Part shown: one piece after another, positions 1 through 64,000 of the stretch
Position numbering within the stretch: position 1 is the stretch's first letter
Layout: every line of letters starts with the position of its first letter
Source of the DNA: Gemmatimonadota bacterium
GTDB taxonomy: Bacteria; Gemmatimonadota; Gemmatimonadetes; Gemmatimonadales; Gemmatimonadaceae
Assembly (NCBI GenBank): GCA_016874035.1
Contig: VGVM01000003.1
Span: 35,322-99,321, forward strand
Direction of reading: 5' to 3'
Length of the DNA: 64,000 bases
Translations under genes and position numbers: made by a program
Notes under the pieces: generated by a model
The model's input: only the letters and a program-made list of their open reading frames with translations
Databases searched by the model: none
Told to the model about the DNA's origin: nothing

Positions 1-1
1 C

Positions 2-172
2 ATGACGAACCGCCGCATCGTCTCAGTCGAAGTGCGACCCGGCCAGCGCGACCGCTTCAGCCGGGCCGATGGCGCGACGCTGGCATTCGAGCGCGACCGG
101 AACGGCGCGGTGATCGCGTTCTACGCCGGGAACGGGCGAACGCGCGACGTGAGGTTCGCGAAGATGCGGTAG
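2..172 (+). CDS. C-terminal end of a CDS truncated by the window edge (MTNRRIVSVEVRPGQRDRFSRADGATLAFERDRNGAVIAFYAGNGRTRDVRFAKMR*)
   Basis: Open frame from the window edge to TAG at 170-172; resembles the small beta tail domain of serine-hydrolase proteins. Confidence 0.45.
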   Translation: MTNRRIVSVEVRPGQRDRFSRADGATLAFERDRNGAVIAFYAGNGRTRDVRFAKMR

Positions 173-185
173 GGGCGGCTACTGC

Positions 186-1697
186 CTACGGCCGCTCCAC
201 CGCCGTCTTCGCCGCCGCGATCCCCTTCACCAGTTCGTACTGGAAGCGCACGAACCGCGCGAGCTCCGTCTCGAGGATCCGCTCCTGGTCGCTGTGCGCG
301 GAGTAGCCGAGCGGGCCGTCCTCCTCGTCGGTTGCGGGACCGATCCCGTAGCACTCCATACCCTTCGCGCGCAGGTAGGCCATGTCGGTGGCGCCCGTGA
401 GCATGGTCGGCAGCGTTGTCGTGTTGTACACGGACGTCGTCGCGGCTTCCACCGCGCGGAAGACTTCCGATGAGAGACTCGCCGCCGGCGTACCCGGGCG
501 CACATCGCGGCGCGCATACGACACGTCAACGTTCGGGTCGTTCACCACTTTGCGCACCAGCTCGAGGAATGCGGTGGAATCGTCATCGGGCAGCATGCGC
601 ACATCGAGCGTGGCCGTCGCTTCCGATGGGATCACGTTCACGCGATAGCCGCCGTTCACGATGGTCGGCGAGATCGACGTCCGCAGCATGGACGCGTGCC
701 GCGGTTCGTTCTTCCGGAAATACTCGTCCGCCGCGGCGACACGCGCCGGGTTTCCGCTCACGATGTCCCGGTACCGCGCGGCGCGCTCCGGCGGCGAGAT
801 CGTCGCGAGTCGCGTGAAGTACTCGCGCGTCGTCTCGTTCAGTCGCACGGGCGGCCGCCACGAGGCGAACTTCGCCACGGCCGCGCTGATGCGTAGGACC
901 GCGTTCGCCTCCAGCGGTACAGAACCATGGCCCGACGTTCCCTTCGCCGTGAGCGCAATCGCCCGCGGGATCTTCTCCGTGGTCGCCACCGACGCATATC
1001 GCACCGCGCCGCCGACTCGCGTCACGCTGCCGCCCTCGGCCAGGCAGTACTCGGCGTCAATCGCGGGGAACTGCTGGTTCACCATGAACTGGATGCCCAC
1101 GCGCGTGGAGCCCTCTTCGCCCGATTCGGCGAGGAAGATCACGTCCCGGTCGAGCGTGATGCCCTGGCGCTTGAGCAGGAGCATCGTCATCAGCGACGCC
1201 GTGACGTTGTCCTTGTCGTCCACCGCGCCGCGCCCGTAGATCCACCCACTGTCACGAGCGGCGGAGAACGGCCCGTGCTTCCACTTGGTTGTGTCAATGT
1301 TGACGACGTCCGTGTGGCCGAGGATCAGGAGCGGCCGCTTGGAGCCATTGCCCTTGATCCGCGCGACGACATTCGGCCGGTTCGGCTCGAGCGCGTAGGT
1401 TTGCACCTCGACGCCCTCGGCGCGCAGCGCATTCACGAGGTAGTCGGCGGCGGGTTTCTCGATGCCCGGCGGGTCGCGCGTGTCCATGCGCACGAGCGCC
1501 TGGAAATGGCGGATCGTCTCGGAGTCCGCCGCGGCCCAGTCGATCGGCTGGCCGCCGGCGCCGGCGAGTGGTCCCGACGCATTCGCGGCGGTTGAGGCGG
1601 GGTCTCCGCCGCTGCAGGCGGCGACAACCGCAGCTGCGAGGGCGGTGGGACCAAGGCGGAGCAGGGTGCGCATCGCGCGATGCATGGGTGTCCTCAT
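186..1697 (-). CDS. M20 family metallopeptidase, lipoprotein
   Basis: Lipobox AAAVVAAC; motifs LILGHTDVV, GRGAVDDKDN, AESGEEGS. Confidence 0.85.
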   Translation of the reverse strand: MRTPMHRAMRTLLRLGPTALAAAVVAACSGGDPASTAANASGPLAGAGGQPIDWAAADSETIRHFQALVRMDTRDPPGIEKPAADYLVNALRAEGVEVQTYALEPNRPNVVARIKGNGSKRPLLILGHTDVVNIDTTKWKHGPFSAARDSGWIYGRGAVDDKDNVTASLMTMLLLKRQGITLDRDVIFLAESGEEGSTRVGIQFMVNQQFPAIDAEYCLAEGGSVTRVGGAVRYASVATTEKIPRAIALTAKGTSGHGSVPLEANAVLRISAAVAKFASWRPPVRLNETTREYFTRLATISPPERAARYRDIVSGNPARVAAADEYFRKNEPRHASMLRTSISPTIVNGGYRVNVIPSEATATLDVRMLPDDDSTAFLELVRKVVNDPNVDVSYARRDVRPGTPAASLSSEVFRAVEAATTSVYNTTTLPTMLTGATDMAYLRAKGMECYGIGPATDEEDGPLGYSAHSDQERILETELARFVRFQYELVKGIAAAKTAVERP

Positions 1698-1833
1698 GAC
1701 GTGGTCGGAACGGGTGAAACGTTACCACGCGGCGGCCGACCTCGCGACGCCAACGGGCGGGGCGGCCGGGGCAACGGGCCCCGGCGCGGGTTCGCCGCGG
1801 CTCGGTGCGTCCCAGCCCCGGAACGTTTGCATA

Positions 1834-1848
1834 CTTAGGAGTCCTAAG
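1834..1848. promoter_or_regulatory. 15-bp perfect palindrome CTTAGGA-G-TCCTAAG, candidate operator of the MarR-type gene
   Basis: Perfect inverted repeat between TTGCAT (1827-1832) and TAGAAT (1850-1855), 17-bp spacer. Confidence 0.6.
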
Positions 1849-1863
1849 CTAGAATCGAAGCCT

Positions 1864-2520
1864 GTGACCACCCGGCGATTCTTCGAACAACACTCAACGC
1901 CCCTCGACCAGCGGCTGGCTGCAGGCTTGGCCAAGATCGGCCTGGCGATGCGGCGACAGGAACGCCGCTCCGCGTCGAAGGCCGGACTCTCCGCCACCCA
2001 GGCGCAGATCCTGGTCCTGCTGTCGGCCGAAGGCGTCACGTCCCAGTCCGGACTCGCGCACGCGCTGGATGTCTCGCTCCCGACGATCAGCGACTCAGTC
2101 GGCGCGCTGGTTGCCAAGCGATTGGTCCGAAAGGCACCGGGGAACGTTCGCCGTCGCGGAACCGCGCTGACGCTGACTCGAACGGGCCACGCGGCGGCGC
2201 GCCGCGCAGCGGGTTGGCCTGGATTCCTCGCCAACTCCCTTGAATCGCTCTCGGCGGCGCAGCAGGAGCGCCTGCTGACCACGCTGCTCCTGTTGCTTCG
2301 CTCGCTCGAAGAGGCCCAGCAGCTCCCTGCGCAGCGCATGTGCCTCACGTGCGCCGCGTTCCGCCCCAACGCCCGTCCCGGCGTCCGTCCGCATCACTGC
2401 GCGTTCGCGGACGCTCCGATGCGAAGCGCGCACTTGCGGGTCGCGTGCGACGACCACCACCGGGCACCGGCGGCCCAACGCGAATCGCAGTGGCAGCAGT
2501 TCCTTGCATCAACCGCGTGA
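1864..2520 (+). CDS. MarR family transcriptional regulator with Cys/His-rich C-terminal tail
   Basis: wHTH signature (TQAQILVLLSAEGVTSQSGLAHALDVSLPTISDSVGALVAKRLVRK); tail MCLTCAAFRPNARPGVRPHHCAFADAPMRSAHLRVACDDHH; GTG start in frame of ORF 1462..2520. Confidence 0.75.
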   Translation: MTTRRFFEQHSTPLDQRLAAGLAKIGLAMRRQERRSASKAGLSATQAQILVLLSAEGVTSQSGLAHALDVSLPTISDSVGALVAKRLVRKAPGNVRRRGTALTLTRTGHAAARRAAGWPGFLANSLESLSAAQQERLLTTLLLLLRSLEEAQQLPAQRMCLTCAAFRPNARPGVRPHHCAFADAPMRSAHLRVACDDHHRAPAAQRESQWQQFLASTA

Positions 2521-2561
2521 TGTTGTTCGCCTTCCCCCCAACCCGTTCCAGGAGTTTGCCT

Positions 2562-3023
2562 ATGCGTTCCAGTTATTCGCTCCTTGTCCTCGCCTCCGCC
2601 GCATTGATGTCGGCATGCGAATCCAAGCCGGCCGAGACTCCTCCAGAGGCGCCCAAGACGCTTCACGAGCGGCTCGGCGGCACGGCGGCGATTGCCACCG
2701 TCGTTGACGCGTTCGTGGCCAACGTGGCCGCGGATGCCCGGATCAACAAGCGGTTTGCCCGCGTCGCGGGTGATACGGGCGCGATGCGCCAGTTCAAGCA
2801 GAAGCTCGTGGATCAGGTCTGCGCGGGCACGGGCGGACCCTGCACGTACACGGGCCTCGACATGAAGGCCGCGCACAACGGCATGGGCATCACCGACGCC
2901 GATTTCGACGCGCTGGTCGAGGACCTCGTGAAGGCGCTCGACGGCGCGGGCGTCCCGCAGAAGGAGAAGGACGAGCTGCTGGCGATCCTTGGGCCCATGC
3001 GTGCCGACATGGTGATCAAGTAG
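2562..3023 (+). CDS. Lipoprotein-anchored group 1 truncated hemoglobin
   Basis: Signal with LMSAC lipobox then [32 protein letters not shown]...[15 protein letters not shown] upstream of ATG. Confidence 0.8.
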
Positions 3024-3043
3024 GACGTTGTTTTCCTGGCAGG

Positions 3044-3077
3044 CGACGGGCCCCGGCGGTTGCGCCGGGGCCCGTCG
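3044..3077 (+). terminator. GC-rich hairpin, 15-bp perfect stem with GTTG loop, no U-tract
   Basis: CGACGGGCCCCGGCG / CGCCGGGGCCCGTCG directly after the hemoglobin gene. Confidence 0.45.
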
Positions 3078-3136
3078 TGCATCCGGGGCACCGATGGCTC
3101 TGGCGACGCAGCGAACGCCGCGAAACCTTTCACCCC

Positions 3137-4291
3137 GTGCCCAGAGCGTTCCGTCCTGAACTTGCCGGCGTTCCCGAATCGCCGCTCGTCCTGATCGCCA
3201 CGGAAGCCGAGGCGACGCCGGGCGCGATCAAGCTGTGCTACGGCGAATCCGACATGCCGACGCCGGAGTTCATCTGCCGCGCGGCGGACGAAGCGGCGCG
3301 CGCAGGGCACACTTTCTACACGCATACCGCCGGTACGCCGGCGCTGCGCGACGCGATCGCGGCGAAGGTGCACGCACTGCACGGCGTCGAGCTCCGTCGC
3401 TCGGAGATCGCCTGCACGATCGGCGCCTCGATGGCGATCTATCTCGCGATCCGCAGCTTCGTGGGTGCGGGCGACAACGCGGTGATCGTCTCGCCCGCGT
3501 ACGCGATCTACGCGAACGGCGTCCGCATGGCGGGCGGCGAACCCCGGTTCGCTCCGCTCGTGCGTTCCGGCGCCCGATTCGCGTTTGACCTCGACGCGGT
3601 GAAGGGCGCCATCAATGCGCGCACCCGGATGATCGTCGTGAACAGCCCGTCCAACCCGACCGGCTGGATGATCTCACGCGACGAGCAACGCGCGCTGATC
3701 GAGCTGGCGCAGGAACATGACCTCGTGCTGCTGGCGGACGAAGTGTACGAGCGCCTCGCGTACGGCACGGCACTCGCGCCGAGCTTTGCGACGGTCGCGG
3801 ACGGTTACGACGGGCTGATCGTCGTCAACAGTTTCTCCAAGACGTTCAACATGACCGGCTGGCGGCTCGGGTGGGCGCAAGCGTCTGAGCGCACCGCGCG
3901 TGTGATGTACGCCGCCGCGGAGTTCATGACGTCGAACCCCAACGCCATGACGCAGGAAGCCGGGATCGTCGCGCTACGGGACGGCGATGCGTATGTCGCC
4001 GAGCTCCGTGCGCACTACGCGGCGCGGCGTGACCAGGTGCGGAGCGCGCTGGGCGCAATCCGGGGCCTGACGCTGCCGCAGGTTGACGGCGCGTTCTATG
4101 CGTTTCCGGCCGTCGCTGGGCTCACGGACTCCGCCACGCGTGCGGCGGAACTCCTGCGCACCGCCAACGTCGCGGTGGCGCCCGGTTCCGCGTTCGGCCC
4201 TGGCGGCGAAGGGCACCTCCGGCTCTGCTTCGCGGCCAGCGAAGCGACGATGACGGAGGCGCTGGCGCGGCTCACGGCGGTGCTGTCGTAG
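3137..4291 (+). CDS. Pyridoxal phosphate-dependent aminotransferase (class I/II)
   Basis: [37 protein letters not shown]-lysine motif; probable GTG start. Confidence 0.85.
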
Positions 4292-4306
4292 CCGCGAGAC
4301 GGCGCG

Positions 4307-4759
4307 CTAGCTCAGCACGCCCCGCTTGCTCATCGCCCCAGCGTACCCGGCCATTGCGATCCCGAACACGATCGGAACGGCGGAGAAACCCACGCCGCCG
4401 GTCTTGCGCATGATCTCCATGCCGCCCAGCAGGAAGAGCCCGCCGAGGTTCGAGACCGCGGCGCCAACCAGCGACACGATCAGCACCAGGTAGGCGGCCC
4501 GCTTCCTGATGAGGAGCAGCGTGCAGCCGATCACGCCCGCAAACACGCCGAGCCCCCAGAACCCGTCGGCCTAGAGGGGAAACGACGTGAAGTAAGCGCG
4601 CTGCTCGGGCGGATAGTCGCCCATGATCGCTTCGACGTCGAGCTGTGTCACGACAAACGACATGACGCCGATCAGGCTCCACAGGCCGCCGAGTATTCCG
4701 ACGAGCCAGAGGTGCCAGGGGCGGCGGGGTGCGGGGGTCGCCTGCGCTTCAGGTGTCAT
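4307..4759 (-). pseudogene. Small multi-TM membrane protein interrupted by an in-frame amber codon (stop at 4571-4573)
   Basis: ORFs 4571..4759 and 4307..4546 lie in one frame and read continuously across TAG: ...YFTSFPL*ADGFWGLGVFAGVIGCTLLLIRK... Confidence 0.6.
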
Positions 4760-4805
4760 AGTACCCTGAAGATACGAAAACCCGGGAACGCCGCGAGCCG
4801 CTACC

Positions 4806-5627
4806 TCACCGCGAACAGGTGCCGGTCCAGGCGACCGACTGAAGCGCGGGCGCCGGCGAATCGTACACGCCGCTGTGATCCGGGCCGCCGCGGAACATCG
4901 CGGGTGGTCCCGGGCGGACCGCGGGTTCGGTCAGCAGGTCAACGCGCAGCAGTTCGGCAGGGCCGCTGCCCGGGTTGCGCAGCACGAGGCGTTGCCCGGA
5001 CTCGGTGAACACGTCCTGGCCGAGCGGCAGGGACAGCCCGGAAGACGTGCGCACGCCGGTCGTCAGCGCGATCACGATGGCCGGTTGACCGCTGTCGGGG
5101 CTGACGACAACCGAGTCCGCAGCCGCGATCGTGATTCGCGTCGTGCGGTATTGCAGGTTCGCGACCTCGACCACCGCGCGCGTCGCGTTGGCCAACGGCG
5201 GTGCAGGGACTCGCTGCCCCATCCGCGTTTCGCCGGCCGTCTTCAACTCCACGCGGAGGTACTCGCTCGCGCCGGGAAAGCGGTTCACCACGGCGCGGGA
5301 CTCCGGCGTCGCACGGCCTACACGGTAACTGCGGGCCGCCACGTACGGACGCGTGACCGTATTCGGGCTGCCGTCGTGCTCGAAGACGATCGGGTTGGCG
5401 TCGTCGAGGTACACATGCAGCATCACCCCCGGCGGGTGCGTGTGATACGGAAGGTCCGCGTTCCCCGAGATGCGAACGCGCACGACGCGCACCCACGAAT
5501 TCTCGGATTGCACGCGGTACACGTCCGGCAGTGCGACCAGGCCGTCCTGCTGGGCGCCGGCGACGTGTGGGGCGAGCAGTGCAAACGCGCCCGTGGCGAC
5601 GAGCGCCCATCGGATCGGTATGGCCAT
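4806..5627 (-). CDS. Secreted cupin-like protein
   Basis: Signal peptide; DLPYHTHPPGVMLHVYLDD His-rich cupin-type motif and duplicated beta-rich region. Confidence 0.5.
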   Translation of the reverse strand: MAIPIRWALVATGAFALLAPHVAGAQQDGLVALPDVYRVQSENSWVRVVRVRISGNADLPYHTHPPGVMLHVYLDDANPIVFEHDGSPNTVTRPYVAARSYRVGRATPESRAVVNRFPGASEYLRVELKTAGETRMGQRVPAPPLANATRAVVEVANLQYRTTRITIAAADSVVVSPDSGQPAIVIALTTGVRTSSGLSLPLGQDVFTESGQRLVLRNPGSGPAELLRVDLLTEPAVRPGPPAMFRGGPDHSGVYDSPAPALQSVAWTGTCSR

Positions 5628-5704
5628 ATGTGACTGAGTGGCGCGGACGGCGCGGAAGGTTGCACCGGACCCGGCGAAGGGCGCCTACACGGATTTCCCG
5701 CTAG

Positions 5705-7069
<1,365 letters not shown>

Positions 7070-7111
7070 CACCGAGGTCCCAACCGCTCGCAGCGACAAC
7101 ACGGGGGCTGT

Positions 7112-8764
7112 ATGCGTTTCCGATTTCCTGGTCGCGTGGTGGTGCTTGGCGCCGCCGCAATCGTGCTCGCGAACGCGGTGAGCGCCGCGGTCGCGGAGGC
7201 GCAAGGCGCCGCCCGCCCGTCATACCAGGCGCTCACGACGTTGTTCCGTGAATGGCGGACGTTCGAGCGGCACGCGCTGCGGGACGGCGTTCCGGACTAC
7301 ACCGCCGGCACGCTCCGGCAGAAGCACGCGGCGCTCGCGGGCTGGCGCTCGCGGCTGCGGGCGATCGACACCACAGGCTGGACGACTGAAGAACAGGTTG
7401 ACTGGCACATCGTTCGCGCCGAGTTCAACGGACTCGACTTCAACATCCGGGTGCTCAAGCCCTGGGAACGCGACCCGGCGTTCTATGTGACGGTGTGGCC
7501 CGACCAGAGCGACACCCCGGACCACGAAGGCCCGACGAACCACGCGGTAATCGAACTCTGGAAGTACACGTATCCGCTCTCAGCGGAATCGCAGGCGCGG
7601 CTTCGCGGCGAGCTGGAAACCGTGCGGCCGATGCTTGCGCAGGCGCGCGTCAATCTCACCGGGAACGCACGAGATCTCTGGGTTGCGGGCACGGGTTCGG
7701 TCCGTGGGCAGGTGCGCGACCTCGATGAACTGGCCCGCACGCCGAGTGCGACGCCGAACCTGCTGGCGGCAATCCGCGACGCGCGGCAGGCCACCATGGA
7801 GTTCGTCACGTGGCTCGATGCGCAGGCGCCGTCGAAGAACGGACCGTCCGGCATCGGCGCGGCGGACTATACCTGGAGCCTGCGGAACGTCCACCTCATT
7901 CCGCTGACCTACGAGGACGAGGTCGCCATCCTGAAGCGGGAACTTGCACGCGCGCACGCGTCGCTGCGGCTTGAGGAGCAGGCCAACCGTGGACGCCCGC
8001 AGATCGAACCCGTAAAGACCGAAGCGGAGTTCCGCGCGCGGGCCAACGCGTCCGTGGATCACCTGATGCGGTTCCTGAGGGAGAGGGATGTCATCACGGT
8101 GAAGCCGAACATGGACCCGGCGCTTCGTCCCAAGATCGGGCGCTTCGTGCCGATCGAGCAGCGCAACTTCTTCTCGATCGCGACGCACCTCGAGCCGAAT
8201 ACGCTCTACACGCATTTCTATCACTGGTGGGACCTGGCGCAGATGCGCGACGAGCCGCACGCGAGTCCGATCCGCCGCGAGGCACTGCTGTACAACATCT
8301 GGGACAGTCGCAGCGAGGGGATGGCGACCGCGTTCGAGGAAGCCATGATGCACGCCGGGCTGTATGAGTCCAACCCGCGCGCGCGGGAGATCGTCTGGAT
8401 CATGCTCGCACAGCGGGCCGCGCGAGGCCTCGGCTCGCTGTATGCGCAGAGCAACGAGTACACGATGAAGCAGGCGGCGGACTTCCAGGTCGCCTGGACG
8501 CCGCGGGGCTGGATGAGCCCGACGCTGGAACTGCTCGGCTTTGAACAGCAACTCTACCTGCGCCAGCCGGGCTATGGAACGAGTTATATCATCGGCAAGC
8601 ACCTGCTCGATGACCTGCTGCGCGAGATGTCGGAGCTGCGGGGCGCGCAGTTTTCGCTGCGCGAGTACTACGACGCGGTCAACCGCGCGGGGATGATCCC
8701 CGTGTCGCTCATTCGCTGGCAGTTGACCGGAAAGGCCGACCAGATTCGCGCGCTGGCGCGATAA
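7112..8764 (+). CDS. Secreted DUF885-like protein
   Basis: Signal peptide; alpha-helical DUF885-like sequence (WDSRSEGMATAFEEAMMHAGLYE). Confidence 0.6.
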   Translation: MRFRFPGRVVVLGAAAIVLANAVSAAVAEAQGAARPSYQALTTLFREWRTFERHALRDGVPDYTAGTLRQKHAALAGWRSRLRAIDTTGWTTEEQVDWHIVRAEFNGLDFNIRVLKPWERDPAFYVTVWPDQSDTPDHEGPTNHAVIELWKYTYPLSAESQARLRGELETVRPMLAQARVNLTGNARDLWVAGTGSVRGQVRDLDELARTPSATPNLLAAIRDARQATMEFVTWLDAQAPSKNGPSGIGAADYTWSLRNVHLIPLTYEDEVAILKRELARAHASLRLEEQANRGRPQIEPVKTEAEFRARANASVDHLMRFLRERDVITVKPNMDPALRPKIGRFVPIEQRNFFSIATHLEPNTLYTHFYHWWDLAQMRDEPHASPIRREALLYNIWDSRSEGMATAFEEAMMHAGLYESNPRAREIVWIMLAQRAARGLGSLYAQSNEYTMKQAADFQVAWTPRGWMSPTLELLGFEQQLYLRQPGYGTSYIIGKHLLDDLLREMSELRGAQFSLREYYDAVNRAGMIPVSLIRWQLTGKADQIRALAR

Positions 8765-8781
8765 CTGCGGGCCGGCTCGGT

Positions 8782-10806
8782 CTACGGCTGCACCTTTGCC
8801 GCCGTAAACCAGCGCTCGTACCACGCGATGCTCCGCTCCATCGCATCCGCCACGTGCTTGGTCTCCCGGAGCCCGTGGCCTTCGCGCGGGTAGCGCACCA
8901 TCACGGTCGGCACGCCGACATCATGCAGCGCGATGTAGAACTGTTCCGCCTCGGCGATCGGCACGTTGTTGTCGTTGTCGCCGTGGATGAACATCGTCGG
9001 CGTCTTCACGCGGGACACGTAGCGGAGCGGGCTCCGCGCCCAGAGCGTGTCCATCAACCCCTCTTCATGTGGGTAACGCCCGAACTCCACGGCGAGGTAG
9101 TCGTGGTAGTACGACATGTAGTTGAAGCTCACGAGGTTGGCGATGCTCGCGGACGGCACCGCGGCCTTGAACCGATCGGTGCGCGTGATCAGCCAGTTCG
9201 TCAGCTGGCCGCCGTAGCTCCCGCCTTCGACACCGAGGCGGCTCGCGTCGAGCCACGAATACTTCGCCAGCGCGGCGTCCACCCCAGCCAGGACGTCCTC
9301 GGCCTCCTTGCCGTTCTGGTCGCCGAAGATGGCGTCGGCGAACTTCTGACCATAGCTGGATGAGCCGCGATAGTTGACCATCAACGACGCGTATCCGCGC
9401 GCGGCATACACCTGGGCCTTGTTGTTGAAGTCCGGTCCCTGCGCGCCGTGCGGGCCGCCGTGGATGTTCACGATGAGCGGATGCCGAGATGTCGCCGTGC
9501 GGCCAAGCGGCAGGGTGAGGTACGCTTCGACCTCCAGCCCGTCCTTCGCCTTGAACGTGAACGCTTCAACCCCGGCGATCGCGCGCCCGCTGAGTTTGTC
9601 CGTGTTGAGCGCCAGCAGCGTGGTCGGTGGGGCTGAGCCACTGGCGAGCGCCAGCGTACCCGGCTCCGTTGGCGTCGAGTATCCGAACGCGACCTGGCCT
9701 CGCGAATCGAGTGACCACGCGCCCACGCGACGCCCGCCGATCACGACCGACGGCGCGCCGCCCTCGACGGGGAAGCGATAGAGCGTAGCCCGTCCACGTT
9801 CGCTGACCGCGCTGTACAGCGCCTTGCCGTCCGCGGCCCACCGCGGCGCGCCCTGCGGGTTGTCCACGGCATTGCCGATATCGCGCCGGTTGGAGCCGTC
9901 GGCATTCACGACCCACACGTGCGCGTTCTCCATGTTCGTCTCGGACGACTGGAACGGCCGCACGGTGCCCAGGAACGCGACCTGCGTGCCGTCGGGCGAC
10001 CAGCGCGGGACGGTGGCGACCGCGTTCATGTGCGCGAGCGTTCGCGTTGCGCCGGTGGCGACGTTGATGACGAAGAGGTCTTGGTGGAACACGCGGTCGG
10101 GGTTCGCGTGCGGGTTCGCGGCGTACACGATCTCCTTCCCATCGGGCGACCAGTCAATCGAGTGCTCGTCGCGCGTCCCGGTGGTGAGCTGCCGTGCTTT
10201 GCGCGTCGCGACGTCAACGACAAAGACGTGCGTGCGGCGGTTGTCCACAAACCGTGCGGCGCCGGCGCTCGACGTGGGCTTGTACGCGTAGCGTGTGATG
10301 ACCATCGGGTCGCCATTGGCGTCGGGTTCCAGGCCGGGCGCGGTGGAGACGTAGGCGAGCTGCTTGCCGTCCGGCGACCAGACGAGCCGCTCGCCGGTGC
10401 GCGGCAGGATGCTGTTGCTTCCGGATGTCGCGGCGAGAAAACGCGCGCCGGTCCCGTCTGCAGCGGCGACGGCGACGCCCGAGCTGTCGCCTACGCGCCC
10501 GATGAACGCGATGCGCGTGCCGTCCGGCGACCAGCGGGGGTTCGATGCCGAGCCGGCCGGGTTGAGCCGCGTCGTAGCGCCGGACCGGAGATCGCGAATC
10601 CAGATCTCAGTCGTTGGTGCGGCGCCGACGTCGTTGCGAACGATGCCATACGCGAGGCGCGCGCCGTCGCGGGAGAGTTCGACCTCGCCGAACGTGCGTA
10701 GCGCCGGGAGGTCGGCGAGCTGGAGGCCGCGCGGATCCTGGGCGTGCGCGGGCAGCGGCGCGAGAATGGTGGCGGCAAACGCCAGCGAGAGGGTCGAAAG
10801 GCGCAT
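8782..10806 (-). CDS. Secreted S9 family prolyl oligopeptidase
   Basis: WD40-like PD40 repeats then GVEGGSYGGQLTNW nucleophile elbow; start set at MRLSTLSLAFAA. Confidence 0.88.
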   Translation of the reverse strand: MRLSTLSLAFAATILAPLPAHAQDPRGLQLADLPALRTFGEVELSRDGARLAYGIVRNDVGAAPTTEIWIRDLRSGATTRLNPAGSASNPRWSPDGTRIAFIGRVGDSSGVAVAAADGTGARFLAATSGSNSILPRTGERLVWSPDGKQLAYVSTAPGLEPDANGDPMVITRYAYKPTSSAGAARFVDNRRTHVFVVDVATRKARQLTTGTRDEHSIDWSPDGKEIVYAANPHANPDRVFHQDLFVINVATGATRTLAHMNAVATVPRWSPDGTQVAFLGTVRPFQSSETNMENAHVWVVNADGSNRRDIGNAVDNPQGAPRWAADGKALYSAVSERGRATLYRFPVEGGAPSVVIGGRRVGAWSLDSRGQVAFGYSTPTEPGTLALASGSAPPTTLLALNTDKLSGRAIAGVEAFTFKAKDGLEVEAYLTLPLGRTATSRHPLIVNIHGGPHGAQGPDFNNKAQVYAARGYASLMVNYRGSSSYGQKFADAIFGDQNGKEAEDVLAGVDAALAKYSWLDASRLGVEGGSYGGQLTNWLITRTDRFKAAVPSASIANLVSFNYMSYYHDYLAVEFGRYPHEEGLMDTLWARSPLRYVSRVKTPTMFIHGDNDNNVPIAEAEQFYIALHDVGVPTVMVRYPREGHGLRETKHVADAMERSIAWYERWFTAAKVQP

Positions 10807-10932
10807 CGGGGGCGGGGAAGGGGATTCGATATCGTAAGCGAGCGTGGGGGAACGATTCAACTGCCGCCCCCAGTGCCGCGCCACTCGCCATATTCACGTC
10901 GTCAGCGTTTCACCCCTTCACGGGCCATACTC

Positions 10933-11475
10933 ATGAACTCCCGCCTCGCTACCGCCGCTGCCTTCCTCGCCGCCGTCGTCGCTGTCCCCGCCGCAGCCCA
11001 GCAACAGCCGGGCCCCGTGATCCTTGCGGGCGGCGCACACGCGCCGGTGCCGAACATCACCTTCGTCGCGCCGGCCGACCTCGACTACAAGGTCGTCTGG
11101 GACATTCGCGTCGGCGCCGCAAAGCCGGCGGACCTGAATGAGCTGTTTCACGTGCCCGCGCGCTTCATGAACCAGACGGCCGCGCTCGGGATCTCGCGGT
11201 CACGCGTCCAGCTTGCCGTGGTGGTTCACGGCGGGGCCGGTGAGGACCTGCTGATGAACGACGAATACCGTGCCCGCAAAGGCGTGGACAATCCCAACCT
11301 TGTCCTGCTCGAGGAGATGTCCAAGGCCGGGATCAAGGTCATCCTCTGCGGCCAGACCGCCGCGAACCGGAAGATGCCGCGCGAGAAGATCTTGCCGTTC
11401 GTGCTCGTCGCGCCGTCGGCAGCGCTGGCGCACGCCACGCTGCAGCGGCAGGGGTACACGACGAACCCGTTCTAG
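10933..11475 (+). CDS. Secreted DsrE/F-like protein
   Basis: Signal peptide AFLAAVVAVPAAAQ; AVVVHGGAGEDLL...GIKVILCGQTA pattern. Confidence 0.65.
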   Translation: MNSRLATAAAFLAAVVAVPAAAQQQPGPVILAGGAHAPVPNITFVAPADLDYKVVWDIRVGAAKPADLNELFHVPARFMNQTAALGISRSRVQLAVVVHGGAGEDLLMNDEYRARKGVDNPNLVLLEEMSKAGIKVILCGQTAANRKMPREKILPFVLVAPSAALAHATLQRQGYTTNPF

Positions 11476-11518
11476 GACGATTACGTTGTCTCGCGCCACA
11501 CACTAACTGGAGTCAGCC

Positions 11519-12316
11519 ATGTTGAAGACAGTCGTCCTGAGCGCCATCGTTGCTTGCGGCGCCGTGATCGGAGTGCAGCCCGCCCAGGCCCAGCTCCCCG
11601 CTCCCAACGCCGCGGGCGTGTCCGCCGGCCATATCCATATGATGGTGCGAGACCCAGCGGCGCACCGGAAGGTCTGGGTGGACGCGTTCGGCGCGCAGGT
11701 GGTCAACAGCGGAACCCTCGAACTGCTGAAGCTGCCGGGCATCTTCCTGGTGTTCTTCAGGGCTGAGCCAAGCATGGGTTCCGAAGGGTCCGCGCTGGAC
11801 CACTTCGCGTTTCGGGTCAAGGATCTCGCCGCGACCAGCGCAAAGCTGAAGGCCGCCGGCATCCCGCTGACGCGCGATGACTCCGTGGAGATCGTCGCGA
11901 TCTTCCCCGACAAGGTGAAGATCGAGTTTTACGCCGCACCTGCGCTCGCAGTACCCATCGAACACTTCCACGTGCACCACTACACGGCCGATGTCGATGG
12001 GCTCCGCGCGTGGTACGCGAAGTATTTCGGCGCAGCGGCGCCGACTGCGACGAATCCGAACGCGATGGGCGTGCCGGGGATGTCGTTCAGCTTCCGGAAG
12101 ACCGAGGCGCCGCAGGCGGCGACCAAGGGTCGGTCGCTCGATCACATCGGGTTTGAGGTACGGGACCTCGAGGCGTTTACGAAGCAGCTCGCCGCCGACG
12201 GCGTCGTGCTTGAACTCTCGTTCCGGGACATGCCGGCGATCGGCCTGAAGATCGCGTTCCTGATTGACCCCAACGGCACGCGCATCGAGTTGACCGAGGG
12301 ACTCGCGAAGCGCTGA
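11519..12316 (+). CDS. Secreted VOC/glyoxalase superfamily protein
   Basis: Signal peptide; tandem VOC motifs (GHIHMMVRDPAAHRKVWVDAFGAQ, LDHFAFRVKDL, LDHIGFEVRDLE). Confidence 0.75.
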   Translation: MLKTVVLSAIVACGAVIGVQPAQAQLPAPNAAGVSAGHIHMMVRDPAAHRKVWVDAFGAQVVNSGTLELLKLPGIFLVFFRAEPSMGSEGSALDHFAFRVKDLAATSAKLKAAGIPLTRDDSVEIVAIFPDKVKIEFYAAPALAVPIEHFHVHHYTADVDGLRAWYAKYFGAAAPTATNPNAMGVPGMSFSFRKTEAPQAATKGRSLDHIGFEVRDLEAFTKQLAADGVVLELSFRDMPAIGLKIAFLIDPNGTRIELTEGLAKR

Positions 12317-12329
12317 GGCAGGGCGCGCC

Positions 12330-13433
<1,104 letters not shown>

Positions 13434-13516
13434 GGGGGGCAAAGATGCCGCGCAGGGCGGACTTCCGCATGTCCCGGGGGAATCGCGCCGCGATTGTGAG
13501 CTGCCTCCGCGACCCC

Positions 13517-15934
13517 CTACGGCCACGGCAGCGGCAGCACCGCGAACCGCGAGCGCTTCGTCGGGTCATCGTCGCCCGCGAAGTACTTCGCGATCTCACG
13601 ACGCGCTGACGCACGCAGCGCCCGGTCGGCCGGCGAGCCACCGGTCATCGCCGCGATCCGCTCGTCGAGCTGCTGCAGGTGGAGTTCCGACACCTGACGC
13701 ACATCGGGCAGCGCGTCCTTGTCACCTGCGCGATCGAGCAACGTGTTGAGGGCCACGCGTTGCACCGTGCGGCGCAGCGACTGGGCGTGTCCGTCATCAG
13801 TCGAGGCCGCGCCCCACGTGCGGTCCACGATCGTCCGGAGCACCTCATCCAGCGTCGGGTTCTCGGCGTTCCGCGCACGGAACAGCACCACGCGCGCCAA
13901 GCGCTCGCGGTGCATCAGGCCCTCGATCACCTCGGTTGCAAGCCCACCAGCAAGCGAGATCTCATCGAACGATGTGCCACCAGCCGAACCCATCCAGTTG
14001 AACTGCGGGTCGCCGCCCGGCGGCATCGGCGGGATCAACGCCTGCACGCGCTCGGGCACGGCAAGCGCCGCAGGTTCAAGCGCGTCGAGCGCCATCGTGA
14101 GTGCGCGCCGCTGCTGTGCGGCCGGGACGATCGTCGTGGGCGTCTGGCCGTCGCCGCGCATCGCGTAACGGAAGTCCATCCCGCCGATGTTCTTCACCAG
14201 GCCTTCGAGCGAATACCGGTGGTGCAGGTACACGTGCGTGAAGCGCATGTTGAGCAGGTACATCGGCTCGCCCGGCTTGATCGCGCGCTCGTCGAACTTG
14301 TCCATCGCCACGCGGCGCACGGCGGTGGTCCGCTCAACGGCGTCGAACATCGTACGCCCTTCGACCCAGCGCGTGACTTCGGGGATCGAGCCGTCGGCAT
14401 CGGCGTGCGAATCGGAGCCGAAGCGCAGTCCGCGCGTGAGCGCGTCCTTGACGATGCGATCGAGCCCGGCGGCTTCCGTTGCGGCGTCGGGATACCAGCT
14501 GTATGCGTAGCGCACCGTCAGCGAGTCCCACCCGCCGGCGAAGGGCGCGTAGGCCTTGGAGAGGTCGAGGTTCCCGCGCGCGTCCACCGTGATGAGCGGG
14601 AAGGGGTAATCCATCACTGACGAACGGTCCTGCGCGTGCGCGAAGTAGTTGTGCGGGAACCCGATCGTGTGGCCGATCTCATGTGCGACGTGCTGGCGCC
14701 GGCGCGCCTTGATGAAATCCTCGGCCGAAACATTCAGCCCGTTCGGGCCCGCCGCCGGAACCAGCCCGGCGTAGATGTTGTAGTCCACGAGCGAGCGCCA
14801 TGAATCCATGCGCACGACGGTGCGGAGGATCTCACCGGTGCGTGGATCGCCGAGCGACGGGCCGACGGACGGTCCCGGCCCCGCGCGATGTACCCAGTAG
14901 ATGAGGTTGTAGCGCGCGTCCATCGGGTCCACGCCATCCGGCAGCGCTCGCACGATGAACGCGTTCCGGAACCCGGTGCCTTCGAACACCTTGCCCCACC
15001 AGTTGCCGCCTTCGAGGAACGCGGAGCGATACGGCTCGGGGATGCCGGGGTCGAGGTAGTACACGATCTGCTTCACCGGTTCGGTGAGCTGTCCGCGCTG
15101 GTACGCGGCCGGGTCACGCGGGATCAACCGGTACCGACTGATGTGGCCGCCGCGGTACGTGCCTTCAAATGACTGCGCGAAGTCCTGGTAGCCGCCGCCG
15201 GCAAGCCCCGCGCGCGCGTCGCCGCGGCGCGGCCGGAAGCCCTGCGGGTCCGGGAGTGCGACCAGCGAGTGGTGGAGCTCGAATGTCGGTGCGGCAGCAT
15301 CTGGTGCCGCGCGGCGCAGCGATGCGCCCGGGTTGTCCACCGCGAACGTCAGGACTGCGTGGATTTCGGTGTTCGTCGGGAAGGCCTTCGTGCGCGCGGC
15401 GTCGAACCAGCTGCGATTCGCGTCCACGCGGCCGTTGCCGCCCTGCGAGCGGCGAATGGCATCGGCGATTCCGTACGTGTCGCTCAGGAACAGTGACGTC
15501 GCATCGGCAGTGACCACGCCATTCGCCTCGCCTTCGATCGGGAACGAGCCGATGACTGAGGTCGGGAATGCCTCGGCGGCGGCGCGTTGGCCGGCTTCGT
15601 CTGCGCCGAGCGCGCGCACGCTCCAGTTGTCGCGCGTGACGACGATTCGGCGTCCCTTGCGCTCGAGCCGAATGACCGCGCTCCCGCCGGTCTGTCCGCG
15701 ATCGAGTCCGAGGGCGCCCAGGCCGCCGCCGGTCGCGAGCACGGTCTGGTGCAGGAGGTCCTGGTCGAGTCGCGCGACCGGAATCTCCAGCAGCACGCGG
15801 TTGCGGTCCGCGTCCACGCGCACGCCGATGAACGGCGCTTCCTGTGCGGCGAGCGGGGGAGCGAGGAGCGCGACGAAGGCGAGAACGCGGACACATGCGC
15901 GCCGAAGTGCGGCGCTGAGGGTTTGGGCGGACAT
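13517..15934 (-). CDS. Secreted zinc-dependent metalloprotease (metzincin-type, DUF5117/DUF4953-like)
   Basis: [12 protein letters not shown] (HExxHxxGxxH) and downstream SVMDYPFP Met-turn-like motif. Confidence 0.8.
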
Positions 15935-16005
15935 CGGAATCGGGGTGTAGGGTGGTGGAGCTAAGCTGACGGAGAGGCGGCGCGCGCGCCAGAGCTACGA
16001 GCGCC

Positions 16006-18291
16006 CTACCGCACCGGCACCAACGCGAGCCGGTGTGCCGCCGCGCGCTCCACCGCGGCGCGCGAATACGCGAGCGGGAAGTACTCGGCCCGACCGTACG
16101 ACTCAACCAGGTTTGAGTAGAACGGGCTCCCGGGCTGGCCCGACTGGCCCGGCACGTTCGTCGCCACCGACGCGTCCACGTTGCCCATATCCATGATCTC
16201 GCGATACGTCGCGCCCACTGCGGCCACGAACCCGGCGCCGCCGTGACGCTCGACCGGCGGAATGTCATACGCCTTCACCAGCGTGTGCGGCAGCTGCGAC
16301 GTGTTGCGCCGCCCCCAACGCCACTGCGATGCATCCGCGCCAAACTCCGCGCGGAGCGTGTCCAGCGCGCGGGCGATCGCGCCCTGGAGCAGCTCGCCCC
16401 GCCGCACGGCTGAGGTACCCGGTGCGCGCGCTTCGGCCGGAATCGCCGGTGCTGCAGCGCGGTAGATCAGCGGTGCCATGCTCTCACGCTTGAACTGCGC
16501 GTCCCACGCCGCGATCTGCGCGCGGGCGCGTTCGACCTCCGGGTCGCTCGCCTGCCAACCCCGGAACAACGGGATGTCGCGCGCGGCCGGTGCAGAGTAG
16601 GCGTCGTGCTGCAGCGCCTCGAAGTCGGCGATCGTGAATCCGCGCTTGGCTACGAGCACGTCCGCGATGCGGCGAAACCGTTGGTCCTCCGGCCCGTTCT
16701 TGAAAAAGAGCGGCGGGTCGTAGCCCTGCGGATGGATGTCGTGGTTGGCCGTGGCAATCCATCCGCGTTCCGGATTGAACTCGCGCGGCAGGTCATTCCG
16801 CAGGCCGTCCCACTCGAACTCGCCGGTGCCCGGTACGGGCAACCGTCCGTGCCAGTTGGGACGCTTCGGCGACGCGGCCGAGGCCTGCCACGCGATGTTC
16901 CCGTCACGGTCGCCGCAGATCATGTTCTCGGTGGGCGCCTTGTAGTACACCTGTGCGTCGAGGAACTGTCGGCAGTTGTCGAGCGCGTGGTAGCGGAGCG
17001 CGCTCACGTAGCCGGCGTTGCCCGGCTCGTACATCGTCGAACGCATCGCATACGCCTTGCGGTTGGCGGCGTCCTCATGGAACACCGGACCGTGACGCGA
17101 GAACTTGTACGCCACGGCGACCGGCGGAGCGCCCTTCACGCGGATGGTGTCGCGCACGATGCGCAGCGGCTCCCACTGGCCGCGGAACTTCACCTCGTTG
17201 GGATTCGCCGGGTTCACTTCCTCCACGTACACGTCGGATTGGTCGGTGCCGACGATCGTGAGGCCCCAACCGATCCGCCCGTTGTGGCCGATGGCGACGC
17301 CGGGGAGCACGGGCTCCGTGGCGCCGATCACGTTCCAGCCCGGCGCATTGAGGTGCACGATGTAACGAATGGATGGGTTCGCGACGTTGCGGTGCGGATC
17401 GTTCGCCACGATGACGTTGCCGCTCGCCGTCAGCTTGCCGCTCACCACCCAGTTGTTGCTGCCCGGGGAGTTCTCCTGCACGCCGGTGTTGGCGCTCGCG
17501 TCGGCGCCGGCGAGTGACCGGTACTCGGGAAGCAGCTCCGGCCGGATGACGCCGGTGACCATTCCGTCGAGTCCCGCGCGAACGGCCGCCGTGACTTGCG
17601 AGAGGTCAACGCCGCTCGGCACCACGAGGTCACGGTACGGCGAGGGTCGCGCGGCCTTGTTCGCGGAGTCCACGCCGAGTCTCACGACATCCGCTGCGAG
17701 CCTGAGTTCGGCAACGGCGTTGCCGGTCGGCATGGCGGTCTGTGTGCGGAGCAGCGCGATGTCGGCCGTCCATGGCTGCGGCTTGATACCCGTGAGCTTG
17801 AACTCCACCGGAAGCCGCTCGCCGGCCTGCGCGATGAATGCGTTGACGCCGTTCGCGAACGCGTCGAAGATCTTCTTGCCTTCGGGATGGTAGCTCGTCC
17901 ATTCGCGGTCATCCCACGGGCCGCGATACTTGAGCAAGCGCACGAGCTGGTCGTGGCTCACGTAGGCGGGGCCGAGTATCTCGGCGAGCGTGCCCTCGTA
18001 GGTGCGGCGATACATCTCCATCTGCCACAGCCGGTCCTGCGCCTGCACGAACCCCTGGGCGAAGAAGAGGTCTTCGGTGTTCTTCGCGTAGATGTGCGGC
18101 ACGCCCCAGCGGTCGCGAATCACCTCCACGCTGTCGCGGAGCCCGCGCAGTCTGGCGCGGCCGTCAATCTGCGCGAGCGATGCCTTGGCGAGCGCGTCGA
18201 ACGATGAAGGCTGGCGCGCGGCGCCGGCAGGAATGAACGCGAGGGCGGCGAGCATGACAGCGGTCAACACGGCGGTGCGGGGCGTTGGCAT
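16006..18291 (-). CDS. Secreted penicillin acylase family N-terminal nucleophile hydrolase
   Basis: DRWGVPHIYAKNTEDLFFAQGFVQAQDRLWQM; autoprocessing site NSPGSNNWVVSG. Confidence 0.9.
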   Translation of the reverse strand: MPTPRTAVLTAVMLAALAFIPAGAARQPSSFDALAKASLAQIDGRARLRGLRDSVEVIRDRWGVPHIYAKNTEDLFFAQGFVQAQDRLWQMEMYRRTYEGTLAEILGPAYVSHDQLVRLLKYRGPWDDREWTSYHPEGKKIFDAFANGVNAFIAQAGERLPVEFKLTGIKPQPWTADIALLRTQTAMPTGNAVAELRLAADVVRLGVDSANKAARPSPYRDLVVPSGVDLSQVTAAVRAGLDGMVTGVIRPELLPEYRSLAGADASANTGVQENSPGSNNWVVSGKLTASGNVIVANDPHRNVANPSIRYIVHLNAPGWNVIGATEPVLPGVAIGHNGRIGWGLTIVGTDQSDVYVEEVNPANPNEVKFRGQWEPLRIVRDTIRVKGAPPVAVAYKFSRHGPVFHEDAANRKAYAMRSTMYEPGNAGYVSALRYHALDNCRQFLDAQVYYKAPTENMICGDRDGNIAWQASAASPKRPNWHGRLPVPGTGEFEWDGLRNDLPREFNPERGWIATANHDIHPQGYDPPLFFKNGPEDQRFRRIADVLVAKRGFTIADFEALQHDAYSAPAARDIPLFRGWQASDPEVERARAQIAAWDAQFKRESMAPLIYRAAAPAIPAEARAPGTSAVRRGELLQGAIARALDTLRAEFGADASQWRWGRRNTSQLPHTLVKAYDIPPVERHGGAGFVAAVGATYREIMDMGNVDASVATNVPGQSGQPGSPFYSNLVESYGRAEYFPLAYSRAAVERAAAHRLALVPVR

Positions 18292-18300
18292 CGGGAGTCC

Positions 18301-19095
18301 CTACGTTCGGGTCGGGTTGGGGGTGTAGAGGTCGGCGGGATCGGCGGCCGCGAGTTCAACGATGAACGCAGCGAACCGTTCCACCACCGCGTCGAGGAAC
18401 TTCGCGCCCTTGGCGGCCGTGGCCTGCGACGGGTCGCCGACACCGGTGTCATCCGTGACCGACACCCAGTGGCGCGGCGTCCAGGCGAATCCGTCGCGGA
18501 AGCCGGCAATGCGTGACGGACGCGCGGCGCCGGGACCCGCTTCGCCCAGCGGCCGCACCAGCGACGGCGCCAAGCGCTGCATCACGCTCGTCTCGAGTTC
18601 TCCGGCATGGTCGCCCGGCGCGGCGAAGAACGGCGCCGGGTTCACCGCGGAGTACCAGTTCACGAGCGAGAGCAGGAGGCCGGCCTCGGGCTGCAGCTCG
18701 CGGATGAGCGGCTTGAAGTCGTTGCCGCCGTGCCCGTTCACGATCACAAGCTTGCGCACACCATGTTCGCGCAGGCTCGGCAACATGTCGCGCACCACGG
18801 CGAGCTGCGTGCTCGGCATCATGTTGAGCGAGAGCGGTACTTCGCGCTGGCCGGTCTGCACGCCGAACGGGATCGTGGGGAGCACGGTGACGCGCGCGCC
18901 GCGCTCCCACGCGATGCCCGCCGCCGCGATCGCCACCGCCTCGACTTGAATGGAGTCGGTGGCGTAGGGCAGGTGCGTGTTGTGCGCCTCGGTCGCGCCC
19001 CACGGGAGCAGCGCGACCTCAAACGGCTTGGCGCGGACTTCGGGCCAGGTGGATTCGGCGAGGACCCAGGGGCGGGGCGAGGGGGCGTTCACCAC
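18301..19095 (-). CDS. Creatininase family protein
   Basis: LPWGATEAHNTHLPYATDS; VNGHGGND. Confidence 0.85.
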   Translation of the reverse strand: MVNAPSPRPWVLAESTWPEVRAKPFEVALLPWGATEAHNTHLPYATDSIQVEAVAIAAAGIAWERGARVTVLPTIPFGVQTGQREVPLSLNMMPSTQLAVVRDMLPSLREHGVRKLVIVNGHGGNDFKPLIRELQPEAGLLLSLVNWYSAVNPAPFFAAPGDHAGELETSVMQRLAPSLVRPLGEAGPGAARPSRIAGFRDGFAWTPRHWVSVTDDTGVGDPSQATAAKGAKFLDAVVERFAAFIVELAAADPADLYTPNPTRT

Positions 19096-19141
19096 CGGAA
19101 AATGGGGGGCACCGCGTACTCCCGCGAGTCCGAGGTTGGTG

Positions 19142-20116
19142 TCAGGCCCGCAGCGACTCCACCCCGGTGCGCAACTCCTCGACCGGCAGCCCCACGCCGA
19201 TAAACAGCGCCATCGGCGCCGCCGAAGCGTGAGGCGCCGATTCGTCGAGCGTCATCCGCTTGCGACCGTCAACCCGGTTCCACACGAACATCGTCTCCGG
19301 CCTGTCGGCAAATCGCACCAGCCCTTTTGCGCGCACGACCGCACGCGGCAACGCACCGACGAACGCGGCGAACGCATCTCGCCTCACCATGTCCGGAAGG
19401 CCAAGTACTACGCTCGCGAACGGGTGCTCGTGCGTATGCGCATGCGAGTGTCCGTGCTGGTGTCCATGTCCGTGTGTATGATCAGGCGCCGCGGCGCGAG
19501 AATCGGCATGCCCGACCCGACGGTCACCGCCACCTGGCGCATTGGTGATCGCCAGCACGTCGTCAGCGAAATCGGCGGCGGCCGTGAACTTCGCATTCGG
19601 GTTCACCGTCCGCACTCTGGCCTGCACGGCTGATAGCCGGTCGCCCGGCACGCGATGCGTCCAGTTCACGTGCACGTGCGTCGCGGTGCGCGCCTGGTTC
19701 GCCTCGAGGTCGTTGTGCCACCAGCGCTTCTGCCAGCGCTTGGCATCAACGATCGTCACCTGGAGCGGTAGCGTGTAGTGCGCCTGGCGGCGGTCGGTGG
19801 TGAGCGCGCCGAGGAGTTCCTCGGTCTTGGTCGCCCCGTTGGCCTCGATGAGCGTCACCGAGTTCTCCGCAGGCGGGAACGCCGCGAGCGCGGTGAGCAG
19901 GTCCTCGAGCGATGAACAACAAACGCACTCACCCGACAGCGGCGTCACCAACGCGCTGAGCGTTGCGAGGCGAGTCGTGTCCACCTCGGCAGTCTCGAAG
20001 TCATTGAGCAGCACGCGCACCGACAAGCCCCGCGCCTGCAGCTCGGGAATGACCGACGTGAGGAACCGCGTCTTGCCGGCGCCGAAAAACCCGGCGACGA
20101 GCGCGAGTGGTTGCAT
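19142..20116 (-). CDS. CobW/COG0523 GTPase metallochaperone
   Basis: GFFGAGKTRF P-loop, GECVCCSS CxCC motif, internal His-rich stretch HTHGHGHQHGHSHAHTHEH. Confidence 0.85.
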   Translation of the reverse strand: MQPLALVAGFFGAGKTRFLTSVIPELQARGLSVRVLLNDFETAEVDTTRLATLSALVTPLSGECVCCSSLEDLLTALAAFPPAENSVTLIEANGATKTEELLGALTTDRRQAHYTLPLQVTIVDAKRWQKRWWHNDLEANQARTATHVHVNWTHRVPGDRLSAVQARVRTVNPNAKFTAAADFADDVLAITNAPGGGDRRVGHADSRAAAPDHTHGHGHQHGHSHAHTHEHPFASVVLGLPDMVRRDAFAAFVGALPRAVVRAKGLVRFADRPETMFVWNRVDGRKRMTLDESAPHASAAPMALFIGVGLPVEELRTGVESLRA

Positions 20117-20160
20117 CGGCGGCGCGCGTGCGCTGCTATGCGAACGTTCTCACGCGGCGA

Positions 20161-21825
20161 TCAGCGCTCGTCGGGCGGCGGCGGAGTTGTCGGCGGGTTG
20201 AAATAGCTGGTCGAGGTCCGCTGCGGTGTGCTGCACGTCGGCCACGCACGCGGCTGTCCGTTCGGCAGGTACAGCGTGACCTTGTCCCTCGGCAGCCGCT
20301 CGGGATCCTCCGAAGCCGCGTACGCCATCATCGCTGCGATGGTCGCGTTATTCCTGAGGTCGGGGAGCACGACCTTGTCGTACGTATCACGGTTCGTGTG
20401 CCACGTGTACTGGCGGTATTCGTCGTACGGGGACTGCAGGCGGAACGCGGGCGCGCCTTTGCAGATGAACGCCGAGTGGTCGCTGCCGGCGTTGGCCTGT
20501 GGCCCCGGCACCTGCAGCTTGATGCTGTCGCTCATCACGGCCGGCAGCATCGAGATCCAGCGGCCGAGGTGCTCGCCTGACTTCGCGAAGCCCTGGCCCT
20601 CGATCGTCTCGAAGCGCCACGTGCCGTTGTCCTGGTTGAATGCGGCCTGCAGGCCGTCAATCACCTGCGGGTGGTCCTCGACAAACGAGCGCGAACCGTT
20701 GAGGCCTTGCTCCTCGCTCCCCCAATGACCGACGACGATCGTGCGCCGCGGGTTCGGGTAGGTCTCCTTCAGGATGCGCATGGCTTCGAGCATCGTGATC
20801 GTGCCGGTGCCGTTGTCGGTGGCGCCCGTCGCGCCGTGCCAGCTGTCGAGGTGCGCCGACAGGACGACGTACTCGTTCGGCAGCTCGCGCCCTTTCAGCT
20901 CGGCGATGACGTTGAACATCGGGACTTCAGCCGGTGCCGTGCGCGAGTCTGCGGTGAGGCGCATCCGAGGCCCCTGGTTGTTCGACGCCAGGCGGTGGAG
21001 CAGGCCGTAATCCTCGCACGAGAGGTCAACGGTCGGTACGCGCGGGGCCGTGGCGCCGAAGATCTTGTTGACGCCCCAGCCGTTGGACCAGTTCGTCGTC
21101 ACGATCCCGGCGACGCCGGCCGAGTCGAGGCGGAGGTGAACGGCGCGCGTGAAGTTCTGCGGGGTGGACCCGGCCGGCGCGAGGGCGCGGAAGCGATCGG
21201 CCGCGAGTCGGCGCACCTGCGCGCGCTGCGAGTCAATCTGCACCGCGACTGCGCGCGAAGCATTGCGGGCGAGTTCCTGCGGTGCGCGGCACATGATCTC
21301 GGGCGCAGAGATCAGCACGAACTTCCCGCGCAACGTTCCGATCCACGCGGAGGCGGCGGCCGTGTCCGCGAGCGCGGGAATCGCGACCACGTCACCATCT
21401 ACGGGCTGCGAGCGTGGTGTGCCCGGGCTCCAGGCGAGCAACTCGACCTCGAGGTTCTGGTGCCGCGGCCCGATCAACTCCGCCGACGTCGCGCCCTGCT
21501 GCCAGCCGCGCCACGTCCCGTACTGGTGCCGCCGGACGGGCACGCCGAATCCGCGATACGTGCGTTCGAGCCATTCGACCGAAGACTGGAACCCCGAGGT
21601 TCCGGAAAGCCGCGGTCCGATGGAATCAATGAGCACCTGCGCAAGCGTCTCGACCTTGGACTCCTGCATTCCGACGCGCCACATGCGGCGGATGACGGTA
21701 TCTGACGTTGCGAAGGTGGGCGTCGGCGCCGGTATGAGCGACTGCGCAAGTGATGGCGTCGCGAGGACCGGGATCGCGATCGAGAGGCCGAGCGCGAAGC
21801 GGATTGAGGCGGATCGGGTAGGCAT
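20161..21825 (-). CDS. Secreted M28 family peptidase
   Basis: SAHLDSWHGATGATDNGTG; GSEEQGLNGS; Ser/Pro-rich C-terminus. Confidence 0.85.
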   Translation of the reverse strand: MPTRSASIRFALGLSIAIPVLATPSLAQSLIPAPTPTFATSDTVIRRMWRVGMQESKVETLAQVLIDSIGPRLSGTSGFQSSVEWLERTYRGFGVPVRRHQYGTWRGWQQGATSAELIGPRHQNLEVELLAWSPGTPRSQPVDGDVVAIPALADTAAASAWIGTLRGKFVLISAPEIMCRAPQELARNASRAVAVQIDSQRAQVRRLAADRFRALAPAGSTPQNFTRAVHLRLDSAGVAGIVTTNWSNGWGVNKIFGATAPRVPTVDLSCEDYGLLHRLASNNQGPRMRLTADSRTAPAEVPMFNVIAELKGRELPNEYVVLSAHLDSWHGATGATDNGTGTITMLEAMRILKETYPNPRRTIVVGHWGSEEQGLNGSRSFVEDHPQVIDGLQAAFNQDNGTWRFETIEGQGFAKSGEHLGRWISMLPAVMSDSIKLQVPGPQANAGSDHSAFICKGAPAFRLQSPYDEYRQYTWHTNRDTYDKVVLPDLRNNATIAAMMAYAASEDPERLPRDKVTLYLPNGQPRAWPTCSTPQRTSTSYFNPPTTPPPPDER

Positions 21826-21978
21826 GCGGGAAACCTACTTCGTCGGGCGCCCCGTATGCCGCACGGTCCGTGGCGGCGGCAAGGTGATCGCCGCGCCGTC
21901 GGTGCACCACGCCGCCCACGACCTTCTATAGAATTGTGGCAGACTCGGCTGAACCGGGCTTCCCACTCGGAGTTCACC

Positions 21979-23220
21979 ATGCCACTCAGCAGACGCGACT
22001 TCCTCGGCGCCGTCGCGGCGGCGACCGCCCTCCCGAATGTGCCGCTCCACGCAGCCGAATCCGTGACGCACGCGCATGCCCCCACGCAGGGCCGGCCGAG
22101 CCCGGCCGTGCCCGGCGATCGCTTCGACCCGTGGATCGAAGTCGAGCCGGCGGCGATCCGGCACAACGTCGGAGTCCTGAGCCGACTTGGCGGCGGGAAG
22201 CCGATTCTTGCGGTAGCCAAGAACAACGCGTACGGGCTCGGCCTCAGCGTTGCCGGGCCCATCCTCGACGCGATCCCCGAGGTCTCCGGCCTTGCCGTAG
22301 TCAAGACGAGCGAGGCGCTCGCGCTGCGCGAAGCGGGCGTGCGAAAGCCGATCCTGCTCATGGCCCTCAGCGCCGACTCCGATGCGCCCGAGTTGCTGGC
22401 GCGCGACATCACGTTCGCCGCCTGCACCGATGACGCACTCGCGCGGCTGGAACGCGCATCACGCGCAGCCGGCAAGGCCGTGCCGACGGTTGCGATCGTA
22501 GATACCGGCATGAATCGCATCGGCATTCCCTACCATCGCGCGGAACCGTGGCTCGCGAGATTGGCGGCGTCAAACGCCACTACGCTGCGCGGCGCGATGA
22601 CCGACCTGACTGAGGACCGCGAATTCGATGTCGAGCAGATGCGCCGCCTCAGGGGCGTCGCCGACGCGGTTGCCGGTGGACGCCGGAGTGTGGGTCCGCT
22701 CCACGCCGCGTCCTCGGACGCGGTGTTCAACACGCCAGGTACCGCGCTCGACATGATCCGCCCCGGCATTTCGCTGTACGGGGCATACCCATCTAATGAA
22801 GGGCGCGAGCGGTCAATCGCCGCGCTGCGGCCGGCCGTACGATTGCGTGCCCGCGTCGTGCGGGTCGAGCAGCTGCGCGCCGGCGATAGCGTCAGCTACG
22901 GCCGCAGCTACGTGGCCAAGGCACCGGTCTGGCTTGCCACCGTACCCATGGGCCATGTGGATGGAGTCCCGCGCGCAGCCGTGAAGGGCGCCAGCATCCT
23001 GATCAACGGTCGCGCGTACCCGGTGATCGGGGCTGTCAGCGCGAGCCACGCCATCGTCGAGATCGGCGACCGCGCGAGCGTGAGCGTTGGCGATATTGCG
23101 ACGGTGATCGGGCCGGACGACCCGGCCATCGACCCGCATACCCTGGCGATCAAGGGCGGTATATCGGTTTACGATGTCCTGATGCACCTCAGTCCCGCGC
23201 TGCCGCGGTACGTGGTCTGA
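21979..23220 (+). CDS. Tat-exported alanine racemase family protein
   Basis: Twin-arginine SRRDFLGAVAAATAL; PLP Lys motif ILAVAKNNAYGLG; SYGRSYVAKAPVWLATVPMGHVDG. Confidence 0.85.
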   Translation: MPLSRRDFLGAVAAATALPNVPLHAAESVTHAHAPTQGRPSPAVPGDRFDPWIEVEPAAIRHNVGVLSRLGGGKPILAVAKNNAYGLGLSVAGPILDAIPEVSGLAVVKTSEALALREAGVRKPILLMALSADSDAPELLARDITFAACTDDALARLERASRAAGKAVPTVAIVDTGMNRIGIPYHRAEPWLARLAASNATTLRGAMTDLTEDREFDVEQMRRLRGVADAVAGGRRSVGPLHAASSDAVFNTPGTALDMIRPGISLYGAYPSNEGRERSIAALRPAVRLRARVVRVEQLRAGDSVSYGRSYVAKAPVWLATVPMGHVDGVPRAAVKGASILINGRAYPVIGAVSASHAIVEIGDRASVSVGDIATVIGPDDPAIDPHTLAIKGGISVYDVLMHLSPALPRYVV

Positions 23221-23227
23221 GGGCTGG

Positions 23228-24763
23228 TCAGCGCTTCACCCAGTCCGGAATCACGTCGAACTGCACGCCGAAAACCCACGGGCCGAGCAAGAGGACGAGC
23301 CCGACGATGATCGGTACCAGCAGCACGTTGAGCAACATTCCCGCACGGGCCATCTGTGGCAGCGTCACCTGCCCGCTGCCGAACACGATCGCGTTTGGCG
23401 GAGTGCCGACCGGCAGCATGTACGAACAGTTCGCGGCGAGCGCGGTGGGAATCAGGAACAGCAGCGGATTCTGGCCAAGGCTGAGCGCAATGGCCGCCGA
23501 GATCGGGAGGAACGTCGCAGCCGTTGCGGTGTTGCTGGTGAGTTCGGTGAGCAGGAGGATGCCGAAGCACACGGCTGAGAGGATCGCGAGCATCGGCAGG
23601 CCGTGCAGGACGTCGCTCAGCGACCCGAGGTAGGTCGAGAGTCCGTGCCGCTCGATGTTGGCGGCGAGGCTGAGTCCGCCGCCAAACAGCAGGAGCACTT
23701 CCCATGGCAGGTCGCGTGCCGTCTCCCAGTCCATGGTGAACACGCCCCGACGCCAGTCCACGGGCGCGAAGAAGAGGAGCAGCGCGCCGGTCATCGCGAT
23801 CGTCGTGTCGGTCACCAGTGGCAGCGACTTGGCGATGAGCGGCTGGAGCACCCACGCCGTCGCCGTGAGGATGAACACGACCATCACGATCCGTTCGCCG
23901 CGCCCGACCGGTCCCAACCGGGCCTTCTCCTCGACGATCAGTTCGCGCATGCCCGGCAGTTCGCCGGCGTCGAGTCGGAAACTGACTCGCGTGAGCACGA
24001 GGAAGACCACCGGCAGGGTGACCAGCATGACGGGCACGCCGAGGAGCATCCACTGCCCGAAGCCGATGGACTGGCCATACGTGGTTTCGAGAAACGCAGC
24101 GAGGAGTGCGTTGGGCGGCGTTCCGATCAGCGTGGCCATGCCGCCCGTCGTCGCGCCATAGGCGACGGCCAGGAGCAGCGCCGTCGCGAACTGCCGTTGT
24201 CCCGGCGTGCGTTTCGCGGGCAGCAGCTGCACGACGGACAGCGCGATGGGCAGCATCATGAGCGCCGTCGCGGTGTTGCTCACCCACATGCTCACGCCGG
24301 CCGATGCGACGAGGAAGCCCGCGACGATGTGCGATGGCCGCGTGCCCATCGCGCCAATGAGGTTGATCGCGACGCGCCGGTGCAGGCCCCACTTCTGCAT
24401 CGCGAGCGCGATGACGAAGCCGCCAAGGAAGAGGAAGATGATCGGGTTGGCGAACGGCGCTGCCGTTTCACGAATGTCGCCGAGCCCCAGCACCGGGAAC
24501 AGGACGAGCGGCAGGAGCGCCGTCACCGGGATCGGCACCGTCTCCGTAATCCACCAGGTCGCCATCAGCAGGGCAGCGCCGGCCGTGTGCCATCCCGGCT
24601 CGCTCAGCCCGGCAGGCGCGGGCAAGATGAGTGTGGCCGCGAGCGCCGCCGGGCCGAGGATCCACCCGATCCACTGCCGCATTCCGTAGCCGCCGACTTC
24701 ATGTTCCGGCGGGTCGGCCTCGAGCCCGGGTGCGCCGCCGTCCGCGTGAGTGGATCCCGTCAT
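23228..24763 (-). CDS. DASS/SLC13 family transporter
   Basis: Multi-TM; SNTATALMMLPIA and TSNTATAATFLPI / ANCSYMLPVGTPPNAIVFGSG repeats; true start may be ~78 nt inside the ORF. Confidence 0.85.
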   Translation of the reverse strand: MTGSTHADGGAPGLEADPPEHEVGGYGMRQWIGWILGPAALAATLILPAPAGLSEPGWHTAGAALLMATWWITETVPIPVTALLPLVLFPVLGLGDIRETAAPFANPIIFLFLGGFVIALAMQKWGLHRRVAINLIGAMGTRPSHIVAGFLVASAGVSMWVSNTATALMMLPIALSVVQLLPAKRTPGQRQFATALLLAVAYGATTGGMATLIGTPPNALLAAFLETTYGQSIGFGQWMLLGVPVMLVTLPVVFLVLTRVSFRLDAGELPGMRELIVEEKARLGPVGRGERIVMVVFILTATAWVLQPLIAKSLPLVTDTTIAMTGALLLFFAPVDWRRGVFTMDWETARDLPWEVLLLFGGGLSLAANIERHGLSTYLGSLSDVLHGLPMLAILSAVCFGILLLTELTSNTATAATFLPISAAIALSLGQNPLLFLIPTALAANCSYMLPVGTPPNAIVFGSGQVTLPQMARAGMLLNVLLVPIIVGLVLLLGPWVFGVQFDVIPDWVKR

Positions 24764-24885
24764 GGTCGCGGAATTGTTGCGGGCGCGCAGGCGCTTGTCC
24801 AGCCGCGGGGGTGTCGCCCTTCCTCGGGCGGCGTCCTGCGGCGTTAACGTCAGGGGCTGGCGTACGTCACTTCTATTGATATCAC

Positions 24886-26760
24886 ATGAACCGCCCAGCC
24901 CTCCTCCTCGTCGCTTTCGTCCTCACCGCCTGCGGCGGCGGGACGAAGGTCATCCCCGTGCAGCCGATGTCGGCGCCGTCCGTCGGCGATGCGCGTGAGC
25001 AAACCGCCGACCAGCAGGTCGCGCATGTGCTCAGTCGGCTCACGTTCGGCGCGCGACCGGGCGACGTGGCGAACGTTCGCGCGATGGGCGTGGACGCCTG
25101 GATCGCCCGCCAGCTCGCCCCCGAGACGATCGACGACTCCAAGTACGAAGCCTTCGCCGCGGCGGCCTACAAGCTCATCCCGCTCACTCCTGGAGAGCTG
25201 GAACAGCGGTTCCCGCCGCCGGGTCAGTTGCTCAACCAGATCGCGGCCCAGAACAGCGGCCGCGGAAATGCAGATCCGAACAACCCGCCACGCATGAGCC
25301 GTGCGGACAGCGCACGCCTGCGCGCATCCAATGAAGGGCTTCGGCAGATGACGCAGGAAGTGCAGGGCGCGCGCGTCTCACGCGCCGTGGCCAGCGAACG
25401 GCAGCTGCAGGAAGTGATGACCGATTTCTGGCTCAACCACTTCAGCGTCTATGACGCCAAGGGGCCGCGCCAACGCTACATGCTCGCCGAGTATGAGCAT
25501 CGCATCATCCGGCCCGCCGCGTTCGGCAAGTTTCGCACGTTGTTGGGTGCCGTCGCCAAGAGCGAGGCGATGCTCTTCTATCTCGACAACTGGCAGAGCC
25601 AGGCCGAACCGAACCGGCCCCGCCTGGGAGCGGGTCGCGGCGGGCGCTCCGGGCGTGGCGGGCGCGGTGTTCCGCCCGGCGCAGCACAGCGGGGCCGCGG
25701 CCTCAACGAGAACTACGGTCGCGAGCTCCTCGAGCTTCACTCGCTTGGCGTGGACGGTGGGTACACGCAGCAGGATGTCATCAGCGCGGCACGCGCGCTG
25801 ACCGGCTGGACGATTCGCGGCGCCCAACAGGGCGGCGGATTCGTGTTCAACCCGGCCGTGCACGATGCCGGCGAAAAGCTGTTTCTCGGCCAGAAGCTGA
25901 AGGCCGGGCGGGGCATTGAGGATGGCGAGGAAGTGCTCGACATCGTGGCGCGTCATCCGGCCACTGCGAAGTACATCGCGTTCAAGCTGGCCCGGCGCTT
26001 TGTGAGCGACACGCCGTCGCAGGCACTGGTGGCGAAGGCGGCCGAGGCGTTCACGCGATCCGACGGCGACATCAAGGAAACTGTCCGCACGATCATCACG
26101 AGCGGTGAGTTCCTCGCGCGCTCGGCATATCGCGCCAAGGTGAAGTCGCCATTTGAAGTGGTGGTCAGTGCAGCCCGTTCCCTCGGCGCACAGCCCGATT
26201 CGACCCCGCGGTTCGCGCAGGTCGTCGCGCAACTTGGCCAGCCGATCTATGGCCACCAGGCGCCGAACGGGTGGCCCGAGACGGGCGACCAATGGATGAA
26301 CACCGGTGCGATCCTCAATCGCATCAACTTCGGGATGCTCATGGCGACCGGACGGTTGCCGGGCGCGTCGCCGCTCGGGTTCACCGACGCAGACGTCCTG
26401 CGAACGGCAGTGAAGGAGCTGCAGGTGGATGGCGTCATAGACGCGCTGCTTGGCGGCGATGCCTCGCCCGAGACTCGGCAGATCCTGATCAGCGGTGAGA
26501 ACCCATTTGCGCGCGAACGCTCGGCCGCCGACTCCGCCGCGACGATGGGGACCGCGGGTCGTGGCGGTCGTGGCGGTCAGGGTGGTATCGGTGGGCGCGG
26601 CGGCCGAGGACAGCCACCTGGCGGGCGCGGCGGCCAGCCGCCCAATGCACCCGGAGCCGCGGGCGCATCTCCGCCACCGCTCCCGCCACTTCCCCAGCTT
26701 CGCGGGCTGCCGCTCGTGGTGGGACTCGCGCTCGGCTCGCCCGAGTTCCAGCGCAGGTAG
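24886..26760 (+). CDS. DUF1800 domain lipoprotein with Gly/Arg-rich inserts
   Basis: FVLTACGGG lipobox; HVLSRLTFGARPGDV; FWLNHFSVY; LNENYGRELLELHSLGVDGGYTQQDV. Confidence 0.88.
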   Translation: MNRPALLLVAFVLTACGGGTKVIPVQPMSAPSVGDAREQTADQQVAHVLSRLTFGARPGDVANVRAMGVDAWIARQLAPETIDDSKYEAFAAAAYKLIPLTPGELEQRFPPPGQLLNQIAAQNSGRGNADPNNPPRMSRADSARLRASNEGLRQMTQEVQGARVSRAVASERQLQEVMTDFWLNHFSVYDAKGPRQRYMLAEYEHRIIRPAAFGKFRTLLGAVAKSEAMLFYLDNWQSQAEPNRPRLGAGRGGRSGRGGRGVPPGAAQRGRGLNENYGRELLELHSLGVDGGYTQQDVISAARALTGWTIRGAQQGGGFVFNPAVHDAGEKLFLGQKLKAGRGIEDGEEVLDIVARHPATAKYIAFKLARRFVSDTPSQALVAKAAEAFTRSDGDIKETVRTIITSGEFLARSAYRAKVKSPFEVVVSAARSLGAQPDSTPRFAQVVAQLGQPIYGHQAPNGWPETGDQWMNTGAILNRINFGMLMATGRLPGASPLGFTDADVLRTAVKELQVDGVIDALLGGDASPETRQILISGENPFARERSAADSAATMGTAGRGGRGGQGGIGGRGGRGQPPGGRGGQPPNAPGAAGASPPPLPPLPQLRGLPLVVGLALGSPEFQRR

Positions 26761-26809
26761 CCGTGGAACGCAATTGGCGGACCGCGATCCCTGTTGAACG
26801 GGAGTCCTG

Positions 26810-28054
26810 ATGCAAAGGCGCTATTTCATCAAGTCCGGCGCGATTGCGCTCGCAACGATGGGCCTCAGCCCGTCGTTCCTCCGCCGCATGACATATGGTA
26901 TGGCGCTGCCGGGCGCCGCCAAGGGCAAGGTCCTGATCTGCCTGTTCCAGCGTGGCGCCGCAGACGCACTGAACGTCGTGGTGCCGTTCGGTGAACGGTC
27001 GTACTACCAGCTTCGACCGGCAATCGCGATCCCGGCGCCGTCGTCGTCGATGCGCTCGGCGCTCGACCTCGACGGGTTCTTCGGCCTCCACCCGTCGCTT
27101 GCCCCGCTGAAGCCGCTGTGGGACAAGGGACTGCTCGCTCCCATCCACGCGGTGGGCAGCCCGAGTAGCACGCGCTCGCACTTCGACGCGCAGGATTACA
27201 TGGAGAGCGGGACGCCCGACGTGAAGGGCACGACCGACGGCTGGCTCAACCGCTACCTGGCGGCTTCGGGCACCTGCGAACAATGCAAGGTGAGTCCGTT
27301 CCGCGCCGTGTCTATGGCGCCGCAGACGCCGCGCATCCTCCAAGGTAGCGCGCCGACGGTCGCGATGGATTCGCTCGCGCAGTTCGCCGTTCGCAGCGGC
27401 GGCGACGCCGCGGCGCGACTTGAGGCGCTCTACCGGACCGGATCGGCCGACGTCGTGCACGGCGCCGGAAGCGAGATGTTCGACGCGGTGAAGATGCTGC
27501 GTTCGGCCAACCCGCAGCAGTACCAGCCCGCCAACGGCGCCGCGTATCCGAGATCGCAGTTCGGCCAGCGGCTGTTGCAGATCGCGCAGCTGATCAAGAG
27601 CGATGTCGGCCTCGAGATCGCGTTCGCCGACATCGGCGGGTGGGACACGCACGTGAATCAGGGCGGCGTGCAGGGACAACTCGCGAACCGGCTCGATGAT
27701 TTTGCCCAGTCAATCGCCGCGCTCACGCTCGACCTCGGCGACCGGATGGAAAACGTGGTCATCCTCACGATGTCGGAGTTCGGGCGGATGGCGAGGCAGA
27801 ACGGCAACGGCGGCACGGATCACGGCCACGCCGGCTCGATGTTCGTGATCGGCGGCGGCGTGAAGGGGGGCAAGGTCTACGGGAAGTGGCCTGGCCTGGC
27901 GCCCGAACAGTTGTTCGAAGGGCGCGACCTGGCGCTGACCACCGATTTTCGTTCGGTGTTCGCGGAGATCGCCTCCGGCCACCTTGGCGCGTCGGCAACC
28001 GATGCGCTGTTCCCGGGCTACACGAACGGTTCGCGACTGGGCGTGCTGCGGTAG
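26810..28054 (+). CDS. DUF1501 domain secreted protein
   Basis: Tat-like N-terminus MQRRYFIKSGAIALATMG; CLFQRGAADALNVVVP; GTDHGHAGSMFVIGG. Confidence 0.88.
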   Translation: MQRRYFIKSGAIALATMGLSPSFLRRMTYGMALPGAAKGKVLICLFQRGAADALNVVVPFGERSYYQLRPAIAIPAPSSSMRSALDLDGFFGLHPSLAPLKPLWDKGLLAPIHAVGSPSSTRSHFDAQDYMESGTPDVKGTTDGWLNRYLAASGTCEQCKVSPFRAVSMAPQTPRILQGSAPTVAMDSLAQFAVRSGGDAAARLEALYRTGSADVVHGAGSEMFDAVKMLRSANPQQYQPANGAAYPRSQFGQRLLQIAQLIKSDVGLEIAFADIGGWDTHVNQGGVQGQLANRLDDFAQSIAALTLDLGDRMENVVILTMSEFGRMARQNGNGGTDHGHAGSMFVIGGGVKGGKVYGKWPGLAPEQLFEGRDLALTTDFRSVFAEIASGHLGASATDALFPGYTNGSRLGVLR

Positions 28055-28084
28055 CGTAACGCGGTAGCGTTCTGCGGTAGCCGT
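28047..28084. repeat. Three degenerate tandem copies of GCGGTAGCGT spanning the DUF1501 stop codon
   Basis: TGCGGTAGCGTaacGCGGTAGCGTtcTGCGGTAGCCGT. Confidence 0.6.
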
Positions 28085-28162
28085 CACCTCGGGGCTCTCG
28101 TACATTCGCCCGGGATCCTTCGATCCCGCGCTTCCCGTCTCGACCCTGCCCTGGGACCCCGA

Positions 28163-28677
28163 ATGCCGACTCGCCCTCCTCTCGTCCTCGCAGCCGGACT
28201 TGTCCTCGCGCTGGATTCAGGAATCCGAGTTCAACGGAATCCACCCGCAGCTCTCGCCCGACGGACGCCGTCTCGCGTTCACCTCCGATCGTACTGGGAA
28301 GAACGAGGTGTACGTGCAGCCGATGATCGGTATGGCCGGCGGTTCCTCAGGTGAACTCGCGGTGCCGACGCAGATCTCCACGGAGGGGGGAGAGGGTCCC
28401 CGCTGGAGTCCGGACGGTCGCACGGTGTACTACAGTACGAACGAATCCAATCGTTGCCGCGACGCTCGACGCTGGTGCCGGGATCGCCGTGGCGAACCGA
28501 CGGGTCGTGGTGGAAGGCGGCCTCGGCGACTTCAACATCCAGAACGCCAACTGGGACATCTTTCCCGACGGCAAGCAGTTCCTTTACATCGATCAAGTCG
28601 GGGCGGGACTGCCTCGCATTGCGCTCATCCAGAACTGGGTGCAGATGGTGAAGGCAATGGGGGCGGCGCCGAGGTAG
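28163..28677 (+). pseudogene. Frameshifted remnant of a TolB/PD40 beta-propeller protein C-terminus
   Basis: HPQLSPDGRRLAFTSDRTGKNEVYVQP...RWSPDGRTVYYSTNESN in one frame; IVAATLDAGAGIAVANRRVVVEGG...NANWDIFPDGKQFLYID...IQNW in another frame. Confidence 0.7.
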
Positions 28678-28699
28678 CGCGCGCGGCCCGGCTGCTGCG

Positions 28700-31015
28700 T
28701 CAGTGCGGCCCCGCCGACCCAGTGGAGCGCTGGATGCCGCGGACGATGTCGAGCCGCAGCTCCGTCCAGCCGTCGTCCTGGAAATACTGCACCCGCAGGG
28801 AGTGCTGCCCCCCGGTCAGCGGCACGTTGTCCACCGTGGACTCGTGGTGCGTCCACCGGTCAATGACGAGCGTACCGTCCACCCAAACCCGGACTCCGTC
28901 GTCACTGATGGTGCGAAGCGTGTACTCGCCCGGCGGCAAGTCCACCGTCGTGGCCGCGTCGAGGGCCCACCGCGATTGGGGGAGTTCGCGGATGGCCGGC
29001 CGGTACCAGAAGTAGTCGAGCCGCGGAGCCCGCCGCGTGAGCATGGGCGTCCGGGAGATGGCGCGCGACGCGGCCACGCCCACGGAATCGCGCGGTGTAC
29101 TGTCGCTCCACGTGAAGAACCGCACGTTCCAGTCCTGCCGCGGCTCGAAGCGTCCATACGAAAACCGGTACGGCGTGCCGGAACTGACGGTCTGTCCCAG
29201 GGGCGTGCGTGCTGCGGTGCCGACGAACTCCAGCTCGACCGCCCAGTCGCTGGCGGCATCCGGCAGTGGAGTAACCGTCAGCGTGTCGCCCGTGGACCCA
29301 CTGGTTCGGGACAGCGTGCCGATGCCTGGCTCCTTCACGACCTGCCATCGGCCCGCCGGCCCCAGCACGCGAAGACGAAGCGGCACGGAGCGCACGCTGT
29401 CGATCGGCCAGAGTTTCGGCGACTTCCAGTCGTACGGGCCCCATTCATCCACAACCATGGCGGAGCGGTCGCGGCGCGAGGCCTCCTGACGCGGCGGCAC
29501 CCGCCGGTCCGCGGTACCCATGCGTGCGCGAATCGCCGCCGGGATTCCATTGAGCGGCGGCGCATCGCACTCGGCGCCCGCGGACGCCTTCCGCGAAAGT
29601 CCCGCGGCGCCCGGACCGGTCACCTCCATATGGAAGCGGCTCGTGTCCCGCAGCACCGCGGCCGAATCCACGCCGGTCATCCGGTTTCCGCGCGCCGTCA
29701 CTGCGACGGAGCTCAGCACGCGCAGCCCCACGCGATGCCGGGCGAACGTGTTATCCGAGATCTGGTAGTCGCGGCTCCGCGTGTCGCGGCGCTTCGGATA
29801 CATCCAGTCCGACGGCTCGATGGGGTTTGCCCAGAGGCTGATGGCGGTCGTGTCGCCAACGAACGAGTTGTCCGCGATCGCGTTTTCCTGCCCGTGCTCG
29901 ATGGCGATGCCGATCCGGTTGCGCAGGAAGCAGTTTCCGCGAATCACGGACGAGTACGAGTACCCGCCCCAGACTCCGTGGTCGTTGCCCTCGATCCGGT
30001 TGCCGATCATGTAGTTCCGGCTGAACGTGGCCTCGATCCCGTTCGTGGGCGCCCAGCTGAAGTCGTTGCCCACGAGCCAGTTGTCATTCGCGCCGCCCTC
30101 ACCGGTATCCATCGTGCTCTGTCCCGCCCAGAGGAAGAAGCCGTCGCCCCCGTGGGTGGCCGAGTTGAACGCGATGACGTTGTCGCCGCTCTGCTCGTAG
30201 AGGAGGATGCCGGCCGAGTCCTGCCCGCGACGATAGAACCCGTAACTGTAGCCGCGCACGTTGAAGTTCACCCGGTTCCGCGCGATCGTGTTGTGACTGG
30301 AGCGGTAGAGGCCGATGCCGAGCCCCGAGTTGAAGGAGAAGTCGTTGTCGGTGACGGCGACGCCCTCGGTGCGCACCATCAGCAGGGCGTTCATCCCTTG
30401 CTCCGCGCGGCTCGACCGCACGGCGCCGCCACGCACGCCATGCAGGTAGAATGCGGCCCCGAACCGCAGCCATTCATCGGCCTCATTCCGGTGAAACGAG
30501 AGCCAGTCCACGAGACTCTCGTGCTCGACCAGCGAGAAGAGGCGCGGCTTCCAGTTGTTGCTCGCGTCCACCCGCTCGATGGTCAGGTTGGTGGTGTTGC
30601 GGGCCAGGATGGCCACCTTGTAACCGCGGATGCGCGCGTTGGCGATGCGGATGTTCCGCCCACCCTCCACGCGGATTGCGATGCCGGACGCTACGTCCGG
30701 GTCGTTGGTGGCCGGCACGCCCTCGAGGGTGGCGCCGCCGAAATCCACGGTGATGTCGTTTCCGCGGATCGTGATGAGGCCGGAGTCGTGCGGGGCGTCG
30801 GCCGCGAGCCGCCAGGTGCGCCGGGCCACCCGCACGGACCGCGTGATCACCATCCCTGGCTGGAGTTCGACCTCGCGAAGCTGGGGCGGCGATGCCTGGC
30901 GCGCCACCCCCGGCTGTGCGCCCGCGCCGTCGCCGACAAGCGCACAGATCGCGCAGCACAGCAGAACCCGGGCACCGGCCGCCCGCGGGTGGGAAGCACG
31001 GGGAGGATTCGCCAT
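28700..31015 (-). CDS. Secreted right-handed beta-helix protein with C-terminal PA14-like domain
   Basis: N..I..N parallel beta-helix repeats; C-terminal YTLRTISDDGVRVWVDGTLVIDRWTHHESTVDNVPLTGGQHSLRVQYFQDDGWTELRL. Confidence 0.8.
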   Translation of the reverse strand: MANPPRASHPRAAGARVLLCCAICALVGDGAGAQPGVARQASPPQLREVELQPGMVITRSVRVARRTWRLAADAPHDSGLITIRGNDITVDFGGATLEGVPATNDPDVASGIAIRVEGGRNIRIANARIRGYKVAILARNTTNLTIERVDASNNWKPRLFSLVEHESLVDWLSFHRNEADEWLRFGAAFYLHGVRGGAVRSSRAEQGMNALLMVRTEGVAVTDNDFSFNSGLGIGLYRSSHNTIARNRVNFNVRGYSYGFYRRGQDSAGILLYEQSGDNVIAFNSATHGGDGFFLWAGQSTMDTGEGGANDNWLVGNDFSWAPTNGIEATFSRNYMIGNRIEGNDHGVWGGYSYSSVIRGNCFLRNRIGIAIEHGQENAIADNSFVGDTTAISLWANPIEPSDWMYPKRRDTRSRDYQISDNTFARHRVGLRVLSSVAVTARGNRMTGVDSAAVLRDTSRFHMEVTGPGAAGLSRKASAGAECDAPPLNGIPAAIRARMGTADRRVPPRQEASRRDRSAMVVDEWGPYDWKSPKLWPIDSVRSVPLRLRVLGPAGRWQVVKEPGIGTLSRTSGSTGDTLTVTPLPDAASDWAVELEFVGTAARTPLGQTVSSGTPYRFSYGRFEPRQDWNVRFFTWSDSTPRDSVGVAASRAISRTPMLTRRAPRLDYFWYRPAIRELPQSRWALDAATTVDLPPGEYTLRTISDDGVRVWVDGTLVIDRWTHHESTVDNVPLTGGQHSLRVQYFQDDGWTELRLDIVRGIQRSTGSAGPH

Positions 31016-31149
31016 CGAGGTTCGCTCGCGTCTCGGCATCGCATCGTCCCGCAGTGAGTGGTGACTCATGTCCAGGTCCGCGCCGCCCCGCACCGGCTGG
31101 CTCGTGACATATTACGATGACCCCATCGGCATCATCCACGCGAGCTCCA

Positions 31150-31376
31150 TGAGCAGGATCGGATCCGCCGGCGCCCGCATCGCCGCGCTGGCCGTCGCCG
31201 TGGTGACGACCGCGCCGGCCGGCGCGGGCGGTCAGCCCGCGATCACGGTCGGCCCGACGACAACGGCGCTTCAGCGGTTCAACGTCTTGGTGGGCGGCGG
31301 TGGGGCGACGCTGACGATCAGCGAGCGACCGGCGTCCGAGGAAGGGAGGGCAGGGTTCCTCGGTGGTGCGGGAGGT
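31150..31376 (+). pseudogene. Possible truncated 5' end of a secreted-protein gene
   Basis: Signal-peptide-like MSRIGSAGARIAALAVAVVTTAPAGAGGQPAITVGPTTTALQRFNVLVGGGGATLTI, then runs antisense into the DUF6644-like gene. Confidence 0.25.
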
Positions 31377-31853
31377 TCAGGACGAGAACCCGATCCAGCG
31401 CCCGGAAGCTGCCACGGTGAGCCACAGAAGGATGGACCCCGCGGCCACGGCCCTCGCGCGCCATACATGCGGCGGCGCGTCACGCAGCACGACAGGTTGC
31501 CGCACGAGATAGGTGAACGCGAGCGCGACCGGCAGCGTCGCCATCTTCAGCCGAAACGCGGGACTGTGGTAGCACTTCACGGCTTCGGACATGAAGAGCA
31601 GGAAACCCGTCGAAAGCATCAGCGCGACGGCGCGGTTGAGCCACGGGTGCAACCCGCGGCCCAGGGTCGCCACCGGCTGGTCGCGCAACATCACGTTGAG
31701 CAGTCGCAGGTCAACCACGAGCAACACGCCGCCGAGCAGCGAGAGACCCAGGAGGTGAACCGACTCCAGGACGGGGAAGAGCCAGGTGGAGACCCGCACC
31801 AGCTGGCCCAGCCACGACGCCTCGCACCACTCGAAGAGGGGAAGCAGGTCCAT
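31377..31853 (-). CDS. DUF6644-like integral membrane protein (paralog 1)
   Basis: 4-5 TM; shares ESxHxLxLxLxxG...DLRxL...PV..L...L.PW...TG..LF...YHS..FR.K with the next gene. Confidence 0.65.
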   Translation of the reverse strand: MDLLPLFEWCEASWLGQLVRVSTWLFPVLESVHLLGLSLLGGVLLVVDLRLLNVMLRDQPVATLGRGLHPWLNRAVALMLSTGFLLFMSEAVKCYHSPAFRLKMATLPVALAFTYLVRQPVVLRDAPPHVWRARAVAAGSILLWLTVAASGRWIGFSS

Positions 31854-31856
31854 GCG

Positions 31857-32414
31857 CTACGGAGGCGTGACCGGGCACTCCTGCAGCCAATTCACGATCG
31901 CCGACTGTGGCTGGATCGCGCACTCGAACCAGTTATACGCCACGAGACGCCCGGAGACGATCACGCCGGCCCAGGCGAGGAGCGAAATCATCGCCGCCGC
32001 ACGAGCGGCGCGCGGCGGTCGGTCGGCGTGGTCCCACGCGGCCATGCCGCGCACCGTTCGCGCGTGGAAGACGAGGATGTTCACGCCGGCGACTCCGAGC
32101 AGCAGCACCTTGATGCGGAAGAACAGGCTATGGTAATACGTGAGCGGCGTCGCGTAGAAGAGCGCCAGGCCGGTCACGACCATCACCACGAACGCAGCGC
32201 GCGTCCAGGGCAGGAGGCGCCCGGTCAAGGCCGAGACGGGAACACCGCCGAGCGCGAGGCCAAGCATGCGGAGGTCGAGCACCGCGGCTGTACCCGCGAA
32301 GAGCGCCAGCGTGAGCACGTGCGCCGATTCCGTCAGCGGCCACATGTAGAGCGACTCGTGCAGCGCGATGCTCCAGGGCGTTTCCCCCAACCATGCCAGG
32401 ACGTCTCTCAGCAC
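31857..32414 (-). CDS. DUF6644-like integral membrane protein (paralog 2)
   Basis: Same shared motif; likely GTG start (VLRDVLAWLGETPWSIALHESLYMWPLTESAHVL). Confidence 0.65.
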   Translation of the reverse strand: MLRDVLAWLGETPWSIALHESLYMWPLTESAHVLTLALFAGTAAVLDLRMLGLALGGVPVSALTGRLLPWTRAAFVVMVVTGLALFYATPLTYYHSLFFRIKVLLLGVAGVNILVFHARTVRGMAAWDHADRPPRAARAAAMISLLAWAGVIVSGRLVAYNWFECAIQPQSAIVNWLQECPVTPP

Positions 32415-32430
32415 GATGCCGGGAAGCGCG

Positions 32431-32940
32431 TCACGGTGTACGCGGCGGCTTCGTCGTCGCGGACACGGGGTACAACGGCGCGAGGTACTTGGCGTGGCAC
32501 TGCGTGCACCGGTCGTAGAGGTCCGCTCCGGTGTCAAAGATGCGTTGCCGATCGCGCGCGGCCGCGGCGTCCCTCGCGAGGGAGGCTGCCTGGATCATCT
32601 CCCGGGTGAACTTCACCCAGTCCCCGTCATCGACACGCCGGTCTTCGATCAGCAACAGGTTTCCGGCTTCCGCGATCGTCGTCGCGGCGTCGCGCACCGC
32701 CGTCCACTCCGCGTCGGTCTTCGGCGCGTGCTCGTGCGTGCCGGTCTTGTCGGTCGTCGAGCCGACGGCGGTCCAGTACCGGTCGGCCGCCGTTTCGAAT
32801 ACCTCCTCCATGAGTTGGCGCGTCGTCGCAACCTTCACGAAAGCCGGCGCACCCGAGGGCGGCGCCGGCGCGGGCTTGTTGCAGGCGGCGACGAGCAGGA
32901 TGGTCGCGCATCCCAGCAGCCGCGGCGGTCTCGCCGGCAT
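32431..32940 (-). CDS. Lipoprotein c-type cytochrome
   Basis: ATILLVAAC lipobox; single CTQCH heme motif near the C-terminus. Confidence 0.75.
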   Translation of the reverse strand: MPARPPRLLGCATILLVAACNKPAPAPPSGAPAFVKVATTRQLMEEVFETAADRYWTAVGSTTDKTGTHEHAPKTDAEWTAVRDAATTIAEAGNLLLIEDRRVDDGDWVKFTREMIQAASLARDAAAARDRQRIFDTGADLYDRCTQCHAKYLAPLYPVSATTKPPRTP

Positions 32941-34967
32941 CAGCGGGCTCGGGGCAGCGAAAAAACGACGATCGTCGGAGCTCCCGGCCTGGCGTTCGCC
33001 CAGTAGGCGGAGGGACGTCCCGAGGCGACCGCGATGTACTGTGTGCCGGCCACCTCGTATGTGACCAGCCCACCTCCGATCGCGCCGCCGGTATTGAAGC
33101 GATACAACTCCGCGCCGTTCGCGACATTGAACGCCACGAAGTCACCGCCCAGTTCACCGGCGAACGCGAGCCCGCCGGCGGTCGTCGTCGCGGCGCCGAT
33201 CATCGGCGCGCTCGACTGGTACTTCCAGCGGACCGCCCCCGTGGAGGCATCGATCGCGGTGAGCCAGCCTTTCCACGGCGAGTCCATCACCACGCGCCCG
33301 CCGAGGTAGTTCTGGCCCGGCACGAATCGCACGCTCTCGTCGAGGTAAAACGTGGTGCACCAGTCGACCGCCGGGACGACGAGGACGTTCGCGCCCGGGT
33401 GGAACGACGGGCCGTTCCATTGGACGCCACCGAAGATGCCCGGGCAGGCGTGCGTGCCCGCCGTCGTCACGGGGGCTTCCGTGTTGAGCAGCGTGGTCAC
33501 GGGCGTCTCGAACACGCGTTTCTTCGAGTCGCGGTCCACGACGCGCAGCACGCCGTCCTTCCCGGCGGTCGCGACGAGGTTCCGCATCTGTCCGCCCACG
33601 CGCGCGCGATAGAGCGGGCTCACCTGTGTGAGGTCCCAATCGTGATCGTCGTTCGGGACCATCTGGTCATACCACGCGAGCTTGCCGGTTCGCGCGTTGA
33701 GCGCGATGAGCGAGTTCGTGTAGAGGTTGATGCCGCCGCGGATGGCTTCCGGAAAGTCGGGCGCGGGATTCGCGGCCGACACGTAGAGCACATCGTTCGC
33801 CGCGTCGAGCGCCAATGGCGTCCAGACGGCGCCACCGCCCATCGGAATCTCCGGGTTCTGCTTCCACGTCTCCGACCCGGGCTCCCCGGGGGCCGGCACG
33901 ATGTTGAAGCGCCAGACGCGCTCGCCATTGTCGGTGCGAAACGCGGCGACCCAGCCCTTCACTGCGAACTCGCTGACGGCGACGCCGATGTAGAAGAGCG
34001 AATCGTAGACGAGCGGCGCCATGGTGAAGGTCTCGCCCTTCGCAGCGTCGCCGACGCGCCGCGCCCAGAGCAGCGTGCCGCTCTGCGCGTCGAGGGCGAT
34101 CAGGTACCCGTCGGTGGTGCCGCGGATCACGCGGCCGTCCTTGATCGCGACGCCGCGGTTGTTGGCGGGGATGTTGGCCGCCAGCACCGTCCACGTGTGC
34201 CGCCACTTCTGCCGGCACGTGGCCGCGTCGATGGCGATCGTGGCGGTGTGGGTCGTGAGGTACATGGTGCCGTCGTGCACTACGGGGCCGGTCTGGAACG
34301 AACCAGGCGCGTCGACCTGGTAGAGACACGCGGGCCGCAGGCTGGCCGCGTTGCCCACATTCACCTGCGAAAGCGGCGAGTACCGCGTGCCCGCGTAGTC
34401 GCGCGTATGCATCAGCCAGTCGCGGCCGCTGGCCGGTGCGTCACGCAGGTCCGCGTCGGTGGGCCCCGTTCCGCGCGGCGCGAGCCCGCCGGCGCCGCGG
34501 ATGAACTCCGGCGCCTGTCCCCGGGCGGCGAGTCCCGCGCCGCCGGCACCGGCCGCAGCCGCCGGCGAGGCGATGCGCATCGCCCTGAGCCGCGTGCCGT
34601 CGGCGGTCAGCGCCACCTCACCGGCGGTGTGCCCGTTTTGCGACAACATGTACGCCACGACCGCGAGGTACTCGTCGTCCTTCAGCGTGGCGCCCGCATT
34701 GCGCGGCATGGTGGACTTCGTGATGTAGAAGAGGTCGTCCAGGGACTTGCCCGCGGCGGACCACTTCTGCTGGAACGCGGTGCCCACGAGGGGAATGGCG
34801 ACGCCGTCGTCGAGGCGCGCCCCATGACACGACGCGCACGCCCTGGCGTACACCTCCCGGCCGGCGTCCGATTGGGCGAGCGTGAACTGCACCTGCGCCT
34901 CGGACGGCGCGGCGCAGAGCACAACGAGCACGCCGGCCGCGATGGGGGCCTTCGCGATCCGGATCAC
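32940..34967 (-). CDS. PQQ-dependent quinoprotein dehydrogenase with N-terminal cytochrome c domain
   Basis: Signal peptide; CASCH heme motif; beta-propeller WDLTQVSPLYR..., DWCTTFY, GWLTAIDASTGAVRWKYQS. Confidence 0.88.
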   Translation of the reverse strand: MIRIAKAPIAAGVLVVLCAAPSEAQVQFTLAQSDAGREVYARACASCHGARLDDGVAIPLVGTAFQQKWSAAGKSLDDLFYITKSTMPRNAGATLKDDEYLAVVAYMLSQNGHTAGEVALTADGTRLRAMRIASPAAAAGAGGAGLAARGQAPEFIRGAGGLAPRGTGPTDADLRDAPASGRDWLMHTRDYAGTRYSPLSQVNVGNAASLRPACLYQVDAPGSFQTGPVVHDGTMYLTTHTATIAIDAATCRQKWRHTWTVLAANIPANNRGVAIKDGRVIRGTTDGYLIALDAQSGTLLWARRVGDAAKGETFTMAPLVYDSLFYIGVAVSEFAVKGWVAAFRTDNGERVWRFNIVPAPGEPGSETWKQNPEIPMGGGAVWTPLALDAANDVLYVSAANPAPDFPEAIRGGINLYTNSLIALNARTGKLAWYDQMVPNDDHDWDLTQVSPLYRARVGGQMRNLVATAGKDGVLRVVDRDSKKRVFETPVTTLLNTEAPVTTAGTHACPGIFGGVQWNGPSFHPGANVLVVPAVDWCTTFYLDESVRFVPGQNYLGGRVVMDSPWKGWLTAIDASTGAVRWKYQSSAPMIGAATTTAGGLAFAGELGGDFVAFNVANGAELYRFNTGGAIGGGLVTYEVAGTQYIAVASGRPSAYWANARPGAPTIVVFSLPRAR

Positions 34968-35449
34968 TGGATTAGCGCCCCTCCCGGGGGCTTCTTCGCC
35001 GCCGGGGGTGTCGGCGGTTCCGTGGGGTCGCGCCCGTCGCGGGGCGCGCCCGTGCCCGACGATCCCATGAAGATCTTGCGTCCGTCCGCAAAGGTGATGT
35101 TGCGGCCGTTGGCGCGCTTCAGCGAATGGTCCTTCGTCTGGTATCCGTCGACGATGATCTCGGTGCCGTACGCAAGCGACTCACGCTTCAGGCCGCGACG
35201 CAGGAGGGTGTTCGGCGTTCCGCCCTCTACCATCCAGACCTCCTTCGCGCCGGCCTGGTTGACGTGCTCCAGGTGAATCCACGTGTGCGGGTTCACCCAC
35301 TCGAGCTTCACGACCTTCCCCTGCAGGCGCAGTGGCGCATTCGGGTCGAACTCGGCGCCGAAGGCGTGGTGTGCATTGAGCGGGGCGCTCGGAACGAGGA
35401 GCAGCGCGGCCGCGATCACGAGCGCGAATGTTCGACGCATGACAGTCAC
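34964..35449 (-). CDS. Secreted DUF6152-like protein
   Basis: Signal peptide; HHAFGAEFDPNAPLRLQGKVVKLEWVNPHTWIHLE. Confidence 0.7.
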   Translation of the reverse strand: MTVMRRTFALVIAAALLLVPSAPLNAHHAFGAEFDPNAPLRLQGKVVKLEWVNPHTWIHLEHVNQAGAKEVWMVEGGTPNTLLRRGLKRESLAYGTEIIVDGYQTKDHSLKRANGRNITFADGRKIFMGSSGTGAPRDGRDPTEPPTPPAAKKPPGGALIQ

Positions 35450-36546
35450 TCCTTGGGATTGGGCTTTTTCACGGCGGACGAGTCGCGCTCCATCGCGCGC
35501 GCGCCGCTCAGGATGTTCGACAACGCGTAGTTGCCTTCATGACAGGCGTACTCGTAGATCTGTTCGTCCATCCTGATCATCGGGAGTTCCCCGCTCCACG
35601 GCGCCGTGAAGTTGAGCGGGTCGTTCACGGTGAAGCGGTAGAGGATCACGTTGGGGCGGGTGAGGTGAAACCGTTCGGTCACGCGAAGGCTGTCGGTGGC
35701 GCCGAACGCGGCATTCAGGAAGACGCTCTGCGACAGCACCTGCAGCGGGTGGACGTTCGAGGTCTCCACCACGAGGGTGTCGCCTTCCCACCGCCCCCAC
35801 GACACGCCCATCCACGGCCGCACGTCAGTTGACGTCGGCGTGGGCCTTCCCATCCGGATGGTCCGCACGTCATGGACCATCTCCGTCATGATCATGACGT
35901 GGTCCTTCGTCTGGACGATGGTGTAGTTGTTGTTGTAGAACGCATTGGGAATCATCGGCGGGCCCGCGTTCGAACCGAAGGACATGAGGCAGCGCTCGGC
36001 GAGCGGACGATTCTCGGGGTTGTCGTACTGGCCGAACCCGCGGTTCCGCGCGGCGCGCTGCTGCGCCCACGCGCGAGCCGCCGGCGTCAGCGCCGGCAAG
36101 CGACCATTGGCGGGGCTCACGATGATGGAACTGCGGAACTCGCCGTTCACGAAGGCAACGTGGTCGCCGGCGTCAATGAAGAAGTAGTTGTAACCGCCAA
36201 CGTTTCCAGCGGCGCCCGTGGAGCCGTCCCCCCCCTTGGGCGGCGGCGGCCGGTTCGGATCGATCGCCCGGTCGCCCGATTCCTTGACGTCAGCGCGCCC
36301 CTTCTCGAGTGCAGCCGCCTGCTCACGCGTGAGGGCGCGCGCCTGGCCGGCGGCGCGTTCGAGAGGCGTCATGGTCGCGTTCGACCAGTTGCCCTGAAGG
36401 TCGGGGCGGCCGTCGGGAGTGCGGGGCAGCGTGCTCGCGGGCCGCGCCGCCGTCGCGCGCGCCGGCGCCTGCGCTGCCGCGTGGTTCGCCGTCGCCAGCA
36501 GGACGAGTCCGGCAAGGGCGCTGAAGCTGGCTCGGTGGATCGGCAT
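35446..36546 (-). CDS. Secreted protein of the PDLxGxW / GRWEGDTLVV type
   Basis: Signal peptide; RTPDGRPDLQGNWSN; WGRWEGDTLVVETSNVHP; FTAPWSGELPM. Confidence 0.6.
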   Translation of the reverse strand: MPIHRASFSALAGLVLLATANHAAAQAPARATAARPASTLPRTPDGRPDLQGNWSNATMTPLERAAGQARALTREQAAALEKGRADVKESGDRAIDPNRPPPPKGGDGSTGAAGNVGGYNYFFIDAGDHVAFVNGEFRSSIIVSPANGRLPALTPAARAWAQQRAARNRGFGQYDNPENRPLAERCLMSFGSNAGPPMIPNAFYNNNYTIVQTKDHVMIMTEMVHDVRTIRMGRPTPTSTDVRPWMGVSWGRWEGDTLVVETSNVHPLQVLSQSVFLNAAFGATDSLRVTERFHLTRPNVILYRFTVNDPLNFTAPWSGELPMIRMDEQIYEYACHEGNYALSNILSGARAMERDSSAVKKPNPKE

Positions 36547-36554
36547 GAGAATCC

Positions 36555-38564
36555 TCACGGCTTGGCGGGAGGGGGTGTCGTGACCGGACGTTTGCGCAGG
36601 TGACCGTACAACAGTTCCTCGACAAACTCGACGCACTTGAACTGGCCGAGCCGCGCGTCGGGGTCCACGTCGCGATAGAGGGTCGTGCGGATTGTCCAGG
36701 GTCGGGTGAAGGTCTGGGGATCCTCCATCGTCGCTTCGTAGCGGATGTGATCGGGACCCGCCATCGTCCAGCGCTCGGTCACCTTGAGCGCCTCGGAGTG
36801 ATGGTTGCCTGCGCGGTCGAACCAGGTTTCCGCGTTGAATCCGCTCACCGCGACGACAAAGGTGTCACCCTCCCACCGGCCGACGGACTGGCCCATCCAG
36901 CTGTCCACTTCCGGGGGACCGGGATCCTTCAACAGGATGTTGCGGGTGGCACCCGCGTATTCATATGAGATGAAGAACGCCGACGTGCTCTGGAACACCT
37001 GGAACGGAAAGGGCATGTAATTCGCGCGCGGCACTCCCGGCAGGTAGCACTTGATCTCGGGGTCGCGCGAGAGCCAGTTGGCACGATTCTCGTTCCGCCT
37101 GGCGAGCGCAGCCGGCGTGTAGGGAATCTTCCCGCCGCCGACGATCCCGCGTCCTGATGGCACAGATCCCACGGCGCCGAGCGCCACAACCTCAGCCGCG
37201 GGAACCGGCACGACGGGTCCCTCGCGCCACGCCAACGCGCCACGCGCATTGTGCGGCTCGATGTCGTAGTGGTCGTTGCCGAATGCGCGCCAGATCCCGT
37301 TCATGTCCGGCTTGCCGTTCGAGAGGCGCGGGACGCCGCGCGCGGGCTGCATTGCCGGGGGGAGCCCAGCCGGCCTCGCCGCGGGCCGTGCGGCGGGTGC
37401 CTTGAACGCCGATGCTTGTCTGGCGACCACGGAGAGGAGGTCGCCCATCGTGGCGCTCATATCCACCAAGTGCATGCCCCACTGCGCCCGGGTCGCCGTC
37501 CCGGGCGCGCCCATGTCGCCCGGTATGTCGTCGGCGCGGGGGTCGGCGGGATCGCCGTGCACGGTGAGCACCAGCCGCGAGCCGAGGGAATCGGCCACGC
37601 ACTCGCCACTGACGAGGCCGGGAACGCTCACGAACTGCGTCGTGACCTGCGGATCCGTGCGCACCCACCGGTACGCCGTCGTCGCCGTGCGCTCGAAGAT
37701 GCTCGGCGCCGCGCTGAAGTAGCTGTGGAGGCCGCGACTGCCACCGGACAGGGCGGCGGGATTCGTGCACGCGGCCTGCATGCCCGGCGTGGTCACGCGC
37801 CCGAACAATGCGCGGCCGGACGGAGGCACGGTACTGCGAAACGAGACGAACGAAACGACACAACCCGTCTGGCCATCTCGCCGGCAGAGCGGCATCGACT
37901 GGAACGAGCCGCCGAGATCCTTGCCGACCGGCACGGGAATGTTGGCGCCGATGAGGAGCGCGGAGACGACCAGCGATTGCGCCGACTTGCCGTCGATCTC
38001 CCACCGGATGAGTTCGTCAAGGAGGTACGCTCCCTGCGAGTGCCCGATGAGGACGACGCCGCGGCCCTTGTTGTCGTTGGCGAGGTAATGGTTCCATGCG
38101 GCGAGCACGTCGTCATAGTTCGTGCCGCGGCTCATCGAGATGCCGCTGTTCGGCGAGCTGAACATCCGGCCGAGGCCGGCAACGGTCACCTGTCGATAGA
38201 GGGGCGCAAACCGACGGCAGATGGAACCGAAGCGTGCAAACTGTGATCGTACGACGTCCCGCTCTTCATCGCCGGCCTGCATGTCGCTGTACGTGCCGGT
38301 GTCGCGCGAAACGGTCGGATAGACATAGAAGCAGTCGACGGCCGGCGCGGCTGTCGCGGCCCACCGTTCGGCCTTGCGGGTGCCGTCCGCCGAGAGGATC
38401 GTCGTCGAGAGATCGACGGAACAGGCATCGGTGCGGCCCGGCCGGCAGAGCCACGCCTCGGGTCTGGCGTACGACACGGAATCCTGCGCGAACACCGCGA
38501 CCGACGCGAAGACGAGGATCATCGGGGCGTGGGGATGATGGGGGGGGCGTGCCCGTTGCTGCAT
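36555..38564 (-). CDS. Secreted fusion: DUF3089 alpha/beta-hydrolase-like domain plus PDLxGxW-type domain
   Basis: N-terminal PEAWLCRPGRTDACSVDLSTTIL... with GHSQGAYLL; C-terminal LSNGKPDMNGIWRAF...VGRWEGDTFVVAVSGFN...FTRPWTIRTTLYRD. Confidence 0.65.
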   Translation of the reverse strand: MQQRARPPHHPHAPMILVFASVAVFAQDSVSYARPEAWLCRPGRTDACSVDLSTTILSADGTRKAERWAATAAPAVDCFYVYPTVSRDTGTYSDMQAGDEERDVVRSQFARFGSICRRFAPLYRQVTVAGLGRMFSSPNSGISMSRGTNYDDVLAAWNHYLANDNKGRGVVLIGHSQGAYLLDELIRWEIDGKSAQSLVVSALLIGANIPVPVGKDLGGSFQSMPLCRRDGQTGCVVSFVSFRSTVPPSGRALFGRVTTPGMQAACTNPAALSGGSRGLHSYFSAAPSIFERTATTAYRWVRTDPQVTTQFVSVPGLVSGECVADSLGSRLVLTVHGDPADPRADDIPGDMGAPGTATRAQWGMHLVDMSATMGDLLSVVARQASAFKAPAARPAARPAGLPPAMQPARGVPRLSNGKPDMNGIWRAFGNDHYDIEPHNARGALAWREGPVVPVPAAEVVALGAVGSVPSGRGIVGGGKIPYTPAALARRNENRANWLSRDPEIKCYLPGVPRANYMPFPFQVFQSTSAFFISYEYAGATRNILLKDPGPPEVDSWMGQSVGRWEGDTFVVAVSGFNAETWFDRAGNHHSEALKVTERWTMAGPDHIRYEATMEDPQTFTRPWTIRTTLYRDVDPDARLGQFKCVEFVEELLYGHLRKRPVTTPPPAKP

Positions 38565-38748
38565 GAAGATCAGAAGCGGAGGCGCGGGGCGCCAGTGGGC
38601 GCGCCATTATTCGCATCGCTGGGCTGACCGACGCCTGTGCTCGTGGCGGGCTTCCGCCTAACAGGAGCACCGCACGATGCCACCGTCACGACGAGGGGGC
38701 ATCACGGCACAATTGCACGCCGTACCAGCCTATTGCAGGCCCCCGTCC

Positions 38749-40149
38749 CTACGCGTGCACCATCCGTCCCATGGCATCCAGCGTCGCCTCGGCGATCGCC
38801 TCGGACAGCGTCGGATGCGCGTGGATCGCCAGCTCGATCTCCTCGACCGTGAACTCGTTCTCGCGCGCCACGGCGAGCTCGTGGATCATCTCCGTCGCGT
38901 GCGCGCCCACGATGTGCGCGCCGAGGATCTCGCCGTACTTGGCGTCGCGTATGATCTTCACGAATCCTTCCGTCTCGCCTGACGTCCGCGCGCGGCCATT
39001 CGCGCTGAACGGGAACTTGCCGACCTTGTAGTCGATCTTCTTCTCCTTCACCTGCGCCTCGGTGAGGCCGATGCTCGCGACCTCCGGGTGGCAGTACGTC
39101 GCGTTCGGCACGTTCCCGTAGTTGAGCGGGTGGAACTTGTGCCCGGCAATCACCTCGGCGACGATCATCCCCTCGCGCTCGCCCTTGTGCGCCAGCATCG
39201 GCGGGCCCGCGACGTCGCCGATCGCATAGACGCCCTTCACGCTGGTCTCCATGCGCTCGTTGATCTTGATGAACCCACGGTCGGTCATCGCGACGCCGAG
39301 CTCCTTGAGCCCGATCCCATCCGTCACCGCCTGCCGCCCGGTCGCGACCAGCACGACGTCCACCTCGATCTCCTGCTTCGCGCCCTTCTCCTCGACGCCC
39401 AGCTTCACGCTCGACTTGCCCACCTTCGCGCTCGTGAGCTTCGCGCCCGCCATTACATCAATACCGCGCTTCTTGAACGAGCGCGCGACTTCGCTCGACG
39501 AATCCGCATCTTCGAGCGGCAGGATCGCCGCCATCGCCTCGATCAAGTACACCTTGCTGCCGAATGCGTTGAACACGTCCGCGAACTCGCAGCCTACCGC
39601 GCCGGCGCCGACAATCGCGATCGTCTTGGGCGCCTTCTCGAGCACCAGCGCCTCATCCGAAGAAATCACCGTCGTCTTGTTGAGCTCGAGCCCCGCCTGC
39701 GGCAGCCCCTTCACGCGCGAGCCGGTCGAGATCACCACGCCCTTGGTCGCCGTGTGCGTTTCGGTCTTGCCGTCGGCCGTGACCTTCACCGACTTGCCCG
39801 CGCCGAGCACGCCGGTGCCCTTGATCCACGTGATCTTGTTCTTCTTGAACAGGAACTCGACGCCCTTCGAGTTCTTGCTGCTCACGTCGCGCGAACGCTT
39901 CATCGCGACGCCGTAGTCGGTCTTCACCTCGCCGACGTTGACGCCGAACTCGGCGGCATGCTTCACACGATTCGCCAGGTTCGCCGCCTCGAGCAGCGCC
40001 TTCGCAGGTATGCAGCCCCAGAGTACGCAGGTACCGCCCAGGCCTTCCTTCTCGACGACAGCCGTGTTGAGGCCGAGCTGCGCGCAGCGGATCGCGCCCA
40101 CATAGCCGGCCGGGCCGCCGCCGAGAAAAATCACGTCGAAGGAGGACAT
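38749..40149 (-). CDS. lpdA: Dihydrolipoyl dehydrogenase
   Basis: FLGGGPAGYVGAIRCAQLG; disulfide motif GGTCVLWGCIP; HAHPTLSEAIAEA. Confidence 0.92.
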   Translation of the reverse strand: MSSFDVIFLGGGPAGYVGAIRCAQLGLNTAVVEKEGLGGTCVLWGCIPAKALLEAANLANRVKHAAEFGVNVGEVKTDYGVAMKRSRDVSSKNSKGVEFLFKKNKITWIKGTGVLGAGKSVKVTADGKTETHTATKGVVISTGSRVKGLPQAGLELNKTTVISSDEALVLEKAPKTIAIVGAGAVGCEFADVFNAFGSKVYLIEAMAAILPLEDADSSSEVARSFKKRGIDVMAGAKLTSAKVGKSSVKLGVEEKGAKQEIEVDVVLVATGRQAVTDGIGLKELGVAMTDRGFIKINERMETSVKGVYAIGDVAGPPMLAHKGEREGMIVAEVIAGHKFHPLNYGNVPNATYCHPEVASIGLTEAQVKEKKIDYKVGKFPFSANGRARTSGETEGFVKIIRDAKYGEILGAHIVGAHATEMIHELAVARENEFTVEEIELAIHAHPTLSEAIAEATLDAMGRMVHA

Positions 40150-40172
40150 GAGAAGGGAGTGAGGTAAGTAGG

Positions 40173-40249
40173 AGGTAGTAGGTAGTAGGTAGTAGATAGT
40201 AGGTAGTAGTTACCACTACCTACTATCTACTACCTACTACCTACTATCT
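40173..40249. repeat. Near-perfect 35-bp inverted repeat (7-nt loop) built of TAGTAGG-type 7-mers
   Basis: Arms AGGTAGTAGGTAGTAGGTAGTAGATAGTAGGTAGT (40173-40207) and ACTACCTACTATCTACTACCTACTACCTACTATCT (40215-40249), one mismatch. Confidence 0.9.
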
Positions 40250-40259
40250 GTTACCTGTC

Positions 40260-41543
40260 TCAATACGCCAACATCAAAGGATTCTCGATCATCCGCCGCA
40301 GCGTCTGCAGGAACTTCGCTCCCACCGCGCCGTCAATCACGCGATGGTCACAACTCATCGTCACGCGGATCTTCTTCCGGAACTGCACGGACCCGTCGGC
40401 GGCACGAACCGGCTTTTCATCCATCGCCCCGATCGCCAGGATGCCGCACTCGGGCGGATTGATGATCGCCGTGAACTGGTCAACCTGCATCATGCCAAGG
40501 TTGCTCACGCTGAACGTCGAGCCCGTGAACTCCTCGGGCTTGAGCTTCCGCTCGCGCGCGCGCTGCGCCAGCGACCGTGCTTCCATGCTGATCTCGGCCA
40601 GCCCCTTTGTGTTCGCGTCGAAGATCACCGGCACGATCAGGCCGTCGTCGGTCGCGACCGCCATGCCGAGGTGTACGCGGCTCCAATAGCGGATGTGATC
40701 GCCGAGCCAGTGTGCGTTGACCTCCGGGTGCACCGCAAGCGCGGTCGCCACGGATTTCAGGATGATGTCGTTGAACGAAACCTTGTACTGGTCACCGAGC
40801 GCGGCCATCGCCGTGCGCATTTCCGCCGCGCGCTCGAGGTCGAACTCCGCGGTGAGGTAGAAGGTTGGGATCGGGCCGATGGACTCGCCGAGCCGGCGCG
40901 CGATGGTCTTCCGGATCTGCGTGAGCGCGACGTCGGAATAATCCGCGCCGGGCTGCGGGGCAGGCACAGCGCGCGGAGCCGCAGCAGGGCGCGAAGGACC
41001 GGCGGCAACCGCGGCCTCAATGTCGCGCTTGATGATTCGTCCGCCCGGCCCCGACCCCTGAACCGCGCCGAGGTCCACGCCCTTGTCGCCGGCAATTCGG
41101 CGCGCGAGCGGGGATGCGAGCGAGCGGCCTGACGTCGTGACAGCCGCGGCCATCGGTGCGGGCGCCGGCGCAGGGGCCGCCGGCGCGCTCGGGGCGGCAG
41201 GAGCCGGCGCCGCCGCCACAACAGGTGCAGCCGCAGGCGCGGCAGCAGGCGCGGGCGTCGAAGCGCCGCCGCCTGCACCGGCCACCAACGCCGAGATGTC
41301 CTCGTCCTTCGCCGCGATCACGCCGACAAGCGATCCGACTGGCGTCGTCGCGCCCTCGGCGATCAAGCGTTTGCGCAGTACGCCTTCACCCCGCGCAACC
41401 AGCTCCATGATCGCCTTGTCGGTCTCAACCTCGGCGAGCACGTCGCCGGACTTCACGGCGTCGCCTTCGTTCTTGACCCACTTCGCCAGGCGCCCTTCTT
41501 CCATCGTCGGGCTGAGCGCCTCCATGAATACTTTCGTCGCCAT
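40260..41543 (-). CDS. pdhC: Pyruvate dehydrogenase E2, dihydrolipoamide acetyltransferase
   Basis: Lipoyl domain VETDKAIMEL; Ala/Pro linker; E3-binding ASPLARRIAGDKGVDL; catalytic SCDHRVIDGAVG. Confidence 0.93.
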   Translation of the reverse strand: MATKVFMEALSPTMEEGRLAKWVKNEGDAVKSGDVLAEVETDKAIMELVARGEGVLRKRLIAEGATTPVGSLVGVIAAKDEDISALVAGAGGGASTPAPAAAPAAAPVVAAAPAPAAPSAPAAPAPAPAPMAAAVTTSGRSLASPLARRIAGDKGVDLGAVQGSGPGGRIIKRDIEAAVAAGPSRPAAAPRAVPAPQPGADYSDVALTQIRKTIARRLGESIGPIPTFYLTAEFDLERAAEMRTAMAALGDQYKVSFNDIILKSVATALAVHPEVNAHWLGDHIRYWSRVHLGMAVATDDGLIVPVIFDANTKGLAEISMEARSLAQRARERKLKPEEFTGSTFSVSNLGMMQVDQFTAIINPPECGILAIGAMDEKPVRAADGSVQFRKKIRVTMSCDHRVIDGAVGAKFLQTLRRMIENPLMLAY

Positions 41544-41546
41544 CGG

Positions 41547-42530
41547 TCAGGCCTCGATGTACATGACTTTCTTCACCGCGCCGATCGTTTTCGCCAGGTC
41601 CGGCTTGGCCGCCTTCTCGATCGCCTTCGCGTACGGCATCGGCACGTCGGCCTGATGCACGCGCAGCACCGGCGCGTCGAGATGGTCGAAGCAGTCGCGC
41701 TGGATGTAGTCCACCACCTGCGCGCCGATCCCACACACTTCCCAGCCTTCTTCGAGCACGACCGCGCGGTTGGTCTTCTTCACGCTCGCGGTGATGGCAT
41801 CCACATCCATCGGCCGGATCGTGCGGAGGTCCACCACATCGAGCCGGATGCCTTCCTTCGCGAGCGTGTCGGCCGCCTGCATCGCGACCAGCGCCATCTT
41901 GCCGCTCGTGATGATCGAGCAGTGATCGCCCTCGCGCTTCAGCTCGGCTTTGCCGAGCGGGATGATGTAATCCTCGTCCGGCACTTCGCCCTTCGTGTTG
42001 TAGAGCATTTCGCCCTCCAGCACGACGACCGGGTTGTCATCGCGGATCGCGGCCTTCAGTAGGCCCTTGGCGTCATATGGCGTGCCCGGCGCAACGACCT
42101 TGAGTCCGGGGATGTGCGCAAGCCACGATTCCCACGCCTGCGAGTGTTGCGCGGACAGCTGCAGCGCCGCGCCGTTCGGCCCGCGGAAGACGATCGGCAT
42201 CGGGAACTGGCCGCCGGACATGTAGAGCATCTTCGCGGCCGCGTTCACCACCTGGTCGAGTGCGAGCAGCGCGAAGTTCCAGGTCATGAACTCGACCACC
42301 GGCCGCAGCCCGACCATCGCGGCCCCCACACCGACGCCGGAGAATCCGAGTTCCGTAATCGGCGTGTCCACGACCCGCATCTCGCCGAACTCCTCGAGCA
42401 GGCCCTTCGACACCTTGTAGGCGCCGTTGTACACGCCGACTTCCTCGCCCATGAGGAAGACGCGGTCGTCGCGGTGCATTTCCTCGCGCAGTGCGGCGTT
42501 CAGCGCGTCGCGGTAGGTGATCACCGGCAT
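41547..42530 (-). CDS. pdhB: Pyruvate dehydrogenase E1 component beta subunit
   Basis: MPVITYRDALNAALREEMHRDDRVFLMGEEVGVYNGAYKVSKGL. Confidence 0.93.
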   Translation of the reverse strand: MPVITYRDALNAALREEMHRDDRVFLMGEEVGVYNGAYKVSKGLLEEFGEMRVVDTPITELGFSGVGVGAAMVGLRPVVEFMTWNFALLALDQVVNAAAKMLYMSGGQFPMPIVFRGPNGAALQLSAQHSQAWESWLAHIPGLKVVAPGTPYDAKGLLKAAIRDDNPVVVLEGEMLYNTKGEVPDEDYIIPLGKAELKREGDHCSIITSGKMALVAMQAADTLAKEGIRLDVVDLRTIRPMDVDAITASVKKTNRAVVLEEGWEVCGIGAQVVDYIQRDCFDHLDAPVLRVHQADVPMPYAKAIEKAAKPDLAKTIGAVKKVMYIEA

Positions 42531-42585
42531 GCCCCACCTCCCACCGACGCCCGACCACCGACCACCCAACCCTCGTAGTTGCCGT

Positions 42586-42589
<4 letters not shown>
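42521..42589 (-). other. GGT-rich intergenic element containing a 22-codon ORF (MNGNYEGWVVGGRASVGGGACR) coupled to pdhA stop (ATGA) and overlapping the pdhB start
   Basis: Minus-strand ATG at 42589 overlaps pdhA TGA; stop TGA at 42521-42523; homologous to the element next to gcvH. Confidence 0.4.
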
Positions 42590-43593
<1,004 letters not shown>

Positions 43594-43631
43594 CTCTCTC
43601 GTTCCTGGTGGCGTCTGGTGAACAGCGGCGA

Positions 43632-44543
43632 CTACGCGACCCCTGCGGCCTGCACCTGCTCCCACGCGTGGTAGCTCGACCGCACCAGCGGCCCGCTCTC
43701 CACATGCTTGTAGCCCATCGCGAGCCCTTCCTCGCGGAACATCCTGAACTCATCCGGCGTCACGTACCGGTCGAGCGCGATGTGGTCGGCCGAGGGCCGG
43801 AGGTACTGGCCCAGCGTGAGGATGTCCACGTCCACGGTGCGCAGTTCACGCATCGTCGCGAGCACCTCTTCGTTGGTCTCGCCAAGGCCGAGGATGATGC
43901 CCGTCTTCGTCGGGACATGCGGCGCGTACGACTTGGCGAACCGGAAGATCCCCAGCACTCGCTCGTAACGACCACCCGGCCGCGCCTTCTTATAGAGACG
44001 CGGGACCGTCTCCGTGTTGTGATTGTAGATCTCGGGGTTGGCGTCGAGCACCGTCTTAGTCGCCGTCTCATTGCCCTGGAAATCCGGGACGAGCACCTCG
44101 ACCGAGCAGCCGGGCACACGCTCATGAACCGCGCGGATGGTCTCCGCGAAGATGCCCGCGCCGAAATCGGGCAGGTCGTCGCGGTCCACGGACGTGATCA
44201 CCGCGTGGCGGAGCTGCATGGTCGCGGCGGCATCGGCGACTTTGCCCGGTTCCGTCGGGTCGAAGACCGGCGGCCGGCCGTGCGCCACGGCGCAGTAGGC
44301 GCAGTTCCGGGTGCAGACGTTGCCGAGGATCATGAACGTCGCGGCGCCGTGCTCCCAGCACTCGCCCACGTTGGGGCAGTGGGCCTCCTCGCACACCGTG
44401 TGCAGGCCCAGGTCCCGCATCATGCCTTTCAGCTTGAGGTAGTTCGACCCGCCGGGTGCACGAACCTTGAGCCATCCCGGCTTCCGCTCCGGGAGGTTCG
44501 GGGCGCGATGGCGCCCCATGATCTGATAGAGGTGTTCGTGCAC
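43632..44543 (-). CDS. lipA: Lipoyl synthase
   Basis: Radical SAM CTRNCAYCAV and auxiliary cluster CEEAHCPNVGEC. Confidence 0.95.
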   Translation of the reverse strand: MHEHLYQIMGRHRAPNLPERKPGWLKVRAPGGSNYLKLKGMMRDLGLHTVCEEAHCPNVGECWEHGAATFMILGNVCTRNCAYCAVAHGRPPVFDPTEPGKVADAAATMQLRHAVITSVDRDDLPDFGAGIFAETIRAVHERVPGCSVEVLVPDFQGNETATKTVLDANPEIYNHNTETVPRLYKKARPGGRYERVLGIFRFAKSYAPHVPTKTGIILGLGETNEEVLATMRELRTVDVDILTLGQYLRPSADHIALDRYVTPDEFRMFREEGLAMGYKHVESGPLVRSSYHAWEQVQAAGVA

Positions 44544-44596
44544 GGTGTGCTTAGTAGGCCGAAGAAGCTACGGGCGCCAAGAGCGCGCCGCCATCA

Positions 44597-44632
44597 TGAG
44601 TAACCGGTAAAATAACATTAGACGGTTACTCA
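44597..44632. promoter_or_regulatory. 10-bp inverted repeat TGAGTAACCG-N16-CGGTTACTCA in an AT-richer island upstream of lipA
   Basis: Perfect arms 44597-44606 and 44623-44632, in the divergent spacer lipA / 44858 gene. Confidence 0.5.
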
Positions 44633-44692
44633 CTTTTCAGGCCCAATTTGCGGCTTGGGCACCAGCGCATAGCGGTGAGCCAGCGGACCGCA

Positions 44693-44708
44693 GTGGCGAC
44701 GTCGCCAC
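44693..44708. repeat. 16-bp perfect palindrome GTGGCGACGTCGCCAC
   Basis: Read directly; no U-tract. Confidence 0.5.
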
Positions 44709-44857
44709 AGTCGAATACGAGCGGCGTGTGCCTGCCCGCGGGCGTGTCGCCAAGCGACACCAGGCGGCTGTCCACGCACACTCAAACCGGACCTAAAACC
44801 CTCCGGACGGGCAGAGCGTAATCAGGGCATCAGCGCGACACTTTCAAGGAGCACACG

Positions 44858-45085
44858 ATGCTGAAAACCCTCTTTTCTGTTGGCCTCGCGACAATGGCAG
44901 GCATCGTCCTGCTCAAGCTCGTGTTCGGTCTGTTCGGCGGCTTCGTGATGCTGCTGTTCTGGATCCTTGGCATTGCGCTCAAGATCCTGCTCGTCGGCGC
45001 CGCGATCTACTTCATCCTGCGCATCATCAGCCCGGACACCGCGCGCAAGATGACGGACTCGTTCTCGGGGACTTCAGGCAGCTAA
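44858..45085 (+). CDS. Small (75 aa) two-TM membrane protein
   Basis: AAGGAG upstream of ATG; hydrophobic segments VGLATMAGIVLLKLVFGLFGGFVMLLFWILGIALKILLVGAAIYFILRII. Confidence 0.6.
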   Translation: MLKTLFSVGLATMAGIVLLKLVFGLFGGFVMLLFWILGIALKILLVGAAIYFILRIISPDTARKMTDSFSGTSGS

Positions 45086-45152
45086 GGACGTCGCCGCGTT
45101 GGCGCCTGCCACTCCGAGTGGGCGCGACGGGGCTTCGGGGCGAACCGCCCGA

Positions 45153-46106
45153 CTACCCCAGCCGCTCGACGATCGCCCAGGCGAGCAAGGGCACCATGAT
45201 CTCATGGTGCCCTGTTATTTCGTAGCCCTTTCCGCTGTCGAGCGTCGGCCGCTGCACGACGTTCACGCGCGGCCGGTAGTGCCGCTGCATGTCGAGGTCG
45301 CAGGTGACGAACCCCTGCGGCTTTCCGGCCCCGGTATTCCTGGCCACCGTGAGCGCCTTGAGGAAGACCTCGGGCATGATCACGGCGCTGCCCACGTTGA
45401 GTACGACACCGCCGCCGTCGAGCCCCTCGATGGACGCCGCGAGCCGCCGGAAATCGCGATGGCTCGTGTCCCCGATCGCCCCGCCGTTAGCCGCGGGGTG
45501 CTGGTGAATGATCTCCGCGCCCAGCGCGGCATGCACCGTCGCGCTGACGCCCAGCCGATGCGCCGCCATCAAGACCGAGAGCTCCGGGTGAGCCAGTTTC
45601 GCTTCTTGAGCCAGCGCGACCGCGAGCGCTTCACCCATCCCGTGGGACGCCTTCTGCCCGGCGACGAACGCCTCGTTCATCCCGCGCCCGGTCTCTTCGG
45701 CCATGCCGAAACTCCCGTCCCGGAGCCCGGCCGCCACGTCCTCCGATGTCGAGCCGAACCGCGCGACTTCGTAATCGTGGATCGCGGCGCTGCCGTTCAT
45801 CGCGAGGTGGGTCACGATGCCCCGTTCCATCAGGTCGATCAACACACGCGACAGGCCGGTCTTCACCACGTGCCCGCCGAGCATGACGATCACCGCGCGC
45901 TTCGCGCTCGCCGCGGCGGCAATCGCGTCGGCCACCGCGAGGAAGTCGCGCGCGACCAGGATATCGGGCAATCCCTTCAGGAACTGCGCAACCGTGCCGC
46001 CCCGCTGCGGCGGTGCCGCGAAGTCTTCGGCGCGCACCTTGCTCGCGCGACTGCCGATCGGGACGGTCTTTACGGCGGATAGGTCGGCCTCACGCGGTCG
46101 GGTCAT
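45153..46106 (-). CDS. Deoxyhypusine synthase-like protein
   Basis: VIVMLGGHVVKTGLSRVLIDLMERGIVTHLAMNGSAAIHDYEVARFGSTSEDVAAGLRDGSFGMAEE resembles the DHS fold family. Confidence 0.55.
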   Translation of the reverse strand: MTRPREADLSAVKTVPIGSRASKVRAEDFAAPPQRGGTVAQFLKGLPDILVARDFLAVADAIAAAASAKRAVIVMLGGHVVKTGLSRVLIDLMERGIVTHLAMNGSAAIHDYEVARFGSTSEDVAAGLRDGSFGMAEETGRGMNEAFVAGQKASHGMGEALAVALAQEAKLAHPELSVLMAAHRLGVSATVHAALGAEIIHQHPAANGGAIGDTSHRDFRRLAASIEGLDGGGVVLNVGSAVIMPEVFLKALTVARNTGAGKPQGFVTCDLDMQRHYRPRVNVVQRPTLDSGKGYEITGHHEIMVPLLAWAIVERLG

Positions 46107-46146
46107 TGCGGGTTCTCGCTCACGGGTCCGGGCGCACGGAAGCCGG

Positions 46147-46980
46147 TCACTTGCCGCCCCGGCGCGTCGGATCGCCCGGCGTAAGCGGCGGAAGGACGTA
46201 CTTCCGGAGGTAGAGGTTCAGTGAACCAAACTTCAACTTCGACTTCATTTGCACGAGCATGCGCCGCGGGTCATCCGTCAACCACAGCTCGGCGTGCCCG
46301 CCCTCGGAGAAGATGCCGTTCGTCTTGATCATCGGCTGGATGACGATCGCGTCGAACGTGCCCGCCGGCACCTGCACGCGCTCGCGGCGGAGCACCCGAA
46401 TGGTTACCGGGTTGGCTTTCGGGTCGAAATACCGATGGAAGTCGTACGACTTGCCGACCTCCAGCGGGATCGTGCGGATAAAGAAGAAGAACGCCGCGTC
46501 ATCGAGCGGCTCGGCGACAGATGGGCGTTCTTCCTGCGCGTCGAGCTGGAACACGCCGCGGTCCGGATCGATGCGATAGGTGCGAAGGCGCTTGTAGCCG
46601 GGTTCCGAGATGCGCTGGACGAACTGCAACGAGTGCAGGGACGCGGCGTCCACCCAGCTCTCGAATACGTCGTTGACCCGGAGCAGGGCGACGCCGCCGG
46701 AGAAATCGAACTTGAGCCGCCACACGTCGCGGCCGCGCAGCGTGTCGCGGCCAACGACCTGCATGCGGCCTGAACCGGCGGAAATGACGCCGAACTTGAG
46801 GGTGTACTCCAGGAACTCGCCCGGCGCCCACGGCGGCGACGCCGGCGCTCGAACCGAGGCCGAATCCGGGGCGGCCAGGCGGACAGCGGTTGAGTCCTGC
46901 GCAACGCCGGCGCGCGGCACGCACCACAGCAGTGCCGCCACGAATCCGGCGGCCGTCCGCCGCGCCCTCCGGGACATCAT
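46147..46980 (-). CDS. Secreted DUF3108-like protein
   Basis: Signal peptide; PWAPGEFLEYTLKFGVISAGSGRMQVVG; FVQRISEPGYKRLRTYRIDPDR. Confidence 0.7.
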   Translation of the reverse strand: MMSRRARRTAAGFVAALLWCVPRAGVAQDSTAVRLAAPDSASVRAPASPPWAPGEFLEYTLKFGVISAGSGRMQVVGRDTLRGRDVWRLKFDFSGGVALLRVNDVFESWVDAASLHSLQFVQRISEPGYKRLRTYRIDPDRGVFQLDAQEERPSVAEPLDDAAFFFFIRTIPLEVGKSYDFHRYFDPKANPVTIRVLRRERVQVPAGTFDAIVIQPMIKTNGIFSEGGHAELWLTDDPRRMLVQMKSKLKFGSLNLYLRKYVLPPLTPGDPTRRGGK

Positions 46981-47819
46981 CCCCTCTTTCGGGGAGCAGG
47001 CATCGTGCGCCGCGTGGCCCACGCCCGCTTGACCACCTTGACCGCGTCGCGCCACGCGTCCGTCCGGGTTTCGCGCAGGCGCAGGTCCCACCGCTCCCGC
47101 GTTGGCACGGATTCCGTCCGCCGCGCGTGTGCCAGCACCTCACGCGTCAGTTCGGCGTTGGCCGACGCAGTCGCCGTGTCGAGCTCGGGCTGCCACCGCC
47201 TCGCTTCACGCGCCGCGAGCACGTCCCGGACGACCGTGAGTCGGATCAGCCGCAGGGTCGCGAACGGGTCAGCCACGCCCGGCACGCCCACGAAGGCGTT
47301 CAACGGCCAGCTGCGCTTCGCCCACGAGAGGTTCCGGTGGAGCTTGCGAAGCGGCTCCGGCGGGCTCTCGGCCCGCGCCCGATCGGACAGCACGAGGTCC
47401 GCGCCGCCTTCGAAGCGCTTCACGAACTCCGGCAGCTGGTCGGGTCCTTCAGTGAGATCCGCCTGCATCAGCGCGACCGCGTCCCGGCGGGGGTACCGCG
47501 TCTTCGCACTTGCCGCCCGCAGCAGCGCATGCACGGCGCCGGCATAGCCGACGCGGGCCGAGCCACCGATGACCTCGAGCGGCATCACCTTCTTGTACGG
47601 CTCGAGCGTCTCCCGCGTCGCGTCCGTACTGGCGTCGTCGTACACGAGGACCTCGTACTCACGCGAGTATTCCTGGAACACCTGCCGGATCCTCCACAGG
47701 AGGACCCCGACGGTGGCTGACTCATTGTGCGACGGCAGGCAGATATAGAGCACGAGACGCGGGCGTTGGGTCGAAAAGCTGGGTCGAAAACTAACCCGCC
47801 CGGCGGCCCGTATTGCCAC
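46977..47819 (-). CDS. Family 2 glycosyltransferase
   Basis: CLPSHNESATVGVLLWRIRQVF...YDDASTDATRETLE; overlaps the DUF3108 gene start. Confidence 0.85.
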   Translation of the reverse strand: MAIRAAGRVSFRPSFSTQRPRLVLYICLPSHNESATVGVLLWRIRQVFQEYSREYEVLVYDDASTDATRETLEPYKKVMPLEVIGGSARVGYAGAVHALLRAASAKTRYPRRDAVALMQADLTEGPDQLPEFVKRFEGGADLVLSDRARAESPPEPLRKLHRNLSWAKRSWPLNAFVGVPGVADPFATLRLIRLTVVRDVLAAREARRWQPELDTATASANAELTREVLAHARRTESVPTRERWDLRLRETRTDAWRDAVKVVKRAWATRRTMPAPRKRG

Positions 47820-47851
47820 CGCGAGCGGTCGTCCCCTATGCTACCCCAACC

Positions 47852-48412
47852 ATGTTTGAAGAGCTGAAAGCCACCGTCCGTGACCTCGTCAACGGTCGCA
47901 TCGCCACCGGCGACCGCCGCGCGGTCGTTGCGCAGATGAAACAGGCGCTCGTCGCGGCGAAGATGGGGATCGCCGACCTGCGCGACGGCGTCGAGCAAAC
48001 GCGCGACCGCCTCAAGCACGAGCGGGAGCAGCTGGAAACCGTGGTGCGTCGCAAGGCCCTCGCCGCAAGCATTCCGGACGCGGAGACCGTGACGATCGCG
48101 GAAAAGTTTGAGCGGCAGCATTCCGAGCGAGCCGCCGTGCTCGAACGGAAGCTCGAAGCCCAGGAAGCGGAGCTGGCCCTGGCCGAGGCGGATTACGACG
48201 AGATGCTGCAGGGACTCAAGGCGGCCGGGGCCGGCGTCGGGAGCGGCCTGAATCCCTCGAATGCCCCACTGACCGACGAAGACCTCGGCCTGCGCGACGA
48301 CTCACGCCTGAACGCGGAACTCGGCTCGCTGTCGCGCGATCAGCAGCGGTCAGCTGCGTCGGCGCAGGCCGACGCGCAGCTCGAGGAGCTGAAGCGGAAG
48401 ATGGGTCGGTAG
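47852..48412 (+). CDS. Coiled-coil protein of unknown function
   Basis: Heptad-rich AEKFERQHSERAAVLERKLEAQEAELALAEADYDEML; ATG preceded by TTGCCA-N18-TATGCT. Confidence 0.65.
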   Translation: MFEELKATVRDLVNGRIATGDRRAVVAQMKQALVAAKMGIADLRDGVEQTRDRLKHEREQLETVVRRKALAASIPDAETVTIAEKFERQHSERAAVLERKLEAQEAELALAEADYDEMLQGLKAAGAGVGSGLNPSNAPLTDEDLGLRDDSRLNAELGSLSRDQQRSAASAQADAQLEELKRKMGR

Positions 48413-48427
48413 CTCTGGCTGCCGGCC

Positions 48428-49966
48428 CTACGCGTTCTCCGTCCCCGCCGATCGCATCATCTTCCTGATCGGCACGATCAACACGGCGAACACCGCCGTC
48501 ATGATGAACAGCGACATCGCGGTCCGGCTGAATAGCTGCGGCATGAGTTCCAGCCGCTCCGGGTCAATGTGCCCGCCGACCAGCCCCGCGATCAGGTTGC
48601 CCAGTGCGGTCGCCATGAACCACACCCCCATCATCTGTCCCACGTAGCGCTTGGGGGCGAGCACGGTCATGGACGACAGTCCGACCGGGCTCAACGCCAA
48701 CTCGCCGAGTGACTGAAGCAGGTAGCTGCCGGTGAGCCAGAGGATCGAGACCTTTGCGACTCCGCCCGACGCAATCACGGCGTTCGCGGGAATCAGCATC
48801 ATGTAGAAGCCGAGTCCGCAGAGGACCAGTGCGAGCGCGAACTTCGTCGTGCTCGATGGCGAGATGCCGCGTTTCCCGAGCGCGATCCAGACCGCGGCGA
48901 ACACGGGCGCGAATGCGATCACGAAGAACGCGTTGATGGACTGCAGCCACGACGCCGGTACCTCGAAGCCGAAGAGGTTCCGGTCCGTGAAGTCGCGCGC
49001 AAAGAGGTTGAGCGATGTCGGCGCCTGCTCGAAGGCCGACCAGAACACGACCGCGCCGACAAACAGCAACACGATCACCGCCACCCGCTTCTTCTCGTCC
49101 GTCGTCAGCCCGCCCAGGACGAAGAGATAGGCGAAGTATCCCGCGGCGAGCGTCAGGATCGCGTTTGTCGTGTTGCTCGCGACGCTGACGGGGTCGAACT
49201 GGATCAGGCCGGCGATTCCCGCGAGCAGCACCGCCCCTAATACTGCCGCGGCGGCGAGCGTGATCGTGCGGGTCTGCCGCTGGGCGGCTTCGTCAACCGC
49301 GACGGTCGTGCCGATCGGTCCGAGCGTGCGATTCGCCCACAGCCGGAACGTGATGAGGCCAAGCAGCATGCCCACGCCCGCGGCGCCGAAGCCGAAGTGC
49401 CAACCCACGCGCTCGCCGAGATACCCGGTCACCAGCTGCCCGAAGAACGCGCCCGTGTTGATGCCCATGTAGTAGATCGAGAACCCGGCGTCCCGCCGAT
49501 GCCCGCCCTCGGGGTACATCTCGCCGACCATGGCCGAGATGTTGCCCTTGAGCAGTCCCGTGCCGATCACGATCAGGACGAGCCCGACAAAGAAGGCCTT
49601 CTGGGCGAAGACCGAGCTCAGTGCGATGCTCAGGTGACCGAGCGCAATGATCACGCCACCGTACCAGACGGAGCGTTGCAGCCCGAGCCAACGGTCGGCG
49701 ATCCAGCCGCCAGGGAGCGTCGCGAGATACACGCCCGCCGAGTAGATGCCAACGATCGCCGCAGCGGTGGGGCGGTCAAGCCCAAACCCGCCATCGGCAA
49801 GCGCCGCCGTCATGAACAGGATCAGGAGGGGCCGCAGCCCGTAGTACGAGAAGCGCTCCCACATCTCGACCGTGAACAGCGTACGCAGTCCAGCGGGGTG
49901 GCCGAAGAAGGATCGGTCGTCGGTCAGCGCGCGGACTTCGGGCGTGGGTTGTGCGGCCGTCGCCAT
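48428..49966 (-). CDS. POT/PTR family peptide transporter (MFS)
   Basis: FTVEMWERFSYYGLRPLLILFM; SIYYMGINTGAFFGQLVTGYLGE. Confidence 0.9.
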   Translation of the reverse strand: MATAAQPTPEVRALTDDRSFFGHPAGLRTLFTVEMWERFSYYGLRPLLILFMTAALADGGFGLDRPTAAAIVGIYSAGVYLATLPGGWIADRWLGLQRSVWYGGVIIALGHLSIALSSVFAQKAFFVGLVLIVIGTGLLKGNISAMVGEMYPEGGHRRDAGFSIYYMGINTGAFFGQLVTGYLGERVGWHFGFGAAGVGMLLGLITFRLWANRTLGPIGTTVAVDEAAQRQTRTITLAAAAVLGAVLLAGIAGLIQFDPVSVASNTTNAILTLAAGYFAYLFVLGGLTTDEKKRVAVIVLLFVGAVVFWSAFEQAPTSLNLFARDFTDRNLFGFEVPASWLQSINAFFVIAFAPVFAAVWIALGKRGISPSSTTKFALALVLCGLGFYMMLIPANAVIASGGVAKVSILWLTGSYLLQSLGELALSPVGLSSMTVLAPKRYVGQMMGVWFMATALGNLIAGLVGGHIDPERLELMPQLFSRTAMSLFIMTAVFAVLIVPIRKMMRSAGTENA

Positions 49967-49996
49967 GGTGGGCTCGGTGGGAGGGAAGCGGTAAAC

Positions 49997-50857
49997 CTAC
50001 TGACGATTCGCGACGCCAACCGCGGGCTGCGCGCGTTCGGCTTGCTGCCCGCGCAGCGCGCGCGGGTCCCGCGGATCGGAGACCGGCACGGCGTCCAGCA
50101 GCGTACGCGTGTACTCGTGCCGCGGCGAATCGAAGACCTGCGCTATCGGTCCGGCTTCGACGATGCGTCCCCGCTGCATCACGGCCACCTGCGTCGCGAT
50201 CCGCTGCACCACCGCGAGGTTGTGGGCGATGAACAAGCAGGTCAGTCGCCGCGCGTCGCGCAGGTGTTCGAGCAGCGCGAGCACCTGCGCCTGCGTGGTG
50301 ACATCGAGCGCCGATACGGCCTCGTCGAGCACGATGAACTCCGGATCCACTGCCAACGCGCGGGCGATCGCCACGCGCTGGCGCTGGCCACCGGAAAGTT
50401 CGTGCGGGTACTTCGCGGTATCCGCCGGGTCGAGCCCGACTTCTTTCAGGAGGCTCGCGACGCGCGCCTGCGCCGCGGCACCGCTGGCGAGCCGGTGGAC
50501 CACGAGTCCCTCCGCGACGATCGTCCCGACGCGGTGTCGGGGATTGAGCGAGGAGTAGGGGTCCTGGAACACGACCTGCATGCGCTTACGGAGCCGGCGC
50601 ATCGGCTCGGGTGCGAGCGCAAGGACATCGGTGCCGTCGAACGTGACGGATCCTGCGTCGCACGGAATCAGGCGCAGCAGCGCGCGCGCGGCGGATGTCT
50701 TCCCGCAACCGGATTCGCCGACGAGCGCGAGCGTCTCGCCCCGGGCGATCTCGAAGCTCACGTCCTCCACGGCTGTGACGGCACTGCGGGCAAACAACCC
50801 GGCGCTCCGGTGCACGACACGCAGGCCGCGAACGGCCACGAGTGCGGAGCCGGTCAT
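49997..50857 (-). CDS. Oligopeptide/dipeptide ABC transporter ATP-binding protein (DppF/OppF type)
   Basis: GESGCGKTSAARALL Walker A; LSGGQRQRVAIARAL; DEAVSALD. Confidence 0.88.
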   Translation of the reverse strand: MTGSALVAVRGLRVVHRSAGLFARSAVTAVEDVSFEIARGETLALVGESGCGKTSAARALLRLIPCDAGSVTFDGTDVLALAPEPMRRLRKRMQVVFQDPYSSLNPRHRVGTIVAEGLVVHRLASGAAAQARVASLLKEVGLDPADTAKYPHELSGGQRQRVAIARALAVDPEFIVLDEAVSALDVTTQAQVLALLEHLRDARRLTCLFIAHNLAVVQRIATQVAVMQRGRIVEAGPIAQVFDSPRHEYTRTLLDAVPVSDPRDPRALRGQQAERAQPAVGVANRQ

Positions 50858-51663
50858 CCGGGCGGCACCGGGCGCGCCAGCCGTGGCATCGCGGCCAGCA
50901 GCTCGCGCGTGTACGCATGGCGCGGCGCGTGGAAGAGGTCATCCACGGTCGCCGACTCCACGAGTTCCCCGCGGCGCATCACCAGCGCGCGCGAACAGGT
51001 CTCGGCGACCACGCCGAGATCGTGCGTGATCATCAGGACCGCCGTGCCCGACTCGCGCTGGAGTTCCAGCAGCAGCGAGAGCACTTGGCGCTGCACCGTA
51101 ACGTCGAGCGCCGAGGTCGGTTCGTCCGCGATCACCAGCGACGGCTTGAGCAGCAGGGCAATCGCCAGCATCACACGCTGCTTCATGCCCCCCGACAGCT
51201 CGTGGGGGTACGCGCGCGCCTGACGGGCCGCATCGGGAAGGCCCACACGGTCGAGCATCGCGACCGCCATGGCGCGCGCACGCGCCTTGTCACGCTCGCC
51301 ATGCACGAGTGCAGCTTCCGCCACCTGCTCCCCGACGCGCATCACGGGGTTCAGGGCCGCGCCCGCGTCCTGGAAGACCATCGCGATGCGACGCCCGCGG
51401 AGATCGCGAAACTCCGGCTCGCCGAGCCGCAACAGGTCGCGACCTTCGAACCGGATCGCACTTCCCGGCTCGATGCGAGCGGATTCGCCCAACAACCCGA
51501 TGATCGCCAGGGCTGTCGCGGTCTTCCCGCTCCCCGACTCACCGACGAGGGCGACGACTTCGCCCGGGGCCACGGCAAAGGACACGCCGGCGACGGCGGC
51601 GACGTCGCGCTGCGCGCCGGCGTACGTGACACGGAGGTTCTCGACCTCGAGCAACGCCGTCAC
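50854..51663 (-). CDS. Oligopeptide/dipeptide ABC transporter ATP-binding protein (DppD/OppD type)
   Basis: GESGSGKTATALAI; LSGGMKQRVMLAIALLLKPSLVIADEPTSALD; GTG start overlapping the permease stop. Confidence 0.88.
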   Translation of the reverse strand: MTALLEVENLRVTYAGAQRDVAAVAGVSFAVAPGEVVALVGESGSGKTATALAIIGLLGESARIEPGSAIRFEGRDLLRLGEPEFRDLRGRRIAMVFQDAGAALNPVMRVGEQVAEAALVHGERDKARARAMAVAMLDRVGLPDAARQARAYPHELSGGMKQRVMLAIALLLKPSLVIADEPTSALDVTVQRQVLSLLLELQRESGTAVLMITHDLGVVAETCSRALVMRRGELVESATVDDLFHAPRHAYTRELLAAMPRLARPVPPG

Positions 51664-52478
51664 TTGGCCTCCGCGGTGAGGCGCGGTGCGCGGGCGTCGG
51701 ACGCGAGGTAGTTCATTGCCATGACGGTGGCGGCAATCACCGCGGAAGGGAAGACCACCAGCCACCATGCGCCGAGCGGGTCGGCGCCGGCATCGTCGAG
51801 CAAGCGCCCCCAGGTGGCGGTCGGGCGAGGCACGCCGATGCCGAAGTACGTGAGCGCCGCCTCGAGCGGGATGACCACGGCAACCGCCATGCACGCGCCT
51901 TCGACCAGGTGGGGCCGCAGCGCCGGGAGGACATGCGAGAACGCGATCCGCACGCGGCCAACGCCGAGCGCCATTGCGGATTCCGTGCTGGGCGCGCGTC
52001 GCGCCGCGACGGCCGCGCGGTAGAGGATCCGGCTGAGCGGCGCCCACCCCGCGAGGCCGAGCACGACCGCGAGGGTCGCCGGCGCGAGCTGGCCGGTGAA
52101 CGTCAGCACCGAGAGCACGACCAGCAGGCGCGGCACGCTGTACACCACGTCCGCGAAGATCATCATTGCGCCGCGCAACCATGCCGGCGCGAACGCGGCG
52201 GTCGTCCCCCAGGCGAACGCGATCGCCACGATCAGCGCGGCGGCGATCAGCGCGATGCTGACCGATACCCGCGTGCCGTGGATCAGCCGGCCATAGACAT
52301 CGCGCGAGAGGTCGTCCGTCCCGAGCGGATGCTGCACGCTCGGGGCAAGGCGACGGTCACGGGTCGGATCGTCGCCCAGCGCGTTTGGGTCCCGCGGGGC
52401 AAGGACCGGGGCGGCGAGCGCGGCGCCCAGCACCGCCGCCACGGTGCCGTAGGCGAGCAGCCGTCCCACGCGGCTCAT
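51660..52478 (-). CDS. ABC transporter permease (DppC/OppC type)
   Basis: HPLGTDDLSRDVYGRLIHGTRVSVSIALIAA; multi-TM. Confidence 0.85.
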   Translation of the reverse strand: MSRVGRLLAYGTVAAVLGAALAAPVLAPRDPNALGDDPTRDRRLAPSVQHPLGTDDLSRDVYGRLIHGTRVSVSIALIAAALIVAIAFAWGTTAAFAPAWLRGAMMIFADVVYSVPRLLVVLSVLTFTGQLAPATLAVVLGLAGWAPLSRILYRAAVAARRAPSTESAMALGVGRVRIAFSHVLPALRPHLVEGACMAVAVVIPLEAALTYFGIGVPRPTATWGRLLDDAGADPLGAWWLVVFPSAVIAATVMAMNYLASDARAPRLTAEAK

Positions 52479-53485
52479 ACCAGCGCCTCCCCTTGGGCGA
52501 GCCGCTGCGCGCCGGCTTCGGCAAGTGACGCCGAGAGCGCGACGGCGACCGCCGTCATCAATACCAGCGCCTGCACGACCGGGTAGTCACGCGCGGCCAC
52601 CGCCGTGACAAGCGCGGAGCCGGCGCCGGGCCAGCTGAACACGCGCTCAACGAGCGCGGCGCCCCCAACGAGGGCCGGCAGCAACACCCCGGCCATGGCG
52701 CAGATGGTGCCCGCCGTCCGGCGGAGCACGTGCACCCAGAGAATGCGGTGCGCCGGCACGCCCCGCGCCCCGGCGCCGCGCACGAATCCTTCGCCTACGG
52801 CGGCGATGACGGCCGCCCGCTGGTGGCGCGCGACGACGCACGCCGTGCTCATCGCCAGGACACTCACGGGCAGCACCGCGTGCTCCACGATACTGGGCAG
52901 GCGCACGAGCCACGGCGCGGTCGCGACCTCCGCACCGACCATCCCGGTCGCAGGCAGGAGCTTCCAGCGGATCGCGACGAGTCCTCCAAGGATCAGCGCC
53001 ACAAGGAACTCGGGGACGGCGAGGTAACCGAACGTGGCGCCGCCCAGGATCTTGTCCCGCACGCTGCCCGCGTGCGCACCTTGCCACGTCCCGAGCGCGA
53101 CTCCGAGTGCCAGGCCGATCAGCAGCGCCGGCGCGACGAGGATTGCGGTATTCGTGATCGCGCTGCGCACGATGCCGGACACGGGTTGTGCCGTGGCGAA
53201 CGAGTGTCCGAGATCGCCGCGCGCGAGCGCGCCGAGCAACGCGGGGTACTGGACCGAGATCGGTCGGTCCAGGCCGAACTGCACGCGAGACTGCGCCCGC
53301 GCGTGCGCCAGCTCCGGCGGGTCGTCAGGCGAAGGTGCGAACGGATCGCCGGGCAACAGGCGCAGGCCGACGAACGAAACGGATGTCACAAGGAGGGCCA
53401 CCAGCATTGCCCTTCCCAAAGGCCGCAGCACGGCGAGCAGCGCGCCCGGTATCGTCAGCTGAACCCGTCCGGCATCCGATGTCAT
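52475..53485 (-). CDS. ABC transporter permease (DppB/OppB type)
   Basis: LRLLPGDPFAPS...VQFGLDRPISVQYPALLGALARGDLGHSF. Confidence 0.85.
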   Translation of the reverse strand: MTSDAGRVQLTIPGALLAVLRPLGRAMLVALLVTSVSFVGLRLLPGDPFAPSPDDPPELAHARAQSRVQFGLDRPISVQYPALLGALARGDLGHSFATAQPVSGIVRSAITNTAILVAPALLIGLALGVALGTWQGAHAGSVRDKILGGATFGYLAVPEFLVALILGGLVAIRWKLLPATGMVGAEVATAPWLVRLPSIVEHAVLPVSVLAMSTACVVARHQRAAVIAAVGEGFVRGAGARGVPAHRILWVHVLRRTAGTICAMAGVLLPALVGGAALVERVFSWPGAGSALVTAVAARDYPVVQALVLMTAVAVALSASLAEAGAQRLAQGEALV

Positions 53486-53512
53486 TCGTGCCCGTCGGGT
53501 ATCGTGGCGGGC

Positions 53513-55207
53513 TTATCGCGGCGCCGAATCCGGCGCGGTGCCGGCGCGTCGGCGCGGAGGGCCGGTCACGTCCCACCGCTCGAGCGATGCCCACCACGCG
53601 TCCTGCCTGAGCGTTCCGGTGGACACTCGCGCGGCGGCGCCGGCCACTACCGACGGCTCATACAGCCAGATCGCCGGGGCGTCGGTGATCGCCGCCTGGT
53701 ACGCCACGCGGAACTGCGCGCGGGCACGGGTCCGGTCCCGCTCCTTCAGCGCCGAGTCAACGTTGGCGTCGAACACCGCACTCGAGTACCCGCCGGCGTT
53801 GTACGGACTGCCTGGAGCATATCCCACCGTGCCCCAGGCGCTCTGCGCACCGCTCGGACTCGGCGTCGTGCGCCAGGTGAACATCGCCGCATCGAAGTCG
53901 TGCGCGGAAAGTCGCGCCTGCATGGCCGCGCCATCGAGCAGCTGGATCTGCATGTCCACGCCCTGCTGCTTGAGCTGCTGTTGCATCAGCTCGGCGAGGC
54001 GCGGACGCTCGCGGTTCGTCGCGGCAACCGCCAGCACGAAGCGCAGCGGTGCGCCTGCCCTGGCGCGCATGCCGCCCGTACCACGCCGCCAGCCCGCCGA
54101 GTCGAGCATGGCGCCGGCGGCGGCCGTGTCGAACGGGAGCTGGGAAAGCGTGGTGTCGGCCGACCACTGGGCGCGCACAAAGGGCCCGAGTGCCACCCGA
54201 CCGAGCGAGCCGTACACGCTCTGCACCAGCGTCGCGCGGTCCACCGCCATGGTTACCGCCTGGCGGACGCGCAGGTCGCCGAACACCGGATGCGGAGCGC
54301 TGCCCTTGGGGCGCTTGAAGTTGAACGAAACCACCCCGTACTCGACGCTTCCAGCCGGGATCAGGCGGAGTTCGGGCGACTTTGAAACCTCTGCCGCGTC
54401 GTCAGGGGAAAGGCGTTCGACAAAATCGGCATCACCCGCAATCACCGCCCGTGCGGCGGCGGGGCCGCCCTGGTGGATCGTTACGATCACGCGGTCGAGG
54501 CGGGGACGCCCACGCGCGAAGTTGTCGTTGGCCACGTACTCCGTGCGCTCCCGCGGGACGCGGATAGCCAGCTTGAACGGGCCATTGCCAACCGGCTGCG
54601 CGGCGAACGACGACACGCGGAGCGAGTCGCGATTCACGGCGGCAAGCAGGTGCTCGGGGAGCGGGATCAGGTTGTACACCAGCTGGTGGAACTGGTCCGG
54701 CCGACGCGCCTTGAACCACGCGGTCGCGTGCGTCGAATCCGGAGCCGTGACCGAGTCCACCACGCCGCGAAGATCGGCTCCCGTTGCCGCGCCGACCTTC
54801 GGGTCGGTCGCGAGCTGGAATGCGAACACGACGTCGTTGGCGCGAACGGGCCTGCCGTCATGCCAGGTCGCCCGGGGGTCCAGCGCGAACGTGACCGCCA
54901 TCGAGTCGCCCGACCACGACCACGACGTCGCCAAGCGCGGCACATACCCATAGTCGCCGACCGTGTTCAGCGAGTCGCCGAGATCGGCGAGCTTCTCGAA
55001 CATGATCTCCGTCATGGCACGCGCCTGCGCTTGCGCGCCAACCATTGGGATCATCGCATCGGCGTCGCCGCCCGCGGCAATCACCACGGTTTTTTCGCCG
55101 CCCATGTCCGCGCGGCACGCGAGGGTGGCGCCAGCCAGCAGGGCCATGAACCAACGCGTCGTCCTGTGCCTGGGCGGCAAAGCGGGCCGATCGGTTGTGC
55201 GCGGCAT
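53513..55207 (-). CDS. ABC transporter substrate-binding protein, family 5 (lipoprotein)
   Basis: LLAGATLAC lipobox; RLATSWSWSGDSMAVTFALDPRATWHDGRPVRANDVVFAFQ. Confidence 0.88.
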   Translation of the reverse strand: MPRTTDRPALPPRHRTTRWFMALLAGATLACRADMGGEKTVVIAAGGDADAMIPMVGAQAQARAMTEIMFEKLADLGDSLNTVGDYGYVPRLATSWSWSGDSMAVTFALDPRATWHDGRPVRANDVVFAFQLATDPKVGAATGADLRGVVDSVTAPDSTHATAWFKARRPDQFHQLVYNLIPLPEHLLAAVNRDSLRVSSFAAQPVGNGPFKLAIRVPRERTEYVANDNFARGRPRLDRVIVTIHQGGPAAARAVIAGDADFVERLSPDDAAEVSKSPELRLIPAGSVEYGVVSFNFKRPKGSAPHPVFGDLRVRQAVTMAVDRATLVQSVYGSLGRVALGPFVRAQWSADTTLSQLPFDTAAAGAMLDSAGWRRGTGGMRARAGAPLRFVLAVAATNRERPRLAELMQQQLKQQGVDMQIQLLDGAAMQARLSAHDFDAAMFTWRTTPSPSGAQSAWGTVGYAPGSPYNAGGYSSAVFDANVDSALKERDRTRARAQFRVAYQAAITDAPAIWLYEPSVVAGAAARVSTGTLRQDAWWASLERWDVTGPPRRRAGTAPDSAPR

Positions 55208-55227
55208 CGTGGCCAACGATAACTCGC

Positions 55228-56052
55228 TTATCGGCGCCAAGTCCACTCGGAGTCTGCATACCGCGCCCGGTGGCGCGCCATGAACGGCTCCAGCAGCGCG
55301 AGGTCGAGCGTCTGCAATGCGCCGAAACGGCGGCCCACGCTTGCGGACAACGCTCCTGAGACCGCCTGCGCCCACGGCAGCGCGGGTACCAGGGCCTGCA
55401 ACGTTGCCGCCGGCATCGTGGCGACGCCGCCACCGGTATTCGCCGCAAACGCCGCCAGCCGCGCCTGGCGGTCTTCCACGATGATCGAACCGTGTTGCAG
55501 GGCAATCCCATCGTCCGCACGTTGCGCGCTGGCCACGAGTTTCCGGCCGGCGACCGTCAGCTCGCCTGCGGACGGCTCGGCGAAGCAGGCTGCGCCGTGC
55601 GGCCTGAGCGGCGCGGCGGGGTGAGCGGCCGGCGCCACGCCGACCACGCCAAGGTCGCCGAGCGCATCGGCGAGGATCGTGTTCACGTCATCGAACGCTG
55701 CGCGAAGTCGCGCCCCGCGGGCGAGGGGCGCAACCACGGCGTAGGTGACCTCGCCGTCGTGCATCAGTGCGCGACCGCCGGTTGGGCGCCGCACGACCTC
55801 GCACCCGGCGGCGGCGATCGCCCCGGGGTCGTAACGGCCCACGACGGATTCGTTGCGACCAAACGACACGGTGGGGCGCGACCAGCCGTACACGCGAACA
55901 ACCCCTTCGCCTGACGCACGGCACCAGTCCATCAGTGCCGCGTCAATCGCCATCTGCTCAGTCCCGCTGGCGACCAGGTAGGGAACCGCTCGCCATCCGG
56001 TCGCCGCCAATGGGTGGGTCGCCGCGGCTGGGGTTCGAACGCGGCCGGTCAC
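55228..56052 (-). CDS. Lipoate-protein ligase / octanoyltransferase family protein
   Basis: VRVYGWSRPTVSFGRNESV; VVRRPTGGRALMHDGEVTYAV; GRKLVASAQR. Confidence 0.85.
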   Translation of the reverse strand: MTGRVRTPAAATHPLAATGWRAVPYLVASGTEQMAIDAALMDWCRASGEGVVRVYGWSRPTVSFGRNESVVGRYDPGAIAAAGCEVVRRPTGGRALMHDGEVTYAVVAPLARGARLRAAFDDVNTILADALGDLGVVGVAPAAHPAAPLRPHGAACFAEPSAGELTVAGRKLVASAQRADDGIALQHGSIIVEDRQARLAAFAANTGGGVATMPAATLQALVPALPWAQAVSGALSASVGRRFGALQTLDLALLEPFMARHRARYADSEWTWRR

Positions 56053-56073
56053 GATGCAGCCACCCAGCGGCGC

Positions 56074-56253
56074 CTACCGCGTAAGTGCGTAATAGATGAC
56101 GTACAGCCAGCTCATGAAGCCCTGCACGATCGCCCAGAACAGCGAGTGGTGTTCGCTCCAGGAGATCGTGATGGCCAGCGCACTGCCGAACCCAATCCCG
56201 GCGCGGGCCGCGCCACCTGCCGACACCACCCGGACCCGTTCACCGTTGCTCAT
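56074..56253 (-). CDS. Small (59 aa) membrane protein, absent from the supplied ORF track
   Basis: MSNGERVRVVSAGGAARAGIGFGSALAITISWSEHHSLFWAIVQGFMSWLYVIYYALTR*; two hydrophobic segments. Confidence 0.65.
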   Translation of the reverse strand: MSNGERVRVVSAGGAARAGIGFGSALAITISWSEHHSLFWAIVQGFMSWLYVIYYALTR

Positions 56254-56314
56254 AGGGAGAATGTAGCCTCGCGTTGAGGTAGTTTTCCGGTTCCACCGTC
56301 ATCACCTGACTCCC

Positions 56315-59176
56315 GTGCCCGCCATCTCCGCTCCCGACACCTTCGTCTCGCGCCACCTCGGCCCCAGCGACGCTGACGTTCGCGCCATGCTGGACACCCT
56401 CGGTTACGCGTCGCTCGATGCCTTGATTGAGTCTACGGTCCCGCCGAATATCCGGTTTCGGCGCGCGCTGGCGCTCCCGGCGGCGACCTCCGAACAAGAG
56501 GCGCTGGCCGAGTTCCGCGCGATGATGAGCGGCAACGAGGTGTGGCGAAACTTCATCGGGATGGGCTACTACGCGACGCACACGCCGCCCGTCATCCAGC
56601 GCAACATCCTGGAGAATCCCGGCTGGTACACCGCGTACACCCCGTACCAGGCGGAGATTGCGCAGGGGCGACTCGAGGCGCTGCTGAACTTCCAGACACT
56701 CGTGACCGACCTCACGGGTTTGCCGATGGCGAGCGCCTCGCTGCTCGACGAAGCCACGGCGGCCGCGGAGGCAATGCAGCTCGTGCACGCGGCGGTGAAC
56801 GGACGCGACACGTTCATTATTGCGGACGATTGCCACCCGCACACGATAGACGTCGTGCAAGCGCGTGGTGCCGCGCGCGGGATCACCGTGCTCGTGCAGC
56901 CGGCGGCGGCGCTCGCGCCCGATGCCAAGACGTGCGGCGTGCTGTTGCAGTACCCGAATACGATGGGCGGCATCGCGGACCTGCGCGCGGTGGCCGAGCG
57001 CGTGCACGCCGCCGGCGCACTCGTGGTTGCCGCGACGGACCTGCTCGCCCTCACCGTCCTTGCGCCGCCGGGTGAATGGGGCGCGGATGTTGCGGTCGGC
57101 TGCGCCCAGCGCTTCGGCGTGCCGATGGGGTACGGCGGCCCGCACGCGGCGTTCTTCGCCACGCGCGACGAGTACAAGCGGCACATGCCGGGCCGCATCA
57201 TCGGTGTCTCGAAGGACTCGAACGGCCGCATGGCGCTCCGCATGGCGCTCGGGACGCGCGAGCAGCACATCCGCCGCGAGAAGGCGACGAGCAACATCTG
57301 CACCGCGCAGGTCCTGCTCGCGGTGATGAGTGGCATGTACGCCGTGTTCCATGGTCCGGATGGCCTGGTGCGCATCGCACAGCGAGCCCATCACCTCGCG
57401 GAGACCTTCGCGCAAGGTGCGCGCGATCTCGGCCACACGGTTGCGCACGATGATTTCTTCGACACCGTGCAGGTCAGGCTCAAGGCGGGCACGACGGTTG
57501 CCGCGGTCCGCACGGCGGCCGAGGCGCGCAAGCTGAACCTCCGTTACTTCGCGGACGGCTCGATTGGCGTGTCGTTCGGCGAAACGCACGGCGCCGCCGA
57601 CGTGGACGACCTGCTCGCATGCCTCGGCGCATCCAAGCCGATGGCCGCGGCGACGGCCGCGAAGGTGGATGCGCGGTTCGACGAACGGTTCGCGCGCACG
57701 AGCGCGTTCTGCACGCACCCGGTGTTCCACTCGCATCATTCGGAGTCGGCGTTCCAGCGCTACGTGCGTCGGCTCGAGTCGCGCGACCTGTCGCTCGTGC
57801 ACTCGATGATCGCCCTGGGTTCGTGCACGATGAAGCTCAATGCTGCCGCCGAGATGTTCCCGGTGACCTGGCCGGAAGTCGGCGGGCTGCATCCCTTCGC
57901 GCCGCGTGAACAGGCCAAGGGGTACCGCGTGATGTTCGAGCGGCTCGAGTCGGCTCTCGCGGAAATCACGGGGTTCCATGCGGTCTCGCTGCAGCCGAAC
58001 GCAGGGTCGCAGGGCGAATACGCCGGACTCCTTGTCATTCGCGCGTACCATCAGGCACGCGGGCAGGGGCACCGCACGATCTGCCTGATCCCGCAGTCGG
58101 CGCACGGCACCAATCCCGCGAGCGCCGTCATGGCGGGCATGCAGGTGGTCGTCGTAAAGACCGATGCGATGGGCAACATTGACGTCGCGGACCTCAAGGC
58201 AAAGGCGGCGCAGCACGGCGCCAACCTCGGCGCCCTGATGGTCACGTATCCGTCCACGCACGGCGTGTTCGAGGAAGCGATCACCGACATCACCGCGATC
58301 ATTCACGAGCACGGCGGGCAGGTGTACCTCGACGGCGCGAACATGAATGCCATGGTCGGGCTTTGCCGTCCCGGCGACATCGGCGCCGACGTGTGCCACC
58401 TGAACCTGCACAAGACGTTCTGCATCCCGCACGGGGGCGGCGGTCCGGGCATGGGGCCGATCGGCGTGGCGAAGCACCTCGCGCCGTTCCTGCCGGGCCA
58501 CGCGGTCGTGAAGACCGGCGGCGAGCAGGCGATCGGCGCGATCAGCGCTGCGCCGTGGGGCAGCGCGAGCATCCTGCCCATCTCGATGATGTACATCATC
58601 ATGATGGGCGGCGAAGGGCTCACGCTCGCGACCAAGTACGCGATCCTCAACGCCAACTACGTGGCCCGGCGCCTCGAGCCGCACTATCCCGTGCTGTACA
58701 AGGGCAAGCAAGGCACGGTCGCGCACGAGTGCATCGTGGATCCGCGCCCGCTCAAGCAGTCGGCGGGCGTCGAGGTCGAGGACATCGCGAAGCGGCTGAT
58801 GGACTATGGGTTCCACGCGCCGACGGTCTCATTCCCCGTCGCGGGCACCCTGATGATCGAGCCGACGGAAAGCGAGCCGAAGGAGGAACTCGACCGGTTC
58901 TGCGATGCGCTGATCGCGATCCGGGAGGAAGCGCGCGAAGTGGAGTCCGGCGTCTATCCGCGCGACGACAACCCGCTCGTGCATGCGCCGCACACGCTCG
59001 AGGTGACGCTCAGCGATGCGTGGTCACGCGCCTACTCGCGCGAGAAGGCCGCGTTCCCGTTGTCGTGGGTGCGGAGCCGGAAGTTCTGGCCGGCCGTCGG
59101 TCGCGTGGACAACGCGTTCGGCGACCGGAACCTGGTGTGCGCGTGCCCGCCGATCGAGCTCTATGCGCAGGGATAG
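56315..59176 (+). CDS. gcvP: Glycine dehydrogenase (decarboxylating), P-protein, single chain
   Basis: [59 protein letters not shown]. Confidence 0.96.
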
Positions 59177-59204
59177 CTCGCTGAAACGGCGAGTGGTGGG
59201 TCTT

Positions 59205-59285
59205 CGGTGATCGGTGGTCAGTTGTGGTGACCACAGCCGATCACCGACCACCGATCACCGGCCACCCACAACTCGTCGTAGTAGT
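59205..59285. repeat. GGT/ACC-rich palindromic element between convergent gcvP and gcvH
   Basis: 15-bp perfect inverted repeat CGGTGATCGGTGGTC (59205-59219) / GACCACCGATCACCG (59246-59260), inner palindrome TGTGGTGACCACA, direct repeat CCGATCACCGRCCA. Confidence 0.85.
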
Positions 59286-59287
59286 TG

Positions 59288-59677
59288 CTACTTCCCGCCC
59301 AGGTGCGCCCCGTACGCCTTCGCGTCCATCAGCGCCGCCACGTCCGCCTCACTGCTGACCTTGAGCTTGATCATCCAGCCGTCGCCGTACGTGTCGCGGT
59401 TCACGACGGCCGGGTCGCCCTCCAGCGCGCCGTTCACCTCGACGACTTCGCCGGCAACCGGGCAGTAGAGGTCGCTGACGGCCTTCACGGCCTCAACGGT
59501 GCCGAACGTGTCGTGCGCGCCGAACTTCTGGCCCGGCTTCGGCAGTTCGAGGAAGACGATGTCTCCCAACTCGCCCTGCGCGTAGTCGGTGATACCGACA
59601 TAGTACGCGCCGCCACCGGCGGACTTGAGGTATTCGTGGTCGGCGGTGTAGCGGAGGTCAGCGGGGATGTTGGACAT
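59288..59677 (-). CDS. gcvH: Glycine cleavage system H protein
   Basis: VGITDYAQGELGDIVFLELPKPG; lipoyl site GTVEAVKAVSDLYCPVAGEV. Confidence 0.95.
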   Translation of the reverse strand: MSNIPADLRYTADHEYLKSAGGGAYYVGITDYAQGELGDIVFLELPKPGQKFGAHDTFGTVEAVKAVSDLYCPVAGEVVEVNGALEGDPAVVNRDTYGDGWMIKLKVSSEADVAALMDAKAYGAHLGGK

Positions 59678-59709
59678 GGCGCCAATGTTAGGGCGCGCAC
59701 CCCGCCTTC

Positions 59710-60423
59710 TCAAGGCGAGCGGTTACTCGCCCGGTCAACCAGTGCGCGCCAAAGCGCCTCGACCTGGCCGTCGAGCGCCCCGATGGCCCCGTCGTTGGCG
59801 ATCACATAGTCCGCCGCGGCGCGCTTGGCCGACGCGTCGGCCTGCGCGGCCATCATGGCCCGCGCTTCGGCGTCCGGGATCAGGCGGTCCGCCGTCAGCC
59901 GGCCGAGGCGGACGGCCTCGGGCGCGTCCACCACGATTACGGCGTCGAACTCCCCCTGCAGCCCGGTCTCGAACAACAGCGGGATGTCGGACACCACGAC
60001 CTGCGCCCCCGCTGCGGCCGCCGCGGCGCTGAGCTCAGCGCGCCGTCGCTGCACGATCGGGTGGATGATCGCTTCGAGCGCGGTGCGCGCGGCTGAATCC
60101 TCGAACACGAGGCGTCGCAACGCGGCGCGGTCGAGTGAGCCGTCCTGCGCAACGATCGCGCGGCCGAAACGCGCGACGACCGCCGCCAGCCCCGGTGTGC
60201 CGGGCGCCACGGCCTCCCGCGCAAGCGCATCCGCGTCAATCACGGTCGCCCCGCGCCGGGCCAGGAGCGCGGCGACGGTGCTCTTGCCGCTCGCAATGTT
60301 GCCGGTCAGCGCAACGTGTAGCAGGGGAGTACCCGGGTTCGGAGGGCGTGGACGAAACGCGGTGCCAGCCAGACGGGTATTACGTTTACCCGTGGAAGCC
60401 CCGTCCGACAGTCCCATTCGCAT
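59710..60423 (-). CDS. coaE: Dephospho-CoA kinase (start uncertain, probably within 60320-60340)
   Basis: ALTGNIASGKSTVAALLARRGATVIDADALARE; IPLLFETGLQ. Confidence 0.88.
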   Translation of the reverse strand: MRMGLSDGASTGKRNTRLAGTAFRPRPPNPGTPLLHVALTGNIASGKSTVAALLARRGATVIDADALAREAVAPGTPGLAAVVARFGRAIVAQDGSLDRAALRRLVFEDSAARTALEAIIHPIVQRRRAELSAAAAAAGAQVVVSDIPLLFETGLQGEFDAVIVVDAPEAVRLGRLTADRLIPDAEARAMMAAQADASAKRAAADYVIANDGAIGALDGQVEALWRALVDRASNRSP

Positions 60424-60982
60424 ACGCCGACCCGGTTACACGATCATCGAGCTTGCGGTCACGCTTGCCATCGCGGCGATCGTGACGGCGATGGCGCTGC
60501 CGGCCGTGGATTTCAACCGCCTGCGCATGGACGCCAGTTCCCGGTTCGTCCAGAACCGCCTGATCTGGGCCCAGTCGCGCGCGATCCAGAAGAACATGCA
60601 GCTGGTGGTTGAGATGTACTACGACCGCTCGCAGTTCCGGATCGTCGAGGATGCGGACGCCAGTGGGACGTACACGAACGGCGAGACGGCGCACTGGACC
60701 ACGCTGCCGGAATCCATGAAGTTCGCGACGCCGCCGACGACGATCGACGGTTCGACGGCGTACTACGCGACCGGAGCCGGCATCACGAAGAACGGCGCCG
60801 AGGAATACCCCGCACTCATCTTCTATGCGAACGGCTCTTCGAGCGGCGATGCCGTGATCTACCTCGGCAGCCCTCGGTGCGCGACCGAGGACAATCGCGC
60901 GATCAAGGTCACCGGGTCGACGTCGAAGATGTCGTTCTACCGGATGGGGGCAAACGGTACCTGGGGCCTCAGCGAACTGTAG
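60392..60982 (+). CDS. Type IV pilus / type II secretion minor pseudopilin (GspH/FimT-like)
   Basis: Prepilin motif PGYTIIELAVTLAIAAIVTAMALP; GTG start. Confidence 0.85.
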   Translation: MEAPSDSPIRIRRPGYTIIELAVTLAIAAIVTAMALPAVDFNRLRMDASSRFVQNRLIWAQSRAIQKNMQLVVEMYYDRSQFRIVEDADASGTYTNGETAHWTTLPESMKFATPPTTIDGSTAYYATGAGITKNGAEEYPALIFYANGSSSGDAVIYLGSPRCATEDNRAIKVTGSTSKMSFYRMGANGTWGLSEL

Positions 60983-61000
60983 GTCCGCCGCCGGCGCGCG

Positions 61001-61768
61001 CTACGCGCGTCCGACCGATTTCAGGAACTCCGACACGACGAACCCCGCGCCGCCACGGGTGCGGATCTCCTGCGGCGTCGCGCTGAGGTAGCGCTGGCAG
61101 GTGTTCCGGAACGCACTGCCGGACGGAAAGTCGAGGGCCCGCGCAGCGCTGTCCGCACTCCGGTTGGCGTCCTCGAGCATCCGCGCGGCGACGACCAGGC
61201 GTCCCCAGGTGATCAGCTTCTGCGGGGCGGGGAAGCGATCGTGCTCCAGCCGCGTCAGCAGCGTGCGCTTCGAGACGTTGAGGATCTCGGCGAGCCGGTG
61301 AGACGTGAGTCGCAGGTGGGCCCGGGTGATCGAGACCAGCACGGCGTCGCGGGAGACGGCATTGATCGTGCCGAGCCGACCACGCAGGAGCGTGGCCACG
61401 CCGCGGGCTTCGGCCTGGCCGAGGACGCTCTTGAGCTGCAAGGGCGAGTCGTCCTGGTCCACGATGATCAGGCCGTCGAAGCCCGCGCGCCCGGCATCGA
61501 ACAGGTCCCGCACGCGGCCGGAGTGAAAGCTCACGTAGGCGACCAGCGTAATGCGGGCGAATCGGAGCTTAAGCTGGCGGACGCGGTCGAAGTTGGCGCG
61601 CCCATCGGCGAAGAGGTCGATCGCGGCCAGGTGCACGGCCTCGTCCTCGCAGGCGCGCATCACCTCCTCCCATGAATGACAGGGCACGACCGTGTGCTGG
61701 CCGCTCACGGCCTGCACCACGCGCAGGAGGCAGCGTTCTTCGGGAAGCAGTGTGGCGATTACGCCCAT
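61001..61768 (-). CDS. AraC-type HTH regulator with divergent N-terminal receiver-like domain
   Basis: C-terminal LAEILNVSKRTLLTRLE...ARALDFPSGSAFRNTCQRYLSATPQEIRTRGG. Confidence 0.7.
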   Translation of the reverse strand: MGVIATLLPEERCLLRVVQAVSGQHTVVPCHSWEEVMRACEDEAVHLAAIDLFADGRANFDRVRQLKLRFARITLVAYVSFHSGRVRDLFDAGRAGFDGLIIVDQDDSPLQLKSVLGQAEARGVATLLRGRLGTINAVSRDAVLVSITRAHLRLTSHRLAEILNVSKRTLLTRLEHDRFPAPQKLITWGRLVVAARMLEDANRSADSAARALDFPSGSAFRNTCQRYLSATPQEIRTRGGAGFVVSEFLKSVGRA

Positions 61769-61857
61769 GGCGGCAACGCTCTCAGATCGTGACGATCGGC
61801 TGACGCTCGGGCCCGCCTACGGGACACGGGCCAGACCGTCACACCTGATGTAATTCC

Positions 61858-61870
61858 ATCACAATGTGAT
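61858..61870. promoter_or_regulatory. 13-bp palindrome ATCACA-A-TGTGAT in the regulator/pilin divergent spacer
   Basis: Read directly between regulator start (61768) and prepilin start (61948). Confidence 0.5.
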
Positions 61871-61947
61871 AGCAATGGCGCGCGCCGAGACGATTTGCCG
61901 GTGGCGCCGGGATGTGCAATCGCCGACACTATCTATATGGTTGCACC

Positions 61948-62379
61948 ATGACGCCGCCGATTCCCGCTCGCCCGCCAATTCGCCGCCCGCCTCGCGTGCG
62001 TCGTGGTATGACGCTGGTCGAGGTCATCCTGGCGATCGTGATCCTGAGCGGGACGATGCTCGGGCTCGGCAACTTCGCGCGCAAGTTCCAGAGCGCGAAC
62101 TCGGGTTCGACGAGCAAGACCCTGGCGAGCGACCTGGCCGCCTCCCGCGTGGCCGAGATCGAGGCGTACCGCGCGTACAACGGCATCGTCTCGACCTACA
62201 ACGGCGTGGCCGAGTCGTTGACCACCGGCGTGTACGCGGGTTTCACGCGCAGCACCGCCGCGGTGCGCTGTTCGGGCTGCCCGAGCGCGACGACCGACTA
62301 CATCACCGTGACGGTCTCGGTGACCGGCAACGACCTCACGTCCGCCGTCACGAAAACGGTGGTCATCGCGGCGTTCTGA
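61948..62379 (+). CDS. PilV-type prepilin
   Basis: Prepilin motif RRGMTLVEVILAIVILSGTML. Confidence 0.8.
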   Translation: MTPPIPARPPIRRPPRVRRGMTLVEVILAIVILSGTMLGLGNFARKFQSANSGSTSKTLASDLAASRVAEIEAYRAYNGIVSTYNGVAESLTTGVYAGFTRSTAAVRCSGCPSATTDYITVTVSVTGNDLTSAVTKTVVIAAF

Positions 62380-63527
62380 TGATCCGGACGAACAGGGTCT
62401 TGGCGACCAGGCGGCGGGGCGGCTTCACGCTGCTCGAAATGATGATCGCCGTGACGCTCACGATGCTGGTCTTCGCGATCACGGTGCCGTTCTTCCGGGC
62501 GCAAGCCAGGGCCGTCGGTTCCGGTGCGGGACGGCTCGACGCCCTCCAGAATGCGCGCTATGCCTTGGGGGTCATCGACCGCGAACTGCGCGCGGCGGGT
62601 GGCGTGTTCGGGCAGCCGACGATCGTGCAGGCCTCGAAGCTCGCGCTCACGTTCAACCAGAACCTGTACACGCGATCGCAATCCACCGATCCCAATGCGA
62701 CCTCGTTGACGACGACGCTGGACACGCTGACCACCGAAAGTTTCCAGGTCGGCAGCGCCCGGGCGCTGCCGCTCGTCGTGAAGACGTACCCCACGGCGAC
62801 CTACACCGACTCCAACGGCAACCGGTCGCCGGTCGAGACCATCGCCTTCTTCCTGCGGGCGGACGCGACGTCCGGGCGAAATGACATCTACTCGCTCTAC
62901 CGTCGCGTGAACGCGAAGGACAGCTCGCTGGTGACGACCAACCTCTGGATCCCGGCGGACACGGGATATTTCTTCCGGTATTACCGTATGTCCGCATCGG
63001 GCGCTGTGTCGTTGATCAACGCGGATTCGCTACCGCTCTACTGGGACGATGCCGTTCGCACGGTGGACTCGGTCGCAGTCGTCGAGATGCGCGCCGCCGG
63101 GTGGACCTACGTCGCGCGGGACAACGAGAACGTCTTCCGGACGGTGTATCAACGCACCCAGCTCAACAACGCGGGCCGCCTGTTCGCGGCGACCTGCGGC
63201 GATGCCCCTGCGGCGCCGAGCAGCGTCACCGCGACCGTCACGAACAACTCGGGCGGAAGTCCGGTGCAGGTCGCGATCGCGTGGACGGGTTCGACCGACG
63301 ACAACGCGGGCGACAGCGATGTGCGTTCGTATGCCGTTGCGCGGCGGGCGTCGTCCGGGACGACGTGGTACACGGTGGGCAACGCGCCGGCGCGGGGCGG
63401 CGGATCGTACAGCTTCACCGACTATTCCCTGGTGGCGGGCTCGTGGATCTATGCGGTGAAGGCCCTCGACTGCGGCCCCAACTGGTCAACGGCGGCCGAG
63501 ATCTCGTCGGCGGTGGTGATCCCGTGA
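62379..63527 (+). CDS. PilW-type prepilin with C-terminal Fn3-like extension
   Basis: GGFTLLEMMIAVTLTMLVFAITVP; C-terminal PSSVTATVTNN...VAIAWTGSTDD...VRSYAVARRASSGTTWYTVG. Confidence 0.8.
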   Translation: MIRTNRVLATRRRGGFTLLEMMIAVTLTMLVFAITVPFFRAQARAVGSGAGRLDALQNARYALGVIDRELRAAGGVFGQPTIVQASKLALTFNQNLYTRSQSTDPNATSLTTTLDTLTTESFQVGSARALPLVVKTYPTATYTDSNGNRSPVETIAFFLRADATSGRNDIYSLYRRVNAKDSSLVTTNLWIPADTGYFFRYYRMSASGAVSLINADSLPLYWDDAVRTVDSVAVVEMRAAGWTYVARDNENVFRTVYQRTQLNNAGRLFAATCGDAPAAPSSVTATVTNNSGGSPVQVAIAWTGSTDDNAGDSDVRSYAVARRASSGTTWYTVGNAPARGGGSYSFTDYSLVAGSWIYAVKALDCGPNWSTAAEISSAVVIP

Positions 63528-64000
63528 CCGGGCGCCTCTCCCGCCGGCGCCGGGGCTCGGCGCTCGTCCTCGTCCTCATCATGACGCTCTCAATGGCCGG
63601 CCTGGCCATTTCGGCCGTCCTGCTGACGTCGAACACGTCGCTCACGCAGCGGTATTACGACAAGGACAAGGACTTCCGGTACTACGCGCGCGCCGCCGTG
63701 GCGCTCGTCAAGGCGACGGTCCAGCGCGATACGACGCTGACAATTCCCAGCGACACCGCGTATCGCGCCCTCACGGCTTACTCGATCAGCGATGCGTCGG
63801 GCACCGCGAGCGCCACTATCCGCGTAAACGGGTATGCGACATACACCGGCGATACGGCCGGGACGAATATCCCGTTCCTGACGGTGATCGGCCAGGCCTA
63901 CGACACGCTGGGGACGCGCAGTGTGCTGCGGCTGGATGCGCAGTCGGAATCGTTCAGTCGCTACCAGATCTTCGTGGACAGTTTTGCCAGCACCGTGTCA
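63524..64000 (+). CDS. PilX-like minor pilin assembly protein, truncated at window end, absent from the supplied ORF track
   Basis: GTG at 63524 overlaps upstream TGA; RRRRGSALVLVLIMTLSMAGLAISAVLLTSNTSLTQRYYDKDKDFRYYARAAVALVKA. Confidence 0.7.
   Translation, partial: MTGRLSRRRRGSALVLVLIMTLSMAGLAISAVLLTSNTSLTQRYYDKDKDFRYYARAAVALVKATVQRDTTLTIPSDTAYRALTAYSISDASGTASATIRVNGYATYTGDTAGTNIPFLTVIGQAYDTLGTRSVLRLDAQSESFSRYQIFVDSFASTVS

Follow-up and report, generated by a model that had tools for sequence, protein, structure and literature searches.

The window analysed here is a stretch of 64,000 nucleotides from a bacterium of the Gemmatimonadota. On its minus strand, between positions 31377 and 38564, lie seven open reading frames that encode a putative hydrolase, a quinoprotein, a cytochrome and members of three families of no known function (Table 1).

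Table 1. Genes of the minus-strand cluster, with positions in the window and the evidence for each assignment
Product	Position	Strand	Evidence
DUF3089-PDL2	36555..38564	-	Pfam PF11288 160 bits, GHSQG, PDL2 relatives
PDL1, second PDLxGxW protein	35446..36546	-	homologous to PDL2
DUF6152 protein	34964..35449	-	PF19649 98 bits
Quinohemoprotein: N-terminal heme c domain and PQQ beta-propeller	32940..34967	-	PF13442, PF01011
Cytochrome c lipoprotein	32431..32940	-	lipobox Cys20, CTQCH, weak PF01322
DUF6644-B membrane protein	31857..32414	-	PF20349 45 bits; start and hydropathy
DUF6644-A membrane protein	31377..31853	-	PF20349 113 bits

A gap of 8 bp separates the end of DUF3089-PDL2 at 36555 from the ATG of PDL1 at 36546; PDL1 and DUF6152 overlap by 4 bp, as do DUF6152 and the quinoprotein gene, and the latter overlaps the cytochrome gene by 1 bp. 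DUF6644-B most likely starts at a GTG at 32414, 16 bp beyond the end of the cytochrome gene at 32431, and is spaced from DUF6644-A by 3 bp. A GTG at 36636 is an alternative earlier start for PDL1 and would create an overlap with DUF3089-PDL2. The tight packing of seven minus-strand genes described in an earlier note on this DNA, with overlaps of 1-4 bp and gaps of no more than 16 bp, is thus borne out in its reading frames, coordinates and junctions. That note had also given each product a signal peptide, a lipobox or transmembrane segments, and signal-like and transmembrane segments are indeed present, as called from hydropathy and sequence alone.

The DUF3089 domain (PF11288; 159.6 bits against a gathering threshold of 23.4) spans residues ~76-273 and has the alpha/beta-hydrolase nucleophile motif GHSQG at 174. 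The PDL2 domain follows it in the same chain (residues ~410-669), a fusion that recurs in L200, L204 and L205, and PDL1, read from the ATG at 36546, has a signal-like N-terminus. Neither PDL1 nor the PDL2 part matched a Pfam or NCBIfam family, PHROGs held nothing for the PDL proteins, and a PDB sequence search with profiles of the PDL proteins, DUF6152 and DUF6644 returned nothing significant. Two cysteines, C121 and C259 in PDL2, are invariant across PDL1 and PDL2. The PDL2 model (pLDDT 79.6) gave weak Foldseek matches to calycins (best E = 2.8e-3, target-normalised TM about 0.5); the fold may be weakly calycin-like, which is only compatible with the binding of a hydrophobic ligand.

The cytochrome lipoprotein has its CTQCH motif at residues 145-149, and C20 of the lipobox, M44 and the CXXCH motif are invariant. 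It scored 18.6 bits with PF01322, against a gathering threshold of 26.5, and weak matches to that family were found in 9 of 23 members; its profile finds solved cytochromes c' at E = 0.004. These sequence matches make membership of the class II cytochromes c probable. The two membrane proteins belong to DUF6644 (PF20349; 113.3 bits for A and 45.3 for B, gathering threshold 27). The invariant His33 of DUF6644-A aligns with the invariant His29 of DUF6644-B, and each chain has a single invariant membrane histidine and not the usual bis-His heme pair, a point against the oxidation system proposed below.

The earlier note had made the co-occurrence of these families a point on which its proposal turned, and they do recur jointly across many genomes, far above chance. 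In a set of 149 genomes from the class, DUF6152 occurs in 41, and every one of these has DUF6644 as well (Fisher P = 1.7e-32); the two lie on the same contig in 38 of them and within 3 kb in 37. Relatives of PDL2 were found in 550 stretches of GTDB genomes. At 80 named loci seeded on PDL2, several of them on truncated contigs, PDL1 was present in 72, DUF6152 in 69, DUF6644-A and DUF6644-B in 62 each and the cytochrome in 55. Joint recurrence of most of the gene set extends to hundreds of bacteria from soil and water. Steroidobacter isolates also carry most of the core. What had been proposed as a seven-gene system holds as a recurrent core, PDL2-PDL1-DUF6152 with the cytochrome lipoprotein and the DUF6644 pair; the quinoprotein and the hydrolase are exchangeable and come from several families.

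The arrangement of the core also varies. The one-strand, seven-gene layout was seen in this window only, and in relatives the same genes lie mostly in two opposing blocks. Seven genomes of the same family as the window genome contain the core. In four of them a complete quinoprotein of the window type adjoins it, with matches at 1e-233 or better; a fifth has a truncated copy at a contig edge. Comparison at the lpd flank did not demonstrate a simple insertion: congeners have other genes at that site, and in G152 the segment next to it runs in the opposite orientation to that of the window. Plasmids seldom carry PDL2-like genes, with 6 records, every one below 60% identity.

The quinoproteins beside the core are often accompanied by a hydrolase, which is of the beta-lactamase fold, DUF3089 or PETase-like. 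A beta-lactamase-fold hydrolase lies near the core at 41 of the 80 loci, although such genes are plentiful in some relatives (8-57 per genome), and in Longimicrobiales it is fused to a quinoprotein. Quinoproteins lie near the core at 29 of the 80 loci (14 of 47 non-redundant groups), counted apart from beta-lactamase-fold genes, with which they are fused in some loci. With about 8 PF01011 genes over the 3.1 Mb of the window genome, roughly 0.05 would be expected per 20 kb. The quinoproteins beside the core are of at least three types, and this finding is new: the quinoprotein is an interchangeable partner. At over half of the sampled loci the searches used found no quinoprotein within 6 kb, so the core may serve more than quinoproteins.

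We have moderate confidence that the operon specifies an extracytoplasmic oxidation system, likely one that combines an esterase with alcohol oxidation and has its own electron-carrying chain. The DUF3089 hydrolase, or at other loci a beta-lactamase-fold or PETase-like one, would cleave an ester whose parent compound, bound by the PDL proteins, may be hydrophobic or polymeric, and the alcohol set free would be oxidised by the quinoprotein, whose PQQ would be imported by a PqqU-like transporter. Electrons would pass from PQQ to the quinoprotein's own heme, to the class II cytochrome lipoprotein and to the DUF6644 pair, from which they would enter the respiratory chain or the quinone pool of the membrane. 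In such a scheme the core, taken apart from quinoprotein and hydrolase, would act as a general outlet for different quinoproteins. We infer the route and direction of the electrons, the substrate-binding role, the substrate and the function of DUF6644. A broader proposal, that the DUF6644 pair, the class II cytochrome lipoprotein, DUF6152 and the PDL proteins make up a transferable complex of a kind unknown until now, for quinoprotein-to-membrane electron transfer and substrate handling, is offered tentatively; across Gemmatimonadota, Acidobacteriota and Pseudomonadota it would serve at least three quinoprotein types and the esterases attached to them. The earlier note's idea of a single coupled extracytoplasmic system is supported, in that the set is recurrent and includes a hydrolase, two heme c modules and a quinoprotein with a complete active site.

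The core might instead be an oxidoreductase in its own right, acting on a ligand of the PDL barrel while the membrane pair gives or takes electrons, with quinoprotein and hydrolase as accessory genes of related pathways. The core persists at the many loci, including those of Steroidobacter, that have neither enzyme within 6 kb, and PDL with DUF6152 exists elsewhere as a separate two-gene unit, for example on another contig (C52) of the same genome. This explanation is rather unlikely: three quinoprotein types adjoin the core well above their genome-wide density, and the core contains no recognisable catalytic family.

It is less probable still that the quinoprotein is 'empty', comparable to the NCBI 'acido-empty-quinoprotein', and serves as a propeller for structure or binding that has no PQQ and carries out no PQQ oxidation. 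That name implies a host without PQQ biosynthesis, which agrees here with the two genes searched, as there is no match to pqqC and no pqqE above cut-off; pqqC above cut-off is also absent in 44 of the 45 class genomes with DUF6644, although this depletion is not significant (1/45 versus 9/104, P = 0.28). The family concerned, TIGR04528 (acido-empty-quinoprotein group A), is the second-best NCBIfam match at 318.6, short of its cut-off of 650. TIGR03075 (PQQ-dependent alcohol dehydrogenase) gives 354.7 bits, below its cut-off of 480, and the Cys-Cys expected before NRG for a vicinal disulfide is missing in the window protein and five relatives of its type. The active site nevertheless speaks against an empty propeller. 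Alignment of window-type quinoproteins shows that Arg271, Glu333, Trp382, Asn400, Asp440, Lys470 and Trp517 are kept; the calcium ligands Glu333 and Asn400, with Asp440, Lys470, Trp382 and Trp517, are those of a PQQ-dependent alcohol dehydrogenase. The PQQ chemistry claimed in the earlier note depended on such residues, and the calcium-ligand and catalytic-Asp positions are intact. The genome also encodes a homologue of PqqU, at 30% identity, which has the published signature residues F99, R304 and R365 (PMC12124388) in an alignment that is gapped near two of these positions; the earlier note had not considered such an importer. It is common for PQQ to be imported without being synthesised, and PqqU has been reported in Gemmatimonadetes (PMC12124388). 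Because the ligands are conserved and this homologue is present, the 'empty' explanation is set back. Given the lack of pqqC and of an above-cut-off pqqE in a genome with a PqqU-like importer, PQQ is likely imported and not made by this bacterium.

DUF6152 (PF19649; 98.1 bits, gathering threshold 27) has a predicted mature N-terminus of HHAF, the cleavage site being judged likely without a dedicated prediction program. H1, H2 and NPH29 are invariant in 35 sequences with identity down to about 25%. Its AF2 model (mean pLDDT 83) is that of an OB fold, with OB-fold proteins as best Foldseek matches (E about 2e-3), and its role may be accessory, in electron transfer or in metal binding. Fungal PQQ pyranose dehydrogenases probably feed electrons to LPMOs, and DUF6152 could similarly be a copper protein supplied by the quinoprotein and cytochromes for oxidative attack on a polymer. 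A histidine brace needs an N-terminal His and one further His (PMC10952591), both of which the invariant residues could provide, but we regard this as very improbable: in the model NPH29 sits at the turn between strands 1 and 2 and His1 precedes a 19-residue first strand, so that pairing within one chain looks unlikely, and there is no homology to known brace proteins.

Our findings place DUF6644, DUF6152 and the PDLxGxW proteins in a single extracytoplasmic redox system that recurs in many genomes from phyla with few cultured members, and they give each family a testable role; the Steroidobacter isolates make genetics possible. As the earlier note had supposed, the open literature searched contains no account of the system, nor any paper mentioning DUF6644, DUF6152 or the empty-quinoprotein. 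If our interpretation is correct, periplasmic quinoproteins have a new electron outlet, and bacteria that seemingly import PQQ rather than make it have a candidate pathway by which esters or polymers could be degraded.

Parts of the system resemble known ones. In the degradation of polyvinyl alcohol (PVA), PVA dehydrogenase acts with oxidised-PVA hydrolase; a periplasmic PQQ dehydrogenase with cytochrome c is thus paired with a serine hydrolase, a comparison of working principle only. To our knowledge DUF6644, DUF6152 and the PDL proteins are no part of that system. The nearest solved relative of the quinoprotein, 1kv9 (Pseudomonas ADH-IIB, a type II quinohemoprotein alcohol dehydrogenase), shares the calcium ligands and the catalytic Asp, Lys and Trp and has heme c in the same chain as the PQQ propeller. 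In the window protein, however, the heme domain (CASCH, residues 44-48; Cytochrome_CBB3) is N-terminal and not C-terminal, the vicinal Cys pair is missing and the propeller falls under the TIGR03075 cut-off. Class II cytochromes c (cytochrome c', c-556) have a C-terminal CXXCH in the segment that matches ours, and the invariant Met44 is suggestive of a c-556-like axial ligand; our protein differs in being a lipoprotein whose match is confined to that segment and lies under the Pfam cut-off. PqqU-dependent scavenging is likewise paralleled by the lack of synthesis by the genes searched and by the signature-bearing homologue, although the transporter gene lies on contig C59, outside the operon. 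In Longimicrobiales, a methanol/ethanol-type quinoprotein fused to an AcmB-like (methyl-acetate-hydrolase-like) domain (200.8, under the AcmB cut-off of 550) adjoins the same core as the window type. It differs in having the vicinal cysteines, in lacking a detected heme domain and in replacing DUF3089 with a beta-lactamase-fold hydrolase, and it would unite ester hydrolysis and alcohol oxidation within a single chain.

The PDL2-PDL1-DUF6152 genes, a cytochrome lipoprotein and a pair of DUF6644 membrane proteins form the core of a module that is real and widespread, and of which no description was found in the literature searched. DUF6644 was present in 45 of the 149 genomes of the class and DUF6152 in 41, all of them among the 45; the two lay on one contig in 38 genomes, with a median gap of 449 bp and a distance of 3 kb or less in 37. 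When the PDL2 alignment was scanned against GTDB species genomes, 550 stretches were found to encode relatives, and in the best 80 of these, several on contigs too short for the full gene set, PDL1 was found in 72, DUF6152 in 69, DUF6644 A and B in 62 each and the cytochrome in 55. Most commonly, PDL2-PDL1-DUF6152 on one strand face DUF6644A-DUF6644B-cytochrome on the other. Relatives of the window in named collections were predominantly from Gemmatimonadota; record titles of the best 80 loci, which may be wrong for metagenome bins, name Gemmatimonadota, Acidobacteriota, Pseudomonadota (Steroidobacter, Phenylobacterium and unclassified Gammaproteobacteria) and, from one bin each, Cyanobacteria and Acidimicrobiia. 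The PDL pair is also found outside the core: six loci (L132, L130, L137, L139, L143 and L144) have it without DUF6152 or DUF6644, and share a further conserved gene. In one Steroidobacter locus (L127) an epimerase-family neighbour hints at a sugar-related substrate.

Coordinates of the operon and of other features in this and related genomes
Sequence	Position	Feature
Window	31377-38564, minus strand	Seven-gene operon
Window	28700-31093	797-residue protein immediately downstream of the operon; NosD/right-handed beta-helix repeats, C-terminal PA14 domain
G000, contig C3	30075-34839	Just left of the window: further PQQ-family quinoprotein (PF01011, 515 bits) close to a beta-lactamase-fold hydrolase
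G000, contig C52 (L006)	731-1857	Second DUF6152 gene; follows another PDLxGxW gene immediately, overlapping it by 4 bp, as a two-gene form of the unit
G000, contig C59 (L157)	5244-7211	PqqU homologue
L103	14339-17260	973-residue protein: methanol/ethanol-type PQQ dehydrogenase fused with a beta-lactamase-fold, methyl-acetate-hydrolase-like domain
L127, Steroidobacter agaridevorans	8394-9587	Aldose-1-epimerase-family lipoprotein preceding PDL2
L130	4754-5890	Representative of the gene shared by the six PDL-pair loci

In the window all seven genes reported by the earlier note are present as described; they share one strand, and the quinoprotein separates the PDL2-PDL1-DUF6152 block from the DUF6644/cytochrome block. 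Their tight packing held, with gaps of 8 bp or less, except for 16 bp upstream of DUF6644-B, whose most likely start is the GTG at 32414. Pfam matched both DUF6644 proteins, DUF6152, DUF3089 and the heme c/PQQ quinoprotein, and weakly matched the lipoprotein to cytochrome c'; PDL1 and the PDL2 part matched no Pfam or NCBIfam family. The window lies within contig C3 of G000, an assembly of 3.08 Mb with 99.5% completeness; the adjoining lpd gene, 85-91% identical to those of congeners, places this contig in the genus.

PDL2 was matched in nine of 179 genomes of the family: the window's own, one weakly, and seven with strong orthologues across two genera; 17 listed congeners lack an orthologue. 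Among the seven neighbourhoods, four have a complete window-type quinoprotein (L201, L203, L205 and L206; 1e-233 or better), L202 has a copy truncated at the contig edge, L204 does not extend far enough to judge and L200 has none within the stretch read. The DUF3089-PDL2 fusion is also in L200, L204 and L205. This patchy distribution suggests acquisition or loss of the set, which may have been transferred between genomes; the window's placement in the PDL2 tree is weak.

The loss of PQQ-binding and catalytic residues in the quinoprotein, which the earlier note named as grounds for refuting its reading, was not found. Compared with its closest solved relative (1kv9) and other relatives, the window protein retains Arg271, Glu333, Trp382, Asn400, Asp440, Lys470 and Trp517; the vicinal cysteines are missing. 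Two further quinoprotein types adjoin the same core, one glucose/quinate-like and one of the methanol/ethanol type, with vicinal cysteines and a fused beta-lactamase-fold domain resembling methyl acetate hydrolase. Of the 80 loci, each taken with a 6 kb margin, 29 (14 of 47 groups) have a quinoprotein and 41 (18 of 47 groups) a beta-lactamase-fold hydrolase, whose gene often abuts that of the cytochrome; given backgrounds of about eight quinoprotein genes in the window's 3.1 Mb genome and 8-57 beta-lactamase-fold genes per genome in seven genomes counted, the quinoprotein enrichment is the stronger. Four loci contain DUF3089, and one has a PETase-like hydrolase. Our findings demonstrate recurrence of the module, conservation of the quinoprotein's active site and exchange of partners.

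No pqqC above the curated cut-off was found in the window's genome or in 44 of the 45 class genomes with DUF6644, and pqqE did not reach its cut-off in the former. Contig C59 encodes a PqqU homologue (30% identity, E = 1.6e-66) that, to judge from its residues, is likely to be the PQQ importer: the signature residues of PMC12124388, Phe99, Arg304 and Arg365, are all there, with alignment gaps near 304 and 365, as are Lys274, Gln121 and Arg536. Import is the simplest reading of PQQ supply here because PqqU occurs in 183 Gemmatimonadetes and only 23% of PqqU producers synthesise PQQ (PMC12124388).

Conserved Cys20, Met44 and a C-terminal CXXCH, together with the weak cytochrome c' profile matches, suggest that the lipoprotein is a class II cytochrome in which Met44 may be a heme ligand. 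DUF6152 gives a good model with an OB fold. Across 35 sequences, distant ones included, NPH29 and the His1-His2 pair that begins the predicted mature protein do not vary, a hint that DUF6152 binds a metal or ligand. The PDL2 model is beta-barrel-like, with weak calycin matches, and the PDL alignment shows two invariant cysteines. Each DUF6644 protein is homologous to the other and has one invariant His at an equivalent position; one might speculate that the two share a heme or quinone site. The scheme that fits best is inferred as to substrate, electron direction and the parts played by DUF6644, DUF6152 and PDL: an ester would be hydrolysed, the quinoprotein would oxidise the alcohol, and electrons would pass via the quinoprotein heme and then the lipoprotein to the DUF6644 pair. 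The module joins known chemistry to three families without known function, DUF6644, DUF6152 and PDL.
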